From the NCBI GenBank assembly GCA_028823445.1, contig JAPKBH010000001.1:124001-188000 (forward strand): 64,000 nucleotides of DNA, in the 5' to 3' direction. Numbering within the stretch: the stretch's first letter is position 1; each line of letters begins with the position of its first letter. Below, piece by piece: positions 1 to 64,000 of the stretch. Source of the stretch: Acidimicrobiales bacterium. Lineage in GTDB: Bacteria; Actinomycetota; Acidimicrobiia; Acidimicrobiales; MedAcidi-G1. The notes under the pieces were generated by a model. That model was given only the letters and a program-made list of their open reading frames with translations, was not told the DNA's origin and did no database searches. Made by a program: the position numbers and the translations under genes.

Positions 1-1
1 A

Positions 2-2104
2 GAAGATCCCTACCGGGGCCCGGTCTGGGAAGAAGTAATTTTAGGACTGGACCGCTCGGTTGGCGTGGTGGCTCTATCGGCCACCGTGTCAAATGCAGAT
101 GAATTGGGCGACTGGTTGCGAGCGGTACGAGGCGAAATTGAAGTGGTCGTAGAACGCAAACGGCCGGTCCCGCTAAAGGTGCATTACATGGTCACCGAGC
201 GACGCAAATACCGCCGGTTGCATCGCATACCGGTGCTGGTAGAGGACCAAGCTAACCCACAAGGGCGCCGTTTTGACTCTGAAGGAGAACAAGGTGGGCA
301 CCGTGGCCAACGGTCGGTTTACGCCACGCCGCGCCGAGACGAAGTATTAGAAGAACTACAAAAGCAAGAGTTGCTGCCCAGTATTCATTTTATTTTTAGT
401 CGGGCCGGGTGCGATGAAGCACGTGACCGGGTTTTGCAGTCAGGTATCTCACTGAATACGCCCGAAGAAACAGCGGCGGTGGAAGCACTTCTACAAGAGC
501 GCTTAGCCCGAGTAGATGCCGATGACCTGTCAGCCCTAGAGGTGGACCAATGGGCCGCTGGTTTGTGTCGCGGCGTGGCCTCGCATCACGCAGGTTTGGT
601 ACCGCTCTTTAAAGAAATAACTGAAGAACTCTTTATCGCCGGGCTCCTCAAAATGGTATACGCCACAGAAACCTTGGCTTTAGGCGTGAACTTGCCCGCC
701 CGCTCGGTGGTCATTGACAAACTCACCAAATTCACTGGCGAAGGCCACGAAATGCTGACCCCCGGGCAGTTCACCCAACTGACGGGTCGAGCCGGGCGAC
801 GCGGCCTTGACACTATTGGCCATGCTTTGGTGCTGTGGTCACCGTTTGTACGTTTTCCTCAAGTTTCGGGTCTGACCATGAGCAGCGAATTTGTTTTGCG
901 TTCCGCTTTTCGCCCCACCTACAACATGGTGGCCAACTTGATGCATAGTCGTTCACAGAGCGAGGCTGAAGGGCTCTTGGGGCGTTCCTTCGGACAGTTT
1001 CAGGTAGATCGACAAACTGCACTTTCATCTGGTCGTCAAGAAGTTGCAGAAAGAGAACTCAAAGAACTCCAGGCCGTAACCACCCGCAACCCTGAAAAGC
1101 GGGGTAAAGCTTGCCCGGTGGCTTCCTTGCGGCCCGGCGATGTGGTGGTCCTCGACGATGGGTTAGTGCACGGGGTGATCTCGGTGGCCAACCGCAAAGG
1201 TGGGCGTGTCAAATTGCGCACCATCAATGAGAAAAACAAGATGGAGACCCGAGAAGCGCAAGAGATCAATTTAGAACCACGCTTGTTGGACACCATCTTT
1301 ATTCCTAAAGTGCCGGACCCCTCCGTTCGTTTGCATCGGCGTGAAGTAGCGGCGCTGCTGTCGCCGTATGTGCGGGGCGATGCCAGCGATGACGGAAAGC
1401 GCCAACGACGGATTTTTCGTTTGAAACGCGATATTAAACGCATGCAGAAACAAGCCGAAGGGGAAAGTCTGGTAGCCCGCATGGCGGCCACCACCGGAGT
1501 GCTCGAAGAGCGAGGTTTGGCCGATGGCTGGGCCTTGACCGCAGCGGGGATCCCGCTGACCCGTATTTATAACGAGGCCGACCTGGTGGTTGTCGAGGCT
1601 TTGAACAACGGGCTCTTTGATGGTTTGAACCCGGCAGAATTGGCGGGGGTGGTATCGACACTGACCTACGGGCATCGCGGCCCGGGGGAGTCTGGCCCAC
1701 TACGCATGAACGGTCCTATGGCCGACCGATTGCACAGCATTGCCGCTCTTTGGGAAGAGATTGCTGAAGTTGAAGAACGTTATGGGTTGCCTTCAGTTTC
1801 TGAACCCGACCACGGTTTTGCCGAGGTGATCCACGGTTGGGCCGCCGGTGGCGACCTCGACCAAGTCCTTGACCAAGAAATAAACGGAGGCGAATTTGTG
1901 CGTAACGTGCGTCTGGTCGTTGACCTCATCGGGCAGTTGCGCAAAGTCGGCCCGCCGGCCCTGCGACGCACGGCCGGCGAAGCGATCGAAGCATTGGAGC
2001 GCGGCGTGGTAAACATCTCGGCCGCTTTGGGTACCGATGAAGGCGAAGAAGAGACACCAGACGAGGGCGAAGAAGAACCGCCTGAGGAAGTGGATGAGCG
2101 TTAA
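2..2104 (+). CDS. helY: Ski2/HelY-type DEAD/DEAH RNA helicase, C-terminal part (5' end outside window)
   Basis: The frame is open from the first bases of the window, so the N-terminal ATPase core (Walker A, DEVH) is missing here. Visible parts: the DPYRG..WEE stretch just before motif III, the SAT motif (about nt 77-85), and the second RecA lobe with SHHAG and ETLALGVNLPA. Motif VI (QLTGRAGRRGLD) lies near nt 775-810. A middle arch-like region follows, and a C-terminal DSHCT domain contains LNPAELAGVVSTL. It ends in a very acidic Glu/Asp tail. This order matches actinobacterial HelY and the Ski2/Mtr4 superfamily, which unwind structured RNA in RNA processing. The next gene starts inside its last codons, so the two are probably co-translated. 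Family assignment is firm; the exact RNA substrate is unknown. Confidence 0.9.
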   Translation, partial: EDPYRGPVWEEVILGLDRSVGVVALSATVSNADELGDWLRAVRGEIEVVVERKRPVPLKVHYMVTERRKYRRLHRIPVLVEDQANPQGRRFDSEGEQGGHRGQRSVYATPRRDEVLEELQKQELLPSIHFIFSRAGCDEARDRVLQSGISLNTPEETAAVEALLQERLARVDADDLSALEVDQWAAGLCRGVASHHAGLVPLFKEITEELFIAGLLKMVYATETLALGVNLPARSVVIDKLTKFTGEGHEMLTPGQFTQLTGRAGRRGLDTIGHALVLWSPFVRFPQVSGLTMSSEFVLRSAFRPTYNMVANLMHSRSQSEAEGLLGRSFGQFQVDRQTALSSGRQEVAERELKELQAVTTRNPEKRGKACPVASLRPGDVVVLDDGLVHGVISVANRKGGRVKLRTINEKNKMETREAQEINLEPRLLDTIFIPKVPDPSVRLHRREVAALLSPYVRGDASDDGKRQRRIFRLKRDIKRMQKQAEGESLVARMAATTGVLEERGLADGWALTAAGIPLTRIYNEADLVVVEALNNGLFDGLNPAELAGVVSTLTYGHRGPGESGPLRMNGPMADRLHSIAALWEEIAEVEERYGLPSVSEPDHGFAEVIHGWAAGGDLDQVLDQEINGGEFVRNVRLVVDLIGQLRKVGPPALRRTAGEAIEALERGVVNISAALGTDEGEEETPDEGEEEPPEEVDER

Positions 2105-2705
2105 GCGAGGCCAGGACTGGGGCCAGAGCGGCCCTCTGCCTGCTGACGGAGTGGTGGTTCACAGCAATACCGAACTGCGGAAGTTGGTTGAAGATTGCCG
2201 ACGCAGCAACCAGGATTTACCTACGGTGGGCTTAGCAGGTGGGGACCTGTGGCGAACCCTCGGTGGCAGTAAGCAGCAGTCACGCTTAGCAACAGCAGAA
2301 GCGCAACACTTAAAAATTGATGTTGGGTCGGTGTTGGTGGACGGAAAAATCCATTGGTTCGTGGCCCATGCGGTCGCTCGAAAAAACTGGTGGAGTGGGC
2401 CGATTTGGGTGGCCGCCAATGCAGCGCACCACGGCAAATGGAACCTTGCGCCGCGTGCCCACCCGGGTGATGGGCTGCTGGACATCATCTCCGGCAACCT
2501 CCCTTTTGGGCAGCGTCTCAAAGCCCGATCACGGTTAGCGACCGGAACCCATTTGCCCCACCCGGGTCTGAAGGTGCGTCGCACATCGGCGGCGCAAACA
2601 ACTTTGGCGCCGGGTACCTCCCTTTGGCTTGATGACCAACGGGTGGGGGAGGCCCGTGATCTTTCGGTGCGCCTTGAGCCCGAAGCCCTCCATGTAGTGA
2701 TCTAA
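2094..2705 (+). CDS. Protein resembling the C-terminal domain of DAG/lipid (YegS-type) kinases
   Basis: The ATG at 2094 overlaps the helicase stop and follows GAGGAAG, so I prefer it to the longer frame starting at 2037. The 204-residue product has the beta-rich C-terminal lobe of diacylglycerol/sphingosine kinase-like proteins. The key element is HPGDGLLDI (residues 123-131), which corresponds to the NDGLLD segment of that family. The C-terminal part (SLWLDDQRVGEARDLSVRLEP) fits the closing beta strands. I see no N-terminal GGDGT nucleotide-binding motif and the length is only about two thirds of a full kinase, so catalytic activity is doubtful. Coupling to the helicase suggests co-expression rather than a shared pathway. 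Confidence 0.55.
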   Translation: MSVKRGQDWGQSGPLPADGVVVHSNTELRKLVEDCRRSNQDLPTVGLAGGDLWRTLGGSKQQSRLATAEAQHLKIDVGSVLVDGKIHWFVAHAVARKNWWSGPIWVAANAAHHGKWNLAPRAHPGDGLLDIISGNLPFGQRLKARSRLATGTHLPHPGLKVRRTSAAQTTLAPGTSLWLDDQRVGEARDLSVRLEPEALHVVI

Positions 2706-2722
2706 GAACTAAAGTTACCCAC

Positions 2723-3934
2723 ATGACCAACTTTGATGTTTCTGCAGCCAAAAAACAAGCTTGTGCCTCTATCGATGCTTTAGCCGAAGTCTTGATAGAC
2801 GCTTCACATCAGATTCACGCCAACCCAGAATTAAATTTTAAAGAACACCATGCCCATGACCTCTTGACCTCGGTGCTGGAAAGCAATGGACTAGAGACCC
2901 AGCGAGCGGCTTACGGGCTAGATACCGCCTTTGAAGCCCGGGCTGGTTCTCATGGACCGGTGATTGCTGTGCTCTGCGAATACGACGCCTTGCCTGATAT
3001 AGGCCATGCTTGCGGCCACAACGTCATCGCAACGGCTGGTCTGGGTGCTGGTCTGGCTTTGGCGCCGTTGGCCGAACAATTAGGCGGGCGACTAAGGGTT
3101 TTGGGTACGCCGGCCGAAGAAGGCGGCGGCGGGAAAGTGCTGATGTTGGAACGTGGAGCCTTTGTTGATGTCGATGCCGCCATGATGGTGCACCCAGCCG
3201 GGTCTGAGGTAGAGCGCATCACTAGTTTGGCCATTGAACAACTCAATGTGCGTTACACCGGTAAAGCCTCTCACGCCGCAGCGGCCCCCGAAAAAGGCAT
3301 TAATGCGCTTGACGGTGCGGTGTTGGGCTACAACAACATCGCTGCGCTACGCCAACACATCGCCCCCGACGAGCGTATTCACGGAATCTTCACTGATGGC
3401 CCGGCCAAAGCGAACATCGTGCCTCATCACGCTGGGGCGAACTGGTACATGCGTTCGCCAACCCGTGCCGGGTTAGCGGGTTTGAAGGATCGTGTGGTGC
3501 GCTGTTTGGAAGCGGGTGCTTTAGCTGCAGGTTGCACCATGGAATACACGTGGGTGGAACGTTCCTACGATGATGTGATCGATAGTCGCCCGCTACTGGA
3601 GGCCTACATTGCCAACGCTCAGTCTCTGGGGCGAGACCCACGGCCAGATAGCGAAACAGCCATTGTGGGGAGTACCGACATGGGCAACGTCAGTTACGCC
3701 GTGCCCTCAATACACCCCATGATCAAAGTGGCCCCCGAAGAAACCGCTATCCATACCGTGGATTTTGCTCAATATGCTGGCGGGCCACAAGGTGACCAAG
3801 GGGTCATCGACGGGGCAAAAGCCATGGCCATGACGGTTATTGATTGTTGGACGAAACCAGAGATTTTAGCGGACGCTGAAGCGGCGTTTCTTGCTGCCGG
3901 TGGTGTCCGCGCCTCGGGCTCTATAAACCCCTAG
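2723..3934 (+). CDS. M20 family metallo-amidohydrolase (ACY1L2/AbgB-like)
   Basis: This 403-residue, probably cytoplasmic zinc enzyme hydrolyses amide bonds of N-acyl or peptide-like substrates. The M20 signatures are in order: HANPELNFKEH (H32), CEYDALPDIGHACGHN (C97 and H99 as metal-site residues), GTPAEEGGGGK (E132/E133, general base region), and MMVHPAG (H157). The lid/dimerisation domain follows (about residues 175-290), with a C-terminal metal-binding segment. Gly-rich EEGGGGK and the CEYDALP block are typical of the M20D p-aminobenzoyl-glutamate hydrolase/ACY1L2 branch. The actual substrate cannot be read from sequence. It sits 17 nt after the lipid-kinase-like gene on the same strand. 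Confidence 0.85.
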   Translation: MTNFDVSAAKKQACASIDALAEVLIDASHQIHANPELNFKEHHAHDLLTSVLESNGLETQRAAYGLDTAFEARAGSHGPVIAVLCEYDALPDIGHACGHNVIATAGLGAGLALAPLAEQLGGRLRVLGTPAEEGGGGKVLMLERGAFVDVDAAMMVHPAGSEVERITSLAIEQLNVRYTGKASHAAAAPEKGINALDGAVLGYNNIAALRQHIAPDERIHGIFTDGPAKANIVPHHAGANWYMRSPTRAGLAGLKDRVVRCLEAGALAAGCTMEYTWVERSYDDVIDSRPLLEAYIANAQSLGRDPRPDSETAIVGSTDMGNVSYAVPSIHPMIKVAPEETAIHTVDFAQYAGGPQGDQGVIDGAKAMAMTVIDCWTKPEILADAEAAFLAAGGVRASGSINP

Positions 3935-3945
3935 CCTCGGCTTTC

Positions 3946-5565
3946 GTGACCCCGTATATTGCCGAAGAATTTAGTTCTGATGAAGCAGATGTTTTGCGGC
4001 GTTACTTCACCAACTTGGATGAACCTGTCTTTGCGCTGGTCAACTTGCCCGAGGTGGTCAAAGGTGCGCTGTTTGCCCGCTACTCCCGTACATCACTTAG
4101 CCTGCGTCGGCTTTTTCTCGACGAGTTTGTTGGTGAGCTTGATGTAAGCGGTGACGAAACCATCGACGCCACCATGGGGCTTCGGCGGGCGGAAGAACTT
4201 TACGACAAAGTTTTTTTTGAGTATGGCGATGACAGTGTGGCTCAACTGGGCGGCGTGCACCTGGCCTGTGAGCAGTCATCAAACGTGTTGACAAAAATTC
4301 TTGAGTGGGGACGCTTGATGGCTTACCTCGAACAATCAACCCGGTACATTGCCTACGACGACCGGCCCGGTGGGCGCTTCCGCTACTACCGTGACCCCGA
4401 GGTGCTTTCGTCTGCTTTGGGGGCGCGCTACATCGCCGATATGGATCGACAGTTTGAGGCCTACTCGTCGATGGTGGGCAGCATGCGTGATTTTTACCGA
4501 AAGAACGTGCCGCAAGGGCCGAATGATTCCGACTTTATTTACCGTCAGGCGCTTTCTGCTAAATCATTTGATGCAGTGCGTGGTGTACTGCCAGCGGCTT
4601 CGCTTTCTAACGTGGGTATTTACGGGACCGGTCAGGCTTACGAAGCGCTGCTTATTCGCATGCGTTCGCATCCTTTACCAGAGGCTCGTTCCTATGCCGA
4701 GTTGATTCTTAAAGAGTTGCGTAAAGTCGTGCCCTCGTTTCTAACGCGGGTTGACCTGCCCGATCGTGGCGAAGCGATAGGCGAGTATCAAGATGAAAAC
4801 CGTCAACGCTTAGAAGAACTCGCTGAAGGGTTCTTTCCCGAGACGCAAACCATTGCTGCTGCTCCATTGGTTGATTTAACCGACTTCGACCCAGATGCAG
4901 AAATAAAATTGGTGGCCTCGGCGCTTTACCCGCATACCCAGCACAGCGATCGGGTGGTGGAACAACGAGTTCGCATGATGACGGTGGACGAGAGGGTGAG
5001 TGTTTTACGGGCGCTGGTGGGGGAGCGGGGCAACCGACGCCACCGACCGGGCCGAGCGTTTGAGCGGCCTTCTTACCGCTTTGATGTGTTGTCGGACTAC
5101 GGCGCTTTTCGAGACCTGCAACGTCACCGCATGTTGACCATTGAATGGCAGCGCCTCTCGGCGTCTCACGGTTTTGTGCGACCTCCAGATATTGACGAAG
5201 CGGGGTTGACTGAGCAGTTTGATGCGGTTATGGATCGTTCTTCTCAACTGCACCAAGCACTAGAGGGGCCTTTCCCTGACCAGGCGTCTTACGCCGTGTC
5301 GCTGGCTTATCGAGTGCGCTACATGATGCATATGAATGCCCGTGAGGCCATGCACCTTTTAGAGTTGCGTACGAGCCCTCAGGGCCATCCTGCTTATCGG
5401 GAAGTCGGGCAGCAAATGCATCATCTGATTTCTGACGTGGCCGGCCACCGAGCTATTGCCGAAATGATGACCTTCGTGGACCATTCTTCAGAACTTGATT
5501 TAGAACGCTTGGAGTCGGAGCGTCGTGCCGAACAGAAACGGGCCCAACGAGACCAGACACGCTAG
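3946..5565 (+). CDS. Tandem ThyX-like (FAD-dependent thymidylate synthase fold) protein, 539 aa
   Basis: The GTG start at 3946 lies 11 nt after the M20 gene. At 539 residues it is more than twice the length of a normal ThyX (about 210-250). Both halves resemble the ThyX fold. The N-terminal half carries EWGRLMAYLEQSTRYI (residues 120-135), which lines up with the ThyX signature region ending in S-x-R-Y. The C-terminal half carries QRHRMLTIEWQRLS (392-405) and NAREAMHLLELRTSPQGHP. The canonical RHR-x7-S is intact in neither half: RHR is replaced by WGR in the first, and the Ser is displaced in the second. It may be a family member with altered chemistry, or a structural paralogue. Thymidylate synthase activity is therefore unproven. 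Confidence 0.7.
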   Translation: MTPYIAEEFSSDEADVLRRYFTNLDEPVFALVNLPEVVKGALFARYSRTSLSLRRLFLDEFVGELDVSGDETIDATMGLRRAEELYDKVFFEYGDDSVAQLGGVHLACEQSSNVLTKILEWGRLMAYLEQSTRYIAYDDRPGGRFRYYRDPEVLSSALGARYIADMDRQFEAYSSMVGSMRDFYRKNVPQGPNDSDFIYRQALSAKSFDAVRGVLPAASLSNVGIYGTGQAYEALLIRMRSHPLPEARSYAELILKELRKVVPSFLTRVDLPDRGEAIGEYQDENRQRLEELAEGFFPETQTIAAAPLVDLTDFDPDAEIKLVASALYPHTQHSDRVVEQRVRMMTVDERVSVLRALVGERGNRRHRPGRAFERPSYRFDVLSDYGAFRDLQRHRMLTIEWQRLSASHGFVRPPDIDEAGLTEQFDAVMDRSSQLHQALEGPFPDQASYAVSLAYRVRYMMHMNAREAMHLLELRTSPQGHPAYREVGQQMHHLISDVAGHRAIAEMMTFVDHSSELDLERLESERRAEQKRAQRDQTR

Positions 5566-6551
5566 TGAGGGCAGCGTCGGTAGGTCTCTGCCTGTCTGGG
5601 GTTCTGTTGTTGGGGGCTTGCTCCGGGGGTGAAGCTCGATCCTCGACCACGACGGTGATTTTGGGGCAAGGCCCTGATGTCACTGTTTCTCCTGAGGAAA
5701 CGGTGGCTCCAACAGCCTTGCCTAATGACGCAACCGCTTCGCTGACCGGGGCACCTAGCGAAGAACCGGAGGCAGCGCCGAGCACCCAACCACTGCATGA
5801 ACCAATGGTGGTAACTGTTTTACCCAGTAATTTTGGAGCGCTAGACGGCCTCTTTACCCAGTATGTAAGCGTCTTTGGCGTGCCTATCGTGGCGACCCCC
5901 GCCACCGACCCGGCGAAGATTTTGCATGCGGCACAAGTGTTGCGAGGCTATTTAGACAACGATCAAGACGGCTATGTAGATGACCCAGCGGTACTTTCTG
6001 CTCTCTTGGACGCTCGCTCGGGAATGATGATGGGGGCGTCAAACCAGGACGTTGATCGAAGAGAAATTTGGGAAGCTTTTGGCCAACTTGAAGAGGCGGG
6101 TTTTTCTCCTTTTCAAGAGCTCTACGCCAACGAAACTGCGCAACCGGATTCTTTTGATTTTGCCCTAGAGGAAGTGCACCATTTGATTTACGACCGAGGC
6201 TGGGCGGTGGTTTATCCAGAGTTTCTAGAGATTGAAGATTCGGCCCTATCGGAGGCCATGGATCTTGCTCGAGGTGGCCATTTTACCTCGGTGCCGAGTT
6301 CTTACCCAGCGGAGGCTTGGTATAGCTATGACGACCGAACCTGCGACTACGGATGCATGGTTACTGAGTACTTTTACTGGGCGCACACCACATTGCTTGG
6401 CTCGCAGGCTGCGGTGGGGTCAGAGCGGTGCCAGGAGATATCTCACGAGTGGCGCCCCTGCACCCCTGATGATCTCCGACAAATGGACCCCGCTGTGGTA
6501 GGCATACTGGAAAACCCATTACTTAAATTGCCTACGAAGCCACCTTTGTAA
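5565..6551 (+). CDS. Lipoprotein with a DxDxDG calcium-loop-like motif, unknown function
   Basis: The GTG start overlaps the preceding TAG by one base (TAGTG). The N-terminus is a lipoprotein signal: Arg, hydrophobic core, then LLGAC with the lipidated Cys at residue 19. A Thr/Ser/Pro/Glu-rich linker follows to about residue 80. The globular part has DNDQDGYVDD (131-140), the shape of an EF-hand/dockerin calcium loop. Further on are EEVHHLIYDRGW and an aromatic, cysteine-containing C-terminal region (RTCDYGCMVTEYFYWAH, then two more Cys). EEVHH is not a canonical HExxH zinc site. It should be anchored on the outer face of the membrane. I do not recognise an enzymatic function. Confidence 0.75.
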   Translation: MRAASVGLCLSGVLLLGACSGGEARSSTTTVILGQGPDVTVSPEETVAPTALPNDATASLTGAPSEEPEAAPSTQPLHEPMVVTVLPSNFGALDGLFTQYVSVFGVPIVATPATDPAKILHAAQVLRGYLDNDQDGYVDDPAVLSALLDARSGMMMGASNQDVDRREIWEAFGQLEEAGFSPFQELYANETAQPDSFDFALEEVHHLIYDRGWAVVYPEFLEIEDSALSEAMDLARGGHFTSVPSSYPAEAWYSYDDRTCDYGCMVTEYFYWAHTTLLGSQAAVGSERCQEISHEWRPCTPDDLRQMDPAVVGILENPLLKLPTKPPL

Positions 6552-6623
6552 GAAAAGGCGTGGTGATGGCCGCTGGTGTGTCTATGCTCCGGCGGCGAAC
6601 GATTTAATATTATAGAGGATCAA

Positions 6624-7064
6624 ATGAGCGAAGAAAAAGAAGAAGAACTTGAAGAAGGAGCCGACGAGGAATTCGACGGCGACGACGAGTTTGATGGCGA
6701 CACCGACGAAGATGTCGATGGTGAAGGCGAAGGCGCCACGGCAGACGCCAAGGCAGACGACGATGATGACGACGACGACGATGAAAAAGGTCAAGAGACG
6801 GCTGATGATGATGACGAAGACCTAGATGACGACGAGGTCGAAGCCGACCTTGAAGCCATTTTGCGTGACCGCATTGCTGCGGACGAAGACGAGGACGAAG
6901 AAGAAGACGAAGATGGCGTAGTCGCTGTGGTGGCTAAGCCAACTGGCGATGTGCAAGAACGTCAAAAGACCGAAATGCATTGCCCTCACTGTTTTTTATT
7001 GGTGGAGGAAAAAACTGTCGCCGAGATCGGTGAATGCGGCCACTGTGGTGGCCCTATTTCATAG
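6624..7064 (+). CDS. Highly acidic protein with C-terminal zinc ribbon, unknown function
   Basis: I chose the ATG at 6624 because GAGGAT sits just upstream; an earlier in-frame start at 6576 would add unlike sequence. The 146-residue product is about 75% Asp/Glu-rich low-complexity chain (residues 1-105). A short conserved C-terminal segment contains CPHC (C120, C123) and CGHC (C138, C141), a classic four-Cys zinc ribbon. Such an arrangement suggests a protein that contacts a basic partner or nucleic-acid machinery, but that is inference. It is followed 5 nt later by a GNAT gene on the same strand. Confidence 0.75.
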   Translation: MSEEKEEELEEGADEEFDGDDEFDGDTDEDVDGEGEGATADAKADDDDDDDDDEKGQETADDDDEDLDDDEVEADLEAILRDRIAADEDEDEEEDEDGVVAVVAKPTGDVQERQKTEMHCPHCFLLVEEKTVAEIGECGHCGGPIS

Positions 7065-7069
7065 CTGTT

Positions 7070-7537
7070 ATGGAGTCCGCTAGAAAAGCGACGACGGAAG
7101 ACCTTGCGGTATTAGTTGACCTCGGTCAGCGGGCTCGCCAGGAAATGGTGGAAAAACGAGGCGGAGACACCCTGGACCGGTTGGACCCATTTCGCCTTGA
7201 TGTGGCGGGGGAGATGCGTCAAGCGCTCGCTGATGATCAACGACTGGTGATACTGGGCTGTTATGAAGGCACCCCGGTGGCTTACGGTCTGGTGCGGGTG
7301 TATGTGGCAGCGGATCAACAGCTGCAAGCCACTGTTGAAGCGATTTTTGTGGAGCCAGAGGCGCGGTCGGTGGGGGTGGGCGAATCAATGATAGAGGAAC
7401 TCATTGAATGGTCGAAAGGCAGGGGAGCGGTGGCTATTGATGCCATTGCTTTACCTGGTGACCGGATGACCAAAAACTTTTTTGAGAGCCAAAAAATGGT
7501 GGCTCGAGCAATTGTGGTGCAGCGCTCGTTAATTTAA
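7070..7537 (+). CDS. GNAT-family N-acetyltransferase
   Basis: The start at ATG 7070, five bases after the previous stop, gives 155 residues. The acetyl-CoA binding motif A is visible as VEAIFVEPEARSVGVGESMI, a strand followed by the R/Q-x-x-G-x-G/A-type loop and helix. Motif B (AVAIDAIALPGDRMTKNFF) follows and ends in the NFFES element typical of GNAT beta6-alpha4. It would transfer an acetyl group from acetyl-CoA to an amine, with no hint of the acceptor. It ends 3 nt from the convergent gene on the minus strand. Confidence 0.8.
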   Translation: MESARKATTEDLAVLVDLGQRARQEMVEKRGGDTLDRLDPFRLDVAGEMRQALADDQRLVILGCYEGTPVAYGLVRVYVAADQQLQATVEAIFVEPEARSVGVGESMIEELIEWSKGRGAVAIDAIALPGDRMTKNFFESQKMVARAIVVQRSLI

Positions 7538-7540
7538 CGC

Positions 7541-8770
7541 TTAGGAACGGGGGCCGCTGCGACGGCGTTTGTTCCGTGGTGGGGCGGTAGGAGCGATGCC
7601 AAAGAGTGCGGCGATGGCCGGAACCTGCATAGACAGGCGGGTCACTAACTCCAGGAGTTCTTTGTTGGGTTCGGCAGGGATGCCAGCGGGGACTACTCGT
7701 CCGCGAACAGGGGAGAGGGCCACGGCATCAAGCACGGTACCCCAACGGTCTTGACCGGTGTCGCTGCTGAGCCCTTCGGCGGCACCTTGGGCAAGTTTTT
7801 CTAATAGGTCAGCGGGGAGAGGTGCGCCAGCCTTGGGGGGATGAGAGCTGAGGCGCAGGGCTCGCACCATGCGGCCGTCGGCCAGAGTGCTCGCTACTTC
7901 GGCTTGCCATTCGGCGTGCTCGCGGTCGACGCGTCCGGTTAGTTCTGTCCGAAGTTTTTCGGCGAGTTCTCGGGTGTCGTCGGTTTTGGCGGCTGTCTCG
8001 GCGGCTACTACCACCGAGCGCAGATCACGAAGGTCAAGGTCGGCCACGCCCTTGAGGGCGGCTTCGGCTCGGTCCTGCCAGTCGGCGGTGCGTAGGGCTG
8101 GTTGAATACGTTCGGCGAGTTTCAACAAGAGGGCTTCAGGGACAGCTGGTTCGCCGGCCGCCTCAGCGGCGGCATTTTGTTTAGCGATTTCGGTGCGCAG
8201 TCCGGGGACGCCGTTGCGAGAAAGTTGACGGCCCAAGAGTTGGAGTTCTTCAGGGAGGACTGCCACGGCGGCATCACGATGGGTGTGACGGGGGCGTAGC
8301 CGTTTGGCTCGTGGGGGAGCAGTCCGTTGTGGACGGTCTTGGCGAGGCTTTCGGCTGTCTTTGCGGTCGCCGTCTTTGTTTTCGCGTCGCGGTTTGCGAT
8401 CGGTGCGGTTGCGGGGGCCACGTCGGTCGCCGTCTTTTTTGTCTCGGCGGTTGTTGTCGCTTCGGTCGTTGTCGCTGCGGCGTCCTTTTTTGGAGGCCAG
8501 GGTGCTGGTGACTAAGGGGGTTTCTTTACCGCTGCCCAGTATCTCGAGAAGTTCGGGTGCGGAGCGAGGGGCCCGTGTGGTCAAAACTGAGGTGACGGTG
8601 ATGCCGTCAACAAACTGTTCCGTCTCAACTTTGAGGACATCGCCCACAGATTCACCGCCGTTAAGCAGGGATCCGTCGAGCGAACCTTTGGGTAATTTTG
8701 CTCCGGCGGCCCGCCAAGTCCAGGTACCGCTGTCGCTCGTGCTGGTGAGTTCAATTTCCATCCGTGGCAT
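7541..8770 (-). CDS. Hypothetical protein with a long Arg/Asp/Lys-rich central linker
   Basis: I chose the ATG at 8770; ATG at 8761 is equally possible, and a TTG lies further up at 8779. The 409-residue protein has an N-terminal beta-rich region of about 105 residues (begins MPRMEIELTS). Then comes a 60-residue hydrophilic stretch of alternating R, D, K and N (roughly residues 110-175). The C-terminal domain is alpha-helical and Ala/Leu/Glu-rich (about 180-395), with a basic tail KRRRSG. The charged linker resembles disordered RNA-binding or RNase E-type linkers. I recognise no catalytic motif and give no function. Convergent with the GNAT gene. Confidence 0.7.
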   Translation of the reverse strand: MPRMEIELTSTSDSGTWTWRAAGAKLPKGSLDGSLLNGGESVGDVLKVETEQFVDGITVTSVLTTRAPRSAPELLEILGSGKETPLVTSTLASKKGRRSDNDRSDNNRRDKKDGDRRGPRNRTDRKPRRENKDGDRKDSRKPRQDRPQRTAPPRAKRLRPRHTHRDAAVAVLPEELQLLGRQLSRNGVPGLRTEIAKQNAAAEAAGEPAVPEALLLKLAERIQPALRTADWQDRAEAALKGVADLDLRDLRSVVVAAETAAKTDDTRELAEKLRTELTGRVDREHAEWQAEVASTLADGRMVRALRLSSHPPKAGAPLPADLLEKLAQGAAEGLSSDTGQDRWGTVLDAVALSPVRGRVVPAGIPAEPNKELLELVTRLSMQVPAIAALFGIAPTAPPRNKRRRSGPRS

Positions 8771-8850
8771 AGAGAGCAACGCTAGCCGAATGAAGCGGGG
8801 AAGCGACCACGAACCGCCAGAAGTGCCAAAAGAAAGCCAGAGATAAAGGC

Positions 8851-8879
8851 TTGATTTTGTAGATAACGGATGTTATCAT
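8851..8879 (+). promoter_or_regulatory. Sigma-70-like promoter with embedded palindromic operator
   Basis: TTGATT (8851-8856) and TATCAT (8874-8879) are separated by exactly 17 nt and lie about 32 nt upstream of the recombinase ATG. The spacer and -10 box contain the inverted repeat GATAAC-GGAT-GTTATC (8862-8877). A bound repressor there would block the -10. The promoter call is a pattern match; the regulator is unknown. Confidence 0.55.
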
Positions 8880-8910
8880 CTATTCGTACGTAAAAAACCC
8901 AAGGAAATCA

Positions 8911-9924
8911 ATGGCTCACCGAAAATTACCCATCCCAGAGGAAATGCCCGCCGTCTTCCATGAATGGCTACTCTGGCTGCCGTTGCAAGAAGATAAACCG
9001 GCCACCACTATCCGGGCCTACAGCCAGGGCGTTCGGCGGTTGATTTCATTCGCTGAAGTTAAACCTGAAAGTTTTGGGCCGGGAACGCTAAGCCAGGCAG
9101 AACTCACCGATGCGGTTCGGACCATGCGCAGCGCCGGTGATGTGTCTAAAGCGACGCTGAATCAAACCCTGGCCGCCATGAAGTCATTTCTTGATTATTG
9201 CGTAGCCGATGGGTTGGTCTCTGAGATTCCAGATATTGGACGTATCAGAAAGGTGTCACAACTCGCGGTGACGCAAACAGACCCGGAGTATTACTCTGCT
9301 GCTGATTTACAAAGACTTTACCGGACGGCCGCAACAGAAATTGTAGATAACGAGACAGGAGGACGTGTTCGCTGGGCAGAACGTGACCTGGCCATGGTGG
9401 CAGTTCTGGCCGGGCTGGGGTTACGGGCCGCAGAAATCTCGGCCATTGATTTCGATTGGATTCTCCAAGATAGTTTTGAAGACCGTGGTCAACAGGTTTT
9501 GCGTGTCCTCGGAAAAGGTTCAAAAATACGGCGCCTCCCTCTTTCTTCTGAACTGGTTGAAGTAATTGATCGCTGGAAGACGGTTCGTGAAGAGCGCTTT
9601 GGTAAACCCATGGCCGATGCCCCTCTTTTCGTAACCAGAGACCAAGAACGATTCAACTATCGCCGTCTGCGTTATTGGTTGCTTACTTTAAATCGAGCGT
9701 CTGGCCTGCGAGACCGTTCGTTGCACGCGTTACGGCACACTGCAGGCGTTCAGTGGGCAACCTATGGTGTGGGTATGTCGGAAGTGCAAAGCCTTTTGGG
9801 GCATGCCAGTATAAAAACGACGGCTATTTATACCGAAGTGGCGGCCCAGGGTCTCATTGATGCCGTACGGGCCTCCGGGGCAAACCAACTCATCACGACC
9901 ACCTTGCAGGAGATAGACCAATGA
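8911..9924 (+). CDS. Tyrosine recombinase (XerC/D-like integrase family)
   Basis: A 337-residue site-specific recombinase. An N-terminal SAM-like core-binding domain (about residues 15-105) precedes the catalytic domain. The full catalytic set is present: R172 (GLRAAEIS), K205 (GKGSKIRRLP), H272 and R275 (HALRHTAG), H298 (LLGHAS) and the nucleophile Y307 (IYTEV). It should cut and rejoin DNA through a 3'-phosphotyrosine link. No phage, transposon or attachment-site context is visible, and it is translationally coupled to yqgE by an ATGA overlap. That suggests a resident, perhaps Xer-like, recombinase rather than an active mobile element. AAGGAAA precedes the ATG. Confidence 0.88.
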   Translation: MAHRKLPIPEEMPAVFHEWLLWLPLQEDKPATTIRAYSQGVRRLISFAEVKPESFGPGTLSQAELTDAVRTMRSAGDVSKATLNQTLAAMKSFLDYCVADGLVSEIPDIGRIRKVSQLAVTQTDPEYYSAADLQRLYRTAATEIVDNETGGRVRWAERDLAMVAVLAGLGLRAAEISAIDFDWILQDSFEDRGQQVLRVLGKGSKIRRLPLSSELVEVIDRWKTVREERFGKPMADAPLFVTRDQERFNYRRLRYWLLTLNRASGLRDRSLHALRHTAGVQWATYGVGMSEVQSLLGHASIKTTAIYTEVAAQGLIDAVRASGANQLITTTLQEIDQ

Positions 9925-10457
9925 CTCATACCAAGGGCAAGCTTCTGGTGGCGGTGGCGACTTTAGAGGATCGTCACTTCAACCGGACGGTCGTTTTTAT
10001 GCTTGAACACGACCATCAAGGCGCTTTAGGGGTGGTTCTCAACGACCCCATGTTGGTGCATCCCGAGGAAATCATCAAAGACTGGGCCGACCAGTTCGAA
10101 GACCAAGCGGTTATCTACCGAGGTGGCCCGGTAGCCACCGACGCCGTTATCGGTATTGCCCGCACCCAAGAAAGTAGCGAAAAGTCTCTGGTAGGACGGG
10201 TGGAGATAATTGACCTGCACCTCTCCCCCGCCGAACGTTCCGACGTAAAACAGGTACGGGTTTTTGCCGGCTACGGAGGTTGGTCGGCCGGTCAACTTGA
10301 GGCCGAAATCGAAGAAGGCTCCTGGTTGGTTCTAGAAGCCCAAGAAGACGATATTTTTCACCCCGAAGCCGACACGCTGTGGGCCAAGGTGCTTACCCGC
10401 CAAGGCGGGCTGGTGGGCCGTATGGCGCAAGCCCCCGATGACCTCTCGCAGAACTAA
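9921..10457 (+). CDS. YqgE/AlgH (UPF0301) family protein
   Basis: A 178-residue protein with the family hallmarks: KGKLLVAVATLEDRHFNRTV, then VFMLEHDHQGALGVVLNDP, a central GGPV segment, VRVFAGYGGWSAGQLEAE, and the GSWLVLEA strand. The family is conserved and widespread but its molecular role is not settled; AlgH was named for effects on alginate regulation in Pseudomonas. The start overlaps the recombinase stop by 4 nt. Its TAA shares bases with the convergent L,D-transpeptidase stop (CTAA at 10454-10457). Confidence 0.9.
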   Translation: MTHTKGKLLVAVATLEDRHFNRTVVFMLEHDHQGALGVVLNDPMLVHPEEIIKDWADQFEDQAVIYRGGPVATDAVIGIARTQESSEKSLVGRVEIIDLHLSPAERSDVKQVRVFAGYGGWSAGQLEAEIEEGSWLVLEAQEDDIFHPEADTLWAKVLTRQGGLVGRMAQAPDDLSQN

Positions 10458-11266
10458 TCGCTTACCACCACTAAAGCCCCCAGCGGTAAAGCAAAGAGTG
10501 CTTCGGCAACCTCGGGGGATACCCGCAGGCAACCCAATGAAACGGCTTGACCCAGCAGCGACAGATCGACCGCCTCGTGGATAGCCACCGCAGGCACTCC
10601 CCCATCGATAAGGGGCAGCACCTCAGAAAAACCTGAGGTCCCTAAAATCCAGTGCCCGAAAACCGGGTCTTCTTCGGCCAAGGTTTCTTTATGGATCAAG
10701 AAAAAAGTGCCAGTGGGGGTCGGGCTGTCTACAGCGCCGATGGCCACCGAAGCGTCAGCGATGAGTTCGCCGTTGAGCCAAGCCTGCAAGGTTCGCTCAC
10801 TTAAGTCAACCTCTATTCGTGCCGCATGGGTAGAGAGTTCCACGCTGGAGCGGGCCACCCACCCGGTGGTTCCGTTTGGCTTGACCGGCAAAGAAACCTC
10901 AAGCCAGTCGGGGTCTGAATCGTCAAGCACCCGAACCACCCGTGGGCCATCGCCGGGGCCGGGAGCCAAAAACTCCCACCAGGGTTCGCCCCCTGGTTCT
11001 CGGTAGGTGACCAAAGAGTCTCCCAAAGCGGTAGCCACCTGCACCCAATGATTTTCAGGGATTTCCACCAAGGTGGTAGTAGATGAACTGGTGGAGGTGG
11101 TGCTGGTACTCGTCCCGCCCGCCTCGGTGGTGGTCGTTGACGTAGCCTCTGCGGGCACCGGGCCTCGGTTGGCCATGGTGGCCCAATTCGACGGTTCGGG
11201 GTCGTCAGAGGCGCTGCAACCCACCATCATGGCTACTAATAGGCCGGCGGCCATCCAACGTCGCAT
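10454..11266 (-). CDS. L,D-transpeptidase (YkuD) lipoprotein
   Basis: Translation from ATG 11266 gives 270 residues and a clean lipoprotein signal with lipidated Cys17 (MMVGC). A TTG at 11293 would only lengthen the N-terminus. A Ser/Thr-rich linker (about residues 35-55) spans to a small SH3-like region. The YkuD catalytic domain follows. Its active-site pattern is AIHEAVD (H230) and SLGCLRVS with catalytic Cys246. These enzymes make 3-3 crosslinks in peptidoglycan or attach proteins to it, outside the membrane. This is typical of actinobacterial cell-wall remodelling. Confidence 0.9.
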   Translation of the reverse strand: MRRWMAAGLLVAMMVGCSASDDPEPSNWATMANRGPVPAEATSTTTTEAGGTSTSTTSTSSSTTTLVEIPENHWVQVATALGDSLVTYREPGGEPWWEFLAPGPGDGPRVVRVLDDSDPDWLEVSLPVKPNGTTGWVARSSVELSTHAARIEVDLSERTLQAWLNGELIADASVAIGAVDSPTPTGTFFLIHKETLAEEDPVFGHWILGTSGFSEVLPLIDGGVPAVAIHEAVDLSLLGQAVSLGCLRVSPEVAEALFALPLGALVVVSD

Positions 11267-11296
11267 GCTATTTTCTAGCTGAAATCTGGGCAAGTT

Positions 11297-11878
11297 TCAC
11301 GCCGACGGTCTCAGCCACACCTTGCCGGTGGGCGCAGGGGTAAACAACGGTGGGCTAAACACAGGAAAAGGCTTGGATGGTTCGTGGTCTTTAAGTAACT
11401 CCACCAACACCCCAGCGAGGGCTCGCGTGTCGTCAAGGGCCTGGTGGGCATCTACTAGTGGAACCCCCAGCGACTCGGCTAGCGCCCCAAGCCGTCCCGG
11501 TCGTCCTTGGCGGCGTGCCATATCTAAAGTGTCGAGCGCATCCAAAGGAAGAGGGCCCAAGTTGGCCCGTTCCCATTCGGTAGAAACAAACTTGACATCG
11601 AAACTGGCGTTATGTGCCACGGGGACACACCCGTTGAATAGTTCAGCCAGATCGCCGGCAATCTCGGCGAAGGTTGGTGCCCCGGTCAACATTGAAACAG
11701 AAATGCCATGGATGTCGGGGCGCCCCATGATGCTGGTGCCGGCATCAACCAGCGAACACCACTCAGAAAGTACCTCACCTTCGGCAGTTATCCGCACCAC
11801 GGCAATCTCAATAATATGACCAGCGTTGGCGTCCAAGCTGGTGGTCTCAACATCAAAACAGGCAAAAGTAGGGGGCAC
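11297..11878 (-). CDS. DEDDh 3'-5' exonuclease (DnaQ/PolIII epsilon-like)
   Basis: A 193-residue exonuclease whose acidic residues are all in place: D9 and E11 (FDVETTSLD), D94 (HNASFDVKFV), H145 and D150 (HQALDD). The GTG start at 11878 is forced by an in-frame TAG just upstream. The domain fills the whole protein; there is no helicase, GIY-YIG or BRCT extension. It could act as a proofreading or RNA/DNA-trimming exonuclease. Whether it is the replicative epsilon subunit cannot be told from the sequence. About 30 nt separate its stop from the L,D-transpeptidase start. Confidence 0.85.
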   Translation of the reverse strand: MPPTFACFDVETTSLDANAGHIIEIAVVRITAEGEVLSEWCSLVDAGTSIMGRPDIHGISVSMLTGAPTFAEIAGDLAELFNGCVPVAHNASFDVKFVSTEWERANLGPLPLDALDTLDMARRQGRPGRLGALAESLGVPLVDAHQALDDTRALAGVLVELLKDHEPSKPFPVFSPPLFTPAPTGKVWLRPSA

Positions 11879-11950
11879 GCCCTAACCGTAGTCGCCCGGT
11901 GAGACAGTCCCGGTCACCAGTTTCACAGCCCCACTTGCTAGGTTCTGCCG

Positions 11951-13204
11951 GTGACCGAACTTGCAACTCCTGACCATTTCGTTTTACAACGCCGGACCCT
12001 CCGCACGCTGATGATGGGCTTGGTGCCGGGTGGGGCGGCCTTAAGCGCTGCTTACTCCACGGCCGCCGTGCTGGGCGAAGAACTCAGCGGCTCAGAACTG
12101 CTCGGCGGTTTAGCGGCCGCCGGTATGACCACCGGAGCCGCTTTGGCCACGCTGCCCCTCGCTAAGGTGATGGCCGCTCGAGGTCGACGCCCTGGGTTGA
12201 TGTTGGGCTATGGCTTGGCTGCGGTGGGCGCCTTGCTGTCGGTAGGGGCCGCGGTAAGCGGTGTGTACGTTTTGTTGCTCCTCGGGATGTTGGGGGTAGG
12301 CATCGGAAACGCCGCCAACCTGGCCTCTCGTTATGCTGCGGCGGATCTCGCCACCCCCGACCACCGGGCACGAGCGATCGGCACCTTGGTCTGGGCCTCT
12401 ACCTTTGGGTCGGTTCTGGGGCCGACTATTGGCTTTGGTCCGGCAAAAGATTTTGCGAACTTTATAGGAATCCACGAACTGGCCGGGCCGCACCTCTTTG
12501 CTGCTGTGCTCTTTACTATTTCGGCACTGGTTGTTTTCTTTCGACTGAAGCCTGACCCCCTTGTGGTGGCTGGTGGTTTGGGAAAAGACGCTGCTGACCG
12601 GGGATTGAAGGAAGCGGCTAAATCACTTTTTGCTTCTCCGGTAGGGCGTCTCTCGGTTGGGTCCATGGTGGCTGGCCACTGGGTGATGGTGGGGGTTATG
12701 ACCATGACCCCGTTGCATCTCAAAGCGGGCGATCATAATTTGGAAATAATCGGTTTTGTTATCTCGTTGCACATTATTGGTATGTACGCCGCTTCGCCGG
12801 TGGTGGGGTGGCTCACTGATCGCATCACTGCGCCCCCGGTTATGGCGATAGGTGGAGCGCTGCTTTTTCTGGGTGCACAAATGGCGGCCAATACTCCGGC
12901 CCAAGAAAGCAACGGGATCTTTTTCGGATTGTTCTTTATCGGCTTGGGTTGGAGCTGTGGCCTGGTGGCCTCCTCGGCCTTGTTGGCGGTGACCTTTGAC
13001 GGACCCGATCGAGTACGGGTGCAGGGTTTGGCCGACCTTTCTATGACCACGGCGGGTGCTTTGGCAGGGGCAAGCGCAGGGCTGGTGGTGGCCGCTACCA
13101 GTTTTGAGACGCTCAGCAACATTGCTTCGCTCGTTGGTTTGCTGCCTATTTTCGGTTTTGCGGCTTTGATGGTTTCTCAGCGCAAAGCCCGCAGCGCTGC
13201 CTAA
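11951..13204 (+). CDS. MFS transporter, 12-TM
   Basis: A 417-residue membrane protein with about twelve hydrophobic helices. The loop 2-3 signature is visible as LPLAKVMAARGRRPGLMLGYGL, and a second-half equivalent is VVGWLTDRITAPPVMAIGG. A long central loop (about residues 195-235) separates the halves. The pattern resembles drug/proton antiporters of the DHA1 type, but substrate and direction are not shown. GTG start; its TAA overlaps the ATG of the next hydrolase by one base, so the two are translationally coupled. Confidence 0.85.
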   Translation: MTELATPDHFVLQRRTLRTLMMGLVPGGAALSAAYSTAAVLGEELSGSELLGGLAAAGMTTGAALATLPLAKVMAARGRRPGLMLGYGLAAVGALLSVGAAVSGVYVLLLLGMLGVGIGNAANLASRYAAADLATPDHRARAIGTLVWASTFGSVLGPTIGFGPAKDFANFIGIHELAGPHLFAAVLFTISALVVFFRLKPDPLVVAGGLGKDAADRGLKEAAKSLFASPVGRLSVGSMVAGHWVMVGVMTMTPLHLKAGDHNLEIIGFVISLHIIGMYAASPVVGWLTDRITAPPVMAIGGALLFLGAQMAANTPAQESNGIFFGLFFIGLGWSCGLVASSALLAVTFDGPDRVRVQGLADLSMTTAGALAGASAGLVVAATSFETLSNIASLVGLLPIFGFAALMVSQRKARSAA

Positions 13205-13890
13205 TGGGTAAACCACCGGTACTTTTGCTGCATGGTTTTGGTACCTCGTTTGCGGCCACCTGGGTAGGCAATGGGTGGGCTGAAATTCTCGGCGAGGCTG
13301 GGCGGCAAGTTATCGGGGTGGATATGTTGGGCCATGGGCAGGCTGCCAAGCCGACCGACCCGGAGGCTTATCGAGCGGTGGCTGATGAGGTTCTCAAAGA
13401 GTTGCCGAACGAACCGGTTGATGTGGTGGCTTTTTCTTATGGGGCTCGTATTGCGTTGGAGTTAGCGGCGCTTTACCCGGAGCGCTTTCACCGCTTGGTG
13501 GTGGGCGGGGTAGGCCAGAATCTTTTTCGCCACGATGCAGAACGGCGAGCGGCCATGATCGAAGCGGTGCGCACCGGTCAGGCCCCAGACCCTGAACTAC
13601 GGTATTTTGCCAACCTGCCTGAATCTCCCGGGGCGGAACGCTTAGCTTTGGTGGCTTTTTTAGAACGGCCGGTTGACCAAGAAATGAACGAAGAACTTTT
13701 GAGTAAAGTTACGGCCCCTGTTTTGGTGGCTTTGGGCGACCGAGATTTTGCGGGCCCCGGCCAACCATTGGTGGATGCCTTGCCGCAGGGCGAGTTAAAG
13801 ACCTTGCGTGGCCTAGACCATTTCGCCACACCAAAAGATTTCGGTTTCCTCGACGCCGCTCTTACTTTCTTAGATGCCCACCCGTTCTAG
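13204..13890 (+). CDS. Alpha/beta-fold hydrolase
   Basis: A 228-residue alpha/beta hydrolase. HGFGTS forms the oxyanion region, S78 sits in the elbow AFSYGAR (the usual G-x-S-x-G with Phe at the second position), Asp is in GDRDFAG, and His206 is in GLDHFATPKD. It has a small cap. The substrate (ester, lactone or C-C bond) is unknown. Coupling to the MFS gene suggests the pair handles the same compound, for example export of a detoxified product. It is followed by a palindromic repeat and the convergent gltD. Confidence 0.85.
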   Translation: MGKPPVLLLHGFGTSFAATWVGNGWAEILGEAGRQVIGVDMLGHGQAAKPTDPEAYRAVADEVLKELPNEPVDVVAFSYGARIALELAALYPERFHRLVVGGVGQNLFRHDAERRAAMIEAVRTGQAPDPELRYFANLPESPGAERLALVAFLERPVDQEMNEELLSKVTAPVLVALGDRDFAGPGQPLVDALPQGELKTLRGLDHFATPKDFGFLDAALTFLDAHPF

Positions 13891-13903
13891 CCCTTCCTTT
13901 TTA

Positions 13904-13946
13904 AAAAGTCCGTTACATGGGGACAGTCCCCATGTAACGAACTTTT
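13904..13946. repeat. Dispersed palindromic repeat, copy 1 (core GGGGACAGTCCCC)
   Basis: A near-perfect 43-nt palindrome with 21-nt arms, a single central A (13925) and one mismatch. The inner arms are perfect: 13912-13924 pairs with 13926-13938. It lies between the convergent hydrolase and gltD, where its hairpin could also stop transcription from both sides. Copy 2 at 43525 has the same architecture and is about 40/43 identical. Confidence 0.85.
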
Positions 13947-13987
13947 GTTTTGGAGAGGCGGGTAGAACCTGGCAAGGGGTTCGTGGG

Positions 13988-15448
13988 TTAGCGAAGGGGG
14001 GCGGTGGTGGGGAGGACGGGTGCTGGGAGTTGGCTGCTGCCGCTGAGGAAGACATCTACGGCGTGTGCGGCCGAGCGTCCTTCGGCTATGGCCCAAACGA
14101 TCAAGGATTGGCCGCGCCCCATGTCGCCGCAGACGAACACTCCGTCTACGTTGGTGGCGAAGTTTTCTGCCCGAGCCACGTTGCCTCGCTGGTCGAGGTC
14201 AACGGCAAGGTCGTCCAACAGGGGGCTGGACTCTGGCCCGGTGAATCCCATGGCCAGCAGTACCAAATCGGCGGGGAAGTCTTTTTCGGTGCCGGGTACC
14301 GGTTCGAAAGTCATGCGGCCCTCTGCGAAGACTTGCTCTACCTGGTGGGTGCGCAGACCGGTGACCCGGCCGTTCTCAGAAATAAATGACTCGGTGTTAA
14401 TAGCGAACTGGCGCTCACCGCCTTCTTCGTGGGCTGAAGAGACACGGTAAATCATGGGCCAAGTAGGCCACGGGTTGGCTTCGGGTCGGTCATCCGAAGG
14501 CCGCGGCATGATCTCAAACTGTTGTACCGAAGCGGCCCCCTGGCGCAGCGAGGTGCCCAAGCAGTCGGCTCCGGTGTCTCCCCCGCCGATAACCACCACG
14601 TGTTTTCCGGCGGCGCTTACTGGCGGAACATCAATATCGCCTTCTACGACCTTGTTGGCGCCGGGAAGAAACTCCATGGCTTGCATGATGCCGGTGTTTT
14701 CTCGGCCGGGAATAGGCAAGTCACGCCATTGGGTTGCCCCGCCCGCTAAGACCACGGCCTCATAGTCGGAGCGAAGGTCAGCAACGGAAAGGTCAACGCC
14801 GACCTCGGTGTTGGTGCGAAACTCGGTACCTTCGGCTTCCATTTGTGCCAAACGCCGGTCCAGATGGTGTTTTTCCATTTTGAACGACGGAATGCCGTAG
14901 CGCAGCAAACCGCCGATGCGGTCGGCTTTTTCGAAGACGCTTACTGCGTGGCCCGCTCGGGTGAGTTGCTGCGCGGCCGCTAAACCAGCGGGTCCAGAAC
15001 CCACAATGGCGATGCGTTTTCCGGTGAACTGGTCGGCAATCACTGGGGTGATCCAGCCCTCGGCCCAAGCCCGATCAACAATGCTGACCTCTACTTGTTT
15101 GATGGTGACTGGAGGTTCGTTAATACCCAAAACGCAAGCCGCTTCGCAGGGCGCCGGGCAAAGGCGGCCAGTAAATTCTGGAAAGTTGTTGGTGGCGTGC
15201 AGGCGGTCAAAGGCCGCTCGCCATTGGTCACGGTAGACCAAGTCATTCCAGTCGGGGATCAAGTTCCCCAAGGGGCAACCGTTGTTGCAAAAGGGAATCC
15301 CGCAGTCCATGCAGCGGCTGGCCTGTTTTTGTAAGTCGTCCGCCGGGAAAGGGGTGTTTACTTCACGCCAGTCGCCTAAGCGCACCGGCACCGATCGGCG
15401 TTCGGGGAGTTGACGGTCGTGGTTTAAAAATCCTCGTGGATCACCCAT
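13988..15448 (-). CDS. gltD: Glutamate synthase [NADPH] small (beta) subunit
   Basis: The ATG at 15448 follows GGAGACACT and lies 8 nt after the gltB stop, giving 486 residues; an open frame runs further up into gltB but is not the gene start. The N-terminal domain holds the cysteine cluster for the [4Fe-4S] centres (CMDCGIPFCNNGCP and CPAPCEAACVLG). The FAD site is IVGSGPAGLAAAQQL and the NADPH site is VVVIGGGDTGADCLG. A second FAD contact (GVFVCGDMGRGQSL) lies near the C-terminus. It passes electrons from NADPH to GltB, which makes two glutamates from glutamine and 2-oxoglutarate. Operon gltB-gltD. Confidence 0.96.
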   Translation of the reverse strand: MGDPRGFLNHDRQLPERRSVPVRLGDWREVNTPFPADDLQKQASRCMDCGIPFCNNGCPLGNLIPDWNDLVYRDQWRAAFDRLHATNNFPEFTGRLCPAPCEAACVLGINEPPVTIKQVEVSIVDRAWAEGWITPVIADQFTGKRIAIVGSGPAGLAAAQQLTRAGHAVSVFEKADRIGGLLRYGIPSFKMEKHHLDRRLAQMEAEGTEFRTNTEVGVDLSVADLRSDYEAVVLAGGATQWRDLPIPGRENTGIMQAMEFLPGANKVVEGDIDVPPVSAAGKHVVVIGGGDTGADCLGTSLRQGAASVQQFEIMPRPSDDRPEANPWPTWPMIYRVSSAHEEGGERQFAINTESFISENGRVTGLRTHQVEQVFAEGRMTFEPVPGTEKDFPADLVLLAMGFTGPESSPLLDDLAVDLDQRGNVARAENFATNVDGVFVCGDMGRGQSLIVWAIAEGRSAAHAVDVFLSGSSQLPAPVLPTTAPLR

Positions 15449-15456
15449 AGTGTCTC

Positions 15457-18400
15457 CTAAACCCGGGAGGAAGCCATGATGGCGGCTACCTCGTCTTGTC
15501 CGGCATTTCGTGCTGCTGCGGCAGCTTCCAAAACGCGTTTGTAATCGGTCGGCATGACTTTGACGAAGCGTGCGGCGGGGGTTCCCCAGCGGCTTAAGAG
15601 TCGTTGTGCTACGGCAGACCCGGTTTCTTCCCCGTGCCGGGCAATTACTTGCTGTAGCCAATCTAAGTCTTCCTCAGAAGGGCTTTCGAGGAGAACCATC
15701 TCTAAGTTTACGCAATGGGTGAACTCTCCAAGGGGGTCAGAAACGTAAGCGATGCCGCCCGACATGCCGGCGGCGAAGTTCCGACCGGTGGGGCCCAAAA
15801 TTACCGCACGCCCGCCGGTCATGTATTCGCAGCCGTGGTCGCCGATGCCTTCTACTACGGCCAAAGCACCAGAGTTGCGTACACAGAACCGCTCCCCCAC
15901 CTTGCCGCGAATGAACGCCTCGCCGCTGGTGGCTCCGTAAAGGTTCACGTTGCCGGCAATAATTTGCTCTTCGGCTACAAAAGAGACGTCGCTCGGTGGC
16001 CGTACGATAATTCGCCCACCGGAGAGCCCTTTGCCGACGTAATCGTTGGCGTCGCCGGTTAGGCGCAAGGTGATCCCTCGGGGCACGAAAGCCCCAAAAC
16101 TATTGCCGGCCGAACCGTCAAAATCGATGGTAATGGTGTTATCGGGCAGGCCCGCTCCCCCATATATCCGGGTCAAAGTGGAGCCCAGCATGGTCCCGGT
16201 AGAGCGATCTACGTTAGAAATCGGGTGACTTAGATGCACGTTTTGTTTAGATTCAAGAGCGGGTTGGGCTTCTTTTATCAACGTCTGGTCCAGCACGTTT
16301 TCTAGCCCATGGTCTTGGTTGGTGGTTTGACGCCGGGCCGCCCCTGGCGCCAGCTCTGGCACGTGGAAGATCGGCGAGAGGTCTAAACCGGAGGCTTTCC
16401 AATGATCAACTGCAGAATCAAAATCAAGGGTTTCTACTTGCCCAATGGCTTCGTCCAAGGTGCGAAAACCCAGTTCGGCGAGCAACTCTCGTACTTCTTC
16501 GGCGATGTATTCAAAAAAGTTGACCACAAATTCGGGCCGGCCGGTGAAGCGTTTTCGGAGTTCGGGGTTTTGGGTGGCTACCCCTACCGGGCAAGTATCG
16601 AGGTGGCAGACCCGCATCATGACGCAGCCCGAAACCACCAAAGGAGCGGTGGCGAACCCGTATTCGTCGGCCCCCAGCAGCGCGGCGACCATGACGTCGC
16701 GCCCGGTTTTTAGTTGTCCGTCGGTTTGCAGCACCACGCGTTCTCGTAGGCGGTTTAGTAACAGTGTTTGTTGTGTCTCGGCCAGGCCGAGTTCCCACGG
16801 GCCGCCGGCGTGTTTGATGGAGGTCAGTGGTGAGGCCCCGGTGCCGCCATCGTGGCCGGAGACCAGCACCACATCGGCGTGCGCTTTGGCTACCCCAGTG
16901 GCTACTGTGCCTACCCCCTGTTCGGCTACCAACTTGACGTGGACGCGACTTTGCGGGTTGGCGTTTTTGAGGTCGTAAATGAGTTGGGCAAGGTCTTCGA
17001 TGGAGTAAATGTCATGGTGCGGTGGCGGCGATATAAGCGCTACCCCGGGGGTGGAGTGACGTGTTTTGGCGATCCATGGGTAGACCTTGTGGCCGGGCAG
17101 TTGCCCTCCCTCTCCTGGTTTGGCGCCTTGGGCCATTTTTATTTGAATGTCGTCGCTGTTGACCAGATACTCGGAGGTCACCCCGAAGCGCCCGGAGGCT
17201 ACTTGTTTGATGGCTGAGCGCCGTAAGTCGCCTGAGGCATCTGGGGTGTACCGTTCGGGGTCTTCGCCGCCTTCCCCGGTGTTGGACTTTGCCCCTAACC
17301 GGTTCATGGCTACAGCCAAAGTTTCGTGGGCTTCTGAAGAGATTGACCCGTAAGACATGGCGCCGGTAGAGAAGCGTTTTACGATTTCGCTGACCGATTC
17401 AACTTCGTTGAGGGGCACAGCAGGGCGTTGGTCGCTTCGGAACGTAAAGAGCCCTCGCAGAGTAGCGAGTTCGGTTGATTGGTCGTTGATCAAGGCGGTG
17501 TATTCCTTGAACAGGTCGTAGCGTCCTTCTCTGGTGGCATGTTGTAGGCGGTAAACCGTTTCGGGGTTAAAGAGGTGGTGTTCGCCTTCTTGGCGCCACT
17601 GGTATTCGCCGCCTGCTTCAAGGCTGCGGTGGGCTCGCAGATGAGGGTTTACTGGAAAGGCCAAATCGTGACGGGTCGCTATTTCTTGGGCCAAGACGTC
17701 AAAACCAACACCGCCTAAGCGGCTGGTGGTGCCGGTGAAGCATTCGTCGATGACCTCTTGGCCTAGCCCGATGCTTTCGAATATTTGTGCTCCGGTGTAG
17801 GAGGCCACGGTAGCGATGCCCATTTTGGACATAATCTTGAGGAGCCCCTTGTCGCAGGCCGAGAGATAGTTTTTTCGGGCTTGCTCTTGACTCATCTCGG
17901 AAGAGAGCCCGTGGTGGCCGCCTTCTATCATCTGGTCGATGCTTTCAAAGGCCATGTAGGGGCAGATGGCTGTGGCGCCGTAGCCCAAGAGGAGCGCCAT
18001 GTGGTGAGTTTCTCGAGCGTCGCCGCTTTCTACCACCAGCCCCACTTGGCTGCGTCGGTGGGTGGCGATCAAATGATGGTGTACCGCTCCCACGGCCAGC
18101 AGTGATGGAATCGCTGCTTGCGTTTGGTTGGCGCCTCGGTCGCTTATAACCAGGATGCCTGCCCCGCTATCGACGGCCGCCACGGCGGCTTGGCGAAGAT
18201 CGTCGAGTGCTTGTTCTAGCCCGGCCGCTTGATCCGTTACGGGGTACAGAGTGTTGATGCTGATGGTTTTTAGTGTTTCGGGCCGTTCTTCGTTGCGGAG
18301 AATCTTGGCTAGTTGTGCTTCGGTGATGACCGGTCGGTCAAGTTGTACTTGTTGGCAACTCTGCGGTGTGGGGTCTAAGAGGTTGCCGCGGGGCCCCAAG

Positions 18401-20070
18401 GTGGTGCAAACGGCGGTAACCAGTTCTTCGCGCATGGCGTCAAGCGGCGGGTTGGTGACTTGGGCAAATAGTTGCTGGAAGTAGTCGTAAAGCAATCGGG
18501 ATTTATTGGAAAGCACAGCCATTGGCGTGTCGGTGCCCATGGAGCCGATGGCTTCTTTACTGTCTCGGGCCATGGGGGCAACGAGCAACTTGAGTTGTTC
18601 GTGGGTGTAGCCGAAAGCCAGTTGGCGTTGTTCTAAAGAAGCAGGGTCGGTGATTTCACGAGATGCTTCGGGCAGGTCGTCAAGGCGAATCATGTTTTCT
18701 TCAAGCCATTGGCCATAAGGTCGGGCGGCGGTGATGTCGTTTTTTATTTCTTCGTCACGGATTATTCGGCCTTGCTTCATGTCGATGAGAAACATTTTTC
18801 CGGGCTCGAGGCGGCCCTTTTCGACAATTTGGTTGGATGGCACGTCGACTACCCCGACCTCGCTGGCCATGATGACCAGGTCGTCTTGGGTGACCCAATA
18901 GCGACTGGGGCGCAAACCGTTGCGGTCTAATACTGCGCCCATGATCGTGCCGTCGGTGAAGGCAATAGAGGCCGGGCCGTCCCAGGGTTCCATCAAGGTG
19001 GCATGAAATTCGTAGAAAGCTTTTTGAGCGTCGCCCATGCTGGCGTGGCGTTCCCACGGCTCGGGGATCATGACCATGATGGCTTCGGGCAGCGAATAAC
19101 CGCCCATAGTTAAGAGTTCGAGCGCCTCGTCGAAGCCGGCAGTGTCGCTGGCCCCCGGGGTGCAGATGGGGAAAATGCGTTCCAAGTCGCCGGGGAGCAG
19201 GTCGGTAGCTAGTACGGCTTGGCGGGCTCGCATCCAGTTGCGGTTGCCTTGCACGGTGTTGATTTCGCCATTGTGGGCCACCAAACGGTATGGGTGGGCC
19301 AGCGGCCATGAGGGGAAAGTATTGGTGGAAAAACGTGAGTGCACTAAAGCTAAGGCGCTTTCGGTGCGTTCATCGGTGAGGTCGAGGAAGAACTCCGCTA
19401 ACTGGGGGGTAGTCAACATGCCTTTGTAAACCATGGTGCGGGCGCTCAGGGAGGGAAAGTAAATGCCGGTGTAGGCCTGTGAGGCTCCGGCCATGCCGGC
19501 GGTGGGCTCTCCGGCCGTGCTGATTTTGATTTCGTGTTCCGAGCGTTTGCGCAATAAGTAAGTGCGCCGATCAAGTTCAAGCCCGGCGAGGCGTTCTCCG
19601 TCAGGGCCCGTTGGGGCAGCCAAAAATACTTGGCGAAATATCGGCTGACTGGCTTTGGCCGCCGGGCCGATCATGTGGTCGTTAATAGGTACTTCGCGCC
19701 AACCCAGAATTTCTAGGCCTTCGGCCTGCACCAGCGATTCAAACTGGGCTACTACTGCCTCTGCGAGTTCTGGGCTGCCGGGAAGAAACGCAATCCCCGT
19801 GGCGTACTGGCCAACGGGGGGAAGAGGAAAAGAAACGTCGTCACGGTAAAGCCGGTCGGGGACCTGCATTAAGAGTCCGGCACCGTCGCCGGTGTTGGTT
19901 TCCGCCCCTAAAGCTCCCCGATGCTGCATTTTACAAAGCGCGCCGATGCCCAACTGAACGATCTCATGGCTGGCTTGGCCTCTCAGATGGCAGACAAAGT
20001 TGACGCCACAAGCGTCGTGTTCAAACTGTGGGTCATAGAGCCCCTGAGCAGGGGGAAGATCTATACGCAT
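15457..20070 (-). CDS. gltB: Glutamate synthase [NADPH] large (alpha) subunit
   Basis: A full-length 1537-residue GOGAT large subunit. After a 20-residue propeptide, the Ntn amidotransferase nucleophile is Cys21 (HDACGVNF), which removes ammonia from glutamine. A central domain and the FMN-binding (beta/alpha)8 synthase domain follow; [19 protein letters not shown] is the typical synthase loop. The [3Fe-4S] ligands are C1149, C1155 and C1160 ([15 protein letters not shown]). The C-terminal beta-helix domain has the repeated G-x-x-G pattern ([21 protein letters not shown]). Glutamate is released in the cytosol. CAGGAGA precedes the ATG, and a 16-bp palindrome lies about 80 nt upstream. Confidence 0.97.
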
Positions 20071-20149
20071 ACCAGAGGTTTAAAACCGTCTCCTGTTGAT
20101 TGATGAATGGTTGCTACCTGTGGAGCATCATCGATCCGGAGCAGAGCCT

Positions 20150-20165
20150 AATTTTACGTAAAATT
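20150..20165. promoter_or_regulatory. 16-bp perfect palindrome upstream of gltB (candidate operator)
   Basis: AATTTTACGTAAAATT reads the same on both strands. It lies 80 nt upstream of the gltB start and about 100 nt upstream of the divergent aminopeptidase gene. On the minus strand it includes TAAAAT, which could serve as a -10 box, but no good -35 is visible. It is AT-rich in a GC-rich surrounding. The bound regulator is unknown, and it does not match the GlnR box. Confidence 0.45.
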
Positions 20166-20263
20166 GGCCGAAGCCCCTCATTGTGCGCCGCTAAAGCAAA
20201 AGAAATTAGCGTTTCACAACGCTTCGGCACCAGTTTTCTCGCCTGATGTACCAATATAGGGCC

Positions 20264-21511
20264 ATGACTGCTTCACACGAGAATGCCGCCCAAGACCTTT
20301 GCGCCTTTATTGATGCCTCGCCTAGCCCTTTCCATGTGGTGGACACAGCGGCTCAAAGACTTCTGGCCGCCGGATTTGAAGAAATATCTAAGCCACAAGA
20401 AGCCGAAAATTCTGCTTCGGTATTCCTCCGTCGTGATGGGGCGTTGTTGGCCGCGGCTGGCACCGGAACCCGAGCCGTCAAAATAGTTGGTGCCCACACC
20501 GACAGCCCCAACCTACGTTTAAAACCAACCCCCGACCAAACAGCGTCTGGCTGGCGCACTCTCGGCATAGAGGTCTACGGCGGAACGCTCAACAACACTT
20601 GGCTCGACCGCGACTTGGGCTGTTCCGGTCGGTTGATGATCCAAGAAGGAAACTCCCTAGGCGAAGTATTGGTCTTGTTAGACCGCCCCGTAGCGCGAAT
20701 ACCCCAGTTGGCTATCCACCTCGACCAAGGGGTCAACGAAAAAGGTTTAATCCTCAACCGCCAACAACACCTCCGGCCGTTGCTGGGCTTAGGCGACGGG
20801 CCGGGCCTGCTGGATGCACTGGCCCAGCAAGCCGAAGTAAAACCCGAGCACATCGTTTCTTTTGATCTGATGCTTCACGACCTCACCCCCGCCACCCTGG
20901 CCGGCCTTGACCAAGAGTTCATCAGCGCCCCCCGCCTCGACAACCAACTCTCTTGCCACGCCGGCTTGGGCGCTCTGCTGGCCGCCCAACAAAACCCCGG
21001 GGACAACGCCATGGTGCTGGCCCTCTATGACCACGAAGAAGTAGGAAGCACCACCGCCACCGGAGCCAGCGGACCCCTACTAAACGCCTTCCTCGCCGCC
21101 CGTTGCTCCACCGAGACTTTGGTCGCTCCAGAAACATTAGTGATCTCCGCCGATGGCGCCCACGCCACTCACCCCAACTACCCCGACCGCCACGACCCCG
21201 ACCACCAGGTATTTCTAAACCAAGGGCCCGTACTAAAACACAACGCCAACCAGCGCTACGCCACCGATGCCCCCGGCGCCGCCCAAGTACACCAAGCAGC
21301 AGAAAAAGCTGGCGTCCCCCTACAAACCTTTGTGAGTCGCAGCGACCTGGCTTGCGGGTCAACCATCGGGCCACTAACCGCCGCCGCCACCGGCCTGCGC
21401 ACCGTAGACCTCGGTGCGGCACAACTCGCCATGCACAGCGCCCGAGAACTCTGCGGTAGCCAAGACCCAGAAATGCTGAAGAAACTCCTAGTTGCTTTGC
21501 TTTGCCACTAG
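20264..21511 (+). CDS. apeB: M18 family aminopeptidase
   Basis: I use the ATG at 20264 (MTASHENA); an upstream ATG at 20246 adds six residues. The 415-residue enzyme has the M18 dinuclear zinc site. Its metal-site segments are VGAHTDSPNLRLKP (first metal His/Asp), YDHEEVGSTTATGA (Asp, Glu, Glu), SADGAHATHPNYPDRHDP, and a C-terminal AMHSARE His. RSDLACGSTIGP is also characteristic. It removes N-terminal, often acidic, residues from peptides in the cytosol. Divergent from gltB, convergent with the trkH operon. Confidence 0.92.
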   Translation: MTASHENAAQDLCAFIDASPSPFHVVDTAAQRLLAAGFEEISKPQEAENSASVFLRRDGALLAAAGTGTRAVKIVGAHTDSPNLRLKPTPDQTASGWRTLGIEVYGGTLNNTWLDRDLGCSGRLMIQEGNSLGEVLVLLDRPVARIPQLAIHLDQGVNEKGLILNRQQHLRPLLGLGDGPGLLDALAQQAEVKPEHIVSFDLMLHDLTPATLAGLDQEFISAPRLDNQLSCHAGLGALLAAQQNPGDNAMVLALYDHEEVGSTTATGASGPLLNAFLAARCSTETLVAPETLVISADGAHATHPNYPDRHDPDHQVFLNQGPVLKHNANQRYATDAPGAAQVHQAAEKAGVPLQTFVSRSDLACGSTIGPLTAAATGLRTVDLGAAQLAMHSARELCGSQDPEMLKKLLVALLCH

Positions 21512-21521
21512 CGGACAGTAT

Positions 21522-23066
21522 CTAGAGACGAGGCAACCGGTGACGGAGGGTGCGATACGGCGCCACCAGCATCAAAACCATAGGGAAAATCTCTAAACGC
21601 CCCACCAGCATCATGAACGCCAAAACCAGACGAGCAGGCGCTGAATAGCCATCCACAAACGAAGCAGTCGGCCCCGCATTTTGTAATGCCGGCCCCATAT
21701 TGCCCAACGAACTAATCACCCCGCTGGCCGCCGTCAACAAATCGGTACCTAAAGCCGCCAAAACAAAAGTACCGCCCACCACCAGCATGGCGTAAATCAC
21801 CATAAAACCGGCAATGCGCTCCACCAAGGAATCCGGGATGGGGCGACGCCCAAGAAACACCGGAAAGACAGCCCGGGGATGACGGAAACTCCGCAACGAG
21901 CGCCGAGCATGCGCTAACCCCACCTGAAGGCGCAACACCTTAACCCCGCCCGAAGTAGACCCCGTACAGCCACCAAAGACCAGCAGGATCAGCAAAATAA
22001 CCTGCGCTCCCCCGGCCCACAAAACAAAGTTCCCATCGCTCATGGTGCTGGTGGCGTTACCGAACCCGGTGCTGGTGCCCAAAGTAACCACATTGAAAAC
22101 AGCGGCCCGGACCGAACGGCCAAAAGTCAAGCCGTTCGCAAAAAGTATCCAAATAACGGCGGCCGAAGCAGCGGTCAACATAAAAAGGTAACCCCGAAAC
22201 TCCGGGTCGGAAAAATGAACAAGCCTCTTTTTGTTAAAAGACCGCCAATGGAGGGTGAAGTTCGCCCCACCAAAAATCATGCCCGCAATCAACACCGCCT
22301 CAATCGTGGCGCTATCCCAATAACCGATCGAAGTATCCCGAGTCGAAAACCCTCCCGTGGAAGCAGTGGTCAAAGCATGGGCCGCCGCATCAAAAATACT
22401 CATGCCAGCAAACAAAAGAGCAACAGCCACCGCCGCCGTAAACACAAAATACAACTTCCAGAACCGCTGGGCAGTATCAGTAACCCGAGGCGCCAAACGA
22501 TCAGCAGAACCAGTGCCCGGCGCTTCAGCACTCATTAGCCCCAGGCCAGAAGCCCGCAACGACGGCAAAATCGAAACAACCAACACGACAATGCCCATCC
22601 CGCCCATCCACTGCGTCAACTGTCGATAAAAAAGTATGCCCGCCCCTTGAGACTCAATAGGATTATGCGCCCCAAAAACGGTCGAACCCGTACAAGAAAA
22701 CCCCGAAATCGACTCAAAAAGAGCATCGGCTACCTCCACCGGAAAACCAATACCCGGCCGAGCAAAAGTAGCAGCTAACAAGTAAGGCAAAGCCCCGAAA
22801 ACCGAAACAATCAACCACGTGCCGCCCACCGCCGCAAAAATCTCCGCCTGCCCCGTCTTTCCTGTTTCTGTAGACAAACGAGCCACCGTGCCCACCGTCA
22901 AAGTAAACAAACCAGCAGCCAACAAAGGAACAATCGACCCGCCGTCATTTAGCTCTAAAAACGAACAAAACACCATGCCCAAGGCCACAAACTGCAAGGC
23001 AATCCCCGTGATATGCCAAGTAGTCGACGACCAGCGAGGCGAAGGGACAAGACGATAAGCGGTCAT
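21522..23066 (-). CDS. trkH: TrkH/KtrB-type potassium uptake channel subunit (canonical filter)
   Basis: A 514-residue membrane protein built of four M1-P-M2 units. The selectivity loops all keep the filter glycine: P1 SGFSCTGSTVFG (G127), P2 ASTGGFSTRD, P3 TLGTSTGFG, P4 SSLGNMGPALQNAG. The WMGGMGIVVLVVSILPSL helix after P1 is typical of TrkH. It conducts K+ inward and is gated by cytosolic RCK proteins, here TrkA. It is the third gene of trkA-trkH2-trkH1 and overlaps the previous gene by 4 nt (ATGA). Confidence 0.93.
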   Translation of the reverse strand: MTAYRLVPSPRWSSTTWHITGIALQFVALGMVFCSFLELNDGGSIVPLLAAGLFTLTVGTVARLSTETGKTGQAEIFAAVGGTWLIVSVFGALPYLLAATFARPGIGFPVEVADALFESISGFSCTGSTVFGAHNPIESQGAGILFYRQLTQWMGGMGIVVLVVSILPSLRASGLGLMSAEAPGTGSADRLAPRVTDTAQRFWKLYFVFTAAVAVALLFAGMSIFDAAAHALTTASTGGFSTRDTSIGYWDSATIEAVLIAGMIFGGANFTLHWRSFNKKRLVHFSDPEFRGYLFMLTAASAAVIWILFANGLTFGRSVRAAVFNVVTLGTSTGFGNATSTMSDGNFVLWAGGAQVILLILLVFGGCTGSTSGGVKVLRLQVGLAHARRSLRSFRHPRAVFPVFLGRRPIPDSLVERIAGFMVIYAMLVVGGTFVLAALGTDLLTAASGVISSLGNMGPALQNAGPTASFVDGYSAPARLVLAFMMLVGRLEIFPMVLMLVAPYRTLRHRLPRL

Positions 23067-24601
23067 GATCGTCTTAATTTCTTACGAACTCGGCGGCCCG
23101 CAAAATGAAACTGCTGTTGGGCAACGGCCACCACCGAGGTAGCAGTCACCAAGACAGGGAAAATAGCCATACGACCCGCCACCATGGCTGGTATCAAAAC
23201 CAATCGGGAAAGCACGCCCCAGTCCCCCGGATCTTGAGGAATACCCTCAATGCTGCGCACCGGGCCACCGGTAGCCGTGGCATGCACCGCCATCCCAAGA
23301 GCATCAACAACGCTGAAACCAGTAAGGGCGACCGCCAAAGACGTAGCGATCACCGTGGCAATAAACAAAAACTGCAAAACCACCATTCGTTCAATAGTGC
23401 GTTCATCCACCGGTACGCCCCCCAACCGAAGCGGTAACACTATGCGAGGGTGAAGTTGTCGAAGCAACTCACGACGAGAAAGCCGAACCAAAGCCACCAA
23501 AGGCTGCAGATGAAAGCCCCCAGAGATTGACCCAGACATACCGCCAATGGCCGTGGCACACAAAATAGCTACCGGCACCAACGGCACCCAAGGGCCAAAC
23601 GGTTGGACAGCAAAACCAGTGGTAGAAATGGCAGAGGAAGCAATAAAAGCGGCATGGCGAACACTGTCTAGGCCAAAATCCCCTGCGGAATAAATCAAAA
23701 GCAAGGCAAGCCCGAGGGTGCCCAGAAGATAAAGTCGGAGCTCCATAGAGCGCCAAAGGCCCTTCGTTTTGCGTTGAGCAAGCCGCCACAAAACAACCAG
23801 GCTGACCCCACTAAGCGACATACCGGCAACGGCAATCCACTGAACCACGCTGTTACTAAAGGGCTCCCCAGGAACAGCTAAACCGCCCGTAGAAACAACC
23901 GAAAGAGCCAACAAAAGCCCATCAAAAACACCCATGCCGGTTAGCGCGAAAGCCAGCCAAAGAACCAGAGAAAGAGGCAAATAGATAAAAAGAATATTTC
24001 TGGCCGCTTGCCCACCGCTGGGAGCCAACGGCAACATCCCGCTTTGCCCAACCCGGTCAGCGAGGTCACGCCCCGCACCCAAAGTCGGAATAATTGCCAC
24101 CCCCAGAAGCAAAGTAGCGAGCCCACCCGTCCACTGCAGGCCAGCCCGAAAAATCTGCGACCCTGCACTCAGAGCCTCAACGTTTACCCCGCTCAGCGCA
24201 GTCGTAGTAATGGCATTGGCAGATTCATAAATGCCCAAAGAAAATGAAGGCACAGCCTCTGTGAGAACCATGAGATAACCAGCAGCAAAGATTACTGTCA
24301 CCATGGCGACGGTAAGCCCGCCCAAAATATGGGCGCCCCGATGCCGCTCTGGTCGCTGGACAAAAGTCAATAAAATCCACCCACAGAGCAAGAGAAAAAC
24401 CCCGGCCAGAAAAAAGGTCCCTCCGTGCGGAGCAGCAACAAGACGATTAGTGGCGGCGGCCAATAAAGCGTTGCCGCCTACCGCCAAAAGCCCAAGAGCA
24501 AACCCCAAAGCGCTGGCCGAACGCCATGACGACCACGTACGGCGAGTTTTATGACCAGAAAAGCCAGAAGCCAACCCCTCGGCAAATTTGAGGGAACTCA
24601 C
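23063..24601 (-). CDS. Second TrkH-family cation channel subunit, divergent P1 filter
   Basis: A 512-residue TrkH paralogue with the same four-unit layout and the LQWTGGLATLLLGVAIIPTLG helix. The filter differs. P1 reads ANAITTTALSGVN, so the position of the filter glycine appears to be Ala135. P2 (VVSTGGLAVP), P3 (AISTTGFAVQ) and P4 (ATATGGPVRS) keep glycine. In HKT/KtrB proteins the P1 residue influences K+ versus Na+ selectivity, so this copy may differ in ion preference. It overlaps trkA upstream and trkH downstream by 4 nt each. The two copies could form a heterodimer, since TrkH works as a dimer. Confidence 0.88.
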   Translation of the reverse strand: MSSLKFAEGLASGFSGHKTRRTWSSWRSASALGFALGLLAVGGNALLAAATNRLVAAPHGGTFFLAGVFLLLCGWILLTFVQRPERHRGAHILGGLTVAMVTVIFAAGYLMVLTEAVPSFSLGIYESANAITTTALSGVNVEALSAGSQIFRAGLQWTGGLATLLLGVAIIPTLGAGRDLADRVGQSGMLPLAPSGGQAARNILFIYLPLSLVLWLAFALTGMGVFDGLLLALSVVSTGGLAVPGEPFSNSVVQWIAVAGMSLSGVSLVVLWRLAQRKTKGLWRSMELRLYLLGTLGLALLLIYSAGDFGLDSVRHAAFIASSAISTTGFAVQPFGPWVPLVPVAILCATAIGGMSGSISGGFHLQPLVALVRLSRRELLRQLHPRIVLPLRLGGVPVDERTIERMVVLQFLFIATVIATSLAVALTGFSVVDALGMAVHATATGGPVRSIEGIPQDPGDWGVLSRLVLIPAMVAGRMAIFPVLVTATSVVAVAQQQFHFAGRRVRKKLRRS

Positions 24602-25989
24602 CCGAAGAGTTCGCTCACCCGGTCCGCCGACTCGGGAAGGGCAATAACAATCACATGATCACGGTCTCGCAGAACACTTCGACCGCGAGCAATCTGTGCT
24701 TTGCCGTCACGCACAATGGCCGCTACCAAAGCCTTATCCGGCACCCCGATTTCGGCAATAGTTTTACCTTCGCAGCGGCTGTCATCATGAATGGCAAACT
24801 CAAGAATTTCTGCCTCGCCTTGCAGAAAGGTAGCCACCTGGGCCACATCACCGCGAACGAAACGCAGCACACTGTTCGCGGTAGCAGTACGGGGGCTCAA
24901 GGTGGCTCCCACGTCATGGGCGGCGAGCAAGGCCATGAGTTTGAGCCGATGTACCACAGCAATGGTCTGGGGCCCGCTTTTACCCTTGCCCCTCGAGGCT
25001 GAGCGGGTGCCAGCATCTTGGGCGTACAAACTGGCCAGAACATTTGCATCGTCTTCACCGGTGAGCGCAACCACCACGTCTTGTTCCCCCACCTCGGCTT
25101 CTTCGAGCACATCTACATCGGTGATGTCGCCATGAAAAATTGTTGCGCCAGGCAGCGACTCACTAAGCTCGGTTGCTCGTTGCAGGTTTTTTTCAATAAT
25201 GGCCACGCTGATGCCTTCTTTACCCAACGCCTCCGCCAACATAGAAGCGGTACGACCCCCACCGAGCAACAAGGCGCGATCGGGTGAGTCAAAGGCGATT
25301 CCCAAACGATGAATGACATCGTCCAAGGCCCGTTCTTTGCAAATCACCCGAATCAGGTCGCCTTCTTGCAGCGTTTCATCTTGGCGAGGGATAATGGTGG
25401 TTTCGACATCGTCACGGCAACGCGTAATAGTGCCCACGATGAAATCCCAATCGGGTTCGAGTTCTTTACCAAGGTCATGAAGAGAGACGCCAACGAAAGG
25501 GGCGTCGGCTTCCAAACGAGCGCTGATTACCACGACCTCTCCCCCGGCCATGTCAATCTTGTCAAGCGCCCCCGGGTATTTCATAAGGCGCTGCACGTCA
25601 TGAGCGATTTCTTCATCGGGATCAATCATGTGAAACGACCCTTGACTACCCAAGAGTTTGCCCACCTCTTTGTTGCGTAGCCGCCGAGATTCAATGCGAA
25701 CCACGGTGCGTTCAACCCCGGCTTGGCGAGCCAGCAAAGCGGCCAGAATATTTGCTTCATCGTTTTTGGTAACCGCCACCAACAGGTCGGTGTCGCTGAG
25801 CCCCGCCGCACTCAGAGCGTCAGGGTCGGTGCCGCTGCCATAAACCGTCAGCACATCGAGGCTGCTGTCGGTGTCGATTTCTCGAAACCGCTCCAGGTTG
25901 TTTTCAACCAAAGCCACGTCGTGTTGTTTGTTGAGGCGTTCGGCAACATACGTGCCGACCTCTCCTGCTCCTACCACAATTATTTTCAC
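24598..25989 (-). CDS. trkA: Trk potassium uptake regulator TrkA (two RCK domains)
   Basis: A 463-residue cytosolic gating protein made of two TrkA_N-TrkA_C repeats. The first Rossmann domain begins MKIIVVGAGEVGTYVAERL with an acidic residue (VEN) closing the nucleotide site. The second begins about residue 235 at ALLLGGGRTASMLAEALG. Each is followed by a TrkA_C ligand-binding domain (EADAPFVGVSLHDLG; DDSRCEGKTIAEIG). It binds NAD(H)/ATP-type nucleotides and controls TrkH opening. It is first of the three K+ genes and lies 3 nt after the 5-formyl-THF cyclo-ligase stop, so all four may be one transcript. Confidence 0.94.
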   Translation of the reverse strand: MKIIVVGAGEVGTYVAERLNKQHDVALVENNLERFREIDTDSSLDVLTVYGSGTDPDALSAAGLSDTDLLVAVTKNDEANILAALLARQAGVERTVVRIESRRLRNKEVGKLLGSQGSFHMIDPDEEIAHDVQRLMKYPGALDKIDMAGGEVVVISARLEADAPFVGVSLHDLGKELEPDWDFIVGTITRCRDDVETTIIPRQDETLQEGDLIRVICKERALDDVIHRLGIAFDSPDRALLLGGGRTASMLAEALGKEGISVAIIEKNLQRATELSESLPGATIFHGDITDVDVLEEAEVGEQDVVVALTGEDDANVLASLYAQDAGTRSASRGKGKSGPQTIAVVHRLKLMALLAAHDVGATLSPRTATANSVLRFVRGDVAQVATFLQGEAEILEFAIHDDSRCEGKTIAEIGVPDKALVAAIVRDGKAQIARGRSVLRDRDHVIVIALPESADRVSELFG

Positions 25990-25992
25990 GGT

Positions 25993-26577
25993 CTAATCTT
26001 TCCCTATGGGCGGCTCAAGGTGGTTCATACCCGGGCCGGCAAGGCCAGTATCGGTGATGATGAGATCTAAGGGGACGTCCCAAGGTTGAGAAGTGAGGGC
26101 GTCCACTACTTGGAAGCTATGCGCTACCCCCACTAAAAATGGTGGTTTTCCGGCTTGGCGGTTGGCGAACGTTCGGTCATAAAAGCCGGCCCCGTGCCCG
26201 ATGCGGTTGCCTTGCTGGTCTGCTCCCACCAATGGCAACAAGACCAGATCCATGTCTAACGGGTCGACTTCTTGACCGGTTACCGGCTCTTTGGTGCCGA
26301 AGGTGCCATCGACCAAAGGCCCGTTGGGAATGATAAAACGTAGCGGCTCCTCGGGCGTGGTAACCGGAAAAGCCAACTCTGGTCCTTCTTGACCGGCCAG
26401 CGCTGATAAATCAATCTCGCCCCGGATGCCATAATACGTGCCAACCACCGTTGCTTGCCGATACTCGGCCAAGGCCAAGATGCGGGCCGCCACCAAAGCG
26501 CTGGCCTCCGCAACCTGGGCCGAGTTCAAGGCACGGCGCTGAGCGAGGAGTCGCTGGCGGGTTTCTGCGGGGTCCAT
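25993..26577 (-). CDS. fthC: 5-formyltetrahydrofolate cyclo-ligase
   Basis: The ATG at 26577 gives MDPAETRQRLLAQRRAL, the usual start of this family; a longer frame exists upstream. The 194-residue enzyme converts 5-formyl-THF to 5,10-methenyl-THF using ATP. Visible motifs are GTYYGIRGEIDL, the loop LVLLPLVGADQQGNRIGHGAGFYDR (split here by function: substrate loop then the G-x-G-x-G-F-Y-D-R ATP motif), and WDVPLDLIITDTG near the end. It belongs to one-carbon folate metabolism. Its placement ahead of trkA looks like packing rather than a shared function. Confidence 0.93.
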   Translation of the reverse strand: MDPAETRQRLLAQRRALNSAQVAEASALVAARILALAEYRQATVVGTYYGIRGEIDLSALAGQEGPELAFPVTTPEEPLRFIIPNGPLVDGTFGTKEPVTGQEVDPLDMDLVLLPLVGADQQGNRIGHGAGFYDRTFANRQAGKPPFLVGVAHSFQVVDALTSQPWDVPLDLIITDTGLAGPGMNHLEPPIGKD

Positions 26578-26778
26578 AAGCCCATGCTTACTCACTTGGC
26601 GACAAAACGCCAACAATCTTTCTGGTCAGATGTCACGGACTGGTTTTGCGTAAAGGTATGAACCATCGGCCGGTCTTTGCTAGCGTTGTCTCGGTTCCGG
26701 TCGGGCTTTGTCTGACTGGTCCCGCCTTGCCGATGTGGTGAGTGCGGCCTTTACCCCCAATACCTAGGAGAGCAGTCC

Positions 26779-28875
26779 TTGGACGCCATCCCTTACCTCG
26801 CAGGATTATCAGCCTTACTCGGCCTTGTCCTTGCTGGTTATTTTTTCACAAAAGTTAAAGCAGCCGATCCCGGCGACGAACGTATGGTCTTTTTGATGAC
26901 CGAAATCCAGAAAGGAGCTCGGGCATTCCTTAAACAGGAATACATGTGGGTTTCGGGTTTCGTGGTCGTTATGGCCATTTTGATCGGCGTCTTGATTGTG
27001 CCCACCGCCGCTATTACCTACGTCATCGGTGCCGTTCTTTCGGCTACCGCTGGTTATGTCGGTATGACGGTGGCCACCATGGCTAACGCCCGTACTACAC
27101 AAGCCGCTAAAGACGGCCCTGGCCCAGCTTTGGCTGTGGCCTTCCGCGGCGGTGCCGTGATGGGCTTCTCGGTAGCTGGGCTGGCTTTGGCCGGTCTTAT
27201 GGCCGTGTACATCATCTTCGTACTCATGTTCGAAGTTGATAAAGCATTCGAAGTTGTTACCGCTTACGGCTTGGGCGCCAGTTCTATTGCCCTGTTTAGC
27301 CGAGTAGGTGGCGGCATCTATACCAAAGCGGCCGACGTAGGCGCTGACTTGGTAGGCAAGGTTGAAGCAGGCATCCCCGAAGATGACCCACGCAACCCAG
27401 CCACCATTGCCGACAACGTTGGCGACAACGTTGGCGACGTAGCCGGAATGGGCGCTGACCTTTTCGAAAGCTACGCCGGTTCCATTTTGGCTCCCATTTC
27501 TTTGGTGGCCTTTGCTACTGGTTTGGCGGCAGAAAACGCCACCGATGCAGTAACCATTTCGCTGTTGGGTTTCCCAATGGCCATTGCCCTAGTGGGCATG
27601 GTGGCTTCCATCATCGGTTCCTTCTTTGTCAAGGGCGGCGACTCCACCGACTCCAAAGCGCTTTCTCATGCGCTGCACATGGGCACCAACGTGGCCATGG
27701 GCTTAACTATAGTGGCCACCGTTGTGTTGGCTGGTTGGATGTTCGGCTCAGACTCTGTCTTTAAAAACCCTTATGGCCTGGCTATTTCGGTCATTGGCGG
27801 TTTGGTCATTGGTTGGGCACTGGGCAAAACAGCCGAGTACTACACCTCAGACCATTACGGCCCGGTTAAAAAGATTGCCGACCAAACCAAAACCGGCCCC
27901 GCTACCACCATTTTGGGTGGTATCTCTGCCGGCATGATCTCGGTAGCTGCTTCGGTGGGCCTTTTGGTCCTCGGGGTAGGCGTGGCTTACTGGGGTGGCG
28001 AGATGGCGTTTGATTCCATCGGTAACCTCGACGGCGGCATTTACGGCATCGCCGTAGCGGCCATCGGCATGTTGGCCACCACTGGTGTGGTTGTTTCGGT
28101 TGATGCTTACGGCCCAATCGCTGACAACGCTGGCGGTATCGCCGAAATGGCAGAACTGGACCCCAGCGTGCGTGAAGTAACTGACGCTTTGGACTCCTTG
28201 GGTAACACCACGGCCGCCATTGCTAAGGGCTTCGCCGTTGGTTCCGCAGCACTCACCGCTTTGGCTCTTTTCAAGAGCTTCGAGTTTGCGGTCATTCAGG
28301 CCGGCGGAACGCTCTCGCTGAACATTGGCGAAGTTAGTGTCTTCATTGGCCTGTTCCTTGGAGCCATGCTGCCCTTCTTGTTTGCTGCTTTGACCATCGA
28401 CGCGGTTGGTCGTGCGGCACAAGAAATGATCGAAGAAGTCCGCCGTCAATTCCGGGAAATCCCGGGCTTGCGTGAAGGCTTGCCAGGGGTTATTCCTGAT
28501 TCGGCTCGCTGTGTCGAGATCTCTACCAAAGCCTCTCTTAAAGAGATGGTGGTTCCCGGGGCCTTGGCCATCGCGGTTCCTTTGGTAATCGGCTTCATAA
28601 GCGTAAATGCTTTGGGCGGCTTCTTAGCCGGTGCCTTGGTTACCGGTTTCTGCTTGGCCATCTTTATGGCGAACGCTGGTGGTGCTTGGGACAACGCCAA
28701 AAAGTACATCGAAGCCGGTGCACTTGGTGGCAAGGGTTCCGACAACCACAAAGCAGCCGTGGTGGGTGACACCGTAGGCGACCCCTTCAAAGATACTTCT
28801 GGCCCAGCCATGAACATCTTGATTAAGGTCATGACCATTGTTTCACTGGTCTTTGCCTCAGCCTTTGTTGGCTAG
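26779..28875 (+). CDS. hppA: Membrane-bound ion-pumping inorganic pyrophosphatase (K+-dependent type)
   Basis: The TTG start follows TAGGAGAGCAG. The 698-residue protein has about 16 membrane helices and hydrolyses PPi while pumping H+ (or Na+) out of the cytosol. Catalytic loops are DVGADLVGKVEAGIPEDDPRN, then ADNVGDNVGDVAGMGADLFESY, and near the end GDTVGDPFKDTSGPA. The region that sets K+ dependence reads GNTTAAIAKG (A479, A482). Ala at the first site marks K+-dependent enzymes, where K+-independent ones have Lys. This suits its place next to a K+ uptake operon. A strong terminator follows. Confidence 0.95.
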   Translation: MDAIPYLAGLSALLGLVLAGYFFTKVKAADPGDERMVFLMTEIQKGARAFLKQEYMWVSGFVVVMAILIGVLIVPTAAITYVIGAVLSATAGYVGMTVATMANARTTQAAKDGPGPALAVAFRGGAVMGFSVAGLALAGLMAVYIIFVLMFEVDKAFEVVTAYGLGASSIALFSRVGGGIYTKAADVGADLVGKVEAGIPEDDPRNPATIADNVGDNVGDVAGMGADLFESYAGSILAPISLVAFATGLAAENATDAVTISLLGFPMAIALVGMVASIIGSFFVKGGDSTDSKALSHALHMGTNVAMGLTIVATVVLAGWMFGSDSVFKNPYGLAISVIGGLVIGWALGKTAEYYTSDHYGPVKKIADQTKTGPATTILGGISAGMISVAASVGLLVLGVGVAYWGGEMAFDSIGNLDGGIYGIAVAAIGMLATTGVVVSVDAYGPIADNAGGIAEMAELDPSVREVTDALDSLGNTTAAIAKGFAVGSAALTALALFKSFEFAVIQAGGTLSLNIGEVSVFIGLFLGAMLPFLFAALTIDAVGRAAQEMIEEVRRQFREIPGLREGLPGVIPDSARCVEISTKASLKEMVVPGALAIAVPLVIGFISVNALGGFLAGALVTGFCLAIFMANAGGAWDNAKKYIEAGALGGKGSDNHKAAVVGDTVGDPFKDTSGPAMNILIKVMTIVSLVFASAFVG

Positions 28876-28892
28876 CTAAACCAATCTTTACA

Positions 28893-28928
28893 AAAAAGGA
28901 GCGGGGCTTTCGGGCCACGCTCCTTTTT
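28893..28928 (+). terminator. Rho-independent terminator of hppA
   Basis: AAAAAGGAGCG (28893-28903) pairs with CGCTCCTTTTT (28918-28928) around a 14-nt loop. That gives a GC-rich stem flanked by A and T tracts, 18 nt after the hppA stop. The A/T tracts on both sides would let it work in both directions, including for the convergent M23 gene. Confidence 0.85.
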
Positions 28929-28939
28929 GCTGTCCAAGG

Positions 28940-28968
28940 TGAAACCTAGGGCCTGGCCCCGTGTTTCA
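28940..28968. repeat. Palindromic repeat with GGGCCTGGCCC core
   Basis: A 29-nt imperfect palindrome. TGAAAC (28940-28945) pairs with GTTTCA (28963-28968), GGGCC with GGCCC around a central T (28954), and three weak pairs lie between. The design (single-base centre, G/C core, A/T outer arms) is like the other palindromes of the window, but the sequence differs. It sits between the convergent hppA and M23 genes. Confidence 0.6.
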
Positions 28969-29006
28969 TCTCTGGGGAAGTAGCTATGGCAAGCGGGAGG
29001 CGGGCG

Positions 29007-30149
29007 TTAGGGCAGAACGAGAAGAGGGTCACGGGCTTCGCCGCCTACCCGAACTTCGAAATGCAGGTGAGGGCCCGTAGACCAACCAGTAGAGCCGCAT
29101 TTACCAATGAGTTCACCGGTGCTGACGGTATGCCCAGTAGATACCAGAACTTGGTTTTGGTGAGCATAGACCGTCACTACCGACCCCTGATGCTCGATAA
29201 GGACCACATTGCCGAAGCCGTTCCGCCAGCCAGCAAAAAGCACGGTGCCTGCTTTGGCGGCCCAAATAGGCTGATCGGTGACGCAGCCGATATCCACCCC
29301 GTTGTGCTGCCGGACGGTGCCGAAAATTGGGTGCACCCGAGAACCAAACCCGGAACCAATGCGCCCCTCCATGGGCATGATGAAACCAGATGCCGACTCC
29401 GAGGTGAAATCAGGAGCAGAAGCACGGAGTTCTTCGGCAATCAACGTGTCGATGAGTATGGCCATGCGGTATTGCTCACGTTCAAACTGACGTATTTCTT
29501 CTTCATAGTCCAGGATGCGTTGACGAAGCTCGTCTTGGGCTGCTTCTTGGGCCACGATGCGTTGGTCTAAAATAGTTAGCGAAGCTTCAAGCTCGCGTTG
29601 TTGGCGTTCGGCATCCACGATGGCAGTGTCGGCGAAGCGAGCAATGTCTTCTCGGTCTGACTCCAAAGAGCGAAACTGTTCAATAAGGTCACCGCGGTCG
29701 CCGGTAACTGCTTTAAGAATAGCTGATTTACGTATACCGGCAGTGAGGTCTTCGGCCTCCAGAAGCGTGCCGGGGCGGATGCTTTGCACATAAGCATCAA
29801 CAGCAAGTTCTTGTATTTGTAGTCGCAGGGCCACGATCTCTTTGTCGACGGACCCGGCCTCGACCCAACGCAGGGTGGCTTCGGCTTCGGCCGCTTCGAT
29901 GGACTGACGAGCGCTAGCTATTTTGGCCATCTGTAAAGAAACGTAGTCATCAAGAGCATCCAGGGCTTCGGCCACTTCGAGGTCTTCGGCTTCAATGAGG
30001 TCAAGCTCTTCGGCCGCTGAAGCCTCTTGATCTGCGGCCTCTTCCCGACGATCTCGGGCATCACGAATGGAGTCAGTGACCGCAAAAGCCACCGTAGGCA
30101 GTGAGAGAGCAGCCATTACTAAAAGCGCTGCGGGGAGATGCCGTTTCAT
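29007..30149 (-). CDS. M23 peptidase with coiled coil (murein hydrolase activator/EnvC-NlpD-like)
   Basis: The ATG at 30149 gives a signal peptide (MKRHLPAALLVMAALSLPTVAFA) and 380 residues; the open frame continues upstream but without a plausible start. Residues about 25-245 are a long Glu/Ala/Arg-rich coiled coil. The C-terminal LytM/M23 domain keeps its zinc residues: H and D in RQHNGVDIGC, and HLHFEV. It should act outside the membrane, either cutting peptide crosslinks or activating amidases at division. The intact zinc site favours catalysis. Confidence 0.9.
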   Translation of the reverse strand: MKRHLPAALLVMAALSLPTVAFAVTDSIRDARDRREEAADQEASAAEELDLIEAEDLEVAEALDALDDYVSLQMAKIASARQSIEAAEAEATLRWVEAGSVDKEIVALRLQIQELAVDAYVQSIRPGTLLEAEDLTAGIRKSAILKAVTGDRGDLIEQFRSLESDREDIARFADTAIVDAERQQRELEASLTILDQRIVAQEAAQDELRQRILDYEEEIRQFEREQYRMAILIDTLIAEELRASAPDFTSESASGFIMPMEGRIGSGFGSRVHPIFGTVRQHNGVDIGCVTDQPIWAAKAGTVLFAGWRNGFGNVVLIEHQGSVVTVYAHQNQVLVSTGHTVSTGELIGKCGSTGWSTGPHLHFEVRVGGEARDPLLVLP

Positions 30150-30250
30150 GGACGGCAGGGTAACCGCCAAACAGCCCTGATGGCGGTACCCCGAGACGTA
30201 AGTGCCGGGTGTTGTCTGAACAGCGCCCGGTTGGGCTCTATGCTGGCTGG

Positions 30251-31162
30251 GTGACTGAGAACAAGATTTCTGCAACCTTTGACCCTGAACTTTGGCAGGA
30301 AGTGCCGGGCTTCGATTTTGGCGACATTACCTACCATCGGGCTATTGGTAAGGGCACAGTGCGTGTAGCTTTCGCTCGGCCTGAAGTGCGCAACGCTTTT
30401 CGGCCTCGTACTGTCGATGAGCTTTATCAAGCACTAGACCATGCCCGCATGACCGCTGACGTAGGAACAATTTTATTGACTGGAAACGGCCCGTCGCCCC
30501 GAGACGGTGGCTGGGCTTTTTGTTCCGGTGGGGACCAACGCATTCGTGGTCGCGATGGGTACCAATACGCCGAAGGGGAAACCGCAGAAAGCGTCGATCA
30601 GGTACAAACTGGACGATTACATATTTTAGAAGTCCAGCGACTCATTCGTTTCATGCCCAAAGTAGTTATCGCCGTAGTTCCGGGGTGGGCAGTGGGTGGC
30701 GGCCATAGCCTCCATGTGGTTTGCGACCTCACCTTGGCCAGTCGCCAGCACGCCGTGTTTAAACAAACAGATGCCGACGTAGCAAGCTTTGATGGCGGTT
30801 TTGGTTCGGCTTACTTGGCTCGTCAAGTGGGGCAAAAACGGGCTCGAGAGATCTTCTTTTTAGGCCGAGATTATTCAGCCGAAGAGGCGTACGCCATGGG
30901 CATGGTTAATGCAGTGATTGACCATGAGGAGTTAGAAGTCGCCGCCTTGGAGTGGGCCGAAGAGATCAATGCTAAAAGCCCAACGGCGCAACGTATGTTG
31001 AAGTTTGCTTTCAACATGATCGACGATGGTTTGGTGGGCCAACAATTATTTGCTGGGGAGGCCACCCGGTTGGCCTATGCCACCGACGAGGCAACCGAAG
31101 GACGAGATGCCTTTTTGGAAAAACGGCCGCAAGATTTTAGTGAGTTCCCTTATCACTTTTAG
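30251..31162 (+). CDS. menB: 1,4-dihydroxy-2-naphthoyl-CoA synthase
   Basis: The GTG at 30251 gives 303 residues beginning near FDPELWQEVPGFDFGDITYHRA, which aligns with known MenB starts; a GTG at 30209 would add 14. It is a crotonase-fold enzyme that closes the second ring of menaquinone from o-succinylbenzoyl-CoA. MenB-specific features are FARPEVRNAFRPRTVDEL, the insert GWAFCSGGDQRIRGRDGY, WAVGGGHSLHVVCDLT, DVASFDGGFGSAYLAR and EGRDAFLEKRPQDFSEFPY at the end. Other men genes are not in the window. It is divergent from the M23 gene. Confidence 0.95.
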   Translation: MTENKISATFDPELWQEVPGFDFGDITYHRAIGKGTVRVAFARPEVRNAFRPRTVDELYQALDHARMTADVGTILLTGNGPSPRDGGWAFCSGGDQRIRGRDGYQYAEGETAESVDQVQTGRLHILEVQRLIRFMPKVVIAVVPGWAVGGGHSLHVVCDLTLASRQHAVFKQTDADVASFDGGFGSAYLARQVGQKRAREIFFLGRDYSAEEAYAMGMVNAVIDHEELEVAALEWAEEINAKSPTAQRMLKFAFNMIDDGLVGQQLFAGEATRLAYATDEATEGRDAFLEKRPQDFSEFPYHF

Positions 31163-31190
31163 AAAAGGTTGCGTCTCGGCCTTCGCTGAG

Positions 31191-31205
31191 CGAGAATGAT
31201 TCTCA
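31191..31205. promoter_or_regulatory. Zur-like operator over the ABC ATPase start
   Basis: CGAGAATGATTCTCA has a perfect 13-bp core GAGAAT-G-ATTCTC. It closely fits the actinobacterial Zur box form TGAAAATGATTTTCA (established for the family). It ends 2 nt before the ATG at 31208, so it would cover the promoter of a leaderless message. Zinc-bound Zur would repress. Confidence 0.65.
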
Positions 31206-31207
31206 CT

Positions 31208-31978
31208 ATGAACGATTTGCCCCCGCTTTCACTACACGAGGTGTTCGTAGAGCGCCGCCATAAATGGGCCCTAGAAAATCTATGTATAGACTTCCCCACC
31301 GCCAGCATCACCGCTTTAGTGGGCCCCAACGGCTCAGGAAAAACCACGCTGCTCGAAGTTCTCGCCGGGCTACGTAAACCAACCAAAGGCACCATAAGCA
31401 ACCGACCAGAATCAGTTTCCTTAGTAACCCAGCACCACGAAAACCCATGGATGCCACTAACGGTGGCCGAAGTGGTGCGCATGGGCCGTTATCAAAGAAA
31501 ACTCTTCCCCAACCGTCTCTCCCCCGCCGACCATGCCCTCGTGGCCCAGGCACTAGAAAAACTCGACATTTCAGCGCTGGCGGGGCACCCCATAAGCGAA
31601 CTCTCCGGTGGTCAACGCCAGCGGGCCTTCATTGCCCAGGCACTGGCCCGAGACGCCTCGTTGCTGCTACTAGATGAACCCATTACCGGCCTAGATTTTA
31701 CAAGCCAAGAAATAATTATGAGCGTCATTGAACAAACCCGCCAGGCCGGAGGAACCGTGGTTCTCTCAACCCACCATTTAGACGAAGCCCGCCATGCAGA
31801 CCAAGTAGCGGTGCTGGCTACCGCCTTGGTGGCCGCTGGTCCACCCGATGCGGTGCTCTGCCCAGATGTATTACGTCAGGCCTACGGAGCCCGCCTACTA
31901 GGCGACCACAGCGAACACGATCATCGGCACGAGTTGCTACTTATAGACGACCACGGGCACGGTCACCACGAAAGCTAG
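31208..31978 (+). CDS. znuC: Zinc/manganese-type ABC transporter ATP-binding protein (ZnuC-like)
   Basis: I start at ATG 31208; the ATG at 31196 is inside the operator. The 256-residue ATPase has Walker A GPNGSGKTTLLEVLAG, the Q-loop VTQHHENPW, signature LSGGQRQRAFIAQAL, Walker B LLLLDEPITGLD and H-loop STHHLDEARHAD. The C-terminus is His-rich (GDHSEHDHRHELLL and DDHGHGHH), a feature of zinc-handling proteins. It would power metal import with a membrane permease and a binding protein. Neither is adjacent: the neighbours are menB and the convergent plsC. The operator supports zinc over manganese or iron. Confidence 0.85.
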   Translation: MNDLPPLSLHEVFVERRHKWALENLCIDFPTASITALVGPNGSGKTTLLEVLAGLRKPTKGTISNRPESVSLVTQHHENPWMPLTVAEVVRMGRYQRKLFPNRLSPADHALVAQALEKLDISALAGHPISELSGGQRQRAFIAQALARDASLLLLDEPITGLDFTSQEIIMSVIEQTRQAGGTVVLSTHHLDEARHADQVAVLATALVAAGPPDAVLCPDVLRQAYGARLLGDHSEHDHRHELLLIDDHGHGHHES

Positions 31979-32625
31979 TCGTTGGCACGGACCTGGTCAG
32001 CCTCGTTCACCTGGCGCCGTACACCATCCCAGATTTTCTCTAGCGCTGCACGAGCTTCAAGATTTTCAACGACCCCGATTACTTCGTAGCGAGCCACCAG
32101 CAATGGGCGTTTCCACGGCCGTATCTTGGGGAGCGCACTTTTGCGGGGCCACAGCACCTCGGTGCCCGCTGCCCCCAACGAAATAACCGGTCGTTTGCTT
32201 TCTAAAGCCAATCGGCCCACCCCGGTGCGGGCCTCCCCGACCCCCGTGGGCTGCCACTCTTCGGGACGCACGATCCGCCCCTCAGGCATGATGGCTACTG
32301 AAGTTCCTTCAGACAAAACTTCGACCGCTTTTCCAACAGCTTCTCGGCCCGACACGGGGATGCATCCCAAACTCCGCAAAAGAAACCCAATGCCTGGTTT
32401 TTCAAAGTAAGAGGCGGCTACTAATGAACGCACCGGCCACCCCCAGCGGTGATACAGCGCCGCCGCAAATAATAGGTCAGCCAAACTTCGATGATTGGCG
32501 GCCAAGATTACTGGCCCCTCTACCCCCGTTGGCGCGGACCCTAAATCGAAGCGCGCCAAAGGGCGTACCGCCTGATAAACCCGGCGTTGAGCTCGGAGCT
32601 GCTTTTTTTCCTCTTGAGGGTTCAC
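31975..32625 (-). CDS. plsC: 1-acyl-sn-glycerol-3-phosphate acyltransferase (PlsC-like)
   Basis: A 216-residue acyltransferase with GTG start. The catalytic H-x4-D is in AANHRSLADLLFAA, and the lysophosphatidate-binding block is MPEGRIVRPEEWQPTGVGEAR, similar to the E-G-T/R motif of the family. LGCIPVSGREAVGKAV forms the second block. It would acylate lysophosphatidic acid at the inner membrane face. Members of this fold also acylate other lipids, so the acceptor is not certain. Its stop shares CTAG with the convergent znuC stop. upp starts 34 nt upstream of its start region on the same strand. Confidence 0.88.
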   Translation of the reverse strand: MNPQEEKKQLRAQRRVYQAVRPLARFDLGSAPTGVEGPVILAANHRSLADLLFAAALYHRWGWPVRSLVAASYFEKPGIGFLLRSLGCIPVSGREAVGKAVEVLSEGTSVAIMPEGRIVRPEEWQPTGVGEARTGVGRLALESKRPVISLGAAGTEVLWPRKSALPKIRPWKRPLLVARYEVIGVVENLEARAALEKIWDGVRRQVNEADQVRAND

Positions 32626-32659
32626 AGACAGGGCAAGAAAAATATGTCAGTACAGATGT

Positions 32660-33283
32660 TCATGTAGTGCCGAAAATACGGTCACCGGCATCGCCCAGCC
32701 CGGGCACAATGTACCCAACCTCGTTGAGGCACTCATCGACCGAAGCGGTCCAGATGGGCACATCAGGGTGCACTTCATGCAAAGCGGCGATCCCCTCGGG
32801 AGCAGCCAACAAACAAAGAAAACGAATAGCTGCCGGCCCATCTGCTTTAACCCGGTCCAAAGCAGCGGCGGCCGAGTTTCCGGTAGCCAACATGGGGTCA
32901 ACCACGATCACCGTTTGCCCCTCCAACGAAGGAAACTTGCAGTAGTACTCGACTGCCTGAAGAGTTTCATGGTCTCGGTAAAGCCCAACATGGCCGACCC
33001 GAGCCCCCGGAATGACCTGCAGCACACCATCAAGAAGCCCGTTGCCGGCTCGCAAAATAGAGACCACTACTGGGTGTTCAACAAGTTCCGGGGCTTCTGT
33101 TTCAACCAAAGGGGTCGTGATCGTGGTCGTAGTGAGCGGCAACTCGCGAGTCACCTCATAAGTAAGCAACAAACTGGTTTCGGTAAGCAACTGGCGAAAG
33201 CGCTCGCTGGGGGTGTCAAACCGACGCATCTGCGTCAACTTGTGTTGGACAAGGGGGTGGTCTACGACGTGAAGTTCTGGCAT
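32660..33283 (-). CDS. upp: Uracil phosphoribosyltransferase
   Basis: The ATG at 33283 gives [16 protein letters not shown], the usual start, and 207 residues. It makes UMP from uracil and PRPP (pyrimidine salvage, cytosol). The PRPP loop is [19 protein letters not shown]. Other family blocks are [32 protein letters not shown], and the uracil-binding end [16 protein letters not shown]. It is divergent from the Rieske oxygenase operon with 92 nt between starts. Confidence 0.96.
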
Positions 33284-33375
33284 GCCTGCACTGTAGGGCA
33301 TTCCAACAGGAAAATGTGTTCCCACAATATGGTAACGCTGGCGCGGGAATGGGAACTTGCTCTACGCTCACCGTG

Positions 33376-34614
33376 ATGACCGGAGAGCAGGAAGCCTCTA
33401 CCTCGGTGCCATGGACCGACGATGCCTTCTGGGCCGCCACGCGTCAACCGATAGAAGATGCCTCTGCGATGCCCGCCGCTTGCTATGCCGATCAGAGTTT
33501 TTTTGATTTAGAGAACGAAAAAGTTTTTGAAACCGCATGGGTCTGTGTCGGCACAGCCAACGAACTAAACGCACCCGGCCAGGTGTTGGTCAGAAAACTC
33601 GGCACACGATCGGTCCTCTTAATGCGCACCGAAGCCGGAGAACTCCGTGGTTTTTACAATTCGTGTCGCCACCGAGGCACCGAACTCTTTGCTAATGACT
33701 GCACCGCCGGAGCCACCCTGCGCTGCCCCTACCACCGCTGGGGATACGACCGAGACGGCGTATTGAACACCACACCGCTCTTTGAAGAAGTAGCGATAAA
33801 CGATTTTGACCCCGCCGATTTTAGCCTGCACCCAGTGCGTACCGCCCAGTGGGGCTGCCTGCTCTTTGCCTGCGCCGACCCAAATACGGTGGAACTCGAT
33901 GAATGGTTCGGCGACCTCACCGAACGGGTAGCCAACTATCAACTAGAAAACTGGTCAACCCGCCTCGAAGTTGACCTAGAAATGAACGCCAACTGGAAAC
34001 TTATTTCAGAAAACTACCAAGAGTATTATCACGTCCCGTGGATACACCCAGAACTTGCAAAAGTCTCACGAGTGGCCGACCACTACCGCTTTCAAGGCCC
34101 CGGTATGTACTGCGGGCAAACCACCACTCCCATAACCGAAAGCACACGTGACGACTGGACCGTTATGCCCAAAGCCGTGACGCTCAACGAAGGCGAAGAA
34201 GTAAGTGGTCGATTTCTGGCGCTTTTCCCGAATGTTTTGTTGAGCCTGCTCCCCAACCACGCCTTCGTGCTGCGCCTCGAACCCCTCGGAACCGGAAAAA
34301 CCCGAGAACACTGCACATGGTTACTCCCCCCAGGAAACGAAAAAATTTCCGACGAAGACTTTGCCGCAACCCGAGATTTCTGGCTCGACATCAATAACGA
34401 AGACATCGACATTGTGGAACGAAACCAACGAGGCATCAGCCAAGGCGGTTACACACCCGGGCGCCTCTCCCCTCGCTTCGAAGAACCCCTCCACCGTTTC
34501 TATAATATGCTGGCCGACCATATGACCGACACGGTTAGGGTGCCCACCGGCGACACCGACGCTCTCCCCGCCTACGGAGAAGGAACCAACCCGCACCCAT
34601 GGACAAAAAACTAA
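33376..34614 (+). CDS. Rieske [2Fe-2S] non-heme iron oxygenase, glycine-betaine demethylase (GbcA)-like
   Basis: I use ATG 33376 (412 residues); a GTG one codon earlier is possible. The Rieske centre is complete: C97 and H99 (CRHRG), C117 and H120 (CPYH). The mononuclear iron site is in NWKLISENYQEYYHVPWIHPEL with H219 and H224, and an Asp in the later DIDIVERN segment. Such oxygenases hydroxylate an N-methyl group, which leaves as formaldehyde. Directly upstream of soxBDAG, the best guess is glycine betaine to dimethylglycine. No reductase partner (GbcB) is beside it. Choline or carnitine monooxygenase activity is the alternative. Confidence 0.85.
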   Translation: MTGEQEASTSVPWTDDAFWAATRQPIEDASAMPAACYADQSFFDLENEKVFETAWVCVGTANELNAPGQVLVRKLGTRSVLLMRTEAGELRGFYNSCRHRGTELFANDCTAGATLRCPYHRWGYDRDGVLNTTPLFEEVAINDFDPADFSLHPVRTAQWGCLLFACADPNTVELDEWFGDLTERVANYQLENWSTRLEVDLEMNANWKLISENYQEYYHVPWIHPELAKVSRVADHYRFQGPGMYCGQTTTPITESTRDDWTVMPKAVTLNEGEEVSGRFLALFPNVLLSLLPNHAFVLRLEPLGTGKTREHCTWLLPPGNEKISDEDFAATRDFWLDINNEDIDIVERNQRGISQGGYTPGRLSPRFEEPLHRFYNMLADHMTDTVRVPTGDTDALPAYGEGTNPHPWTKN

Positions 34615-34629
34615 GGAAATCCCGCGCTA

Positions 34630-35919
34630 ATGCCTCAACACGCCTATAAATATTCGGCAGCCAAACTGCTGCGCCATGGGTTAACTCGCGGCACCTGGCC
34701 CCGCATGTGGCGCCAACCCGAATTCAAAGACACCTATGACGTGGTCATCATCGGCGGTGGGCTTCACGGCCTCGCCACCGCCTACTACCTGGCCACCGAA
34801 CACGGCATCACCAACGTGGCGGTCCTCGACAAGGGCTACTTAGGCGGCGGCGGATCAGGCCGCAACACGGCCATCGTGCGCTCCAACTACCTCACCCCAG
34901 AAGGCGTGGCCTTTTACGACCGCTCACTTCACCTCTACAACACCATGGCCGACGATCTAAACCTCAACGTCATGTTCTCACGCCGCGGCCACCTAACCCT
35001 GGCCCACACCGACTCGGCACTGCGCACCATGCACTGGCGAGCCGAAGTCAACAAGTTGCAAGGCATCGACTCCAGCGTTATCGACCCCAGCGATGTAAAA
35101 AAAGAAGCCCCCAGTTTGGACGTATCGCCCAACACCCGGTACCCCATTCTGGGTGCGCTCTTTCACCCGCCTGGGGGAACCGTGCGCCACGATGCGGTGG
35201 TTTGGGGTTATGCCCGAGCCGCCGACCATCACGGGGTGCATTTGCACCAACAAACCGAAGTGCTGGACATTTTATGCGAAGGCGGAACCGGCCCAGAAGG
35301 TAAAGGCCCCGGCGGCAAAGTAACCGGCGTGAGAACCAGTCGAGGCGACATCAGCGCCCCCATAGTTGTCAACTGCACCGCGGGGTGGGCTTCGCTTATC
35401 TCCAATATGGCGGGCGTTCCCCTGCCCATCACCACCCACCCCCTGCAAGCAGCAGTCACCGAACCCACCAAAGTTTTCCTGCCCACCGTGGTGGTTTCGG
35501 GTTCGCTGCACGTTTATGTAAGCCAAACCGACCGAGGCGAGTTGGTCTTCGGTGCCTCCGTAGACCCGGTTGGCACCTACCGAGTAAACGGCACCTTGGA
35601 GTTCACCGAAGAACTGGCCGGCCACGTGCTTGAACTCATGCCCGGGATCTCCAAAATGAGACTCATGCGCCAATGGTCCGGGCTCTGCGACATGACCCCC
35701 GACTACTCCCCGGTTATGGGTTTCACCCCCGTAGAGGGATATTTAGTCGATGTGGGATGGGGCACCTACGGTTTCAAAGCCGGCCCTGTTTCGGGCGAGA
35801 CCATGGCCCGAACTATTGCTACCGGAAAGACCGATGAAATGATCGCTCCCTTTAATCTCAGCCGTTTCACCGAAGGCGACCTGGTGGGCGAAAAAGGCGC
35901 CGCGGCGGTGGGCCACTAA
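34630..35919 (+). CDS. soxB: Sarcosine oxidase beta subunit
   Basis: A 429-residue flavoprotein subunit of heterotetrameric sarcosine oxidase, which turns sarcosine into glycine and passes the one-carbon unit to folate. The FAD site is VVIIGGGLHGLATAYYLA, with an acidic residue (VLDKG) after the second strand. GGGGSGRNTAIVRSNY is characteristic. H187 in TVRHDAVVWG is the likely covalent FMN attachment residue, by analogy with known SoxB. The C-terminal GTYGFKAGPVSGE closes the DAO fold. It starts 15 nt after the Rieske gene with AAGGAAA upstream, and overlaps soxD by one base (TAATG). Confidence 0.95.
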   Translation: MPQHAYKYSAAKLLRHGLTRGTWPRMWRQPEFKDTYDVVIIGGGLHGLATAYYLATEHGITNVAVLDKGYLGGGGSGRNTAIVRSNYLTPEGVAFYDRSLHLYNTMADDLNLNVMFSRRGHLTLAHTDSALRTMHWRAEVNKLQGIDSSVIDPSDVKKEAPSLDVSPNTRYPILGALFHPPGGTVRHDAVVWGYARAADHHGVHLHQQTEVLDILCEGGTGPEGKGPGGKVTGVRTSRGDISAPIVVNCTAGWASLISNMAGVPLPITTHPLQAAVTEPTKVFLPTVVVSGSLHVYVSQTDRGELVFGASVDPVGTYRVNGTLEFTEELAGHVLELMPGISKMRLMRQWSGLCDMTPDYSPVMGFTPVEGYLVDVGWGTYGFKAGPVSGETMARTIATGKTDEMIAPFNLSRFTEGDLVGEKGAAAVGH

Positions 35920-36161
35920 TGATTATTGTTCCCTGCCCCCACTGCGGCCCCCGCAACTCGGTCGACCTACGCAACTGCGGAGAAGTCGTCAACCGCCCCA
36001 ACCCTGACACCGCCACGCTCACCGAGTGGCGCACCTACCTTTACCTACGCGAAAACGCCGCCGGTTGGGTAAGCGAAACCTGGTACTGCCGTGCTGGCTG
36101 CCGCCGCTATTTCACCATTGAACGCAACACCGTGACCAACGAGATTCGAGACCAGTCATGA
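35919..36161 (+). CDS. soxD: Sarcosine oxidase delta subunit
   Basis: An 80-residue zinc-binding subunit of the sarcosine oxidase complex. It has CPHCG at the start (C6, C9) and WYCRAGCRRYF (C57, C61). In the characterised Corynebacterium subunit the third ligand is a His, as far as I recall; here that position seems to be a Cys, making a four-Cys site. The WRTYLYLRENAAGWVSETWY block is typical of SoxD. It overlaps soxA by 4 nt (ATGA), so complex subunits are made together. Confidence 0.92.
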   Translation: MIIVPCPHCGPRNSVDLRNCGEVVNRPNPDTATLTEWRTYLYLRENAAGWVSETWYCRAGCRRYFTIERNTVTNEIRDQS

Positions 36162-39016
36162 GTAGCCATCGCCTACCCCCACAACCCGGAGAGGTCATCG
36201 ACCGGTCAACGGTCATCAACTTCACTTGGAACGGGCAACCAGTCATCGGTTTGGCCGGCGACACCATTGCCTCCGCCTTAGCGGCCCAAGGCGTTGACGT
36301 GTTTTCACGGTCTATGAAATACCACCGGCATCGGGGCATCATGACCGCCGACCATTGGGACCCAAACCTGTCGCTCCAAGTGGACGACGAACCCAACGTA
36401 CGAGCCGGCACCCGACTTTTAGCAGAAGGCATGCAGGTAAGCACCCAGAATGTGTGGCCAAGTTTGCAACACGACGTGGGCGTTTTGAACAAGGCGGTTG
36501 GACGCTTTTTATCGGCGGGTTTCTATTACAAAACGTTCATGAAGCCAAAATTCTTGTGGGACAACGTCTATCAGTCTGTGTTACGCAAGTTCGCCCCTGG
36601 CGGCCGGGTGCATTGGAAAACCAGCACCCATGGAGCCTATGACAAGCGATATGCCCACCCCGATGTGCTGGTAGCTGGTGGCGGCCCCGCTGGAATGGCT
36701 GCCGCTTTAGGTGCCGCCCAAGCTGGTGCTTCCGTTTTGCTGGTGGAGATGGCCCCGGAGTTGGGCGGGCACCTTTGTTGGGGCAACGACGCGGAGCGAG
36801 CCGCCTTAGACAAATTGACAACTGCGGTAATTGCCGAAGCAAACATTGAGGTAATGACCCGTTCTACGGTGACCGGCCGTTACGACCACAACTGGGTAGC
36901 CGTAATGCAAGGCGACCACCCCCTCGCTCCCGAACGCTTGGTCAAAGCTCGTGTCGGCTCATTGGTGGTGGCCCCAGGGCTCATTGAAAGGCCACTTATT
37001 TTTTCGGGGAACGACATTCCCGGGGTCATGTTGTCGGGAGCGGCTCGCCGCCTAATCAACCTTTGGGCAGTTAAACCCGGCCAACGAGCGGTCGTGCTGA
37101 CCGCCAACGCCGAAGGAGACGCCGCAGTAAAAGACCTCCAAGCCGCTGGTGTAGAAGTGGTCGAGGTAGTAGATGTGCGCACCGGCGCCATGGTGGCCTC
37201 CGCGGTAGGCAAGAGCCGGCTGCAAAAAGTTGTGCTCGAAGACGGGCGCACTATTGAGGCCGACCTTTTGGTCACCGCTACTGGCTGGACCGCCCCAACC
37301 TCGCTACTCAATATGGCCGGCAACCGCCCGGTCTACGACCCGCAGGCAGCTCGCTACTTTCCAGAAAACCTCCCCGAAGAAATACTGACCAGCGGGGGCA
37401 TCGCTGGCAACGGCAGCACCGACGAGCTCATTGCGCACGGGAGCGCTACCGGTGTTTTGGCCGCCAACCGGTCGTTGCGTTTACGTCATAGCCGCCGAGC
37501 GGCCACCGCCCGGTCACGCAGCCCAGAAGGCCCCGCCCCAGAAGCTTTGACCGACACCCGTACGCCGCTCAGGCGAGAAGCCCACCCCGAGTGCTACCGG
37601 GCCAGCACCCACGGTTTTGTGGATTACGCCGAAGACGTTTCCTCGAAGGATCTGATTCAAGCGGCCGGCGAAGGTTTTGACTCCATTGAGTTGATGAAGC
37701 GCTACACCACGGTCACCATGGGGCCCGCTCAAGGCAAACTCGAAACCGTAAATGCAGCAGCGGTACTTGCTGAATCTCGTGGCATGGACTTAGCCGACAT
37801 CGGTACCACGGTCTGGCGACCCCCGTTTGCACCCATTTCTTTAGGAGCGTTAGCGGGCCGTATTTTTGAGCCAGTGCGCCGGTCTGCTCTACAAGATTGG
37901 CACGAAGCCCACGGAGCGACGGCTTTGCTGGCCGGCCAATGGGTGCGTCCCGATCACTACGGCGATGCGGTAGCCGAAGCGCAGAACGTGCGCAACGGAG
38001 TGGGCATCATCGATGTTACGCCCCTAGGGAAAATCGACCTGCAAGGCCCCGACGTGGCCAAACTTTTGGAACTGGTTTATGTAAACCGCTGGGAATCGCT
38101 CAAAGTCGGGCGGGTCCGTTACGGCGCCATGGTGGCTGAAGACGGGGTGGTCTCCGACGATGGAGTAACTGGCCGCTTGAGCGAAAACCATTGGCTCATG
38201 ACCACCACTTCATCGGGAGCAGGCGCCGTATGGGAAATGCTCGAAGACTGGCTCCAAACCGGGCACCCAGAATGGCAAGTACACGTCACCCCCGTTACTG
38301 GCGGCTTAACCAGCATCAACGTAGCGGGGCCGCATTCACGGCAACTCTTGGAGCGCCTAGTTTCAAACGTCGACTTGTCTTCTGATGCCTTCCCTTATTT
38401 CAGTGTGCGCCAAGGAACGGTGGCCGACGTGCCTGATTGTGTCATCTGGCGCATTGGCTTTACCGGAGAACTCTCCTTCGAAGTGCACGTACCTTCTGGC
38501 CATGCGCTGGCGGTATGGGAAGCTTTGCTCGCTGAAGGCCAAGACTTAGGTTGCGCCCCTTTTGGCGTCGAAGCGCAACGAATCCTGCGCCTCGAAAAAG
38601 GCCACTACATCGTGGGCCAAGACACCGACGGTCTTTCTAAAGCCCCGACCGCCGGCTTGGGTGGGCTGGTAAAACTCGACAAAACCGACACCATTGGGCT
38701 CCCGGAGTTACGGGCCGCTTACCAACGAGAAGACCTGCCGATTCTGGTAGCTGTGCAACCCGACGACCCCACGGTGCTCCCCGAAGAGGCCGCTCAAATA
38801 GTGGACGGCCAGACCGCAACTATTTTGGGTCGGGTTACCTCCAGCCGTCACTCCCCTACCTTGGGCCGTTCCATTTGCTTAGCCCAAGTAGCCCCCCAAC
38901 TGGCCGCCCCGGGCACGGTCATCACCGTATTGATGGCCGACGGCCGGCGCATACCGGCCACCGTGCAAGAACATCATGCGCATCTGGACCACCAAGGAGC
39001 ACGTCAACGTGTCTGA
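36158..39016 (+). CDS. soxA: Sarcosine oxidase alpha subunit
   Basis: A full-length 952-residue subunit. The N-terminal 2Fe-2S-fold-like domain (INFTWNGQPVIGLAGDTIASAL) lacks cluster cysteines, as usual for SoxA. Next comes an NAD/FAD-type domain (VLVAGGGPAGMAAALGAAQAGA at about residue 170). The C-terminal 400 residues are an aminomethyltransferase (GcvT-like) domain that binds folate: DVTPLGKIDLQGPDV, GLTSINVAGPHSR, IGFTGELSFEVHVP, and the ending QRILRLEKGHYIVGQDTDGLS. Electrons from SoxB flow here, and the methyl carbon becomes 5,10-methylene-THF. soxG starts inside its last codons. Confidence 0.95.
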   Translation: MSSHRLPPQPGEVIDRSTVINFTWNGQPVIGLAGDTIASALAAQGVDVFSRSMKYHRHRGIMTADHWDPNLSLQVDDEPNVRAGTRLLAEGMQVSTQNVWPSLQHDVGVLNKAVGRFLSAGFYYKTFMKPKFLWDNVYQSVLRKFAPGGRVHWKTSTHGAYDKRYAHPDVLVAGGGPAGMAAALGAAQAGASVLLVEMAPELGGHLCWGNDAERAALDKLTTAVIAEANIEVMTRSTVTGRYDHNWVAVMQGDHPLAPERLVKARVGSLVVAPGLIERPLIFSGNDIPGVMLSGAARRLINLWAVKPGQRAVVLTANAEGDAAVKDLQAAGVEVVEVVDVRTGAMVASAVGKSRLQKVVLEDGRTIEADLLVTATGWTAPTSLLNMAGNRPVYDPQAARYFPENLPEEILTSGGIAGNGSTDELIAHGSATGVLAANRSLRLRHSRRAATARSRSPEGPAPEALTDTRTPLRREAHPECYRASTHGFVDYAEDVSSKDLIQAAGEGFDSIELMKRYTTVTMGPAQGKLETVNAAAVLAESRGMDLADIGTTVWRPPFAPISLGALAGRIFEPVRRSALQDWHEAHGATALLAGQWVRPDHYGDAVAEAQNVRNGVGIIDVTPLGKIDLQGPDVAKLLELVYVNRWESLKVGRVRYGAMVAEDGVVSDDGVTGRLSENHWLMTTTSSGAGAVWEMLEDWLQTGHPEWQVHVTPVTGGLTSINVAGPHSRQLLERLVSNVDLSSDAFPYFSVRQGTVADVPDCVIWRIGFTGELSFEVHVPSGHALAVWEALLAEGQDLGCAPFGVEAQRILRLEKGHYIVGQDTDGLSKAPTAGLGGLVKLDKTDTIGLPELRAAYQREDLPILVAVQPDDPTVLPEEAAQIVDGQTATILGRVTSSRHSPTLGRSICLAQVAPQLAAPGTVITVLMADGRRIPATVQEHHAHLDHQGARQRV

Positions 39017-39563
39017 TTTACTTTTTCAAAGCCCGCTCAACAAGGCAGAATTGACTTCTCCCGGCGGCAACATCGGGTTAACCGATGAGTCGGCCACCAC
39101 CAAGATTTTGGTACGTGGCCAGGGACCCGCCGTGGCCTATGGCCAAAGCAAGTTGCTGCCCAACGGCACGCTAATTTGCGGTAGTCGGCCCGATGAGTGG
39201 ACCTTTTTAGCCGGCCCGGGAAAAAGCGCTGAGGTGCAGGCCGGAATCGACCAATCAGAGGCCACCACGATCGTTGACATCACCCACGGGCGAGCCATGA
39301 TGCGCCTCTTCGGCCCAGCGGCCACACAAGCCTTAGCAAAAGTTTGCAGCATAGATTTGGCCGATGACCTCACCCCAGACGGCGCAGTGTTTTCTGCTTC
39401 AGTGGCCAAAGTGACCTGCGACTTGGTGCGTTCGGACAGCCAGGGCATTCAAGCCTATTTGATTTCCTGCGAGCGCTCTTTTGGGGCTTACCTGATCAGC
39501 GCTGTGGCTGATGCTGCTCAAGAGTTTGGTCTTGGTGTGCCGGCCGAGTTATCCCTGCACTAA
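39009..39563 (+). CDS. soxG: Sarcosine oxidase gamma subunit
   Basis: The GTG at 39009 is preferred: AAGGAG lies 9 nt upstream and the overlap with soxA is short. An ATG at 38976 would overlap by 41 nt. The 184-residue protein has the SoxG/GcvT-like fold seen in FLAGPGKSAEVQAGI, VVDITHGRAMMRLFGPAA, and the ending CERSFGAYLISAVADAAQEFG. It is the fourth subunit of the complex, and its presence shows that the operon is complete (soxB, soxD, soxA, soxG in the usual order). An amidase gene follows after 23 nt. Confidence 0.9.
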   Translation: MSDLLFQSPLNKAELTSPGGNIGLTDESATTKILVRGQGPAVAYGQSKLLPNGTLICGSRPDEWTFLAGPGKSAEVQAGIDQSEATTIVDITHGRAMMRLFGPAATQALAKVCSIDLADDLTPDGAVFSASVAKVTCDLVRSDSQGIQAYLISCERSFGAYLISAVADAAQEFGLGVPAELSLH

Positions 39564-39586
39564 AGCGACCGTTGTAGTCTTCGCCC

Positions 39587-40954
39587 ATGGATCTTCCTGA
39601 CCTCTCTGCGGTAGCCCAACAGGCACTGCTCAAATCTGGTGAAGTCTCTGCGGCAGAGTTACTTGCCGCTTGTGCAGAGCGGGCGGCTTTGGTGGAACCA
39701 GTGGTGAACGCTCTCCCCGTGGAATGTTGGAAACAAGCGACACAGCAAGCGGATGCCGTAGTGGTCGACCGACCTTTGGGCGGACTGGTGACTGCTTTTA
39801 AAGACCTGGCCGATACAAAAGACCTCCCTACCACCTACGGGAGTCTCGTTTTTGCTGACCATCAACCGGTTGCCGACCACCCGGCGGTGGCTTTGGTGCG
39901 CCAAGCGGGGGTACAAGTGGTGGGGAAAACCAACACGCCAGAGTTTGGCGCCGGGTCGCACACCTTTAACCCCGTTTATGGGCTAACCAGAAACCCATGG
40001 GACCCCACTCGGAGTGCCGGGGGGTCTAGCGGCGGAGCGGCGGCCGCCGTGGCCTGCGGAGTGCTTTCAATTGCCGATGGCTCTGATCTGGGCGGATCGT
40101 TGCGCAACCCCCCTTCGTTTTGCGGTGTAGTGGGTTTGCGGCCTACTTCGGGTCGGGTGCCCGGCGGCGACCCCAAGTTCGTGATGGCTACCCAGGGTTC
40201 AATTGGCCGCACGGTGGCCGATGTTGCTCTACACGATGCGGTCTTAAGTGGGCAAGATGAATGGCCACTTATCCAGATGCCTCTCCGGGTGGCTTATTCG
40301 CCGGACCTGGGCGGCCTCCCCGTAGCACCAGAAGTGCACCGGGTCGTCAAAAAAGCTGCCGAAACCATTGAACAACTTGGGTGGAGCATCGATCAGCAAG
40401 AGCCTGACTTCTCTAAAGCCGACCGTTGCTTTGAAACCCTGCGGGCCGCCTTTTATGCCCAGAAGTTTTTTGCTCTAGCGGCAGATCAACGAGTCAAAGC
40501 AACGGTACGAGCCGAGGTCAACTTAGGTCTCGGGTTGCCTGCTGAAAGCATCGAGCAAGCACTAGCCACTGAGCAGAACCTTCGAGAAGATTGGGACACA
40601 TTCTTTAGCAAATACGACCTGCTGATTGCCCCTACCAGTCAGGTGTCGGCTTTTCCGGTGGGCCAAGAGTGGGTAAAGGAAATCAACGGCACCGCTTTAG
40701 ACCATTACACCAACTGGATGCGGTCCTCTTCTCGGGTCACCGTGTCGGGCTGCCCCTCAATAAGTTTGCCTGCTGGTTTTACCCCAGAGGGCCTACCGGT
40801 GGGGATACAAATTGTGGCTCCACGGGGCACAGACCGACAGTTATTGTCTTGGGCCAGCCTTATTGAAGAAGCATTCGGGGTGCCGATTCGCCCGCCTGTC
40901 GAAGCGCTTGCAACTACTGACCCTTCTCGGTTGCCGCCGGGCCCCTTGGGGTAA
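39587..40954 (+). CDS. Amidase signature family hydrolase
   Basis: A 455-residue Ser-Ser-Lys amidase. Lys is in VTAFKDLADT, the Gly/Ser-rich signature is RSAGGSSGGAAAAVA (cis-Ser), and the nucleophile Ser is in DGSDLGGSLRNPPSFCG. The C-terminal part has SGCPSISLPAGFTPEGLPVGIQ. It hydrolyses a carboxamide to acid and ammonia. Position at the end of the sarcosine oxidase operon suggests a nitrogen-containing osmolyte or its amide as substrate, but nothing in the sequence proves it. GatA is unlikely because gatB and gatC are absent. Confidence 0.88.
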   Translation: MDLPDLSAVAQQALLKSGEVSAAELLAACAERAALVEPVVNALPVECWKQATQQADAVVVDRPLGGLVTAFKDLADTKDLPTTYGSLVFADHQPVADHPAVALVRQAGVQVVGKTNTPEFGAGSHTFNPVYGLTRNPWDPTRSAGGSSGGAAAAVACGVLSIADGSDLGGSLRNPPSFCGVVGLRPTSGRVPGGDPKFVMATQGSIGRTVADVALHDAVLSGQDEWPLIQMPLRVAYSPDLGGLPVAPEVHRVVKKAAETIEQLGWSIDQQEPDFSKADRCFETLRAAFYAQKFFALAADQRVKATVRAEVNLGLGLPAESIEQALATEQNLREDWDTFFSKYDLLIAPTSQVSAFPVGQEWVKEINGTALDHYTNWMRSSSRVTVSGCPSISLPAGFTPEGLPVGIQIVAPRGTDRQLLSWASLIEEAFGVPIRPPVEALATTDPSRLPPGPLG

Positions 40955-41071
40955 AGAAAAAGCGTTCACCGGTGGTTGCAACATAAAGAGTTTTGGGCAT
41001 AGATTACCGGATCTTCTAAGAATTTTGTGTCAAGATAACCCTGCTAAACGAGCGAAGCGAAAGGTCATACT

Positions 41072-41563
41072 ATGGCTGATGCCTTGAAACCTGTTGAGCG
41101 ATGGCGCACCGTGGTACCTCCTGAGTGGATCGACTACAACGGCCATCTAACCGAAGGCTTTTACGGCGTGGCTTTTGGCTCGGCGGGTGATGCTTTGCTG
41201 GAATACTTATCTTTCGGCGAAAACTATCGGCAGGCCCACGGCACTTTTTACACCGTAGAAAGCACCATCCATTTTCTCCATGAAATTCATCAAGGGGCAG
41301 AAATCTGGGTAAAAGGCTGGCTCCTGGGGGCCGACCAAAAACGCCTCCACTGGTATCAAGAACTCTTTGTGGCCGATAACCCAGAACCAGCGGCCAGCCA
41401 AGAAGCCATGTTGCTACACGTCGTGCAAGGTGCCGATGACCAGGCACCCAAGGTAGGCCCCATGGCAGAACCAGTGCTTTCGGCCGCCCAAGGTTTAGCT
41501 GCCGCTCACGCTGCTTTCCCTCGTCCGGCTCATATCGGCCGAGGCATCCGGTCGCTGCAATGA
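41072..41563 (+). CDS. Hotdog thioesterase, betainyl-CoA thioesterase-like
   Basis: A 163-residue 4HBT-type hotdog protein. The active-site segment is WIDYNGHLTEGFY, with D21 as candidate catalytic acid. The later block LLGADQKRLHWYQELF matches the pattern of the thioesterase domain found in carnitine-degradation proteins (CdhB or CdhAB fusions), which release glycine betaine from betainyl-CoA. That would feed the oxygenase and sarcosine oxidase just upstream. The carnitine dehydrogenase and the 3-dehydrocarnitine-cleaving enzyme are not in the window, so this is a strong hint, not proof. ATGA overlap with the next MFS gene. Confidence 0.75.
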   Translation: MADALKPVERWRTVVPPEWIDYNGHLTEGFYGVAFGSAGDALLEYLSFGENYRQAHGTFYTVESTIHFLHEIHQGAEIWVKGWLLGADQKRLHWYQELFVADNPEPAASQEAMLLHVVQGADDQAPKVGPMAEPVLSAAQGLAAAHAAFPRPAHIGRGIRSLQ

Positions 41564-42864
41564 GCGACACCATGACCCCGAGCGCTCCCCCCGCACGCTC
41601 AGGACCCGCTATGGCCGGCATCGGGGCCCTCTTTGTGGCTTTCTTGCTTTTACAAGTGGGTAATGGTTTGCAGCGTATTTTGTTGCCGTTGCGTGCCGAG
41701 GCTGAAGGCTTTACCGCCTTGGCCATGGGTTTAGTTATGGCGGCCCACTTTTCTGGCTATCTCGTTGGGGCTCGAATAATTCGCACCATGCTCACCTCGG
41801 TGGGTCATATTCGTGCTTTTGCCGCGCTGGCTTCTACCGCTTCGGCTGCCGTTTTAGTAAACGCCGTGATCGTTCTGCCTGCTTCTTGGATGTTGGTTTA
41901 TTTCATCGGCGGGGTTTGCAATGCCGGGGTGTTCGTGGTCTTGGAGAGTTGGCTTAATGACCGGGCCACCAATGAAACCAGGGGAAAAATATTGGGCTGG
42001 TACATGATGATCATGATGGGGGGCACGGCAGGCGGCTTGCTGCTGGTCAACTTGGGGTCGGCCGAAGGTTTCGAAATGTTTGTCCTTTCTTCGGTGTTGA
42101 TTTCGGCGTCGGTTATCCCGGTGACTTTGTCGGCTTCATCTGCCCCGCCCATGCCTTCTACCGAGCAAATGTCAATAAAAGAGCTCTACCGGTTGGTTCC
42201 CCCGGCGGTCGTGGGCTTGTTCCTTGCTTCTTTTGTACAGGCCTCGGCCAGTTCTATGAGTTCAGTTTTTGGCACCGAGTCAGGCATGTCGGGCGGCCAA
42301 GTTGCTTTGTTCGCGGCCGCTGGTGTTTCTGGGGCGGTACTTTTACAGGTGCCGTTGGGCAACTTGTCTGATCGTTATCCTCGTCGCTCAGTAATCATGG
42401 TGATAACCATAATTGCTGGGTCAATAGCACTTTTTGCGACCACCGTGGAGCCCAATGGGTGGCTGATCATTCTGGTCAACTTAGCTTTCGGGGCCTTTGT
42501 TTTTCCTCTCTATGGGCTCTTTGTAGCCCTGGCCAACGACTGGGTTCCCACTGAGAAACGTACCGCTGCTGCTTCTGCTTTGGTGCTGACCAGCAGCTTT
42601 GGGGCGGTGGCCTCCCCCATGGTGACCTCGATGGCGATGCGCACATTCGGGCCCGCTGGTTACTACTGGACCTTTGCCGTTGTTATGGGCATCTTGGTGG
42701 TGTACCTGAGCTATCGCACCCAGGTCCGCGCCGCTGTGCCGGTAGAGCGGCAGTCTAAGTTTCAGCCTTTGGGCGCTCGATCAGGCGAGATGGCCCATGC
42801 CGTGGGGCGTTGGGTGCGCAAACCCGTACGGCGGAAAAAACCTCTTACTGGCGAGAAAACGTAA
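41560..42864 (+). CDS. MFS transporter (YcaD-type), 12-TM
   Basis: A 434-residue membrane protein with two six-helix halves. The first half contains LQRILLPLRAEAEGFTALAMGLVMAAHFSGYLVGARI, typical of the YcaD/MFS_1-like branch. The loop FVVLESWLNDRATNETRGKILGWYM is another hallmark, and the second half has LGNLSDRYPRRSVIM. It is coupled to the betainyl-CoA thioesterase-like gene, so uptake or export of carnitine, betaine or a related compound is a reasonable guess only. A basic C-terminal tail (about 40 residues) follows. Its 3' end overlaps the convergent methyltransferase by 20 nt. Confidence 0.85.
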   Translation: MSDTMTPSAPPARSGPAMAGIGALFVAFLLLQVGNGLQRILLPLRAEAEGFTALAMGLVMAAHFSGYLVGARIIRTMLTSVGHIRAFAALASTASAAVLVNAVIVLPASWMLVYFIGGVCNAGVFVVLESWLNDRATNETRGKILGWYMMIMMGGTAGGLLLVNLGSAEGFEMFVLSSVLISASVIPVTLSASSAPPMPSTEQMSIKELYRLVPPAVVGLFLASFVQASASSMSSVFGTESGMSGGQVALFAAAGVSGAVLLQVPLGNLSDRYPRRSVIMVITIIAGSIALFATTVEPNGWLIILVNLAFGAFVFPLYGLFVALANDWVPTEKRTAAASALVLTSSFGAVASPMVTSMAMRTFGPAGYYWTFAVVMGILVVYLSYRTQVRAAVPVERQSKFQPLGARSGEMAHAVGRWVRKPVRRKKPLTGEKT

Positions 42865-43495
42865 GAATTAAACCGTGGTGGCCCTTATGCTCGCCCCGGC
42901 TATAGACCGACGAGGAGTCCACCATTGGTTCGCTGATTTGCCCATCTTTGGCATCGTTGCTGAAGCGCTGGGCGAAACCTTGCTCGGCGTAGAACTCTTT
43001 GTTGATGCCCACCACAAACAATGCCCCGGGGCGGGTGATTCGGTAAAGCTCGTCAAAGGCTTCGGGCCCCACATGGCCGTGGGTGAAGGTGCCAGCGCTC
43101 ATTACGGCCCCGTAGAACCCGTCTTCTATGGGCAGGGTTTCTTTAAGGTTGGCTTGATGGAAGGCCCGGTAAACCGGCTGCCCCTGGGGGTCTTGTTTTT
43201 GTGCTGCTTCGGCAATCATTTCGGCGGAGAGGTCAAGCCCATCTACCAGAATCGGCCCTTCGGCCACTAGTGCTTGGCCGCCCAAACCGGTACCACACCC
43301 CACATCTAACACGGGTTGGTGATCTCGCCCGCCCCAGGCCAATAACTTAGCGGCCACCATAAGTGGGTGCTGATACCCGTTGCGTTCCACGAAAGTTTCG
43401 TAAGTGCTGGCCCAACGAGCGTAGAGTTCTATGTTGTCTTGCAGCGTCTCTACGGCATACGCCTCATCAAGATCAAAATCTTCCGGCTCGCTCAT
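42845..43495 (-). CDS. Class I SAM-dependent methyltransferase
   Basis: A 216-residue Rossmann-fold methyltransferase. The SAM loop is VLDVGCGTGLGGQALV, the acidic residue after strand 2 is in VDGLDLSAEMIAEA, and the AGTFTHGHVGPEAFDELYRITRPG segment holds motifs IV-V. The closest general pattern is the small ubiE/WBSCR27-like group. The substrate cannot be assigned. The neighbourhood (methylated amines) makes an N-methyltransferase possible, but nothing specific shows it. A palindromic repeat lies 30 nt upstream of its start. Confidence 0.8.
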   Translation of the reverse strand: MSEPEDFDLDEAYAVETLQDNIELYARWASTYETFVERNGYQHPLMVAAKLLAWGGRDHQPVLDVGCGTGLGGQALVAEGPILVDGLDLSAEMIAEAAQKQDPQGQPVYRAFHQANLKETLPIEDGFYGAVMSAGTFTHGHVGPEAFDELYRITRPGALFVVGINKEFYAEQGFAQRFSNDAKDGQISEPMVDSSSVYSRGEHKGHHGLILTFSRQ

Positions 43496-43524
43496 GGTGC
43501 TCCTTTGCCTTCTTCAACCTACCA

Positions 43525-43567
43525 AAAAGTCCGTTACACGGGGACAGTCCCCATGTAACGGATTTTT
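43525..43567. repeat. Dispersed palindromic repeat, copy 2 (core GGGGACAGTCCCC)
   Basis: 43-nt palindrome with central A at 43546. The arms 43525-43545 and 43547-43567 pair with one mismatch (43539 against 43553) and one G-T. It is about 40/43 identical to the copy at 13904. It lies in the 110-nt gap between the sulP stop and the methyltransferase start. Confidence 0.85.
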
Positions 43568-43605
43568 GATGAAAAGAGGCTGCGTGATGTGGTTTTAGAG
43601 GTGGG

Positions 43606-45165
43606 TTAGTGCGAGGGAGTGAGCGAATCTGTGGTGTCGCTATGGAGTTTTGCTGCGTGGCGGTTCAGACCGACTAATTCGGCTTTGATTCCCCGTTGAG
43701 CAAACTTGGCCACCACGGCGTCGATAGCGACAATGGCCGAGGTGTCCCAAATGCGGGCCTCGCTCACATCGATTTCAACTCGCTTGACCTTCACGGCGTC
43801 GTAATCAAAGGAATGCACCAAGTCGTTTGTGGAAGCAAAGAACAGTTGCCCACTCACCGCATAGAGCCGTTCCGTATTGTCGGGGTCAAGCACGCTGGTT
43901 ACCTCCACCAAGTGCGAGACACGCCGGACAAAGAAGACCGCTGAAAGAGCCACCCCGCCGCCCACGCCGTAGGCCAAGTTATGGGTAAGGACCACGATGC
44001 CCACCGTGGCGAACATCACGATGCTCTCGGTACGGGGCATGACTCGTAGTGTGGCCAGTCGGATGCTCTTCCAGTCAAAAGTGCTAGCCGAAACCATGAT
44101 CATGACAGCAACCAAGGCCGCCATGGGAATACGAGCAACAAAACCACCCAGCGTCAAGATCATGAGCAGCAAGAACACCCCAGAGGCTAAAGTTGATAAG
44201 CGGGTACGTCCACCCGAACGATAATTGATGATGGACTGGCCAATCATGGCGCAACCGGCCATACCGCCCAGAAAACCGGTAGCAATGTTGGCCACCCCTT
44301 GGCCGCGGGATTCACGGTTCTTGTCGGAGTTCGAGTCGGTGAGGTCATCAAGTATTTGAGCGGTGAGCAGCGACTCAAGTAGCCCCACCAGCGCCAAGGT
44401 GATAGAGAAAGGAAGGATGACCTGCAGCGTGGCGAAACTCCAAGGAATATTTGGTAGCGCCAACCCAGGCAAAGAATCAGGCAACGCTCCCATATCGCCA
44501 ACCGTGGGGAGGTGCAGATCAAAGAATATGGCGACGCCGGCCAGCACCATGATGGCCACCAGTGGGGATGGAACGACAGTGGTGATTCGTGGCAAACCGT
44601 AGATAATCACCAGGCCGGCAGCAATGAAGGCCAGATTTAACCAAAGGTCGCTCTGCGCAACGTGTTCCGAAGGAAGAATATGGGGCACCTGGGCTAAGAA
44701 AATAAGAATGGCCAAAGCATTAACGAAGCCCACCATGACCGTTCGTGGGATGAACCGCATGAGCGAACCGACACCAAGGCGGCCCAACCCGACCTGGATT
44801 ATCCCCGCCAAGATGGTTGCGGCGAAGAGATGGCCCAACCCGTATTCAGCGACCAATGGTACGACCACCAGGGCCATAGCGCCGGTAGCGGCCGAGATCA
44901 TCCCCGGGCGTCCGCCGGCAAAAGAAATAATAATGGCAATAGAGAATGAGGCATAGAGCCCGACTTTCGGGTCGACTCCGGCGATGATAGAAAACGAAAT
45001 GGCCTCGGGGATCAACGCGAGAGCTACTACCAGTCCCGACAACAGGTTTGCCGTGGGGTTCACCAGCCACTGATCGCGGAACCGTTGACTAGTGGCTCGC
45101 TGCGCCGGCGAGCGCCAACCTAAACGGCCGCGCCCTGATGTCTGAGAATTCTGAATCATTTGCAC
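43606..45165 (-). CDS. SulP family anion transporter with STAS domain
   Basis: A 519-residue SLC26/SulP transporter. The N-terminal membrane part has the family block [30 protein letters not shown] and later [16 protein letters not shown]. The gate and core helices include [25 protein letters not shown]. The cytosolic STAS domain is at the C-terminus (about residues 425-510, with [15 protein letters not shown]). Members move sulfate, bicarbonate or other anions, often with Na+ or H+; a bicarbonate (BicA-like) or sulfate role cannot be separated here. The start is either M1 (45165) or M3. Confidence 0.9.
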
Positions 45166-45286
45166 CCCTTGAAAGCATTAAGAAACGCCTTCGGTTTCGG
45201 GCGTAGTCAAGGCTACCAACTGCCCGCCATGGCCTGATGTCGCAAAAGTCACACGGAACCACGGCCCCTTTGGTTCAAACAACCGA

Positions 45287-45327
45287 AAAGTTCGTGCTTT
45301 GGGGACAGTCCCCAGAGCACGAACTTT
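45287..45327. repeat. Dispersed palindromic repeat, copy 3 (core GGGGACAGTCCCC, different arms)
   Basis: A 41-nt palindrome centred on A 45307, with arms 45287-45306 and 45308-45327 that pair with a single G-T wobble. It shares the 13-nt core and the outer AAAGT/ACTTT ends with copies 1 and 2. The middle of the arms is different (TTCGTGCT instead of CCGTTACA). It lies in the divergent gap between sulP and the alpha/beta hydrolase. Confidence 0.85.
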
Positions 45328-45389
45328 GGCCGATTCGCTTGAGGGAGCGTGGAGAACTATGTTTTGGCTACCCCCAATTAGGAGCCTTC

Positions 45390-46178
45390 ATGCCATTCGC
45401 TGACGTAAACGGACAAAACCTGCATTATGTAGATCACGGCGGCGAAGGGCCGGTCATTATTTTGAGCCACGGGTTCGCCATGGGTCACGAAATGTGGGAT
45501 GAACAAATCGCTCCGTTAGCCGCCGCCGGCTGGCGGGTCATTACCCACGATGAACGTGGATGGGGCCAAACCACCTATAGCGGTGCCTTTACCTACTGGG
45601 ATTTAGCTGACGACGTTTTAGGCCTTATGGACCACCTGGGTATCGAACAAGCAGTGCTGGGCGGCATGTCCCAAGGAGGCTTCCTCTCTATGCGGGCCGC
45701 ACTAGACGCACCAGAACGCGTTCGAGCTTTAGTACTGGTCGACACCGAAGGCGGCGCCTACGGAGACGAAGAACGCCAACAATTCGAGGCACTCTTCGAT
45801 GCCATGATGGAACACGGTTTCGTCGGCCCAGTTGGCGACATGCTGGCCAGTGTTTTGTTTGCCCCCGGTTTTGCCGGCGCAAATATTTGGCGAGCCAAGT
45901 GGAACGCCCGGCCCGGTACAGCCTGGCTGGATGCCAAAGAATGCTTATTTGAACGCGACGACATTAACGACCGTTTAGGTGAAATCTCTTGCCCCTCCAT
46001 CACCTTCCACGGAGAAGTAGACGCTGCTATTCCGCTAGAACGGGGCCAAGCTATGGTTGAAATGCTTGGAGGAGACACCACCCTGGTGGTCGTTCCCGGC
46101 GCTGGGCACTCCGCCAACTTAGAGAAGCCAGCGGTGGTTAACCCAGCGCTGGTGGAGTTCCTCAATGCCTTGGGCTAA
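45390..46178 (+). CDS. Alpha/beta-fold hydrolase
   Basis: The ATG at 45390 follows TAGGAGCCTTC and gives 262 residues; the frame upstream of it contains the palindromic repeat and is not coding. The fold begins FADVNGQNLHYVDHGGEG, with the oxyanion loop SHGFAMGHEMWD. Nucleophile Ser is in GGMSQGGFLSM, the acid in GEVDAAIPLERG, and His in PGAGHSANLEKP. The closest family pattern is the haloperoxidase/3-oxoadipate enol-lactonase-like group. The substrate is unknown. Its TAA shares CTAA with the convergent YciI gene. Confidence 0.87.
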   Translation: MPFADVNGQNLHYVDHGGEGPVIILSHGFAMGHEMWDEQIAPLAAAGWRVITHDERGWGQTTYSGAFTYWDLADDVLGLMDHLGIEQAVLGGMSQGGFLSMRAALDAPERVRALVLVDTEGGAYGDEERQQFEALFDAMMEHGFVGPVGDMLASVLFAPGFAGANIWRAKWNARPGTAWLDAKECLFERDDINDRLGEISCPSITFHGEVDAAIPLERGQAMVEMLGGDTTLVVVPGAGHSANLEKPAVVNPALVEFLNALG

Positions 46179-46447
46179 GGCCCGAGAACTGCTTTTAACC
46201 CAGTGATTGTTACCTGTGCGAACAGGCCGGCGAGGGCGTAAGGGTCTCCGGCGGCCATGGCCTCCATTTCAGACCGATGCTCCATATCGGTGACGATGAG
46301 CGACCCGCACATATCGCCCTCAGCATCTAGGAGTGGGCCGCCATAAACAATGTTGAAATTGCTCATATAGGCCAAATGTTCCTCTCTAGTTTGGCTTCGC
46401 AGTTCACCGGAATCCGGTCGATCAAGGGCGTGGAGTACAAAGTGCAT
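46175..46447 (-). CDS. YciI family protein
   Basis: A 90-residue ferredoxin-like dimeric protein of the YciI family. Visible marks are the N-terminal LHALDRPDSGELR, REEHLAYM, the GGPLLDAEGDMCGSLIV core and DPYALAGLFAQV. Family function is poorly defined; some members are dehydrochlorinase-like. The GAGGA ribosome site of this gene lies inside the last codons of the decayed monooxygenase upstream. Confidence 0.88.
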   Translation of the reverse strand: MHFVLHALDRPDSGELRSQTREEHLAYMSNFNIVYGGPLLDAEGDMCGSLIVTDMEHRSEMEAMAAGDPYALAGLFAQVTITGLKAVLGP

Positions 46448-46450
46448 AGT

Positions 46451-46697
46451 TATTCCTCGGGTTGTTGGGCAAGGGCTTGGAGTTCCGCAATATCGAATCC
46501 AGCAAGTTTTTTATAGGCATCGGCCTCGCGTTCAAGATCGTCGGTAGAGACGCATTGATGCTGATTACGACAGGTTCACGAGGCTCGGCGGCTGACTCAA
46601 AAATCTGCACCTGGTGACCGGCTTGATGTAGACAGAGAGCGGCGGTTAAACCGCTAATGCCGCCTCCTGCAATGAGGATTTTTTTTGTCCCACTCAT
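46451..46697 (-). pseudogene. Remnant of FAD-dependent monooxygenase with internal deletion and frameshift
   Basis: The first 35 codons encode a normal flavin-hydroxylase start (KILIAGGGISGLTAALCL, then QIFESAAEPREP). The rest of the gene is missing. The last third, read in another frame, encodes DDLEREADAYKKLAGFDIAE and ends at a TAA (46451-46453) three bases before YciI. That segment resembles the C-terminus of the same oxidoreductase family. A functional gene of about 1.1 kb has apparently lost some 900 bp. The residue keeps the ribosome site of yciI. Confidence 0.75.
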
Positions 46698-46723
46698 AGA
46701 AGTGAGAATACCCCAAGCGACTA

Positions 46724-46939
46724 TTAGGACGGTACTGGGAGCCCTAAAGCCTGATAGCGACGCCGGCGTTCAACTAATACGGATTGTCGCCGGTCCTCAA
46801 TAGCCAGTCGAAAGTTTCGATCAGCCCGGTAACGGTTCCAATGGTGTTGCATTACCCCCAGCAGGCTAAAGCTGAGGCTGTTGGCCAAGCAGCGAGCAAG
46901 GCCTCCTGGTATTTTCTTGCTTCCTCCCGTGGTTTGCAT
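46724..46939 (-). CDS. Small hypothetical protein, 71 aa
   Basis: The ATG at 46939 has an excellent ribosome site (AAAGGAG, 5 nt spacing); an upstream ATG at 46978 has none. The product has a Cys-containing, weakly hydrophobic stretch (GLARCLANSLSFSLLGVM) followed by a basic Arg-rich C-terminus (NRYRADRNFRLAIEDRRQ). I do not recognise it. It may be a small peripheral membrane or nucleic-acid-binding protein. The ribosome site is the main evidence that it is expressed. Confidence 0.5.
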   Translation of the reverse strand: MQTTGGSKKIPGGLARCLANSLSFSLLGVMQHHWNRYRADRNFRLAIEDRRQSVLVERRRRYQALGLPVPS

Positions 46940-47033
46940 GGTTTCTCCTTTGGTCGCTTTCTCTATTGATCGTTCCAAAAGTGTTTTCTGACATGCTCAT
47001 TTGTATTTATTTGTGCTGCGCTAGGCTGCGCCT

Positions 47034-47762
47034 ATGATGCAAGAAGATGTTCTTCGGGTTGATCTAGCGGCTGCTTTTCGTCTCGCCGTACGTTTTGGGT
47101 GGCATGAATCGGTGGCCAACCATTTCAGTGCGGCGGTTTCGCCAGACGGCAAAAAGTTTTTACTGAACCCTCGGTGGCGGCATTTTTCTCTCGTTAAGGC
47201 GAGCGATTTACTACTTCTTGACGCTGATGACCCCAATACTTTGGACCGCCCAGAGTCTCCTGATCCTTCGGCGTGGTGCATTCATGGGGCTATCCATGCC
47301 GCTATCCCCGAAGCCAAGGTTCTGCTTCATCTGCACCCGCCTTATGCCACCGCACTGGCCGGGTTAGCCGACCCAACCATTTTGCCCATTGATCAAAACA
47401 CGGCACGGTTTTACGATCGAGTGGCCTACGACTTGAACTTTGGTGGCATGGGCGACGTGGCCGAAGAGGGGCAACGGATCGCACAGGTCATGCAAGGCAA
47501 GCAAGTCATGATGATGGGAAACCATGGGGTCATGGTGGCTGCTGAGACCGTGGCCTATGCCTTTGAAGAAATGTATTACTTAGAGATTGCTTGTCGAACC
47601 ATGGTTTTGGCACTCTCTACTGGGCAACCATTAAGTGTCATTAGCGACAAAATTGCAAGAAAAACACTCCTCGGTTGGGAAAAGTTTCTCCCGGTAGGGC
47701 AGTATCACTTTACGCAACTCAAAGAATTACTTGACCGGGACGACCCCTCATACCGAGATTAA
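47034..47762 (+). CDS. Class II aldolase/adducin family protein
   Basis: A 242-residue protein of the class II aldolase/adducin fold (fuculose-1-phosphate aldolase-like). The zinc-site histidines are in LLHLHPPYATALAGL and MMGNHGVMVAAETV, and the N-terminal block is WHESVANHFSAAVS. Members split sugar phosphates or act as decarboxylases or epimerases on small aldehydes. The substrate is not evident. It starts a plus-strand run with thiolase, SDR and crotonase (39 nt to the thiolase), so it may serve the same pathway. The start is the ATG at 47034 or the next codon. Confidence 0.85.
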   Translation: MMQEDVLRVDLAAAFRLAVRFGWHESVANHFSAAVSPDGKKFLLNPRWRHFSLVKASDLLLLDADDPNTLDRPESPDPSAWCIHGAIHAAIPEAKVLLHLHPPYATALAGLADPTILPIDQNTARFYDRVAYDLNFGGMGDVAEEGQRIAQVMQGKQVMMMGNHGVMVAAETVAYAFEEMYYLEIACRTMVLALSTGQPLSVISDKIARKTLLGWEKFLPVGQYHFTQLKELLDRDDPSYRD

Positions 47763-47801
47763 AAATCTATCCGGCCATGCTGGCCGCCTAAGGAGAAAAT
47801 C

Positions 47802-48974
47802 ATGCACGAAGCAGTAATCGTAGACGCTGTACGAACACCGGGAGGACGCCGAAATGGCCGACTCAAAGACTGGCACCCAGCAGCGCTGGCTGCCCATGTA
47901 CTTAAGGCCTTAGAGGAGCGCAACAACCTTGACCCTGCTTTGGTAGACGATGTGATCATGGGCTGTGTAATGCAGGTCGGGCAACAGTCGCTCAACATTG
48001 GCCGCAGCGCCGTGCTCGCCGCTGGATGGCCCGAATCTGTTCCTTCAACCACCGTGGATCGCCAGTGTGGTTCAAGCCAACAAGCTATTCACTTTGCCGC
48101 CCAAGGTGTTATGGCCGGAGCCTACGACATAGTGGTGGCCGCCGGCGTTGAGTCCATGAGCAACGTGCCCATGGGGTCTTCGGTAGTGGGTGGAGAAATG
48201 GGCCACCCCTTTCCCCCGGCCATGTTGGAGCGCTACAGCGAAACCGGCCTCCCTCCGCAGGGCATTGGTGCCGACATGATTTCCGACGAATACAACATCA
48301 GTCGGGAAGAGCTTGATGCTTTTGGAGCTCAATCTCAGCAACGAGCCGAACAGGCCACCGCAGAGGGCCGCTTCGAAAACGAGATCATTCCTGTGCCTAT
48401 TGAAATTGATGGCGTAACCGAAATGCACACCGTAGACGAGGGCATCCGCCCCGGTACCACTGCTGAAAAACTCGGAGGGTTAAAACCTGCTTTCAAAGAA
48501 GACGGCCGTATTACCGCCGGCAACTCCTCACAAATTTGTGACGGAGCATCCGCCATCTTGATTATGAGCGCTGAAAAAGCCGCCGAACTGGGTTTGAAGC
48601 CTCGGGCCCGTTTTCACACCTTTGCTTTGGCTGGTACCGACCCAGTGACCATGCTTAAGGGCCCTATTCCGGCTACCGAAAAAGTCTTTGAGCGCAGCGG
48701 CCTGACCGTTGAAGACATTGACTTGTTTGAAATTAACGAAGCATTTGCTTCGGTTGTCTTGGCCTGGCAAAAAGAAACCGGCGCTGACCTGAGCAAAGTG
48801 AACGTCAACGGCGGCGCTATTGCTTTGGGGCATCCTTTGGGTTGCTCGGGGGCCAAGCTTATGACGACTTTGCTTAATGAACTTGAACGTACCGACGGCC
48901 GTTACGGTCTGCAAGCCATGTGTGAAGGCGGTGGCTTAGCTAATGCCACCATTATTGAAAGGATTGGCGCCTAA
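47802..48974 (+). CDS. Acetyl-CoA acyltransferase (thiolase)
   Basis: A 390-residue thiolase. The acyl-accepting Cys is in TVDRQCGSSQQAIH, with the second site at GGAIALGHPLGCSGAKLM (His) and the final Cys in AMCEGGGLANATIIE. DLFEINEAFASVVL is also diagnostic. It cleaves 3-ketoacyl-CoA with CoA, or runs in reverse. The overall look is of the actinobacterial FadA group that includes steroid-type thiolases. AAGGAGAAA precedes the ATG. The SDR and crotonase genes follow directly, giving three of the four beta-oxidation steps. Confidence 0.93.
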   Translation: MHEAVIVDAVRTPGGRRNGRLKDWHPAALAAHVLKALEERNNLDPALVDDVIMGCVMQVGQQSLNIGRSAVLAAGWPESVPSTTVDRQCGSSQQAIHFAAQGVMAGAYDIVVAAGVESMSNVPMGSSVVGGEMGHPFPPAMLERYSETGLPPQGIGADMISDEYNISREELDAFGAQSQQRAEQATAEGRFENEIIPVPIEIDGVTEMHTVDEGIRPGTTAEKLGGLKPAFKEDGRITAGNSSQICDGASAILIMSAEKAAELGLKPRARFHTFALAGTDPVTMLKGPIPATEKVFERSGLTVEDIDLFEINEAFASVVLAWQKETGADLSKVNVNGGAIALGHPLGCSGAKLMTTLLNELERTDGRYGLQAMCEGGGLANATIIERIGA

Positions 48975-49753
48975 TGCCACGTATGAACCTTGAGGGGTCT
49001 TCCTCAATCATTACCGGAGGTGCCTCGGGTATCGGCGAGGCCAGCGCCCGCCAATTGGCTGCCGCTGGATCTCGAGTGGTCATTGCCGACCTCAACGAAG
49101 AACGGGGCACCGAAGTCGCTTCAGAACTCGGCGGTTTGTTTGTCAAGTGCGACGTTTCCAGTACCGAAGACGCCGACGCTGCGGTAGCAGCAGCGAGCGA
49201 AATGGGCCCGTTGCGGGCCTTGGTGAACTCGGCAGGACTTGGTTTTGCCGGACGCACTATTGATCGTAATAACCAACCCATGGATCTTGAAAAGTTCCGG
49301 TTTGTTATAAATGTCAACCTGATTGGCTCGTTCAACATGTTGAGCCGAGCCGCCGGCGCTATGGCCCAGACCGAACCGGTAGACGACGACGGCAGCCGAG
49401 GGGCAGTAGTAAATATGGCTTCGGCGGCCGCTTTTGATGGCCAAATTGGCCAGTGTGCCTACTCGGCTTCTAAGGGCGGCGTAGTCGGCATGACCCTGCC
49501 CATCGCCCGTGACCTCTCGGTAGTCGGCATCCGAGTAAACACCGTGGCTCCCGGTCTGATTGACACCCCCATTTATGGCGAAGGTGAAGCAAGCGAGCAA
49601 TTTAAATCTCATCTCGGTCAATCGGTATTGTTTCCCAAGCGTTTGGGTAGCGGCGAAGAGTTGGCCTTTATGGTGATGGATCTCATTACTAACCCCTACA
49701 TGAATGGCGAAACCATTCGGGTAGATGGCGGCATTCGCATGCCACCGAAATAG
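48974..49753 (+). CDS. SDR-family 3-hydroxyacyl-CoA dehydrogenase (HSD17B10-like)
   Basis: A 259-residue short-chain dehydrogenase with TGGASGIGEASARQL (NAD site, acidic IADLNEE after strand 2), NSAGLGF, catalytic Ser in MASAAAFDG, and YSASKGGVVGM. The end VDGGIRMPPK and the FKSHLGQSVLFPKRLG region match the type II 3-hydroxyacyl-CoA dehydrogenase branch. It oxidises a 3-hydroxyacyl-CoA to the ketoacyl-CoA cleaved by the thiolase gene that overlaps it by one base. Steroid or branched-chain substrates are equally possible. Confidence 0.88.
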   Translation: MPRMNLEGSSSIITGGASGIGEASARQLAAAGSRVVIADLNEERGTEVASELGGLFVKCDVSSTEDADAAVAAASEMGPLRALVNSAGLGFAGRTIDRNNQPMDLEKFRFVINVNLIGSFNMLSRAAGAMAQTEPVDDDGSRGAVVNMASAAAFDGQIGQCAYSASKGGVVGMTLPIARDLSVVGIRVNTVAPGLIDTPIYGEGEASEQFKSHLGQSVLFPKRLGSGEELAFMVMDLITNPYMNGETIRVDGGIRMPPK

Positions 49754-49761
49754 GAGGCGCT

Positions 49762-50523
49762 ATGTCTGAAAACACTGCAGTACTTACCGAAAAACGTGGC
49801 CGGGTCTTACTTATTACCTTGAACCGGCCCGAGGCCATGAACTCCATCAACGGTGACTTAGCCAACGGTCTTTGGGATGCCGTACAAATGCTCAACGACG
49901 ATCCGGGTTTAACCGCCGGGGTACTCACCGGTAACGGGCGAGGGTTTTGCGCTGGCATGGACCTCAAAGCTTTCTTGCGGGGTGAAAACATTGGCCCCTT
50001 TATGGAATTCGTTAAAGAAGGAGCGCAAAAGCCTTTGATTGGTGCCATCGAAGGCTTTGCCTTAGCTGGTGGCTTGGAGTTGGCTTTGAGCTGCGACCTT
50101 CTGGTGGCTTCGGAAGGCGCCAAGATGGGCATTCCTGAAGTAGGGGTAGGCCTTTTTGCGGCCGCCGGTGGCGTACTGCGCTTGTCTAGCCGCGTCGGCC
50201 ACGGCAAAGCAATGGAAATGGCTATCACTGCCGACCCGATCTTGGCTGAAGAAGCTTTGCAGTTCGGGCTGATTGCCCGCATGACCGAAAAAGGTGGAGC
50301 GGTAGAAGGAGCACTCAAGCTTGCGGAACGAGTCGCCCAAAATGCTCCTTTGGCTGTGGCCGCTTCGAAGAAACTGGTGCAAGCTGCTTCTTCAGGGGCC
50401 AGCGAAGAAGAACTCTGGGCGTTGAACACGGAAATGCAAATGAAAGTCTTTGTTTCCAATGACTCTAAAGAAGGCCCCAAAGCCTTCGCCGAAAAACGCC
50501 CACCCGAGTGGACCGGTACTTGA
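49762..50523 (+). CDS. Enoyl-CoA hydratase/isomerase (crotonase family)
   Basis: A 253-residue crotonase. Its oxyanion hole residues lie in FCAGMDLKAFL and FALAGGLELALSCDLL, and the catalytic-loop Glu is in GIPEVGVGLFAAAGG. Typical Ala-Arg boxes (NRPEAMNSINGDL) open the sequence. It would hydrate the enoyl-CoA. The ATG follows TAGGAGGCGCT after a short gap from the SDR gene. Together with thiolase and SDR it completes a beta-oxidation spiral apart from the acyl-CoA dehydrogenase, which is not in this window. Confidence 0.9.
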   Translation: MSENTAVLTEKRGRVLLITLNRPEAMNSINGDLANGLWDAVQMLNDDPGLTAGVLTGNGRGFCAGMDLKAFLRGENIGPFMEFVKEGAQKPLIGAIEGFALAGGLELALSCDLLVASEGAKMGIPEVGVGLFAAAGGVLRLSSRVGHGKAMEMAITADPILAEEALQFGLIARMTEKGGAVEGALKLAERVAQNAPLAVAASKKLVQAASSGASEEELWALNTEMQMKVFVSNDSKEGPKAFAEKRPPEWTGT

Positions 50524-50527
50524 GCCT

Positions 50528-51331
50528 TTAACCCTCCGGGGTTAACAACATCGCCAACTGTCGCGACTGAGCGACCAGCGCCCCGGTGGAGTCCCAGAGG
50601 CGACCGCTTTCAATCATGCGGCCATCATGAAGATCTTCGGTAACAAATTCTCCTTGCACCCAGCCAGGTGCAGGGAGTCGGCGTATATGTACCGTTAACT
50701 CAATGGTAGGCACCCAGCCTATTTTTCCCAGCAAGCCAAAAATAGGTGGCGGGAAGGCGTCGGCAAACAGCACCAGGCCTAATGGGTCGGGTTGGCGGCC
50801 ATCTAAGAACCGAATCCACCCGGAGGTTTCGGCTTTTTCCGCTGCTCCGGCTTCTGCTTGATCGGGGTGGATACGCATTTCGATGCGGTTCTGAATAGCC
50901 AATTCTACGCCTTGTTCAAGGCCTGAGCGGGACCGGCATTGGTCGGGTCCTGGTATTTCGGGGGCGGGGATACTCACTTGAGGTGCTTGATCAGAACCGG
51001 CGCCCAAGGTGCCAAAGGCCGCCAAAACCTCTACTCGGGTTTTTTCTGCTTGTTCTAACGAGCCCCGCAACGTGCTGATGTTGCGGCCCGAGCGGACCAG
51101 AGAGCCATGCGCTAGGGCCGAGGCGTTGCCGCTTCCGGGACGTAAATAGTGTGCGGTCACGCTGAGCGGGTCGTTATGTGGGCTCAAGGTGCTCAAGCCG
51201 CGTAGCAAGGGAGCCAACAAGTAGCCCCCGTTGGGGTTGTCGCCAATATTCCATTGGTCGCTTAAGGTCAGCGACCACTCCCCCGGGCTTTGCTCGGTGA
51301 GTTGGGTTTCGGTGTCAAATTGAAAAGCCAC
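50528..51331 (-). CDS. Acyl-CoA thioesterase family protein (double hotdog, TesB-like)
   Basis: A 267-residue double-hotdog thioesterase. The N-terminal hotdog has WNIGDNPNGGYLLAPLLRG (the usual N-P-N-G-G-Y motif) and VTAHYLRPG. The C-terminal hotdog ends in SGRLWDSTGALVAQSRQLAM, matching the W-D-x-x-G-x-L-V-A-x-x-x-Q block. It would cleave acyl-CoAs to free acids. It lies 57 nt downstream of the aldehyde dehydrogenase gene on the same strand, so it may belong to that operon. Convergent with the crotonase gene (4 nt apart). Confidence 0.82.
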   Translation of the reverse strand: MAFQFDTETQLTEQSPGEWSLTLSDQWNIGDNPNGGYLLAPLLRGLSTLSPHNDPLSVTAHYLRPGSGNASALAHGSLVRSGRNISTLRGSLEQAEKTRVEVLAAFGTLGAGSDQAPQVSIPAPEIPGPDQCRSRSGLEQGVELAIQNRIEMRIHPDQAEAGAAEKAETSGWIRFLDGRQPDPLGLVLFADAFPPPIFGLLGKIGWVPTIELTVHIRRLPAPGWVQGEFVTEDLHDGRMIESGRLWDSTGALVAQSRQLAMLLTPEG

Positions 51332-51388
51332 AAAGCCCCTTGGTTCTTGAAATACAGGTGGGCGTACCTTAGGGGACGGCTGGCCGGT

Positions 51389-52864
51389 TTAACGCATCAC
51401 GAAAGGATTAGCCATGGGTTCTTTTGAGGTGTTGATCCACACGGTTTTGGTGCGGGTGTAGTCGTAGATGGCGTCGATGCCGGCTTCTCGCCCGTAACCA
51501 CTTTGCCCAAATCCTCCGAAAGGAGCCACCGGAGAGATCGCTCGGTAAGTGTTGACCCAAACGATGCCGGCGTGCAGGCCAGCGGCTACCCGATGGGCTC
51601 GCCCTAAGTCGTTGGTGAACACACCAGAACCCAGTCCAAAGACCGTGTCGTTGGCCATAGCGATGGCTTCTTCTTCCGTACTGAATTTGATGACTGACAT
51701 GACGGGCCCAAAAAGTTCTACCTGGGTACTGAGAATTTCTTGGCTGGGGCAAGACACTACGGTGGGTTCAAAATACCAGCCCTGGTCAAACCCTTCGGGG
51801 CGTTGACCGCCGGCCATAATCTCGGCACCTTGGGCCACTGATTCACTCAAGGTTTTTTCAATGTTGTCTCGCTGCTTTTTTGTGGCCAACGGCCCAACTT
51901 GTGTAGTTGCATCAAGCGGGTCGCCAATTTGCACCGCTCGGGCACGTTGGGTAACTTCTTCCATAAAGCGGTCATAGATGCCTTCTTGAACAAAGACTCG
52001 GGAACCAGCGACGCAACTCTGACCGGACGCTCCAAAGTTGCCCGCTACTGCACCGTTAACGGCCGCCTCAAAGTCAGCATCGTCAAAAATCAAGATGGGT
52101 GATTTGCCACCCAGTTCTAACGAAACTGGGGCAAAGTTTTGGGCTGTGTTGGCCACCACCTGGCGGGCGGCATCGATGCCCCCGGTGAAAGAAACTTTGC
52201 TGACCAACGGGTGACTGGTGAGGGCCCTGCCACAGGGCTCGCCAAAACCGGTGATGAGGTTAAACACTCCCGGGGGAAAACCTGCCTGGTCAACCAATTC
52301 GGCAAACGCTAAAACAGGGGCCGGGGCTTCTTCTGAAGATTTAATCACCACGGTGTTGCCGGCCGCCAAAGCAGGAGCGGCTTTGGTGGCGGTGAGAAGC
52401 ATTTCGGCATTCCAAGGCACAATGCCGGCCACTACCCCAATGGGCTCACGGGTAGTAAACACATGCAGATTTGGTTTGTCGATAGGCAAGGTGCTGCCTT
52501 GCAGTTTGTCGGCCAAACCACCGTAGTAGCGGTAGTACTCGGCTACATAAGCTGATTGCCCACGAGTTTCGACGGCTAATTTACCGCTATCGGTGGTTTC
52601 CACGGAACCTAAATGTTCCGAATGTTCAGCCAGCAAATCGGCCAAAACAAAAAGTAGCTTTCCCCGCTCGGTGGCCGTCATGTCTGCCCACGGGCCCTCG
52701 TGGAGCGCTCGATGAGCTGCTTTAACAGCACGGTCTACGTCATCTTCGGTGGCCGCTGGAGCGGTAGCCCAAGCCTCACCCGTCGCCGGATTGATAGTTT
52801 CGAAGGTCGCTCCGTCGGAGGCCGAACAAAACTCGCCGTCGATGTACATTAGATAATCGTGCAT
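51389..52864 (-). CDS. NAD(P)-dependent aldehyde dehydrogenase
   Basis: A 491-residue ALDH with all active-site parts. The Asn is in VPWNAEMLL, cofactor contacts are in VIKSSEEAPA and SFTGGIDAARQV, general base Glu is in LELGGKSPIL, nucleophile Cys is in GQSCVAGSR, and the GPVMSVIKF block is also present. It oxidises an aldehyde to the acid. Position in the LLM-AA_synth-hydrolase operon suggests a semialdehyde produced by ring or chain cleavage. It overlaps the hydrolase gene by 16 nt. Confidence 0.93.
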   Translation of the reverse strand: MHDYLMYIDGEFCSASDGATFETINPATGEAWATAPAATEDDVDRAVKAAHRALHEGPWADMTATERGKLLFVLADLLAEHSEHLGSVETTDSGKLAVETRGQSAYVAEYYRYYGGLADKLQGSTLPIDKPNLHVFTTREPIGVVAGIVPWNAEMLLTATKAAPALAAGNTVVIKSSEEAPAPVLAFAELVDQAGFPPGVFNLITGFGEPCGRALTSHPLVSKVSFTGGIDAARQVVANTAQNFAPVSLELGGKSPILIFDDADFEAAVNGAVAGNFGASGQSCVAGSRVFVQEGIYDRFMEEVTQRARAVQIGDPLDATTQVGPLATKKQRDNIEKTLSESVAQGAEIMAGGQRPEGFDQGWYFEPTVVSCPSQEILSTQVELFGPVMSVIKFSTEEEAIAMANDTVFGLGSGVFTNDLGRAHRVAAGLHAGIVWVNTYRAISPVAPFGGFGQSGYGREAGIDAIYDYTRTKTVWINTSKEPMANPFVMR

Positions 52865-53643
52865 GGGGTGATCTCCTTATTTAAAAAGATGAGTAATGAG
52901 GTAGTAAACAAAAAGGGGTCTTCCCACAGGGGAAGGTGATGCAAGTCCGGCAGTATTTGGGCTTCACCGTAGGGCAAAGCAGCGGCGAGAGCTTCGCTCA
53001 TTTGCGGGGTTGACCCGGCATCAAGGGCTCCCGTCATGACGAGCGTGGGTGCGCTAACCCGGGAGAGTCCATTGGGCACCAGAGGGTCGCCGTCTAAAAA
53101 GCATTGGTAAGCCGCCAGGTAACCGTCATGGTCGGTGGTGCGTAAACGGGCGGAAATTTTGGCCGCCAGTTTAGGGTTTGCCTCTTGCCAAGCCGGAGTA
53201 AACCAGCGGTCCATGGCCAGTTGCGCCACTACCGCCATGCCGTCTTGGCGGCAGAGTTCTAAGCGCTGCTGTTGGGCAGAGTGCTGCTCGGCGCTGCGTT
53301 CGAACACTGTGTTAAGCAGCGCCACTCGACGAACCAGTTCCGGCTGGCGTAAAGCTAACGCCAAAGCGATACTGCCGCCTAGTGAAAGGCCAGCCACATC
53401 CAGTTTTTCACCTTCGGCCACTGCAGCGACTTCTCGGGCCTGGCGCACGAAGTCTTCTATGGTCACCGGCCCCCCGCTGCCAGAAGTCTGCCCATGGCCT
53501 AAGAGGTCGTAACGGATAACCGTGCGCTCATCTTGGAGTTGCTCCATGGCGGGGTCCCACATAGTGTGATCAAGCCCCACCCCATGGATGAGCAGCAACG
53601 GCGGGCCTTGGCCCTCCATACGAATATAGGTTTGACCACTCAC
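52849..53643 (-). CDS. Alpha/beta hydrolase (3-oxoadipate enol-lactonase-like)
   Basis: A 264-residue hydrolase. The oxyanion segment is LLIHGVGLDHTMWD, the nucleophile Ser is in GLSLGGSIALAL, an acidic residue is in MTGALDAGSTPQ, and His is in LPDLHHLPLWE. The layout and length match PcaD/BphD-like enzymes acting on enol-lactones or C-C bonds. In the operon it sits between AA_synth (4 nt overlap) and ALDH. It would hydrolyse a lactone, ester or N-formyl-type intermediate; which one is not known. Confidence 0.87.
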   Translation of the reverse strand: MSGQTYIRMEGQGPPLLLIHGVGLDHTMWDPAMEQLQDERTVIRYDLLGHGQTSGSGGPVTIEDFVRQAREVAAVAEGEKLDVAGLSLGGSIALALALRQPELVRRVALLNTVFERSAEQHSAQQQRLELCRQDGMAVVAQLAMDRWFTPAWQEANPKLAAKISARLRTTDHDGYLAAYQCFLDGDPLVPNGLSRVSAPTLVMTGALDAGSTPQMSEALAAALPYGEAQILPDLHHLPLWEDPFLFTTSLLIFLNKEITPCTII

Positions 53644-54227
53644 TGCGGGTCGATTCCCATTTCTTCCATGTCCTGGTAACGGTTACCGATGCGATGATGC
53701 GGCCGCCCACCTACCGAAGCGCCAATAGCCACCACAATCTCATCGGGTCCAGGTGCATCGGCGACAGTCATTTCCAGCGTGAGGTAATGGGAGCGCCAAC
53801 CCGGGTCTTCTTTGTGCATCATGGGGATACTCACCGTGGCTCCCGGGCCGCCTCGGGTATTGGTAAACGACAAGTAAGCCGTACCGTTCACGGCGTCGCG
53901 AAAAACGTTGCCAAAACGCAAGGTATGGATCAATGCCGACCCATGCTCTACCTCGCCGCTGGTTCCTACCATGGAGGCTTTTCCGTAGGCCTCGATGGCC
54001 TCTCCCCCGCCGGTTAATGCCGTGAGGCGAGGCACCAAGACCTCGCCTAAAGCCGGGGCGGTCGCCAATATTTCGGGGCGCAGATCTTCAACGAACCCTT
54101 GGCCGGCCCACGGGTTGGACAACACCGCCGCTACTCCGTACAGGTGCAACGAGGGGGCGGCGACTTTTCCGCCTTCAATGAGCACTTCTTCGTGGTGCGC
54201 TACGACTTTACGTATTTCTAAACTCAT
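53640..54227 (-). CDS. Amino acid synthesis (AA_synth, DUF1185/PF06684) family protein
   Basis: The ATG at 54227 sits on the ATGA shared with the LLM gene stop and gives 195 residues; the frame continues upstream without a sensible start. The sequence MSLEIRKVVAHHEEVLIEGG, GVAAVLSNPWAGQGFVEDL, AYGKASMVGTSGEVEHGSAL and the GASVGGRPHHRIGN ending match the AA_synth family. Its biochemical function is not established, despite the name. The invariant His and Gly segments hint at a small-molecule enzyme. Context puts it in the same catabolic sequence as the LLM oxygenase. Confidence 0.82.
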   Translation of the reverse strand: MSLEIRKVVAHHEEVLIEGGKVAAPSLHLYGVAAVLSNPWAGQGFVEDLRPEILATAPALGEVLVPRLTALTGGGEAIEAYGKASMVGTSGEVEHGSALIHTLRFGNVFRDAVNGTAYLSFTNTRGGPGATVSIPMMHKEDPGWRSHYLTLEMTVADAPGPDEIVVAIGASVGGRPHHRIGNRYQDMEEMGIDPQ

Positions 54228-55378
54228 CAGTTTGTCTCCTCGGAAAATTGGGGCATCACTTCTTCCGTGAAACGATGGACGCTGTCCATTACCGTACGGT
54301 GGTCCAGACCGGGGAAGTTTGACCACACCAACAGGGATTGAAGATTAAGTTTTTCCTTCATCTCATGGATTTTTTCAGCCACATAATCAGCGGTGCCAAA
54401 CAACATATTGCGCGGGTGGAGCCACTGGTAGCTAAGAAGATCAAGTTTACCGGGGGTCTCGGGCAACTCTTCTCCCGGATAACGGTGGTTGCTTAGGCCC
54501 CGAAAATGGCATACCCACTCCATGTAGCGCAAAAAAGCCTGGCCGGCCAGTTCTTCGGCTTGGGCCATGGTCTCGGTCACAAACATGTCACGGACCAAGG
54601 TAACCCCTTCACCCATTGGCACGTCTTGGCCTTGGGCCTGTGAAGCCGTCTCGCTATAGAGTTCAAAGCGAGAGACCATGGCATCGGTGGGTGGAATCCA
54701 GAACATGCCTTGAAGCCCGTTACGAGCGGCAAACTCAATAGAAGGAGCCGAGTCAATAACCTGCCAAAGCGGTGGGTGCGGGGATTGGAAGGGCTTAGGT
54801 ATTACCGAGAGTGCCGTAATATGTCCAGTTTCGGGGTCGGTATTGTTGCTGACAGGTGGGCTCATGGCGTGATTAAAGGTGACACCAGGGTAAGGGAACT
54901 CAAAAAACTCGCCCTTAAAAGAAAAGAATTCATCAGTCCAGCAGCGGCGTATGACCTCTAAGGTTTCTTCAAATAAGGCACGGTTGACCGCCGGGTCCCG
55001 AACATCGGCCGCCGGGTTCATGTTGACCGTCTCTCGTGGGTAGACCCCCCGTCCTACCCCTACTTCAAGGCGGCCCGCGCTCATGTGGTCCAACATGGCG
55101 AGGTCTTCAGCCATCTGGATCGGGTGGCGAAAGGTAATAATATTGGCCGCTTGGCCGATACGAATTTGTTCAGTATGGGCCGCTAGGTCAGTGCTCATGA
55201 GCACGGGGTTGGGGCAAACTTCTAGCCCCTCGTGCCCAAAGTGATGTTCGGTAGTCCAAATGGATTCCCACCCGTTTTGGTCGCAATACTGGGCGATTTC
55301 TCGCCCTTCATCTATAACTTCGTAAAAGGGCTTACGAAGGCCCCAATTATTTTGGTTCAGAAAATACCCGAATCGCAT
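54227..55378 (-). CDS. LLM-class flavin-dependent monooxygenase
   Basis: The ATG at 55378 gives 383 residues starting MRFGYFLNQNNWG. It is a luciferase-like TIM-barrel enzyme using FMNH2. Visible blocks are WESIWTTEHHFGHEGLE, IGQAANIITFRHPIQMAEDLAMLDHMSAGRLEVGVGRG, RRCWTDEFFSFKGEFFEF and the C-terminal FGTADYVAEKIHEM. These match bacterial luciferase/alkanal monooxygenase-like proteins. No flavin reductase gene is adjacent. It should insert oxygen to split a ring or chain; the substrate is unknown. It is first in the operon behind a good promoter. Confidence 0.88.
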   Translation of the reverse strand: MRFGYFLNQNNWGLRKPFYEVIDEGREIAQYCDQNGWESIWTTEHHFGHEGLEVCPNPVLMSTDLAAHTEQIRIGQAANIITFRHPIQMAEDLAMLDHMSAGRLEVGVGRGVYPRETVNMNPAADVRDPAVNRALFEETLEVIRRCWTDEFFSFKGEFFEFPYPGVTFNHAMSPPVSNNTDPETGHITALSVIPKPFQSPHPPLWQVIDSAPSIEFAARNGLQGMFWIPPTDAMVSRFELYSETASQAQGQDVPMGEGVTLVRDMFVTETMAQAEELAGQAFLRYMEWVCHFRGLSNHRYPGEELPETPGKLDLLSYQWLHPRNMLFGTADYVAEKIHEMKEKLNLQSLLVWSNFPGLDHRTVMDSVHRFTEEVMPQFSEETN

Positions 55379-55457
55379 GCTTGCGCTTTCTATCGAGGAA
55401 TGACGGACATGGGCGCACACCTTTTATTCTCGCTGCCTGCCCGACTCGAGTGAGCAC

Positions 55458-55486
55458 AAGGTACAGCAAAAATTTTCGAAGGTCAA
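55458..55486 (-). promoter_or_regulatory. Sigma-70-like promoter of the LLM operon
   Basis: On the minus strand TTGACC (55481-55486) and TACCTT (55458-55463) are 17 nt apart. The -35 box overlaps the end of the lldD-like gene. The predicted transcript starts near 55450, leaving a leader of about 70 nt before the LLM ATG. The spacer is AT-rich. Confidence 0.55.
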
Positions 55487-56697
55487 TGTTTGTTGGCCAA
55501 GAGGTATTGGGGCCCTAAGTCATCTACGGACGGACAACCCAACAGAGCCAAGGTTCGCTCCACCCCATTGGCAAAGTGATCAATAACAAAGTCCACCCCG
55601 ACTTCGCCGGCAGCACCCAGGCCATAAAGGTAAGGACGGCCCACCATGCAGGCCGTGGCCCCCAGCGCTACTGCCTTAACAATGTCCGACCCCCGACGCA
55701 CCCCACCATCAACAATGATTTCCGTTTGTCCCCCCAGTGCCGCGGCCACCGCTGGCAATAAATCAATCGGGGCAGGAGCATCGTCGAGTTGGCGTCCGCC
55801 GTGGTTTGACAGGGCAATCGCATCCACCCCGTGATCCACGGAAAGTTGTGCATCTTCTACCGATTGGATGCCTTTGATGACCAACTTCCCTTTCCATCGG
55901 TCGCGCAACCACGTCAGATCGTCCCAACTCAAGCTCGGGTCTAATTGGCTGTTTATGTAGGTGGCGAGGGATACCGGGTCTGACCCGTCGCCGACTTTGC
56001 TTTCGGTCAGGTTGGCAAACTTTATGGGCGCTGACGTTATGAAGTCCCAAGTCCAACTGGGGTGCCGAAGGCCGTCAAAAATTGTGTCTAGCCCGATTTT
56101 AGGCGGCAAGGTAAAACCACGGCGTACATCTCGCTCTCGCCTTCCCAAAACCGTATTGTCGACCGTCAAAATGATGGTCGAATAGTGACAGGCAGCAGCC
56201 CGTTTGAGCATTTCATCGACAAGATCGCGGTCTCGCCAAACATAAACTTGAAACCACTTATCACCGGACGAAACTGCCGCTACGTCTTCGATAGAGCGGG
56301 TGGACAGCGTTGAGAGACCATAGGGAAGCCCCGCCCGCTCAGCGGCTCGGGCCACCGAGAGTTCTCCGGCAGAGTCGGCCATGCGAGTAAAGCCCGTCGG
56401 CGCCAAAATCAGGGGCAGAGGGAGGCGACGGCCCAGCAGTTCTGTAGAGGTGTCGATACTTTCTATGCCCCGTAGAACTCGGGGTTTAAATGAAATGGCG
56501 GCAAAACCCTGTTTGTTGCGGGCCGCTGTGCGCTCGTCTTCGGCCGCACCATCGATGTAATCAAAAACTCCACCGGGGAGGCGCTTTTTTGCCAACAAGC
56601 GGAGATCCTCCAAATTGCTGGCTCGCTCTAAGCGGCGAAGTGCCCCGTTGCGTTCAAATCTTCTCAACCGCACTACCGAGCGAAGGGCTTTTAACAT
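55483..56697 (-). CDS. FMN-dependent alpha-hydroxy-acid oxidase/dehydrogenase (LldD-like)
   Basis: A 404-residue (beta/alpha)8 FMN enzyme that oxidises an L-2-hydroxy acid such as lactate. The N-terminal block is RLPGGVFDYIDGAAEDERT. FMN contacts are in ILAPTGFTRM and STLSTRSIEDVA, with Gln in KWFQVYVWRDR. The active-site His is in LSNHGGRQLDDAP, and the flavin-phosphate loop is IIVDGGVRRGSDIVKAVALGA. It is a separate gene from the LLM operon downstream, whose promoter overlaps its 3' end. Lactate dehydrogenase, lactate monooxygenase, mandelate dehydrogenase or MftD-like roles are all possible. Confidence 0.9.
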   Translation of the reverse strand: MLKALRSVVRLRRFERNGALRRLERASNLEDLRLLAKKRLPGGVFDYIDGAAEDERTAARNKQGFAAISFKPRVLRGIESIDTSTELLGRRLPLPLILAPTGFTRMADSAGELSVARAAERAGLPYGLSTLSTRSIEDVAAVSSGDKWFQVYVWRDRDLVDEMLKRAAACHYSTIILTVDNTVLGRRERDVRRGFTLPPKIGLDTIFDGLRHPSWTWDFITSAPIKFANLTESKVGDGSDPVSLATYINSQLDPSLSWDDLTWLRDRWKGKLVIKGIQSVEDAQLSVDHGVDAIALSNHGGRQLDDAPAPIDLLPAVAAALGGQTEIIVDGGVRRGSDIVKAVALGATACMVGRPYLYGLGAAGEVGVDFVIDHFANGVERTLALLGCPSVDDLGPQYLLANKH

Positions 56698-56739
56698 GTC
56701 ACTATTGTGCCATCTGTCGTCTCTAAGACAAGACTCGGC

Positions 56740-57741
56740 CTAATACATGATGGTTCGCGTCAAATGGTGAGGCCAAAAGGTGTCGTGATAAGTGTTCCAA
56801 AAGCGAAAGTCCACCTGAGGTACGACAATTTGTTGATCAGGGGGCCGGATCTCATTGATGGCGTCGGTCAATAATGCCGTGGCATAAACCGTGTGGGCAC
56901 GAATCTCGATTTCCTGGTCGCTGTCACGCTCAATAATTTGGCCTGCCATAATCTTGGCCTCCAACTCAGGCGCATAAGAAATCAGACCCATAAGGCGTAG
57001 CCCCACTGGCACGATGTAGTCGGCGAAGGCTGTCATGTCTTCAAGATCTTTGAGCGCCCATTGGCCGCTACGAAACAAAGCCCGATGCAGCGACCACAAA
57101 GTAAGTTGAGGCAATTTATGAAACTCAACTTTTTGCCCGTGGTACAGACTTGAATCATCGAAGCGCGGAAATTCTTGGGCCATGCGTTCCATCAACCCCT
57201 CACCGTCGGCATACATTGCTGGCGCACAGGAGCGCACAAACGCATGAAAAGAACCCTGATGCCGGTCAACCAGGGTGGCACCTATTTCATTCAAAATTTC
57301 CACCCGTTCTTCCAACATGGGGAGTTCCACGTTGCCGGCAAACAAACGTGCCAGATCATCTCGGGTTACTGAGGCCAAATGTTGGCCGCTAAAAATATCT
57401 TGCCCCGCAGCCAGCGCTTCGTGGATGCGAGCAAACATGCCTTCGGTGTCAGACCAGGTTTGCCCTTGGTAGTCCACGGCAAACTTAACGCTGGTGGCGA
57501 AATCAGTAAAAGCAAAGTTGAGCGCCCCAATAAAAAAGTTCACGTCAAACAACAGGTCCGGGTCTTTGCCCATATCGAAGGGGCCGGTACCGGTGTCATC
57601 AGGGATGGAAAAATGCTCGTAGGCCATCCAACTGGCCACTTCTTGAACCTTGTCAAGGGAAGTAGAAACATGGGTGGATTGTTCGATAACGGGCAGCACC
57701 GATTTCAGTACGGGTTTTTGCCATTTGCTACTGGTTTGCAT
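56740..57741 (-). CDS. Queuosine salvage protein (Qng1/DUF2419-like nucleosidase)
   Basis: A 333-residue protein of the DUF2419/Qng1 family, which removes the base queuine from queuosine 5'-phosphate so that tRNA can be modified again. Matching blocks are VLPVIEQSTHVSTSLDKV, VNFFIGALNFAFTDFA, ELPMLEERVEILNEIGATL, GSFHAFVRSC, MTAFADYIVPVGLRLMG and a final IDF-like VDFRFWN with HHLTRTIMY. In known family members the Asp of the FADY segment is close to the active site. The family is better known from eukaryotes, but bacterial members are described. It is divergent, 74 nt apart, from a PfkB kinase that could make the phosphorylated substrate. Confidence 0.8.
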   Translation of the reverse strand: MQTSSKWQKPVLKSVLPVIEQSTHVSTSLDKVQEVASWMAYEHFSIPDDTGTGPFDMGKDPDLLFDVNFFIGALNFAFTDFATSVKFAVDYQGQTWSDTEGMFARIHEALAAGQDIFSGQHLASVTRDDLARLFAGNVELPMLEERVEILNEIGATLVDRHQGSFHAFVRSCAPAMYADGEGLMERMAQEFPRFDDSSLYHGQKVEFHKLPQLTLWSLHRALFRSGQWALKDLEDMTAFADYIVPVGLRLMGLISYAPELEAKIMAGQIIERDSDQEIEIRAHTVYATALLTDAINEIRPPDQQIVVPQVDFRFWNTYHDTFWPHHLTRTIMY

Positions 57742-57815
57742 TTGGTCTCCATTTTGTGAGCAGAATCAACCATACTGACATGAACGAACGTCGCTCCGGG
57801 CGACCAAAGGAAACC

Positions 57816-58709
57816 ATGACCCACGAAACTCAACCAACCTTGGCTGTTGTCGGCTCCACCATGATCGATTTGGTTGCTTATGCCGAGGTGCTACCCGAAG
57901 ACGGCGAAACCCTGCTCGGTGAAAAGTTTCAAATGGGCTTCGGCGGTAAAGGTGCCAACCAAGCAGTGATGGCCAAACTGATGGGAGCCGAGGTAGCCAT
58001 GGTTAATTGTTTGGGCGACGACGACTACGCCCAGATGTACCGTAAAAACTTTGCCGACTACGGCATCAATACCGACCATGTTTACACCGCTCCGGGGGCC
58101 AGCGGCGTGGCCCCTATTTGGGTCGACGGACAAGGCCATAACCGCATAATCATCATCCCGGGCGCTAATCATGCCTTAACTGCACAGCAAGCAACCGCCG
58201 CCATTGAAGCGTTGGCTCCCCTTCAGGTAGTTATCGGCCAGTTTGAGATCCCGCAAGAGGTCACCGCCGCAGGGTTTGCTGCGGCACAAAAATTTGAGGC
58301 AACCACCGTGTTGAACCCCGCCCCGGCCAGTGCGTTATGCCCGGCACTACTGGCCGTTACCGATTGGTTGATTCCCAACGAACATGAGTTTGCCCTGTTG
58401 GCGGGGAGTGAACCTTCTGACACCGCCCTCTTGAGTTTCGCCACGCAGACCGCTACCCGACTGTTGGTTACCTTAGGTGAAGCAGGGGTGGCTTTAGCCG
58501 TCGATGGTGAGGTCATACGATTGCCGACGACCCGTGTTGAAGCTATTGATACCACTGGGGCCGGCGATGCCTTCGTGGGGGCTTTTGCCTACGGATTAGC
58601 CGCGGGCCTTGCCCCAGTAGCAGCGGCCCAACTAGGTATGGATCGGGCCACAGATTCGGTAACCAAACTGGGCACCCAATCTTCCTACGCCCCGCTTTCA
58701 CCTCGTTAG
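57816..58709 (+). CDS. PfkB-family carbohydrate/nucleoside kinase (ribokinase-like)
   Basis: The ATG at 57816 follows AAAGGAAACC and gives 297 residues. PfkB signatures are the N-terminal GFGGKGANQAVMAKLMGA and the C-terminal DTTGAGDAFVGAFAYGLA, which holds the catalytic Asp and anion hole. LNPAPASALCPAL and IPNEHEFALL match ribokinase. It phosphorylates ribose or a nucleoside with ATP. Next to the Qng1-like gene, the appealing alternative is a kinase for queuosine, giving the Qng1 substrate. Plain ribokinase remains fully possible; if it is ribokinase, it may take up ribose released by salvage. Confidence 0.88.
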   Translation: MTHETQPTLAVVGSTMIDLVAYAEVLPEDGETLLGEKFQMGFGGKGANQAVMAKLMGAEVAMVNCLGDDDYAQMYRKNFADYGINTDHVYTAPGASGVAPIWVDGQGHNRIIIIPGANHALTAQQATAAIEALAPLQVVIGQFEIPQEVTAAGFAAAQKFEATTVLNPAPASALCPALLAVTDWLIPNEHEFALLAGSEPSDTALLSFATQTATRLLVTLGEAGVALAVDGEVIRLPTTRVEAIDTTGAGDAFVGAFAYGLAAGLAPVAAAQLGMDRATDSVTKLGTQSSYAPLSPR

Positions 58710-58732
58710 TTGTTTCTCATTAGAGTGCGGCC

Positions 58733-60202
58733 ATGACTTCGCCTCAACATTTTGACGTCCTCATCGTGGGGGCTGGAATTTCCGGCATTGGCGCTGCTTA
58801 TCATTTGCAAAAAAACTGCCCTGATCATTCCTTCGCCCTACTGGAAGGACGCCCCGATTTAGGCGGCACCTGGGACTTATTCCGCTACCCGGGGATTCGC
58901 TCAGATAGCGATATGCACACCTTGGGTTACAGTTTCAAGCCGTGGACCAACGCCAAATCTATTGCCGATGGCCCATCAATTTTGGCTTATCTTCGAGAGA
59001 CGGCTGAAGAGAACAACATGGGCCCCCACATTCGCTTCAACCATCAGGTTTCAGATGCCCAATGGTCGAGCCAGGACAGCACCTGGACGGTAACTGCCGA
59101 CGTCCAAGGAGAGCCTGCGACCTACACTTGCAACTTTTTGTTTATGTGTTCCGGTTACTACAGTTATCGAGAGGGCTACAGCCCCGAATTTGCTGGCCGA
59201 GAAAACTTTCATGGCCAGATAGTGCACCCCCAAGAGTGGCCCGAAGATTTGGACTACATCGGGAAGAAAGTTGTGGTTATTGGATCAGGGGCTACCGCCA
59301 TGACGCTGATTCCCGCAATGGCAGATCAGGCAGAACACGTCACCATGTTGCAGCGCTCCCCCACCTATGTGGTGGCTCGCCCCGACCATGACGTCATCGC
59401 TAACCGACTGCGCAAATTTCTGCCCGAGAAAGTCGCTTACTGGCTTACTCGTAAAAAGAACGTCTTTCGTCAGGGCTTGGTTTACCGCAAGTCCCGCACC
59501 GACCCCGACAAGGTCAAAGAAATGCTCCTCAATGGTGTGCGTGAAGGTTTAGGGCCCGACTATGACGTAGAGAAACACTTCACTCCTTCCTACAACCCTT
59601 GGGACCAACGGCTTTGCTTAATCCCCAACGGTGACCTTTTTGAATCAATTAACTCCGGCAAAGCTTCGGTGGTGACCGACACCGTTGATACTTTTACCCC
59701 TAACGGCATTCGTTTAAGTTCTGGCCAAGAACTCGAAGCCGACATCATCGTGACGGCCACCGGTTTGCAGTTAGTGACCTTAGGAGAAATGAGTTTTAGC
59801 GTCGACGGTCAACCGGTCGATTTTGCGCAGACCTGGACTTATAAAGGCTTGGCCTACTCAGACATCCCAAACCTGGTGTCCTCCTTTGGGTACATCAACG
59901 CCTCGTGGACGCTGCGCTCTGACCTCATTGGCGAACACGTGTGCCGTTTATTGAACCACATGCGTAAAACCGGCACCACACAATGCACGCCAAGGCTGCG
60001 ACCCAGTGACCACGACATGCCACCACGCCCTTGGGTAGACGACTTCCCCGCCGGCTACATGAACCGGGTTATGCCGTTGCTCCCTCGCCAAGGTGACCGT
60101 GCCCCCTGGTTAAACACCCAGGACTACCGTAAAGACATCAAGTTGTTGGGCAAAGCCCAGGTGGAAGATGGCGTTATGGAGTTCACCAAGCCCTCATCAT
60201 GA
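58733..60202 (+). CDS. FAD-containing Baeyer-Villiger-type monooxygenase (EthA-like)
   Basis: A 489-residue NADPH-dependent flavin monooxygenase. The FAD motif is LIVGAGISGIGAAYHL, the NADP motif VVVIGSGATAMTLIPAM, and between them is the Baeyer-Villiger fingerprint FHGQIVHPQEWPEDLDY (F-x-G-x3-H-x3-W-P). DLGGTWDLFRYPGIRSDSDMH is also characteristic. It would turn ketones into esters or lactones, or oxidise sulfur, as EthA does to thioamide drugs. Native substrate unknown. The stop is 1 nt from the convergent trans-sulfuration gene. Confidence 0.9.
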   Translation: MTSPQHFDVLIVGAGISGIGAAYHLQKNCPDHSFALLEGRPDLGGTWDLFRYPGIRSDSDMHTLGYSFKPWTNAKSIADGPSILAYLRETAEENNMGPHIRFNHQVSDAQWSSQDSTWTVTADVQGEPATYTCNFLFMCSGYYSYREGYSPEFAGRENFHGQIVHPQEWPEDLDYIGKKVVVIGSGATAMTLIPAMADQAEHVTMLQRSPTYVVARPDHDVIANRLRKFLPEKVAYWLTRKKNVFRQGLVYRKSRTDPDKVKEMLLNGVREGLGPDYDVEKHFTPSYNPWDQRLCLIPNGDLFESINSGKASVVTDTVDTFTPNGIRLSSGQELEADIIVTATGLQLVTLGEMSFSVDGQPVDFAQTWTYKGLAYSDIPNLVSSFGYINASWTLRSDLIGEHVCRLLNHMRKTGTTQCTPRLRPSDHDMPPRPWVDDFPAGYMNRVMPLLPRQGDRAPWLNTQDYRKDIKLLGKAQVEDGVMEFTKPSS

Positions 60203-60203
60203 T

Positions 60204-61409
60204 TTAGATATTGGCCAGACCGCTTTCGAGGTCGGTTACCAAATCTTGCGCATCTTCGATACCTACCGAAATGCGCACCATGCCGTCAGTGATGCCCGAA
60301 GCAGCCCGGTCTTCTGGCGGTACCACCCGATGGGTCATGGACGCCGGGTGCTCAACCAAAGTATCGACGTTGCCCAAACTCACCGCTAGTGAGCAGATGC
60401 TGAGCCCATCGAGAAACTGGGTGGCGGCGGCGTAACTACCGAGGTCAATGGTGATCATGGCCCCAAAGTCATCCATTTGTTGCGCTGCTAAAGCGTGCTG
60501 CGGATGACTCGCTAACCCAGGCCAAAGCGTTGTTTGTACCTTTGCATGGTCTTCCAAGAATTCAGCCAAAACCCGAGCATTACTACAGTGCTGTTTCATA
60601 CGCAGGGGCAAGGTTTTGAGACCAATGCTGGTTAGCCAACAATCAAAGGGGCTCGGTACGGCACCGACAAAACGAATCATCGAACCAGCACCGGTATCCA
60701 TAAACTCGGCGTCGGCGCTAACCACTGCCCCGCCTAAGACCGTGCCGTGGCCGTTGATGTACTTGGTGGTGCTGTGTACCACCACATCGGCTCCCAAGGT
60801 TAAAGGGCGCTGCAAAATGGGGGTAGCAAACGTGTTATCAACCACTACTTTCGCCCCATGGGCGTGAGCCAATTCGGCGGTCCGAGCAATGTCAATAACG
60901 GTCATGGTGGGGTTGGCTGGGGTTTCTAAATAGACCACCGTGGTTTCTGGGTGGGCAGCCAACTCTTGTTCTAAAAGGTCCGGGTCTAAAAGAGACACCC
61001 TGGTATTGGTGACTTGATAGTTGGGGAGCACGTCAGAGATCAAGTGATCGGTGGAGCCATACAACGCTCGTTGGGTAATAACGTGATCACCAGATTTAGT
61101 GAGGCCCAGCAGCGCTGCGCTGATTGCCCCCATGCCTGAGCCAAATATTTCTGCGGTTACCGGTTCGCTACCGGGGTAATCGAAACCTTCCAAAGCAGCG
61201 ATCTTGGCTGCTAACGCTTGGCGGGTTGGGTTGGACCCGCGGGAGTACATGTGGCCAGCCGTTTCGCCGTTTCCGTAGGATTCAACGGCTGCGGCATCAG
61301 CAAAAGTAAACGTCGAGGTCTGATGGATGGGCGCCACGTGGGCCCCCGATGGGTCGTGGGGCTCGCCGGCGTGCACTGCTTGGGTGGCTAGTTGATGTTT
61401 TTCGCTCAT
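60204..61409 (-). CDS. Cys/Met metabolism PLP enzyme (methionine gamma-lyase/trans-sulfuration family)
   Basis: A 401-residue fold-type I PLP enzyme. The PLP Lys is in VVHSTTKYINGHGTVLGG, with FGSGMGAISAALLGL for the phosphate, YGSTDHLISDVL for the stacking Tyr, and YLETPANPTMTVIDI. The ending VSLGNVDTLVEHPASMTHR and DGMVRISVGIED is standard. Cystathionine gamma-synthase/lyase, O-acetylhomoserine sulfhydrylase and methionine gamma-lyase cannot be told apart with certainty; the long RALYGSTDHL block and overall pattern lean towards gamma-lyase. It overlaps the amidase by 4 nt. Confidence 0.88.
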   Translation of the reverse strand: MSEKHQLATQAVHAGEPHDPSGAHVAPIHQTSTFTFADAAAVESYGNGETAGHMYSRGSNPTRQALAAKIAALEGFDYPGSEPVTAEIFGSGMGAISAALLGLTKSGDHVITQRALYGSTDHLISDVLPNYQVTNTRVSLLDPDLLEQELAAHPETTVVYLETPANPTMTVIDIARTAELAHAHGAKVVVDNTFATPILQRPLTLGADVVVHSTTKYINGHGTVLGGAVVSADAEFMDTGAGSMIRFVGAVPSPFDCWLTSIGLKTLPLRMKQHCSNARVLAEFLEDHAKVQTTLWPGLASHPQHALAAQQMDDFGAMITIDLGSYAAATQFLDGLSICSLAVSLGNVDTLVEHPASMTHRVVPPEDRAASGITDGMVRISVGIEDAQDLVTDLESGLANI

Positions 61410-62866
61410 GTGTTTTCCTTCTTTTGGTTTTGTTCGATCACCGTGGCTGCCTGATACAAGAGGGTCTCACTGTTCATCGGCCCAATAAGCATCAGGCCGA
61501 TGGGTAGCCCGTCGCTGAACCCGCAGGGTAGCGACAGAGCAGGGTGACCGGTGTTGTTGAAAGGCCAAGTGTTGCTTAGCGGTTCACCAGAGAGGGCCAT
61601 TACTTCGGCTAACCCGGCTTCGGGCCCCGGCAGTCGAGTGGCCCGCATGGGGGTGGTAGGCATAACCAGCAAATCGAAATCTTCTAGTGCAGCGTCGTAG
61701 GCGGCCCGCAGTTGATGCGTTTCGTTGAGCGCTCGCCCAACTAAAGCGGTGCCGTGGCGTTGCCGCAAAATCTCACGAGACACCAACGAGACTTGTACTG
61801 ATTGAGGCAAATCATTGGGGCGGGTACGCCACAAGGCTTGCTGGCGCAAAAATGCTTCGTCCACTGGTTCGCCGCCCAAGGCTTGACCGTCGTTGGTGAA
61901 AATGTTGTCTATGACCAACTGAGCCAAGGCCGCAGAGATCGGTGCGCCGGCGAGATGGAGAGGTATCGAGACCTCACTTACCGTGGCCCCTTGACCGGAC
62001 AGTTGGTGCACAGTCGCCCGGACAGAGTCATCAACCACAGTTTCCGAGGTGGGGCGACCAAACCCTTCACTAACCAGACCGATGCGTAAGCCTTGAACCC
62101 CTGAAGTTTTGGGCAACACCTGGTCGCTATCGGCCAGCACCGAAAGCACTAAAGCATTTTCTGCCACCGTTCGAGTAATCGGCCCGACATGGTCGATGCC
62201 GGGGGCCATGCCGAGAATCCCGGTATAAGGCACCAGGCCGTGCGTAGCTTTCATGCCCACTAAGCCGCAAAAAGAGGCTGGCACCCGCACCGACCCGCCT
62301 TGGTCGCACCCTAAAGCGTAGTCCACTCCCCCGCTGGCCACCAAAGCAGCACTCCCCGACGATGACCCTCCGGCCGAGCGTTCAGGGTCGTGCGGGTTTA
62401 ATACCGGGCCGGTGTCGCTCACGTGGCTGCCCCCGGAAAAGCAATAAGCATTGCAGGTGGATTTTCCGGCGATGGTAGCTCCGGCGCCCAGAAGCCGGGT
62501 AACCACCGTGGCGTCAACTTGCGGAATATAACCTTCAAGAATTTTTGTGCCGTTCATGAGGGGTACGCCGGCCACCCGAATGTTGTCTTTGATAGCGACG
62601 GTTTGCCCCGCTAACGGCCCGGAGGTGGCCTCGGTTATCTCGGTGCGCACATACCAAGCGTTAAGGGGGTTCTCTTGCGCCGAGGGAACCGACCATTGGC
62701 GACGCACCGACTCTTGGTGGCTGGTGGGAAAATCAAGGATTCCTTCGGCGTCAGCTACTTGCTGCTGCACGGCAGCCACATAAGCCTCTGGTTCGTCAAT
62801 GGCGAGACCTAAGGCTTGCGCCCGATCAAGGATTTCTTGAGATTCGAGAGGTTTATCGGGGAGCAT
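61406..62866 (-). CDS. Amidase signature family hydrolase
   Basis: The ATG at 62866 gives 486 residues beginning MLPDKPLESQEIL. The longer frame to 63253 lies across the dioxygenase gene and is unlike protein, so I reject it. Catalytic residues: Lys in VAIKDNIRVAG, cis-Ser in RSAGGSSSGSAAL, nucleophile Ser in GCDQGGSVRVPASFCG. AGVPLMNGTKILEGY and LSLPCGFSDGLPIGLMLIG are also present. It would hydrolyse an amide (plant-hormone-type amides, ureido or thio-linked substrates are possible). It overlaps the dioxygenase by 14 nt and the trans-sulfuration gene by 4 nt. Confidence 0.88.
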   Translation of the reverse strand: MLPDKPLESQEILDRAQALGLAIDEPEAYVAAVQQQVADAEGILDFPTSHQESVRRQWSVPSAQENPLNAWYVRTEITEATSGPLAGQTVAIKDNIRVAGVPLMNGTKILEGYIPQVDATVVTRLLGAGATIAGKSTCNAYCFSGGSHVSDTGPVLNPHDPERSAGGSSSGSAALVASGGVDYALGCDQGGSVRVPASFCGLVGMKATHGLVPYTGILGMAPGIDHVGPITRTVAENALVLSVLADSDQVLPKTSGVQGLRIGLVSEGFGRPTSETVVDDSVRATVHQLSGQGATVSEVSIPLHLAGAPISAALAQLVIDNIFTNDGQALGGEPVDEAFLRQQALWRTRPNDLPQSVQVSLVSREILRQRHGTALVGRALNETHQLRAAYDAALEDFDLLVMPTTPMRATRLPGPEAGLAEVMALSGEPLSNTWPFNNTGHPALSLPCGFSDGLPIGLMLIGPMNSETLLYQAATVIEQNQKKENT

Positions 62867-63716
62867 CTTGTTGATCAAAAAATGAGGCGGTAACGGGCAT
62901 TTGGGGACGCGGAACATCGAAATCCATGCTGCGAATGCGCCCGCTACGCTGCCCAGCGACCAGCAAGCCTTCATACTCGGTGGGCATAGGGTTCGGGGCG
63001 CAAGGCACAGCATCGTCGGCCGAGTAAACCGAAATAAACAAGGTACGCGGCAGGTCAGAGCGGTTGGCTGCAGAGCCATGCAAAAGACGAGTGTGCATAA
63101 GACACACAGAGCCCGCCGACCCCGTACAGAGCACCGCTTTTTCTTTGCTTTGTTCAACCACTTGGTCGGCCACTGCACCGGTAAATAATCCTTCATGCCA
63201 AAGGCTATAAAGCGGGCCTCGGTGTGAACCCGGCACCACCTCGAGGGCACCATTTTCTTCGGTCACTTCGTCAATCATCAACAAAGCGGTCACTAGGTCG
63301 TCGTTGGTGTGTGGGGTGTAAGGAAAATCTTGATGCCACTTGACTTCGGTGTGGCCGCCCGGTTGCTTGGAGTTGATCTTGGTGTGGTGCAGTTTGACAT
63401 TTGGCCCGATGAGGTCCACCACACAGTCAGCCATATGACTGTCGGCCATGGTTTGGTAGTAGGCCGCTGAGGCTTCCACCGGGGCGTTCACCCGACGCAA
63501 CCGGGGTTGGTCTGCGGTGTGGCCGCTTTCCATATCGAAACGAGGGCGGCCGTCGAGCGTGTCGCCGTAGGGAGCCTCATGGCTGCGGCTCTCTTGTACC
63601 CAGGCCGCGAAATCTTCTTGCATTTGTAGTAACAACTCGGTACTTACCGCTTGGTCCACTACCAAAAACCCGTCACGCCAAAACTGGTCTTTTTGTTCTT
63701 GAGTTAAGGCAGGCAT
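62853..63716 (-). CDS. Phytanoyl-CoA dioxygenase (PhyH) family Fe(II)/2-oxoglutarate oxygenase
   Basis: The ATG at 63716 gives 287 residues. The iron site is the H-x-D of KWHQDFPYTPH, with the distal His in LLHGSAANRSDLPRTL, and the Arg of that segment binding 2-oxoglutarate. The double-stranded beta-helix surrounds these. It hydroxylates an unactivated C-H, or removes an alkyl group, with release of succinate and CO2. It is first of the three overlapping genes PhyH-amidase-PLP enzyme, whose shared substrate is unknown. Confidence 0.9.
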   Translation of the reverse strand: MPALTQEQKDQFWRDGFLVVDQAVSTELLLQMQEDFAAWVQESRSHEAPYGDTLDGRPRFDMESGHTADQPRLRRVNAPVEASAAYYQTMADSHMADCVVDLIGPNVKLHHTKINSKQPGGHTEVKWHQDFPYTPHTNDDLVTALLMIDEVTEENGALEVVPGSHRGPLYSLWHEGLFTGAVADQVVEQSKEKAVLCTGSAGSVCLMHTRLLHGSAANRSDLPRTLFISVYSADDAVPCAPNPMPTEYEGLLVAGQRSGRIRSMDFDVPRPQMPVTASFFDQQDAPR

Positions 63717-63792
63717 AAGCGTTCCTTTTGTCGGGTTCTGGCAGTCTAGACTCCGGGGCGAAAGCACCAAGAACCCCGCAAGGAGATTTCTC

Positions 63793-64000
63793 GTGGCCAC
63801 TAGCGTAGAAAAAGATCAGCGATCCATGGCTCAGTGGCTCGGCAACGTCCCCGACAAAGAGGCCGTTAAAAACTTTGTGCACGGGTCGGGTATTGATTTG
63901 CTGGATTTGCGTTTCGACATCAATGAGTTAAAGACCGCCTTAAGCGACCTTCGCCAGACAACAGATTTCACGGCGGCTGCCGAAGCCGACAGTTTCGGAG
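63793..64000 (+). CDS. Start of an unidentified gene (truncated by window end)
   Basis: AAGGAG lies 8 nt before the GTG at 63793, and the frame stays open to the window end (69 codons). The visible residues are acidic and helical (KDQRSMAQWLGNVPDKEAVKN, shortened here to its central part: MAQWLGNVPDKEAVKNF) and show no recognisable motif. It is divergent from the PhyH gene with a 76-nt gap. Identity would need the rest of the gene. Confidence 0.6.
   Translation, partial: MATSVEKDQRSMAQWLGNVPDKEAVKNFVHGSGIDLLDLRFDINELKTALSDLRQTTDFTAAAEADSFG

Follow-up and report, generated by a model that had tools for sequence, protein, structure and literature searches.

The window analysed in this study is a 64,000-nucleotide stretch of the forward strand of an Acidimicrobiales genome (MedAcidi-G1 lineage; contig JAPKBH010000001.1, positions 124,001 to 188,000). 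The five genes described in the initial annotation were all present on its minus strand, preceded by a candidate promoter:

54227..55378, minus strand: LLM-class (luciferase-like) monooxygenase, 383 aa (PF00296, 5.2e-45)
53640..54227, minus strand: DUF1185/AA_synth protein, 195 aa, TgnF-type (PF06684, 3.7e-66)
52849..53643, minus strand: alpha/beta hydrolase (ABH), 264 aa, PcaD/TgnD-like (PF00561)
51389..52864, minus strand: aldehyde dehydrogenase (ALDH), 491 aa (PF00171, 2e-167)
50528..51331, minus strand: TesB-type acyl-CoA thioesterase, probable fifth gene (PF13622 and PF20789)
55458..55486, minus strand: candidate promoter TTGACC-17-TACCTT, upstream of the LLM gene and overlapping the end of an FMN_dh gene

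The first four genes do overlap, by 1 nt (LLM/DUF1185), 4 nt (DUF1185/ABH) and 16 nt (ABH/ALDH), and 57 nt separate the ALDH and TesB genes. In relatives, the junctions of the four-gene core are mostly overlaps of 1, 4 and 4 nt. In four of them (L006, L007, L010 and L020) the TesB gene, proposed earlier as a fifth member, has a 4-nt overlap with the ALDH gene, so it is a likely part of the operon. The FMN_dh and queuosine-salvage genes upstream were considered as operon members and rejected, as they adjoin the LLM gene solely in the same genus (genome G208) and are absent from that position in the other loci. A thiolase-SDR-ECH group (window positions 56740-58709) and a divergent PfkB-type gene (47802-50523) flank the same operon site in two MedAcidi-type relatives (L003 and L005), where the site contains no LLM, ABH, FMN_dh or queuosine-salvage gene. 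An Rfam scan over the operon revealed no RNA element.

The promoter had been described as good. The candidate -35 hexamer (TTGACC, 55486-55481) matches five of six consensus positions and the spacer is 17 nt, while the candidate -10 hexamer (TACCTT, 55463-55458) matches three of the six positions of TATAAT and fits the looser TAnnnT. In the same-genus genome G208 neither hexamer has changed, nor have the approximately 55 nt that follow. The hexamers are thus present and unchanged, but the promoter is only fair and was not reported by a consensus promoter scan. The identical part is the leader of about 55 nt that runs from the candidate -10 to a potential upstream ATG (55404-55464); the sequence nearby differs between the two genomes, and a regulatory site may lie in this leader.

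Searching with the DUF1185 protein sequence retrieved 80 loci, and loci were annotated by tblastn. The complete order LLM-DUF1185-ABH-ALDH was found in 16 loci (the window, L143 of G208, L006, L007, L009, L010, L011, L012, L014, L017, L018, L019, L020, L022, L025 and L081), so the objection that these genes might not be conserved together falls away. All belong to Acidimicrobiia except L081, an alphaproteobacterial single-cell genome from outside the phylum with the same order and a 55% identical LLM; in L011 the LLM gene is cut by the contig end. Incomplete versions also occurred: the contig ends after the ABH gene in L004, there is no adjacent ALDH in L015 and L016, and G220 harbours LLM-ABH-ALDH without DUF1185. 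Among 296 sampled Acidimicrobiia, the window-type LLM was present in five, beside ABH in all five and beside DUF1185 in four. The recurrence of the same order, mostly with 1/4/4-nt overlaps, in many Acidimicrobiia and in one alphaproteobacterium indicates a grouping beyond chance.

Clusters of the composition DUF1185-ABH-flavin reductase-LLM (345 aa)-ALDH were found in Roseobacter, Rhizobium, Mesorhizobium, Sinorhizobium plasmids and Acinetobacter. A GntR regulator is generally close by, and in some cases there is a BCCT betaine transporter. In PLSDB, the TgnB-type LLM (326 records) and the close DUF1185 protein (333 records) gave nearly the same tally of records and genera. These clusters resemble the degradation pathway (Tgn) of trigonelline, a compound of plants and algae, in which, as Perchat et al. 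reportedly described in 2018, TgnA/TgnB open the trigonelline ring to a hydroxybutyrolactone aldehyde (MFMB), TgnC oxidises it to MFMS, and TgnD is said to hydrolyse the latter to succinate semialdehyde, methylamine, formate and CO2; TgnE, aided by a conserved hypothetical protein, reportedly acts next. The assignment of the ring-opening step to TgnA/TgnB is also given in PMC8269262, and the TgnE-assisting protein is named TgnF in PMC7913881. The Acinetobacter junii cluster carries a second ALDH, of the GabD type that the Tgn pathway calls for: its best match (1.9e-197) and its best solved matches are succinate semialdehyde dehydrogenases. The TgnC role therefore falls to the first ALDH of the cluster. 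The composition of these clusters, including the GabD-type ALDH, matches the Tgn set, a link made only through composition and the published descriptions.

The window ALDH is 54-58% identical to the Tgn-cluster ALDHs and forms one clade with them (SH-aLRT 99), with the other ALDHs of its genome outside. It carries GQSC at 281 and LELGGK at 249, and matches the TgnC-position ALDH, that is, the clade of the ALDH next to TgnB-type LLMs. A TgnE (succinate semialdehyde) role for the window ALDH was considered and is disfavoured by the GabD-type second ALDH in A. junii. Searches of the window's genome for a GabD-type TgnE found nothing close (best 32-36%). The ABH, in turn, is 28-36% identical to the Tgn-type hydrolases and closest to 3-oxoadipate enol-lactonase (PcaD). 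Its catalytic triad (S87, D208 and H236), three arginines (R116, R127 and R146) and W147 are invariant across the window-type and Tgn-type hydrolases; as PcaD has these arginines as well, they are consistent with an acidic substrate and do not prove the TgnD substrate.

The DUF1185 protein is 56-62% identical to its Tgn-cluster counterparts and groups with them in one clade (SH-aLRT 100), the distant DUF1185 paralogues lying outside. It keeps the GEVEHG motif (E92 and H95) and the C-terminal R179; in the solved structure BB2672, the GExEHG motif and the C-terminal Arg line a cavity (PMC2954203). The family had been described as having no defined reaction, but it is not wholly undefined: according to PMC7913881, TgnF, which is homologous to the DUF1185 protein HcdD, stimulates the oxidation of succinate semialdehyde by TgnE. 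Moreover, DUF1185 stays with ALDH in nine loci lacking an adjacent LLM or ABH (L003, L005, L008, L021, L024, L027, L029, L030 and L034). As it keeps with the TgnC-type ALDH even after the oxygenase and hydrolase have moved, we infer from its neighbourhoods that it acts at the aldehyde-acid step; perhaps, as a hypothesis, it opens the cyclic hydroxybutyrolactone form.

Other neighbourhoods of DUF1185 were also recorded. The distant DUF1185 proteins of the class adjoin ALDH and amidohydrolase genes, or a hydroxyisobutyrate dehydrogenase: in G000 (contig C21:5-592, L144) and G208 (C36, L161), a second, distant DUF1185 gene overlaps a 3-hydroxyisobutyrate dehydrogenase-type gene by 4 nt, which is another semialdehyde-forming context. 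Close DUF1185 genes adjoin osmolyte-type genes in four loci (L052:7001-9072, L039:5823-7600, L006:2879-5690 and L081:3124-11643). These neighbours include a DddP DMSP lyase (over the NCBIfam cut-off), a glycine-betaine-monooxygenase-like Rieske gene, and an EutA-like gene (under the cut-off) with PhyH and M24. The acyl-CoA ligase and acyl-CoA dehydrogenase genes near DUF1185 in L081 may bear a weak resemblance to DMSP-demethylation enzymes.

The LLM protein differs most from the Tgn set. It is 24-27% identical to the TgnB-type LLMs, and at 31 positions the two types are each nearly fixed for a different residue, so the substrate of the window LLM may differ from that of TgnB. In the tree, the window LLM, the remaining Acidimicrobiia copies and L081 form a group (support 84/94), which next joins two plasmid LLMs from Peribacillus and Sulfitobacter (98/97), although some branches are long and the deeper joins unsure. 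The TgnB-type LLMs form a separate clade (100/99), and a second tree with more rows agrees. The expected relationship with trigonelline oxygenases was thus not borne out, and the ring substrate is not readable from the LLM. A literature search found no published work on the window LLM type. Apart from L081, the Peribacillus and Sulfitobacter LLMs (L117:5944-9633 and L118:6001-9974) are the nearest from outside Acidimicrobiia; they adjoin a metallo-beta-lactamase-fold lactonase-type gene and riboflavin synthesis genes, in an uncharacterised set. With regard to the pyridine (pyr) degradation cluster of Arthrobacter, the comparison covered the LLM of an A. crystallopoietes plasmid cluster, which is only 28% identical to the window LLM and sits on a long separate branch.

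A structure model of the LLM, built on an alignment of the window and fetched-locus proteins only, reached pLDDT 75 and pTM 0.78, being weak at approximately residues 150-198. Its closest folds are FMN luciferase-type monooxygenases (RslO1, diketocamphane monooxygenase and luciferase), in agreement with the sequence search; the TM-scores with RslO1 (7bip) are 0.73/0.84. PF00296 and the modelled fold thus fit a predicted FMN-dependent luciferase-like monooxygenase. The best NCBIfam model, TIGR03619, is an F420 subfamily, and its score (98.8 bits) is far below the cut-off of 166.9. This hit would favour an F420-using reductase or dehydrogenase over an oxygenase, with an aldehyde-forming conversion apart from ring opening. 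We regard such an enzyme as very improbable, since FMN-dependent luciferases and monooxygenases are closest to it in both sequence and fold, and the distant plasmid neighbours in the clade adjoin riboflavin genes or an NAD(P)H-dependent oxidoreductase. Neither sequence nor fold placed the LLM in an F420- or alkane-type group, which had been named as one ground for refuting the proposal. As the initial annotation had noted, no flavin reductase adjoins the operon; the sole PF01613 reductase of the genome lies on another contig (C35), and none was found in the L081 genome, an assembly of only 0.9 Mb. The best reading is that the flavin reductase is borrowed from elsewhere in the cell.

Fourteen Acidimicrobiia genomes harbour DUF1185 and ALDH (some with ABH) and no LLM beside them. 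The window-type LLM was not found elsewhere in these genomes, the few matches being 33-36% paralogues. A TgnB-like LLM was present at another locus in 13 of the 14 (37-41% identity in most, 33% in one and a partial match in one), compared with one of eight genomes that have the window-type LLM, where the match was partial (Fisher p = 4e-4; p values serve only as an indication here, given the relatedness of the genomes). Against a background of 4 in 296 sampled Acidimicrobiia, a frequency of 13 in 14 amounts to strong enrichment. The genomes with only DUF1185 and ALDH were considered as counter-evidence to the pathway, and this objection was dropped because nearly all of them proved to carry the TgnB-like LLM. 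Most simply, this distribution would mean that either LLM type can serve as the oxygenase that supplies a single module. In two genomes (G184 and G244) a TgnB-like LLM occurs and no close DUF1185 protein is present. In at least seven cases the unlinked TgnB-like LLM lies beside an alpha/beta hydrolase or a thiamine-diphosphate (TPP) enzyme; often both are there (L192:5897-9500, L194:3681-7236 and L196:3378-6997), and the TPP enzyme, an acetolactate synthase family member, does not fit into the trigonelline route as known.

We conclude that the operon is probably (probability roughly 0.6) a Tgn-like ring-opening operon in which the oxygenase has been replaced by one from a different LLM clade. 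The initial proposal of a trigonelline-like ring-opening set is thus partly supported: DUF1185 and ALDH fall in the Tgn-type clades and ABH keeps the catalytic and arginine residues of the Tgn-type hydrolases (the arginines being shared with PcaD too), but the LLM lies outside the TgnB-type clade. By homology, the LLM would use FMNH2 from the one unlinked flavin reductase of the cell to insert oxygen and open the ring of an N-methylated pyridinium betaine, the simplest being trigonelline, giving an aldehyde acid able to sit as a 5-hydroxy-butyrolactone. The TgnC-type ALDH, perhaps aided by DUF1185, would turn the aldehyde into the acid; the PcaD/TgnD-like ABH would then split the enamide diacid into a C4 semialdehyde, CO2, formate and an amine, and a semialdehyde dehydrogenase elsewhere in the cell would end the route. 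Trigonelline or a similar N-methylated pyridinium betaine is the most likely substrate; trigonelline itself can be proposed tentatively from these sequences.

The PcaD-like ABH and the neighbouring TesB thioesterase would also suit an oxygenase, of the Baeyer-Villiger or another type, whose substrate is a carbon ring or lactone. The ABH would then open a lactone, and ALDH and DUF1185 would oxidise the aldehyde acid, in a module recruited for a 4-carbon semialdehyde or hydroxybutyrolactone intermediate that starts from something other than an N-heterocycle. We consider such a start unlikely, because DUF1185 and ALDH share tight clades with their Tgn-type counterparts and because the window-type and TgnB-like LLMs replace each other across genomes. 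That replacement also bears on a second pyridinium betaine as the substrate, the LLM clade then reflecting the position of the ring carboxylate. Homarine, the abundant marine candidate, is far more abundant than trigonelline in seawater particles, had no known degradation pathway at the time of a 2021 survey and is judged an unlikely substrate of TgnA/TgnB (PMC8269262), and the 31 type-specific positions would agree with a change of substrate. However, the fact that the window-type and TgnB-like LLMs exclude each other suggests one substrate and not two, and the conservation of ALDH and DUF1185 points to a shared aldehyde intermediate, while opening of homarine would give a different carbon skeleton; we therefore hold this version to be distinctly improbable. 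A broader proposal seems rather improbable, namely that an abundant N-methylated ring compound besides trigonelline (homarine being the obvious one) is degraded in the sea by a pathway not yet described, with the window-type LLM as its oxygenase and Tgn downstream enzymes; if true, the LLM would be a gene marker for the turnover of that compound by ocean Acidimicrobiia. If the preferred reading of a replaced oxygenase is right, the rings of N-methylated pyridinium betaines are opened by two distantly related LLM solutions that swap within one class of marine bacteria, and surveys by TgnB alone would miss these degraders.

Compared with known systems, the operon shares with tgn of Acinetobacter baylyi ADP1 and its homologues the joint presence of an LLM oxygenase, ABH, a TgnC-position ALDH and DUF1185, and its ALDH and DUF1185 fall in the clades of the tgn-type clusters (Acinetobacter, Sinorhizobium and Roseobacter). 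It has the features of TgnF and of the TgnC-position ALDH, but those of TgnA, TgnB and TgnE were looked for and not found, so it is not a strict Tgn member: the LLM comes from another clade, no flavin reductase, GabD-type TgnE, GntR regulator or betaine transporter adjoins it, and the gene order is LLM-F-D-C instead of F-D-A-B-C. The hcd operon of Pseudomonas mandelii 7HK4 (7-hydroxycoumarin) likewise has a DUF1185 protein, HcdD, with an unproved helper role in a ring-degradation operon, but its first step is carried out by an alcohol dehydrogenase-type enzyme, and the available part of PMC7913881 describes no set of LLM and TgnC-type ALDH. A third likeness is to the split arrangement of other Acidimicrobiia (L003, L024, L027, L030 and others), whose DUF1185 and ALDH belong to the same clades (69-82% identical) and whose TgnB-like LLM, in contrast, is unlinked (mostly 37-41% identical to the Roseobacter type), often with the TPP enzyme beside it. 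The split and fused arrangements offer a natural test of the role of DUF1185.
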